The position numbers were made by a program, and so were the translations under genes. 7,139 nt of DNA from Desulfobacterales bacterium (GTDB lineage Bacteria > Desulfobacterota > Desulfobacteria > Desulfobacterales > UBA2174_A): positions 1 to 7,139 of the forward strand of contig JALOPD010000179.1 of NCBI GenBank assembly GCA_025454075.1. Reading direction: 5' to 3'. The notes beneath the pieces were generated by a model, which saw only the letters and a program-made list of their open reading frames with translations, had not been told where the DNA came from and ran no database searches. Below are positions 1 through 7,139 of this stretch, one piece after another; the first letter of the stretch is position 1, and each line of letters starts with the position of its first letter.

Positions 1-1343
1 AGGATCTTGCCGCGCAGCGGCAGCACGGCCTGGGTGTTCTTGTCGCGCGCCTGCTTGGCCGAGCCCCCGGCCGAGTCGCCCTCCACCAGGAAGAGCTCGC
101 TCTCCTCCGGGTCCTGGGAGATGCAGTCCGTGAGCTTTCCGGGCAGCGCCGGCCCCACGCCCACCTTGCGCCGCACCACCTTGGCGGCTTCCTTCAGCCG
201 CCGGCGGGCGTTCTCGATGGCCATCTCGCAGAGCTTCTGCGCAGCCTCCGGGTTCTGGTTGAGCCAGTGCGAAAAGGCGTCCTGCACGACGCTGGCGATG
301 AAGGCCGTGCACTCCCGGGAGGAAAGCCGCTCCTTGGTCTGCCCGGAGAACTGCAGGTCCGCCAGCTTGGCCGACAGGATGTAGCTGCAGCGCTCCCAGA
401 CGTCTTCGGGGGTCAGCTTGACGCCGCGCGGAATGAAGCCGCGGAATTCGCCGAAATCGCGCAGCGCCGCCAGCAGCCCCGACCGGAACCCCACCACGTG
501 GGTGCCGCCCTGGGGGGTGGGGATCAGGTTCGCGAAGCTCTCGGCAATGCCGTCGCCGCCGTCCGGAAGCCAGATGACCGCCCAGCTGACCGATTCCTCC
601 TGCCCATCGACCTGGCCGACGAAGGGCTCCTCCGGGATGCGCTCGAAATTCTGAACGCTTTCAGCCAGATAATCTTTCAGACCGTCCTCGTAGTACCAGC
701 TGTCGCTCTGGCCGGAGGCCTCGTCCAGGAACGCGACCGTCAGCCGGGGGCACAGAACCGCCTTGGCCCGCAGAGTGTGCCGCAGCCGGCTGACCGAAAT
801 CTTCAGGGTTTCGAAATACTGCGCGTCCGGCCAGAAACGGATCGTGGTGCCGGTCTCGGACTTCCTGGTCTTGCCGACGGCCTTGAGATCGGCGGTTTTC
901 TGGCCGGCCTTGTAACTCATCCGGTACAGTTGTCCGTTGCGGCGGATCTCGACGTCGAGGCGGGTGGACAGCGCATTGACCACCGACACCCCGACCCCGT
1001 GCAGACCTCCCGAAAACTGGTAGTTCTTGTGACCGAATTTCGCCCCGGCATGCAGGCGGGTCATGATCACCTCGACCCCGGACACTTTCTCCTCCGGATG
1101 CTGGTCGACGGGCATGCCCCGGCCGTTGTCGACGACCTGCAGCGAGCCGTCCTTGAACAGCGTGACATCGATCCGGTCGCCGAATCCGGCGATGGCCTCG
1201 TCCACGGCGTTGTCGATGACCTCGTGAGCCAGATGGTTCGGCCGGGTGGTGTCCGTGTACATGCCCGGCCGCCGTTTGACCGGGTCGAGGCCCCGCAGCA
1301 CCTCCAGGTCGGCGGCATTGTAGTGATTCGAGTGGTTTTTCAT
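1..1343 (-). CDS. parE: DNA topoisomerase IV subunit B (ParE), N-terminal 447 residues; C-terminus beyond the left edge
   Basis: This is the ATPase subunit of topoisomerase IV, which with ParC decatenates daughter chromosomes using ATP. The frame is open without a stop from the ATG at 1343 to the window edge. Visible in order: the ParE-type segment RPGMYTDTTRPNH (residues 25-37), where GyrB instead has an MYIGDT-type sequence; the GHKL N-box with E41 and N45; DNGRGMP at 72-78; the ATP-lid GGLHGVG at 112-118; the QTK loop with K337; and the TOPRIM start EGDSAGGSAKQARD from E421. Family length is about 630 residues, so roughly 180 residues, including the TOPRIM DxD, lie outside. The start is the first ATG after an in-frame TGA at 1362-1364. 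The Shine-Dalgarno is poor: GAGGG lies only 1 nt from the ATG, or AGG 8 nt away. There is no frameshift. ParE rather than GyrB is a confident call. Confidence 0.96.
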   Translation of the reverse strand, partial: MKNHSNHYNAADLEVLRGLDPVKRRPGMYTDTTRPNHLAHEVIDNAVDEAIAGFGDRIDVTLFKDGSLQVVDNGRGMPVDQHPEEKVSGVEVIMTRLHAGAKFGHKNYQFSGGLHGVGVSVVNALSTRLDVEIRRNGQLYRMSYKAGQKTADLKAVGKTRKSETGTTIRFWPDAQYFETLKISVSRLRHTLRAKAVLCPRLTVAFLDEASGQSDSWYYEDGLKDYLAESVQNFERIPEEPFVGQVDGQEESVSWAVIWLPDGGDGIAESFANLIPTPQGGTHVVGFRSGLLAALRDFGEFRGFIPRGVKLTPEDVWERCSYILSAKLADLQFSGQTKERLSSRECTAFIASVVQDAFSHWLNQNPEAAQKLCEMAIENARRRLKEAAKVVRRKVGVGPALPGKLTDCISQDPEESELFLVEGDSAGGSAKQARDKNTQAVLPLRGKI

Positions 1344-1363
1344 TCCCTCAGCCTGAATGGATC

Positions 1364-1391
1364 AACATATTGAGATATTGAACCGAGTCGA
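1364..1391 (-). promoter_or_regulatory. Weak sigma70-like promoter candidate for parE
   Basis: On the minus strand TCGACT (1386-1391, 4 of 6 to TTGACA) and TATGTT (1364-1369, 4 of 6 to TATAAT) are separated by 16 nt. The -10 box lies about 20 nt upstream of the parE ATG. Both boxes are mediocre, and parE could instead be read from the cysteine-rich gene upstream. Confidence 0.25.
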
Positions 1392-1497
1392 GCGTACTAA
1401 TAGTGGGTCAGTCTATCAGGATTTCGTTGTAAAGGCCAGTCAGGGAGAAACCGCCGGTGGGCTCGAATACGGATTCAATGAGACGCCGAACTGCGGG

Positions 1498-1535
1498 CCG
1501 GACGGGCGCGGCCGGCGGCATCGGCCGCCGTCCGG
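1498..1535 (-). terminator. Strong GC hairpin just after the cysteine-rich gene; possible terminator without a U-tract
   Basis: CCGGACGG (1498-1505) pairs perfectly with CCGTCCGG (1528-1535). Nested inside is a competing perfect 6-bp hairpin, GGCGGC (1514-1519) with GCCGCC (1524-1529) and a 4-nt loop. It begins 7 nt past the stop codon of the cysteine-rich gene. On the minus strand no T-run follows, so it may slow polymerase or protect the mRNA 3' end rather than act as a classical intrinsic terminator. On the plus strand TTTTT follows at 1546-1550, but no plus-strand gene leads into it. Confidence 0.4.
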
Positions 1536-1541
1536 TCCGTC

Positions 1542-1823
1542 TCAGTTTTTCGACTGCATCCTGTTCTTCATTTCCTGCTGGGCGTCCGCACTGTCGCAGT
1601 GCCCGTCCAGGGCAACACAGTAGTGCATACAGCGGCCGCCGCCTGAAGACGGCTTGAAGAACCGGCAACTCCTTTGATTCATTATCAAAGGGCCGGCACC
1701 GCATTTGGACATGAATCCGAGGATGCAGCAGTTGGCTCTGCCGCGGGCGGGGTCCGTAGTATCAGTGCAGGTATCAGTGCAATCGACATGCGCGCATGTG
1801 GCGCAATGCTCATGGTTGTTCAT
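1542..1823 (-). CDS. Small cysteine-rich hypothetical protein (93 aa)
   Basis: I do not recognise the family. The 93-residue product has 11 cysteines, at positions 7, 10, 15, 19, 32, 33, 41, 53, 65, 69 and 76, plus histidines at 4, 6, 12, 67 and 75. Spacings include CxxC (7-10), CxxxC (15-19, 65-69) and a CC pair, which suggests binding of zinc or an iron-sulfur cluster (inference). There is no signal peptide or membrane segment, so it is probably cytoplasmic. The frame is open as far as a TTG at 1883, but the ATG at 1823 is chosen because the cysteine pattern begins right after it. No good Shine-Dalgarno precedes it. A TATAAC box at 1833-1838 ends 9 nt before the ATG, which would allow a nearly leaderless message. 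Residues 15-22 are a CTDT-CTDT duplication. It lies upstream of parE on the same strand, but a strong hairpin separates the two. Confidence 0.6.
   Translation of the reverse strand: MNNHEHCATCAHVDCTDTCTDTTDPARGRANCCILGFMSKCGAGPLIMNQRSCRFFKPSSGGGRCMHYCVALDGHCDSADAQQEMKNRMQSKN
1759..1782. repeat. 12-bp tandem duplication inside the cysteine-rich gene
   Basis: GTATCAGTGCAG (1759-1770) is followed directly by GTATCAGTGCAA (1771-1782), 11 of 12 bases identical. It is in frame and encodes the repeated tetrapeptide CTDT (residues 15-22 of the minus-strand protein). It looks like a slippage duplication that added one cysteine. Confidence 0.8.
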
Positions 1824-1983
1824 GATGCCAACGTTATATGAAATCGGCGCGGCCGGCGGTCGCTCAGCAGCGCAGATAGTCAAGCATTCAGGTCGGATGA
1901 ACTCGCAAACCGCCTGGAATGCGGTGTTCTGTATTCCTGAGCGGCCTGTTTTATAAATACCATCGCGAATGAAAACAATCGGT

Positions 1984-2072
1984 CACCCCCACCCTGCTTC
2001 CCCCGTCTAGCGGGAGGAGAATCTGATATGGATCCCCCTCCCCATTTCGGGGAGGGAGGCCGGGTGGGGGTG
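1984..2072. repeat. Palindromic intergenic repeat, cloverleaf-like (REP/MITE-like)
   Basis: Perfect 11-bp terminal inverted repeats, CACCCCCACCC (1984-1994) and GGGTGGGGGTG (2062-2072), enclose two smaller hairpins. These are CCCG/CGGG around TCTAG (2002-2014) and CCCTCCCC/GGGGAGGG around ATTTC (2036-2056). The three-stem layout and the C-rich to G-rich asymmetry resemble dispersed intergenic repeats found in many copies in some proteobacterial genomes. Copy number cannot be judged from one window. No transposase is present. Confidence 0.65.
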
Positions 2073-2128
2073 TTCGCGCGGCACCATTCGGGGTGGTATT
2101 TAGGGAAAGCGCTATTTGGAAACCGGCC

Positions 2129-2158
2129 GACGGGTGCCCGGCGGGCCATGCGCCCGTC
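2129..2158 (-). terminator. 9-bp hairpin downstream of the DinB-like gene
   Basis: GACGGGTGC (2129-2137) pairs with GCGCCCGTC (2150-2158), including one G-T pair, around a 12-nt GC-rich loop that can form its own short stem. It lies about 115 nt past the DinB-like stop. No T-run follows on either strand, so a terminator role is only possible, not shown. Confidence 0.25.
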
Positions 2159-2164
2159 CAGCTC

Positions 2165-2230
2165 TTGATCAGCCCTTACTTTTCAAAATAATTGCGCCAG
2201 CAGGCCCTGTCAAAAAGGAGGGTAGCCATG
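2165..2230 (+). promoter_or_regulatory. Plus-strand promoter-like boxes with a strong ribosome binding site and ATG, facing into the DinB-like gene
   Basis: TTGATC (2165-2170) and AATAAT (2187-2192, 5 of 6 to TATAAT) are 16 nt apart. AGGAGG (2216-2221) stands 6 nt before an ATG at 2228. The frame from that ATG stays open to 2674 but runs antisense through the DinB-like gene, and its arginine- and glycine-rich composition looks like a GC-rich shadow. The start signals are better than those of several real genes here. They could be the remnant of a lost gene, a short peptide leader, or chance. Confidence 0.3.
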
Positions 2231-2272
2231 CGACGATTACCGTGCCGGCCGGGGAAAACCGCCCGAATCAGA

Positions 2273-2752
2273 TCAAGACCCCGCGGCGGCCTGCATGCTC
2301 GCGAAATGCTCACCCCCCGACGCGAGGATCACCGCCTCGATCAGCTGCTGCGCGGTCATCTTGCCGCCGGCCAGGGCGAGGTATCCGGTTCGGTCCAGCT
2401 CGGCGTCGGAAAGCCCGGCCGCGAAGTCGGCGAGGGCCGCGCCGTTGGCGCGCAGCAGGCCCAGCACCTCTTCGCGTGTGCACGCGGCATGCTGGCGAGC
2501 GTGCGTGTTGGCCATTTCGACGAGCTGATCCATCGTGAACTCCGGCAGTTTTTCGCCCTTTACGATCATGCGGGCCAGATCGACCGCCTCGAAATGCCCG
2601 CAGGCGATATGCCGGGCGGTCACGCCCACCGGCCACTCCTCTTTTTGGCAGGTTTTCTTCCAGTTTTGCTCTGAACAGCCTTCGACGAAGGCGATGATTT
2701 CCGCGTTGAACGCCCGCAGGCGTTCGGCCAGTTGTTTCGCTCTCGCGCTCAT
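2273..2752 (-). CDS. DinB/YfiT-like superfamily protein (159 aa)
   Basis: A predicted cytoplasmic four-helix-bundle protein of the DinB-like fold, a family of putative metal- and thiol-dependent enzymes whose members are mostly uncharacterised. The length fits. The conserved first-half pattern is visible: an N-terminal amphipathic helix, then W40-P41 followed by ARHIACGHFEA with H48 and H53, and a C-terminal helix ending GGEHFASM with H149. The usual C-terminal HxxxH pair is incomplete: the place of the first His is S145, so the three-histidine metal site may be altered or use H53, H84 or H88. The ATG at 2752 is chosen over an upstream TTG at 2785 because GGAGG sits 5 nt before it. It has its own promoter (2792-2820), overlapped by a palindrome. 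It is not the DNA polymerase IV also called DinB. Its substrate is unknown. Confidence 0.75.
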   Translation of the reverse strand: MSARAKQLAERLRAFNAEIIAFVEGCSEQNWKKTCQKEEWPVGVTARHIACGHFEAVDLARMIVKGEKLPEFTMDQLVEMANTHARQHAACTREEVLGLLRANGAALADFAAGLSDAELDRTGYLALAGGKMTAQQLIEAVILASGGEHFASMQAAAGS

Positions 2753-2757
2753 ATGGG

Positions 2758-2762
2758 CCTCC
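2758..2762 (-). promoter_or_regulatory. Ribosome binding site that fixes the DinB-like start
   Basis: GGAGG on the minus strand lies 5 nt upstream of the ATG at 2752. The alternative TTG start at 2785 lies next to the predicted transcription start and has no such site. Confidence 0.75.
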
Positions 2763-2777
2763 CGTTTTGATTTGGCG

Positions 2778-2794
2778 AATCCCAACTTGGGATT
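2778..2794. promoter_or_regulatory. Perfect 17-bp palindrome over the DinB-like promoter: candidate operator
   Basis: AATCCCAA-C-TTGGGATT has two 8-bp arms that match perfectly. It covers the expected transcription start and shares three bases with the -10 box (2792-2797). This is where a dimeric repressor would block initiation. No regulator gene in the window is an obvious partner. The short 1-nt centre makes an RNA hairpin unlikely. Confidence 0.55.
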
Positions 2795-2820
2795 ATAAGC
2801 ATCTTCCAGTTTTGTGTAAT
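2792..2820 (-). promoter_or_regulatory. Sigma70-type promoter of the DinB-like gene
   Basis: On the minus strand a perfect TATAAT (2792-2797) and ATTACA (2815-2820, 4 of 6 to TTGACA) are separated by exactly 17 nt. Initiation would fall near 2784, giving a leader of about 32 nt to the ATG at 2752. It lies in the 38-nt spacer after the DUF4276 stop region, so the DinB-like gene need not depend on the module upstream. Confidence 0.65.
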
Positions 2821-2857
2821 TTCATCCCCATGATCAGCAGCGCCCAAGAAGCCTCGT

Positions 2858-3487
2858 TCAGCTGAATGGGTGGTTCCCTTTTAACAATGAAGCCCGTCTA
2901 ATAAGGTTTTGGATATCTCGAAAGCACTTGTCAAACGAACCAGCACATCGAGCTAAATCCATGTCAAATTCTGCGGTTAATGCCGGCTGGTCGGTGGTTT
3001 CGGAATAGACCCGCTCTGAGATCATTTTTTTGCTAAGCCACTCTTTAGCCCCTCGAATGTTTTCCGGGTCTTTCGGGGGTTGAAGGTCCCAGGGAAGACC
3101 GCGCTTCCCACGCAGGGATTCGGCCGCAGCTAAAAACCAGGCTTCAAATTCCTGTTTTGCAAGAACCACCGCAATTGGCAAATCCTTATGCACCGATAAA
3201 GCACGCTCCAGCAATTTGGGGCCGTCTTGGGCGGGGCAGCATTCCGCCCAATCACAATCTATTAGAACAAGTATTCCGCCTCTGCCTCCAATCTTGCGTG
3301 CAGCAAAATTCACAGTCCTTTCAATCTCACCTGCTTTGAGTAGTCTATTGGCTGGTACTCGCAAGGGTGGTAATACGCTCACAATAAAATCCGTTTTGAT
3401 GAGTTGTGCAATTCTTCGAATGAGAATCGGCACAGCTTCGACTTCGCCGTGACCTTCGACAATAGCGGCAATCTTTATTATTGGCAT
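2858..3487 (-). CDS. DUF4276 family protein, TOPRIM-like putative nuclease partner of the ATPase (209 aa)
   Basis: DUF4276 proteins carry a TOPRIM-like fold, as in OLD-family nucleases, primases and topoisomerases, and are usually found beside AAA ATPases. The TOPRIM signature is visible: strand 1 IAAIVEGHGE with E11 and E15, then ILVLIDCDW (72-80) with the acidic pair D77 and D79, and KQEFEAWFLA (111-120) with E113 and E115. Later family-like text is RGAKEWL (145-151) and the motif around TDQPALTAEFD (165-175). There is no signal peptide or membrane helix. The ATG overlaps the end of the ATPase gene by 10 nt and has no clear Shine-Dalgarno, so translation is probably coupled. The likely role is the metal-dependent nuclease effector of a two-protein defence system. 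The fold and acidic residues are observed or family knowledge; the activity is inference. The composition is AT-richer than the flanks. Confidence 0.85.
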   Translation of the reverse strand: MPIIKIAAIVEGHGEVEAVPILIRRIAQLIKTDFIVSVLPPLRVPANRLLKAGEIERTVNFAARKIGGRGGILVLIDCDWAECCPAQDGPKLLERALSVHKDLPIAVVLAKQEFEAWFLAAAESLRGKRGLPWDLQPPKDPENIRGAKEWLSKKMISERVYSETTDQPALTAEFDMDLARCAGSFDKCFRDIQNLIRRASLLKGNHPFS

Positions 3488-4704
3488 GGAATAAAATCTG
3501 CAAAAAGGTCAAGCTGTTTTGGACCGATTTCGCTTATGGCTGAATCGTCTGGCTCAATCTGATTCAAACGCAATAGTTCCCCGGCAGTATATAGCCGTTC
3601 TCTGATCGCAGATCGCCCCGCTTCATCGAGGGGCCCAAGTTTTGTCTCGCCGCTCCGGTTCACGACCGCCAGAATGCTCGAATCCGGTAAATTCTTATCG
3701 TCCACAAGTTCTGGACTATGACTGGTAACTGCCACCTGGGTAACTCTTGACGCTGCCAGTAATGCATCGAGGAGTACACCCGCCGCACCTGGATGGACGG
3801 CCATCTCCGGTTCCTCGATTCCCACGAACAAAACAGCTTTGGCCGCCGTTCGAGATGATTGGAAAAGCGCGGTTAAAACGCCTAGCGCCCGTAATGTTCC
3901 ATCAGACATATTCTCCGCCATGAACCGCCAGGCTTCTTTATTATTTCCGACAAGTTGGCGAAATTCCAAGGTCTCTTTTTTTCCGGCATGCTTAACGGTC
4001 ACATCCTTTATCCCCGGGACCACTTTAGATAGAAATTCGATAACACGCGCATGCGTTCCTTTGCTTTCCTTTTCCATGGAACTCAAAACGCTGGACAAAT
4101 TGCTGCCATCGCGCTTAAGCACTTCGCCCGGGTCAGGCTGTTGAAGCTCTCGTATCTCATCTGGGTTTAAATTATAGAAACCCATGCGTGACAGCGCGTC
4201 GTATAGCGGCCGAAATTCAGGCAGACCCGATGCTGCCACCAGATACAGACGGTCAGTGGAAGCCGGAGGGCCGACTCCGAAGCTGGATTCCTTAAGCTTG
4301 CCCGCCTCAATCCGGTAAAAGCTGTCATTCTCCAAAAGAGAATTGTTCGAAACCCGGCAGTCTTCCCTTTGGATCTCGAACCCCCTCCTCTCCTTTGAAC
4401 CAACCCGAAATGCATAGATGCCTTGAGTGTTATTTGGCAGTCGCCATTCAATCCGAATGCCGAAATGGGTGGGGTGGCCGGAGGATCTTCGTCTGACTTC
4501 ATTGATCCCGCCTCTCTCCCGCAAGGCGTGTTCAAGAGATGTATTCAGAGACTCAGCTACCAATCGAAGTGCATCGAGAAAATTGCTTTTACCGGCCCCA
4601 TTCTGACCTACCAGGAATGTCAGCGCACCAAGGGAAACAGAGCACTCCTTTATGCTTTTATAGTTGTTCAGGACCACTCTTCGCAGAAATACTGGATTAG
4701 CCAT
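3478..4704 (-). CDS. AAA family ATPase, SMC/OLD-like, partner of the DUF4276 protein (408 aa)
   Basis: A cytoplasmic P-loop ATPase of the ABC/SMC-related group (OLD, RecF and AAA_15/AAA_21 type). In order: the N-terminal strand pattern LRRVVLNNYKSI (7-18); Walker A GQNGAGKSN (33-41); an insertion domain of about 200 residues, without an obvious coiled coil; the signature-like MSDGTLR (266-272); Walker B VLFVGIEEPE (291-300), where E297-E298 supply the acidic residues; the H-loop-like TSHSPEL (327-333); and LYTAGELLRLNQIEPD near the C-terminus (371-386). No TOPRIM domain is fused, unlike OLD or GajA; that part is supplied by the next gene. The ATG at 4704 is chosen over a GTG at 4710 because AGGTGG lies 6 nt before it. 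It is the first gene of the pair and overlaps DUF4276 by 10 nt. The likely role is nucleotide-dependent sensing and scaffold for the nuclease partner (inference). Confidence 0.88.
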   Translation of the reverse strand: MANPVFLRRVVLNNYKSIKECSVSLGALTFLVGQNGAGKSNFLDALRLVAESLNTSLEHALRERGGINEVRRRSSGHPTHFGIRIEWRLPNNTQGIYAFRVGSKERRGFEIQREDCRVSNNSLLENDSFYRIEAGKLKESSFGVGPPASTDRLYLVAASGLPEFRPLYDALSRMGFYNLNPDEIRELQQPDPGEVLKRDGSNLSSVLSSMEKESKGTHARVIEFLSKVVPGIKDVTVKHAGKKETLEFRQLVGNNKEAWRFMAENMSDGTLRALGVLTALFQSSRTAAKAVLFVGIEEPEMAVHPGAAGVLLDALLAASRVTQVAVTSHSPELVDDKNLPDSSILAVVNRSGETKLGPLDEAGRSAIRERLYTAGELLRLNQIEPDDSAISEIGPKQLDLFADFIPCQ

Positions 4705-4710
4705 GGCCAC

Positions 4711-4733
4711 CCACCTATTATTCTCATTATTCT
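4711..4733 (-). promoter_or_regulatory. Ribosome binding site and 8-bp direct repeat before the ATPase
   Basis: AGGTGG (4711-4716 on the minus strand) decides for the ATG at 4704. Directly upstream, AGAATAAT occurs twice (4726-4733 and 4717-4724) with one base between. The repeat may keep the ribosome site unpaired or bind a regulator; no function is shown. I found no convincing -35/-10 pair in the 174-nt gap, although it is AT-rich. Confidence 0.5.
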
Positions 4734-4835
4734 GGAAGGGTTACATATACGCCCGGGTTGATCGCAGAATCGGAATTCTCAAAGATTATCCGCTCTTTTG
4801 ATTTCGATTAGTTCTTTCTTACCAACATATCAAGG

Positions 4836-4856
4836 AAAACTGTCGAATATGGACAG
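4836..4856 (-). terminator. Weak intrinsic terminator candidate after the gluconokinase gene
   Basis: On the minus strand CTGTC (4852-4856) and GACAG (4840-4844) form a 5-bp stem with a 7-nt loop, followed at once by TTTT (4836-4839). It lies about 22 nt past the kinase stop codon, a sensible place to end the sugar-acid operon before the ATPase gene. The stem is short, so termination would be partial at best. Confidence 0.35.
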
Positions 4857-4878
4857 AACGATTATCGACGTGTCGCTT

Positions 4879-6420
4879 TCACAATTTCAGTTCATTTTGC
4901 AGCCGGGCGATGTCTTCGAAACCATCGGTTAATAAACGGTAAAGACGGGAGTATTGAGGATAGATCCGGTTGTAAACGGCTGCATGCTCCGCAACCGGCC
5001 GTTGGACCCGGCTGAACCGCACCCAGTCCCGGATATCATCTATGCAGCCGGCGCCGCCCGCGGCAAGAAACGGCCAGAAGGCCGCGGCCAGGGCGGATGT
5101 CTCGCCCCACACCGGGACGGACAGCTCGCGCCCCAGCACGTCGGCCATGGTCTGCAGCCAGAGCGGCGACTGGGTGAACCCGCCCGAGGCCACGACCTGC
5201 CGCACGTCCACCTCCATTTCCTGCAGCACCTCGAACACGCTCCGGAGCCGAAACCCGACCCCCTCGAGCAGCGCCCGGGCCAGGTGGCACGCCTCGTGCG
5301 CGAGGGTCATCCCGAAGAAGACCGCCCGGGCGTTCAGGTTCCAGTCGGGGCTGCGCTCGCCGGCAAAGAACGGCAGGCAGATCAGGCCGCCGGAGCCCAC
5401 CGGGGCGCTCTCCGCCAGCGCGAGGATGTCTTCGAACGAGAGCGGCTTCGCCCCGGAACCGCGGCCGATCGCCTGGTTGAGGACGTCCCGCAGCCAGGCG
5501 AGCGCCACGCCGCCGTTGTTGATGGCGCCGCCCACCAGCCAGTGCGCCTCGTCGACGGCATAGCACCAGCTGCGGGCCCTGGCGTCCAATACCGGCCGGG
5601 AAGCCACCACCCTGAGCGCGCCGGAAGTCCCCACCATCAGGGTGGCCTGGGTCGGCAGCACGGCGCCGGCACCCAGGCTCGAATTTGCGGAGTCGGCCGA
5701 GCCGGTCACGACCGGTGTTCCGACGGGAAGCCCCATTTTCTGGGCGGCTTCCGGCTGCAGGCGGCCCGCCGGGGCGGCCGGAGATGCCGGCGGGGAAAGC
5801 TGCTCGGGGCGGACCCCGGCCAGAGCGAGCGCATCTTCGCTCCAGCGGAGGAAATGCGTGTTCAGCAGGCCCGTCCCGGCCGCCAGGGCGTAGTCGATCT
5901 GCCAGCTGCCGGTCAGGCGGAAGCCGGCGTACTCCTTGGCGGAAACGTAGCGTCGCGCGCTCTTGAAAACCTCCGGCCGGTGCTCGCGCAGCCACAGGAT
6001 CTTGTAGAGCGGGTACATCCCGTGCGGCGGGCAGCCGGTCTCACGATAGAGCTTCATTCCGGCCGGAGTGGCGGCGACGGCCCGCGCCTGCTCGACGGCC
6101 CGCCCGTCGGCCCAGGTGATGACGCCGGTGAGGGGCCGATCCCGTTCGTCCAGGGCCATGACGCCGTGCATGGCGCCGCCGATGCTCATCCCGCCGCAGC
6201 CCGCCGGCGGGGCGCCGGACCGTTCCAGCGCCTGGCGCACGGCCGCGATCAGGGCCTCGAGCAGGGCCTGCGGCTCCTGCTCCTGCCAGCGCTGCCGGCT
6301 CTCGGCCCCGGGGTATTCGGCCGTCCCGAAACCGAGCACCCGGCCGGTCTCGTCCACCGCCGCCACCTTGCAGCTGCCGGTGCCGAGGTCGATGCCGAGA
6401 AACCATGCGGAAGTCGTCAT
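4879..6420 (-). CDS. gntK: FGGY-family carbohydrate kinase, most like gluconokinase (513 aa)
   Basis: A cytoplasmic sugar kinase, probably phosphorylating D-gluconate to 6-phosphogluconate with ATP (EC 2.7.1.12). The length is typical for the family. Motifs in order: phosphate-1 loop FLGIDLGTGSCK (7-18); gluconokinase-like AMHGVMALDE (83-92) and ITWADGR (101-107); TGSADSANSSLG (239-250) with the expected catalytic base D243; phosphate-2 GTSGALR (264-270); CYAVDEAHWLVGGAINNGG (286-304), which matches Bacillus GntK better than xylulokinase; FFAGERSPDWN (351-361) with the following RAVFFG; and the adenosine motif ASGGF (411-415). Its ATG follows the stop of the LarA-like gene by one base (TGA-C-ATG), so the two are translationally coupled. 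Xylulokinase or another FGGY substrate remains possible, but the motif set favours gluconate. Confidence 0.88.
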   Translation of the reverse strand: MTTSAWFLGIDLGTGSCKVAAVDETGRVLGFGTAEYPGAESRQRWQEQEPQALLEALIAAVRQALERSGAPPAGCGGMSIGGAMHGVMALDERDRPLTGVITWADGRAVEQARAVAATPAGMKLYRETGCPPHGMYPLYKILWLREHRPEVFKSARRYVSAKEYAGFRLTGSWQIDYALAAGTGLLNTHFLRWSEDALALAGVRPEQLSPPASPAAPAGRLQPEAAQKMGLPVGTPVVTGSADSANSSLGAGAVLPTQATLMVGTSGALRVVASRPVLDARARSWCYAVDEAHWLVGGAINNGGVALAWLRDVLNQAIGRGSGAKPLSFEDILALAESAPVGSGGLICLPFFAGERSPDWNLNARAVFFGMTLAHEACHLARALLEGVGFRLRSVFEVLQEMEVDVRQVVASGGFTQSPLWLQTMADVLGRELSVPVWGETSALAAAFWPFLAAGGAGCIDDIRDWVRFSRVQRPVAEHAAVYNRIYPQYSRLYRLLTDGFEDIARLQNELKL

Positions 6421-6421
6421 G

Positions 6422-7139
6422 TCAACGTTCCAGGCGGTGGAGGATTTCGCCCGCGGGGTCCACGAAGAGGATCCCCTCGCCTTCCCGGTTCATGTAGTCG
6501 GCCAGGCGGATGCCGGCCGGGTCCAGGTAGCCGACGTTGATCCTGCGGCAGACCTCCTCCGGGATCGAGGTGGCGAGGACCAGGTTGACGGCGGGCCGCT
6601 CCACGCCCCCCGCGTAGCTGCCGGTCCCGCGCACGTGAGTCAGGTGCGCCAGCACGCCGCGCGGGACATGCCCGAGCCGGTCCATGTGCGCGAGTAGGTA
6701 TTCGCGGATGTGGTAGCCGACCGCCTCGATGTGGCGGCCCCAGGTCCGCGACACCTCGCGGATATGGGGGGCGTAGATGATGAGGGTTCCCTGGTCGACC
6801 ACGACCTGTTCGAGCTTGTACATGACCTTGCCCGCGGTCCAGATCTCGTCGTACATGGCGGGCGCCACGCCGAACACCAGCCGGAAGGGAGCCTTCTTCG
6901 TCACGATGTGGATCCGCGCGGACAGGTCCGCCGCCCGCGACCAGGCCGCGCGGGCATCGCCCGCGTACAGCCCGCACAGGCCCGCCCCGTGGTCGACCAC
7001 CATGGCCAGGCAGCGGACCGGAACGGACACCATCTCCAGGGCCCGGTCGATCAGCCGCCGGACCGGCGTGTCCTTGATCCCGATGATCCGCTTGCAGCTG
7101 ATGACCGCCCCCAGCCAGTGGAAGAAGTGCAGGAACTCG
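6422..7139 (-). CDS. LarA-like (DUF2088, lactate racemase domain) protein, C-terminal 238 residues; N-terminus beyond the right edge
   Basis: The frame is open from the right edge to the TGA at 6422, so this is the C-terminal part of a protein usually of about 420 residues or more. The text fits LarA/DUF2088 proteins of the subgroup seen next to sugar-acid genes: GIKDTPVRRLIDRA, then a GLYAGDARAAW stretch, an IWTAGKVMYKLE segment, QGTLIIYAPHIREVS, the YHIREYLL stretch, and GVLAHLTHVRG. LarA racemises lactate using a nickel-pincer cofactor. The lysine in AGKVMYK (codon 6827-6829) matches by position the catalytic lysine of LarA's C-terminal domain (inference). The cofactor-bearing lysine and nearby histidines would lie in the missing N-terminal part. 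Coupling to a gluconokinase suggests racemisation or epimerisation of a sugar acid rather than lactate. ATG codons inside, such as 7033, are internal. Confidence 0.8.
   Translation of the reverse strand, partial: EFLHFFHWLGAVISCKRIIGIKDTPVRRLIDRALEMVSVPVRCLAMVVDHGAGLCGLYAGDARAAWSRAADLSARIHIVTKKAPFRLVFGVAPAMYDEIWTAGKVMYKLEQVVVDQGTLIIYAPHIREVSRTWGRHIEAVGYHIREYLLAHMDRLGHVPRGVLAHLTHVRGTGSYAGGVERPAVNLVLATSIPEEVCRRINVGYLDPAGIRLADYMNREGEGILFVDPAGEILHRLER

Follow-up and report, generated by a model that had tools for sequence, protein, structure and literature searches.

What does an SMC-like ATPase do when it is encoded head to tail with a DUF4276 protein, and could such a pair protect its host against phages? 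The question is raised by two overlapping genes in the window, by which we mean the whole stretch of 7,139 nucleotides from a Desulfobacterales bacterium that was analysed. We think it likely that the two genes form a horizontally acquired HEC-01 module in which the ATPase gates a predicted TOPRIM nuclease effector.

The ATPase–DUF4276 pair and its assignment to HEC-01

The features of the pair are as follows:

2858..3487, minus strand: DUF4276 gene, 209 aa, HEC-01B-type, predicted TOPRIM nuclease (Pfam, PADLOC, AF2, structural match)
3137..3151, minus strand: EFEAW, residues 113-117 of the DUF4276 protein, proposed as the third acidic motif in a TOPRIM active site (conservation)
3251..3259, minus strand: DxD motif D77-C78-D79 (IDCD) of the DUF4276 protein (conservation)
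3443..3457, minus strand: EGHGE, residues 11-15 of the DUF4276 protein, putative TOPRIM glutamate motif (aligns with VEGxxE of OLD)
3478..3487, minus strand: overlap of the ATPase and DUF4276 frames, 10 nt
3478..4704, minus strand: ATPase gene, ATG start at 4704, 408 aa, HEC-01A-type, ABC/SMC/OLD-like
3805..3816, minus strand: Walker B, EEPE, ATPase residues 297-300 (sequence)
4582..4608, minus strand: Walker A, GQNGAGKSN, ATPase residues 33-41 (sequence)

The 10-nt overlap on the minus strand had been claimed in a sequence-only reading of this DNA and was borne out; it suggests that translation of the two frames may be coupled. An alternative GTG start of the ATPase frame is possible at position 4710. 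The ATPase scored above the respective Pfam cut-offs for AAA_21 (77.6 bits) and AAA_15 (70.7 bits), and the motifs earlier read from its sequence (the Walker A at residues 33-41, MSDGTLR at 266-272, the EEPE Walker B and TSHSP at 327-331) were all found in place. Among 79 aligned ATPase rows, the Walker A pattern GxNGxGKSN occurred in 74 and EEPE in 72. The evidence supports an ATPase of the ABC/SMC/OLD type, and Pfam gave no TOPRIM match in the 408-aa frame.

Both proteins matched HEC-01 models of PADLOC-DB 2.0.0 nearly end to end, the ATPase matching HEC-01A (PDLC04178; E 2.1e-159, residues 3-401) and the DUF4276 protein HEC-01B (PDLC04196; E 2.3e-70, residues 5-197). These profile matches place the window pair in HEC-01, a catalogued candidate defence system. 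HEC stands for Hma-embedded candidate, the candidate here consisting of HEC-01A and HEC-01B, and some HECs have been verified against phages according to the reports cited (PMC12111858, PMC12988326, PMC12409356). The window copy resembles HEC-01 in both profile matches and in gene adjacency but does not lie inside an Hma locus, its neighbours being genes for an FGGY kinase, a LarA-like protein, a DinB-like protein and ParE; we took Hma embedding to be the origin of the name and not a requirement for each member. HEC-01 is also listed among the systems of Desulfovibrio piger (PMC12724379). In the open-licence full-text literature, a body that leaves aside preprints and most subscription journals, we found no mention of DUF4276 or PF14103. 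The detailed mechanism of DUF4276 pairs had earlier been called poorly described; the system is little studied, but PADLOC already models the combination as HEC-01, so that the idea is not new. What this analysis adds is the support for a TOPRIM fold, pairing as the rule in the sampled DUF4276 genes, evidence that the window copy was transferred and one-sided loss in Poribacteria.

Immediately around the pair lie the FGGY kinase and DinB-like genes. The LarA-like and FGGY kinase genes are upstream on the same strand; downstream come the DinB-like gene, a short ORF rich in Cys, and parE. The kinase is gluconokinase-like, with a score below the cut-off, and the LarA-like protein is a weak match to a nickel-dependent putative hexonate epimerase; these two genes (4879-7138, minus strand) may belong to a sugar-acid pathway. 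The Cys-rich ORF (1542-1883, minus strand, 113 aa) matched no Pfam or NCBIfam family at E 0.1. At 1954-2102 there is an imperfect inverted repeat with 49-nt arms (73% complementary), which begins TAAATACCA, ends TGGTATTTA and looks like a small transposon-like hairpin. No tRNA or Rfam match was found in the window, which has four promoter-like sites (1.9 expected) and four terminator-like sites (2.9 expected).

Fold and acidic residues of the DUF4276 protein

The 209-residue protein matched Pfam PF14103 above the cut-off (38.2 bits), and its AF2 model had a pLDDT of 95.6. OLD TOPRIM regions were the top two Foldseek matches of the model and took VIA ranks 1-2, with moderate scores; lumazine synthase followed closely in Z, and AriB was also among the structural matches. 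At the profile level, a broad DUF4276 profile scored 31.7 against OLD TOPRIM, compared with 18.1 for the best of 10 unrelated controls, and the alignment ran through VEGxxE and DxD at an hhalign probability of 33%. The same profile matched AriB weakly (score 21.1), a narrow DUF4276 profile gave unconvincing matches to OLD and AriB, and PDB sequence searches with either the single sequence or a 71-row profile found nothing. A TOPRIM-like fold had been claimed for this protein, and a structure comparison lacking that fold would have spoken against the claim; with OLD TOPRIM as the best structural match and AriB present, the model supports it, as does the broad sequence profile.

The EGHGE start, the IDCD acidic pair (D77/D79) and EFEAW were all present as earlier read. 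Conservation was counted over 81 DUF4276 rows, comprising the window and the whole set of genome loci (80, the best of 221): E11 was present in 79, D77 in 80 and D79 in 74, while E113, E115 and W117 were present in all 80 rows having letters there. EFEAW may be compared with FETSL of a single OLD row and with DLETM of the DUF4435 rows. Alignment set A1 received 28, and set A2 13, of the 120 homologues listed of 4424, besides the window's own sequence. A2 also took in 57 of the 80 genome loci, leaving out 23 that include the two without E11 (L013 and L029), and A3 was built from 63 of the 74 ATPase frames >1 kb. Acidic residues were also changed beside an intact ATPase, as E11G in L013, D77N in L059 and D79G in L037, and likewise in L149 and L177. 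In the wider DUF4276 family (L210-L239), the second Asp of the DxD was replaced by Tyr, Glu or Asn in 20 of 40 rows; given this variability at D79, the metal site may differ in several subfamilies. We regard DUF4276 as a probable TOPRIM nuclease.

Pairing, transfer and neighbourhood

A DUF4276 gene was scored as paired if an ATPase frame >1 kb on the same strand ended at most 200 nt from its start or overlapped it. By this measure an ATPase lay directly upstream in 74 of the best 80 of 221 relatives, including one cut by a contig start (L020) and one frameshifted (L046). Of the other six loci, three were cut by a contig end (L007, L026, L051), two had a broken ATPase (L023, L057), and only L029, from outside Poribacteria and with E11 changed to Ala, had none. 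In a wider sample of 30 DUF4276 genes, taken from 18 genomes by means of the general Pfam model, 28 had an upstream ATPase and the remaining two lay at contig ends. Judged by contig positions, L227, L237 and L238 of this sample were already among the 80. Control DNA from these genomes (288 kb) contained no frame of at least 250 aa that matched the ATPase profile at E 1e-20. Across 51 pairs, tree distances of ATPase and DUF4276 were correlated (r 0.56; none of 2000 permutations reached this value). Relatives from many phyla share the gene order, which together with the PADLOC E-values shows that the pair is not due to chance; ATPase and DUF4276 are nearly always found together.

The window copy looks horizontally acquired, judging from its composition. 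GC content and GC3 are 0.48–0.51 and 0.44–0.50 in the pair and 0.57–0.70 and 0.68–0.94 in the other five genes; GC3 and codon usage break strongly between the pair and its flanks, and the gap upstream of the pair (4711-4878) has 40% GC. In the DUF4276 tree, the window's sequence falls in a clade where Verrucomicrobiota, Elusimicrobiota and Chloroflexota are mixed with other groups. Among 247 genomes sampled from the phylum of G002, a Syntrophaceae relative, only G002 itself had a DUF4276 match at E 1e-40, and the best identity to the window's ParE in this sample was 69%; among 246 sampled from the phylum of G007, a relative in Planctomycetota, four had DUF4276, G007 included. The viral contigs searched held no relative of either protein, and the plasmid search matched three Streptomyces records. 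The one match in the phage collection lay in an unannotated human fecal phage record (MT835995.1:22307-22810), which encodes a distant DUF4276 relative with 31.5% identity (E 2e-13).

We also surveyed the 88 nearest neighbour genes of 47 loci outside Poribacteria, with 82 other genes of these genomes, from 41 of the 47 control regions, as controls. At E 1e-10 the neighbours matched 99 PADLOC families and the controls 12; these are counts of families, because the PADLOC scans give no number of distinct proteins, and many of the 99 are overlapping models of the same helicases. Helicase models of HmaA, DrmD and BrxH each matched three members; two members each were matched by models of HmaB and of type II and type III methylases. 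By Pfam the neighbours included four Helicase_C, four ResIII, three SNF2 and two N6/N4 methylases, the others being scattered and some of them metabolic, whereas no helicase or methylase occurred among the 25 control Pfam families listed. Overall, Pfam families were fewer among neighbours (97) than among controls (173, including many TPR models). The enrichment of defence genes near HEC-01 outside Poribacteria is real but modest. A defence-island survey had been proposed from the sequence, with mainly metabolic neighbours and no phage phenotype named as findings that would count against the idea. The outcome was divided: helicases and methylases accompany some loci outside Poribacteria, but neighbours are metabolic in the window and in Poribacteria.

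Effector loss in Poribacteria, mechanism and related systems

Among 84 genomes of Poribacteria, the phylum to which G001 (with locus L017) belongs, 58 had a DUF4276 match, that of G026 being distant and without an ATPase, and 60 had an ATPase (poribacterial loci L128-L134 and L136-L192). Forty-nine of these 60 had, on the same strand, a PhyH-family dioxygenase gene upstream and a sulfatase gene downstream, in three cases across two contigs; three of the 60 had one flank and eight had none. Pfam confirmed the PhyH and sulfatase names in three loci. The 14 poribacterial rows in the tree formed one clade (support 91). In four genomes (L167, L182, L185, L190) the order was ATPase, DUF4276, second ATPase; each second ATPase has a full-length frame and no nuclease to itself, and in a fifth genome (L187) only the second type remains.

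In ten genomes a long ATPase frame stood next to a DUF4276 that was broken or missing (G028, G030, G038, G048, G068, G071, G072, G081, G084 and G089), the ATPase of G072 being split by a contig end. We set aside G089, whose remaining ATPase falls in the second-ATPase clade, and counted nine losses; G014, G036 and G059, at contig ends, were also set aside. The reverse, a broken ATPase with an open DUF4276 frame, occurred in three genomes: G069 (L023), with D79 changed to Gly; G022 (L046), with another full-length ATPase on a different contig that stood outside the label count; and G070, which keeps all five acidic residues. Lost and intact labels changed eight times on the ATPase tree (53 rows, G089 left out; nine times with G089), so that the DUF4276 losses were mostly separate. 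Nine of the 12 one-gene breaks thus fell in the shorter gene (unlikely against its share of gene length, p 0.0038, but not significant against one half, p 0.073), and any single broken-gene case could reflect an assembly error.

This pattern suggests that the nuclease is costly, and perhaps harmful, without its ATPase. A bolder account, which we offer tentatively and hold to be less probable than its opposite, is that the HEC-01 nuclease is dangerous without the ATPase, which would be both sensor and guard, and that Poribacteria captured the module once as a fixed chromosomal locus and repeatedly disarm the nuclease while keeping the ATPase, possibly for a role of its own. The poribacterial locus offers a natural series of effector losses that bears on the cost or toxicity of an unpartnered nuclease.

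For the gated module that we favour, we propose a complex of the ATPase and the DUF4276 protein: the ATPase, with ATP bound, would keep the nuclease inactive while sensing a phage product or the state of infection. A trigger would then release or activate the DUF4276 protein, which, with metal ions held by E11, D77, D79 and E113/E115, might cut nucleic acid, either tRNA like AriB or DNA like the OLD enzymes, and growth of the infected cell would stop.

Among the competing explanations, the strongest, though unlikely, is a chromosomal toxin-antitoxin or addiction module, with DUF4276 toxic alone, the ATPase as antitoxin and no specific sensing of phages. The excess of genomes that lost DUF4276 and kept their own ATPase over those with a broken ATPase fits this explanation, as do the D79G change in G069, the spare ATPase in G022 and the E11A change in L029, but G070 retains an unaltered acidic set, and the counts are small. 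Moreover, L013, L037, L059, L149 and L177 lost catalytic residues despite an intact ATPase, and residue loss is therefore not tied to ATPase loss. The ATPase is also a large SMC/OLD-type protein, unlike a small antitoxin, and in PARIS the deletion of either gene was reported to be non-toxic (PMC9122126).

Somewhat less probable still is a domesticated cellular function in genome maintenance or the cell cycle, for which the archaeal OLD protein Cran1 is a precedent (PMC12796447). The frequency of both genes in Poribacteria, their recurrent PhyH and sulfatase flanks and the single clade would agree with domestication, but the roughly eight separate losses mark DUF4276 as dispensable and fit a domesticated role badly, and presence is patchy in the two other phyla and the window copy compositionally foreign. 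TOPRIM domains occur in topoisomerases and primases too, and the protein might keep the fold in a role other than that of a nuclease, for example as a nucleotide-binding regulator. The replacement of D79 in half of the wider-family rows accords with such a role, which we nevertheless regard as improbable, given the strong conservation of E11, D77, E113 and E115 and an ATPase partner such as nuclease systems have. That the pair is an accessory of the adjoining sugar-acid operon, downstream of whose FGGY kinase it lies on the same strand, is very improbable and was set aside in view of the composition break, including the AT-richer gap, and of relatives without such neighbours (no match to the FGGY kinase, LarA-like or DinB-like protein at E 1e-5 within six genes in the best 80 of 221).

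The gated HEC-01 module that we prefer shares with PARIS (AriA plus AriB/DUF4435) a two-gene layout, an AAA_15/AAA_21-type ATPase beside a TOPRIM protein and the order of acidic motifs. It differs in its partner, DUF4276 in place of DUF4435, and in the length of that partner, 209 aa against stop-to-stop frames of 288-317 aa for four DUF4435 proteins. Membership in PARIS was rejected, as there was no DUF4435 (PF14491) match and DUF4276 alone was reported at E up to 0.1. PARIS is also unlike the guard behaviour suggested for HEC-01, because deleting either of its genes was reported to be non-toxic. OLD nucleases and Gabija GajA have a related ATPase head, and the DUF4276 fold is nearest the C-terminal TOPRIM region of OLD, but ATPase and TOPRIM are separate proteins here; single-gene OLD and Gabija were rejected since the two domains lie in two genes, and no helicase, whether a UvrD-like GajB or another, was found among the seven window proteins scanned. 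HEC-04 (IbfA), from the same Hma-embedded candidate series, likewise combines ATPase and TOPRIM, but as one fused protein, and is described as active against T4 and T5 and not against T7 or lambda (PMC12111858, PMC12988326, PMC12409356). The MADS ATPase MAD3 and the Septu/retron PtuA have other partners, and the MADS3 score was far under its cut-off of 420. The proposal of an OLD/PARIS design with DUF4276 replacing DUF4435 thus stands as regards an ATPase and a putative TOPRIM protein split over two nearly always paired genes, but the combination had already been described, as HEC-01, and is not PARIS. Taken as the TOPRIM component of an OLD/PARIS-like machine divided between two proteins, DUF4276 would give HEC-01 candidates concrete catalytic residues and a predicted dependence on their partner.
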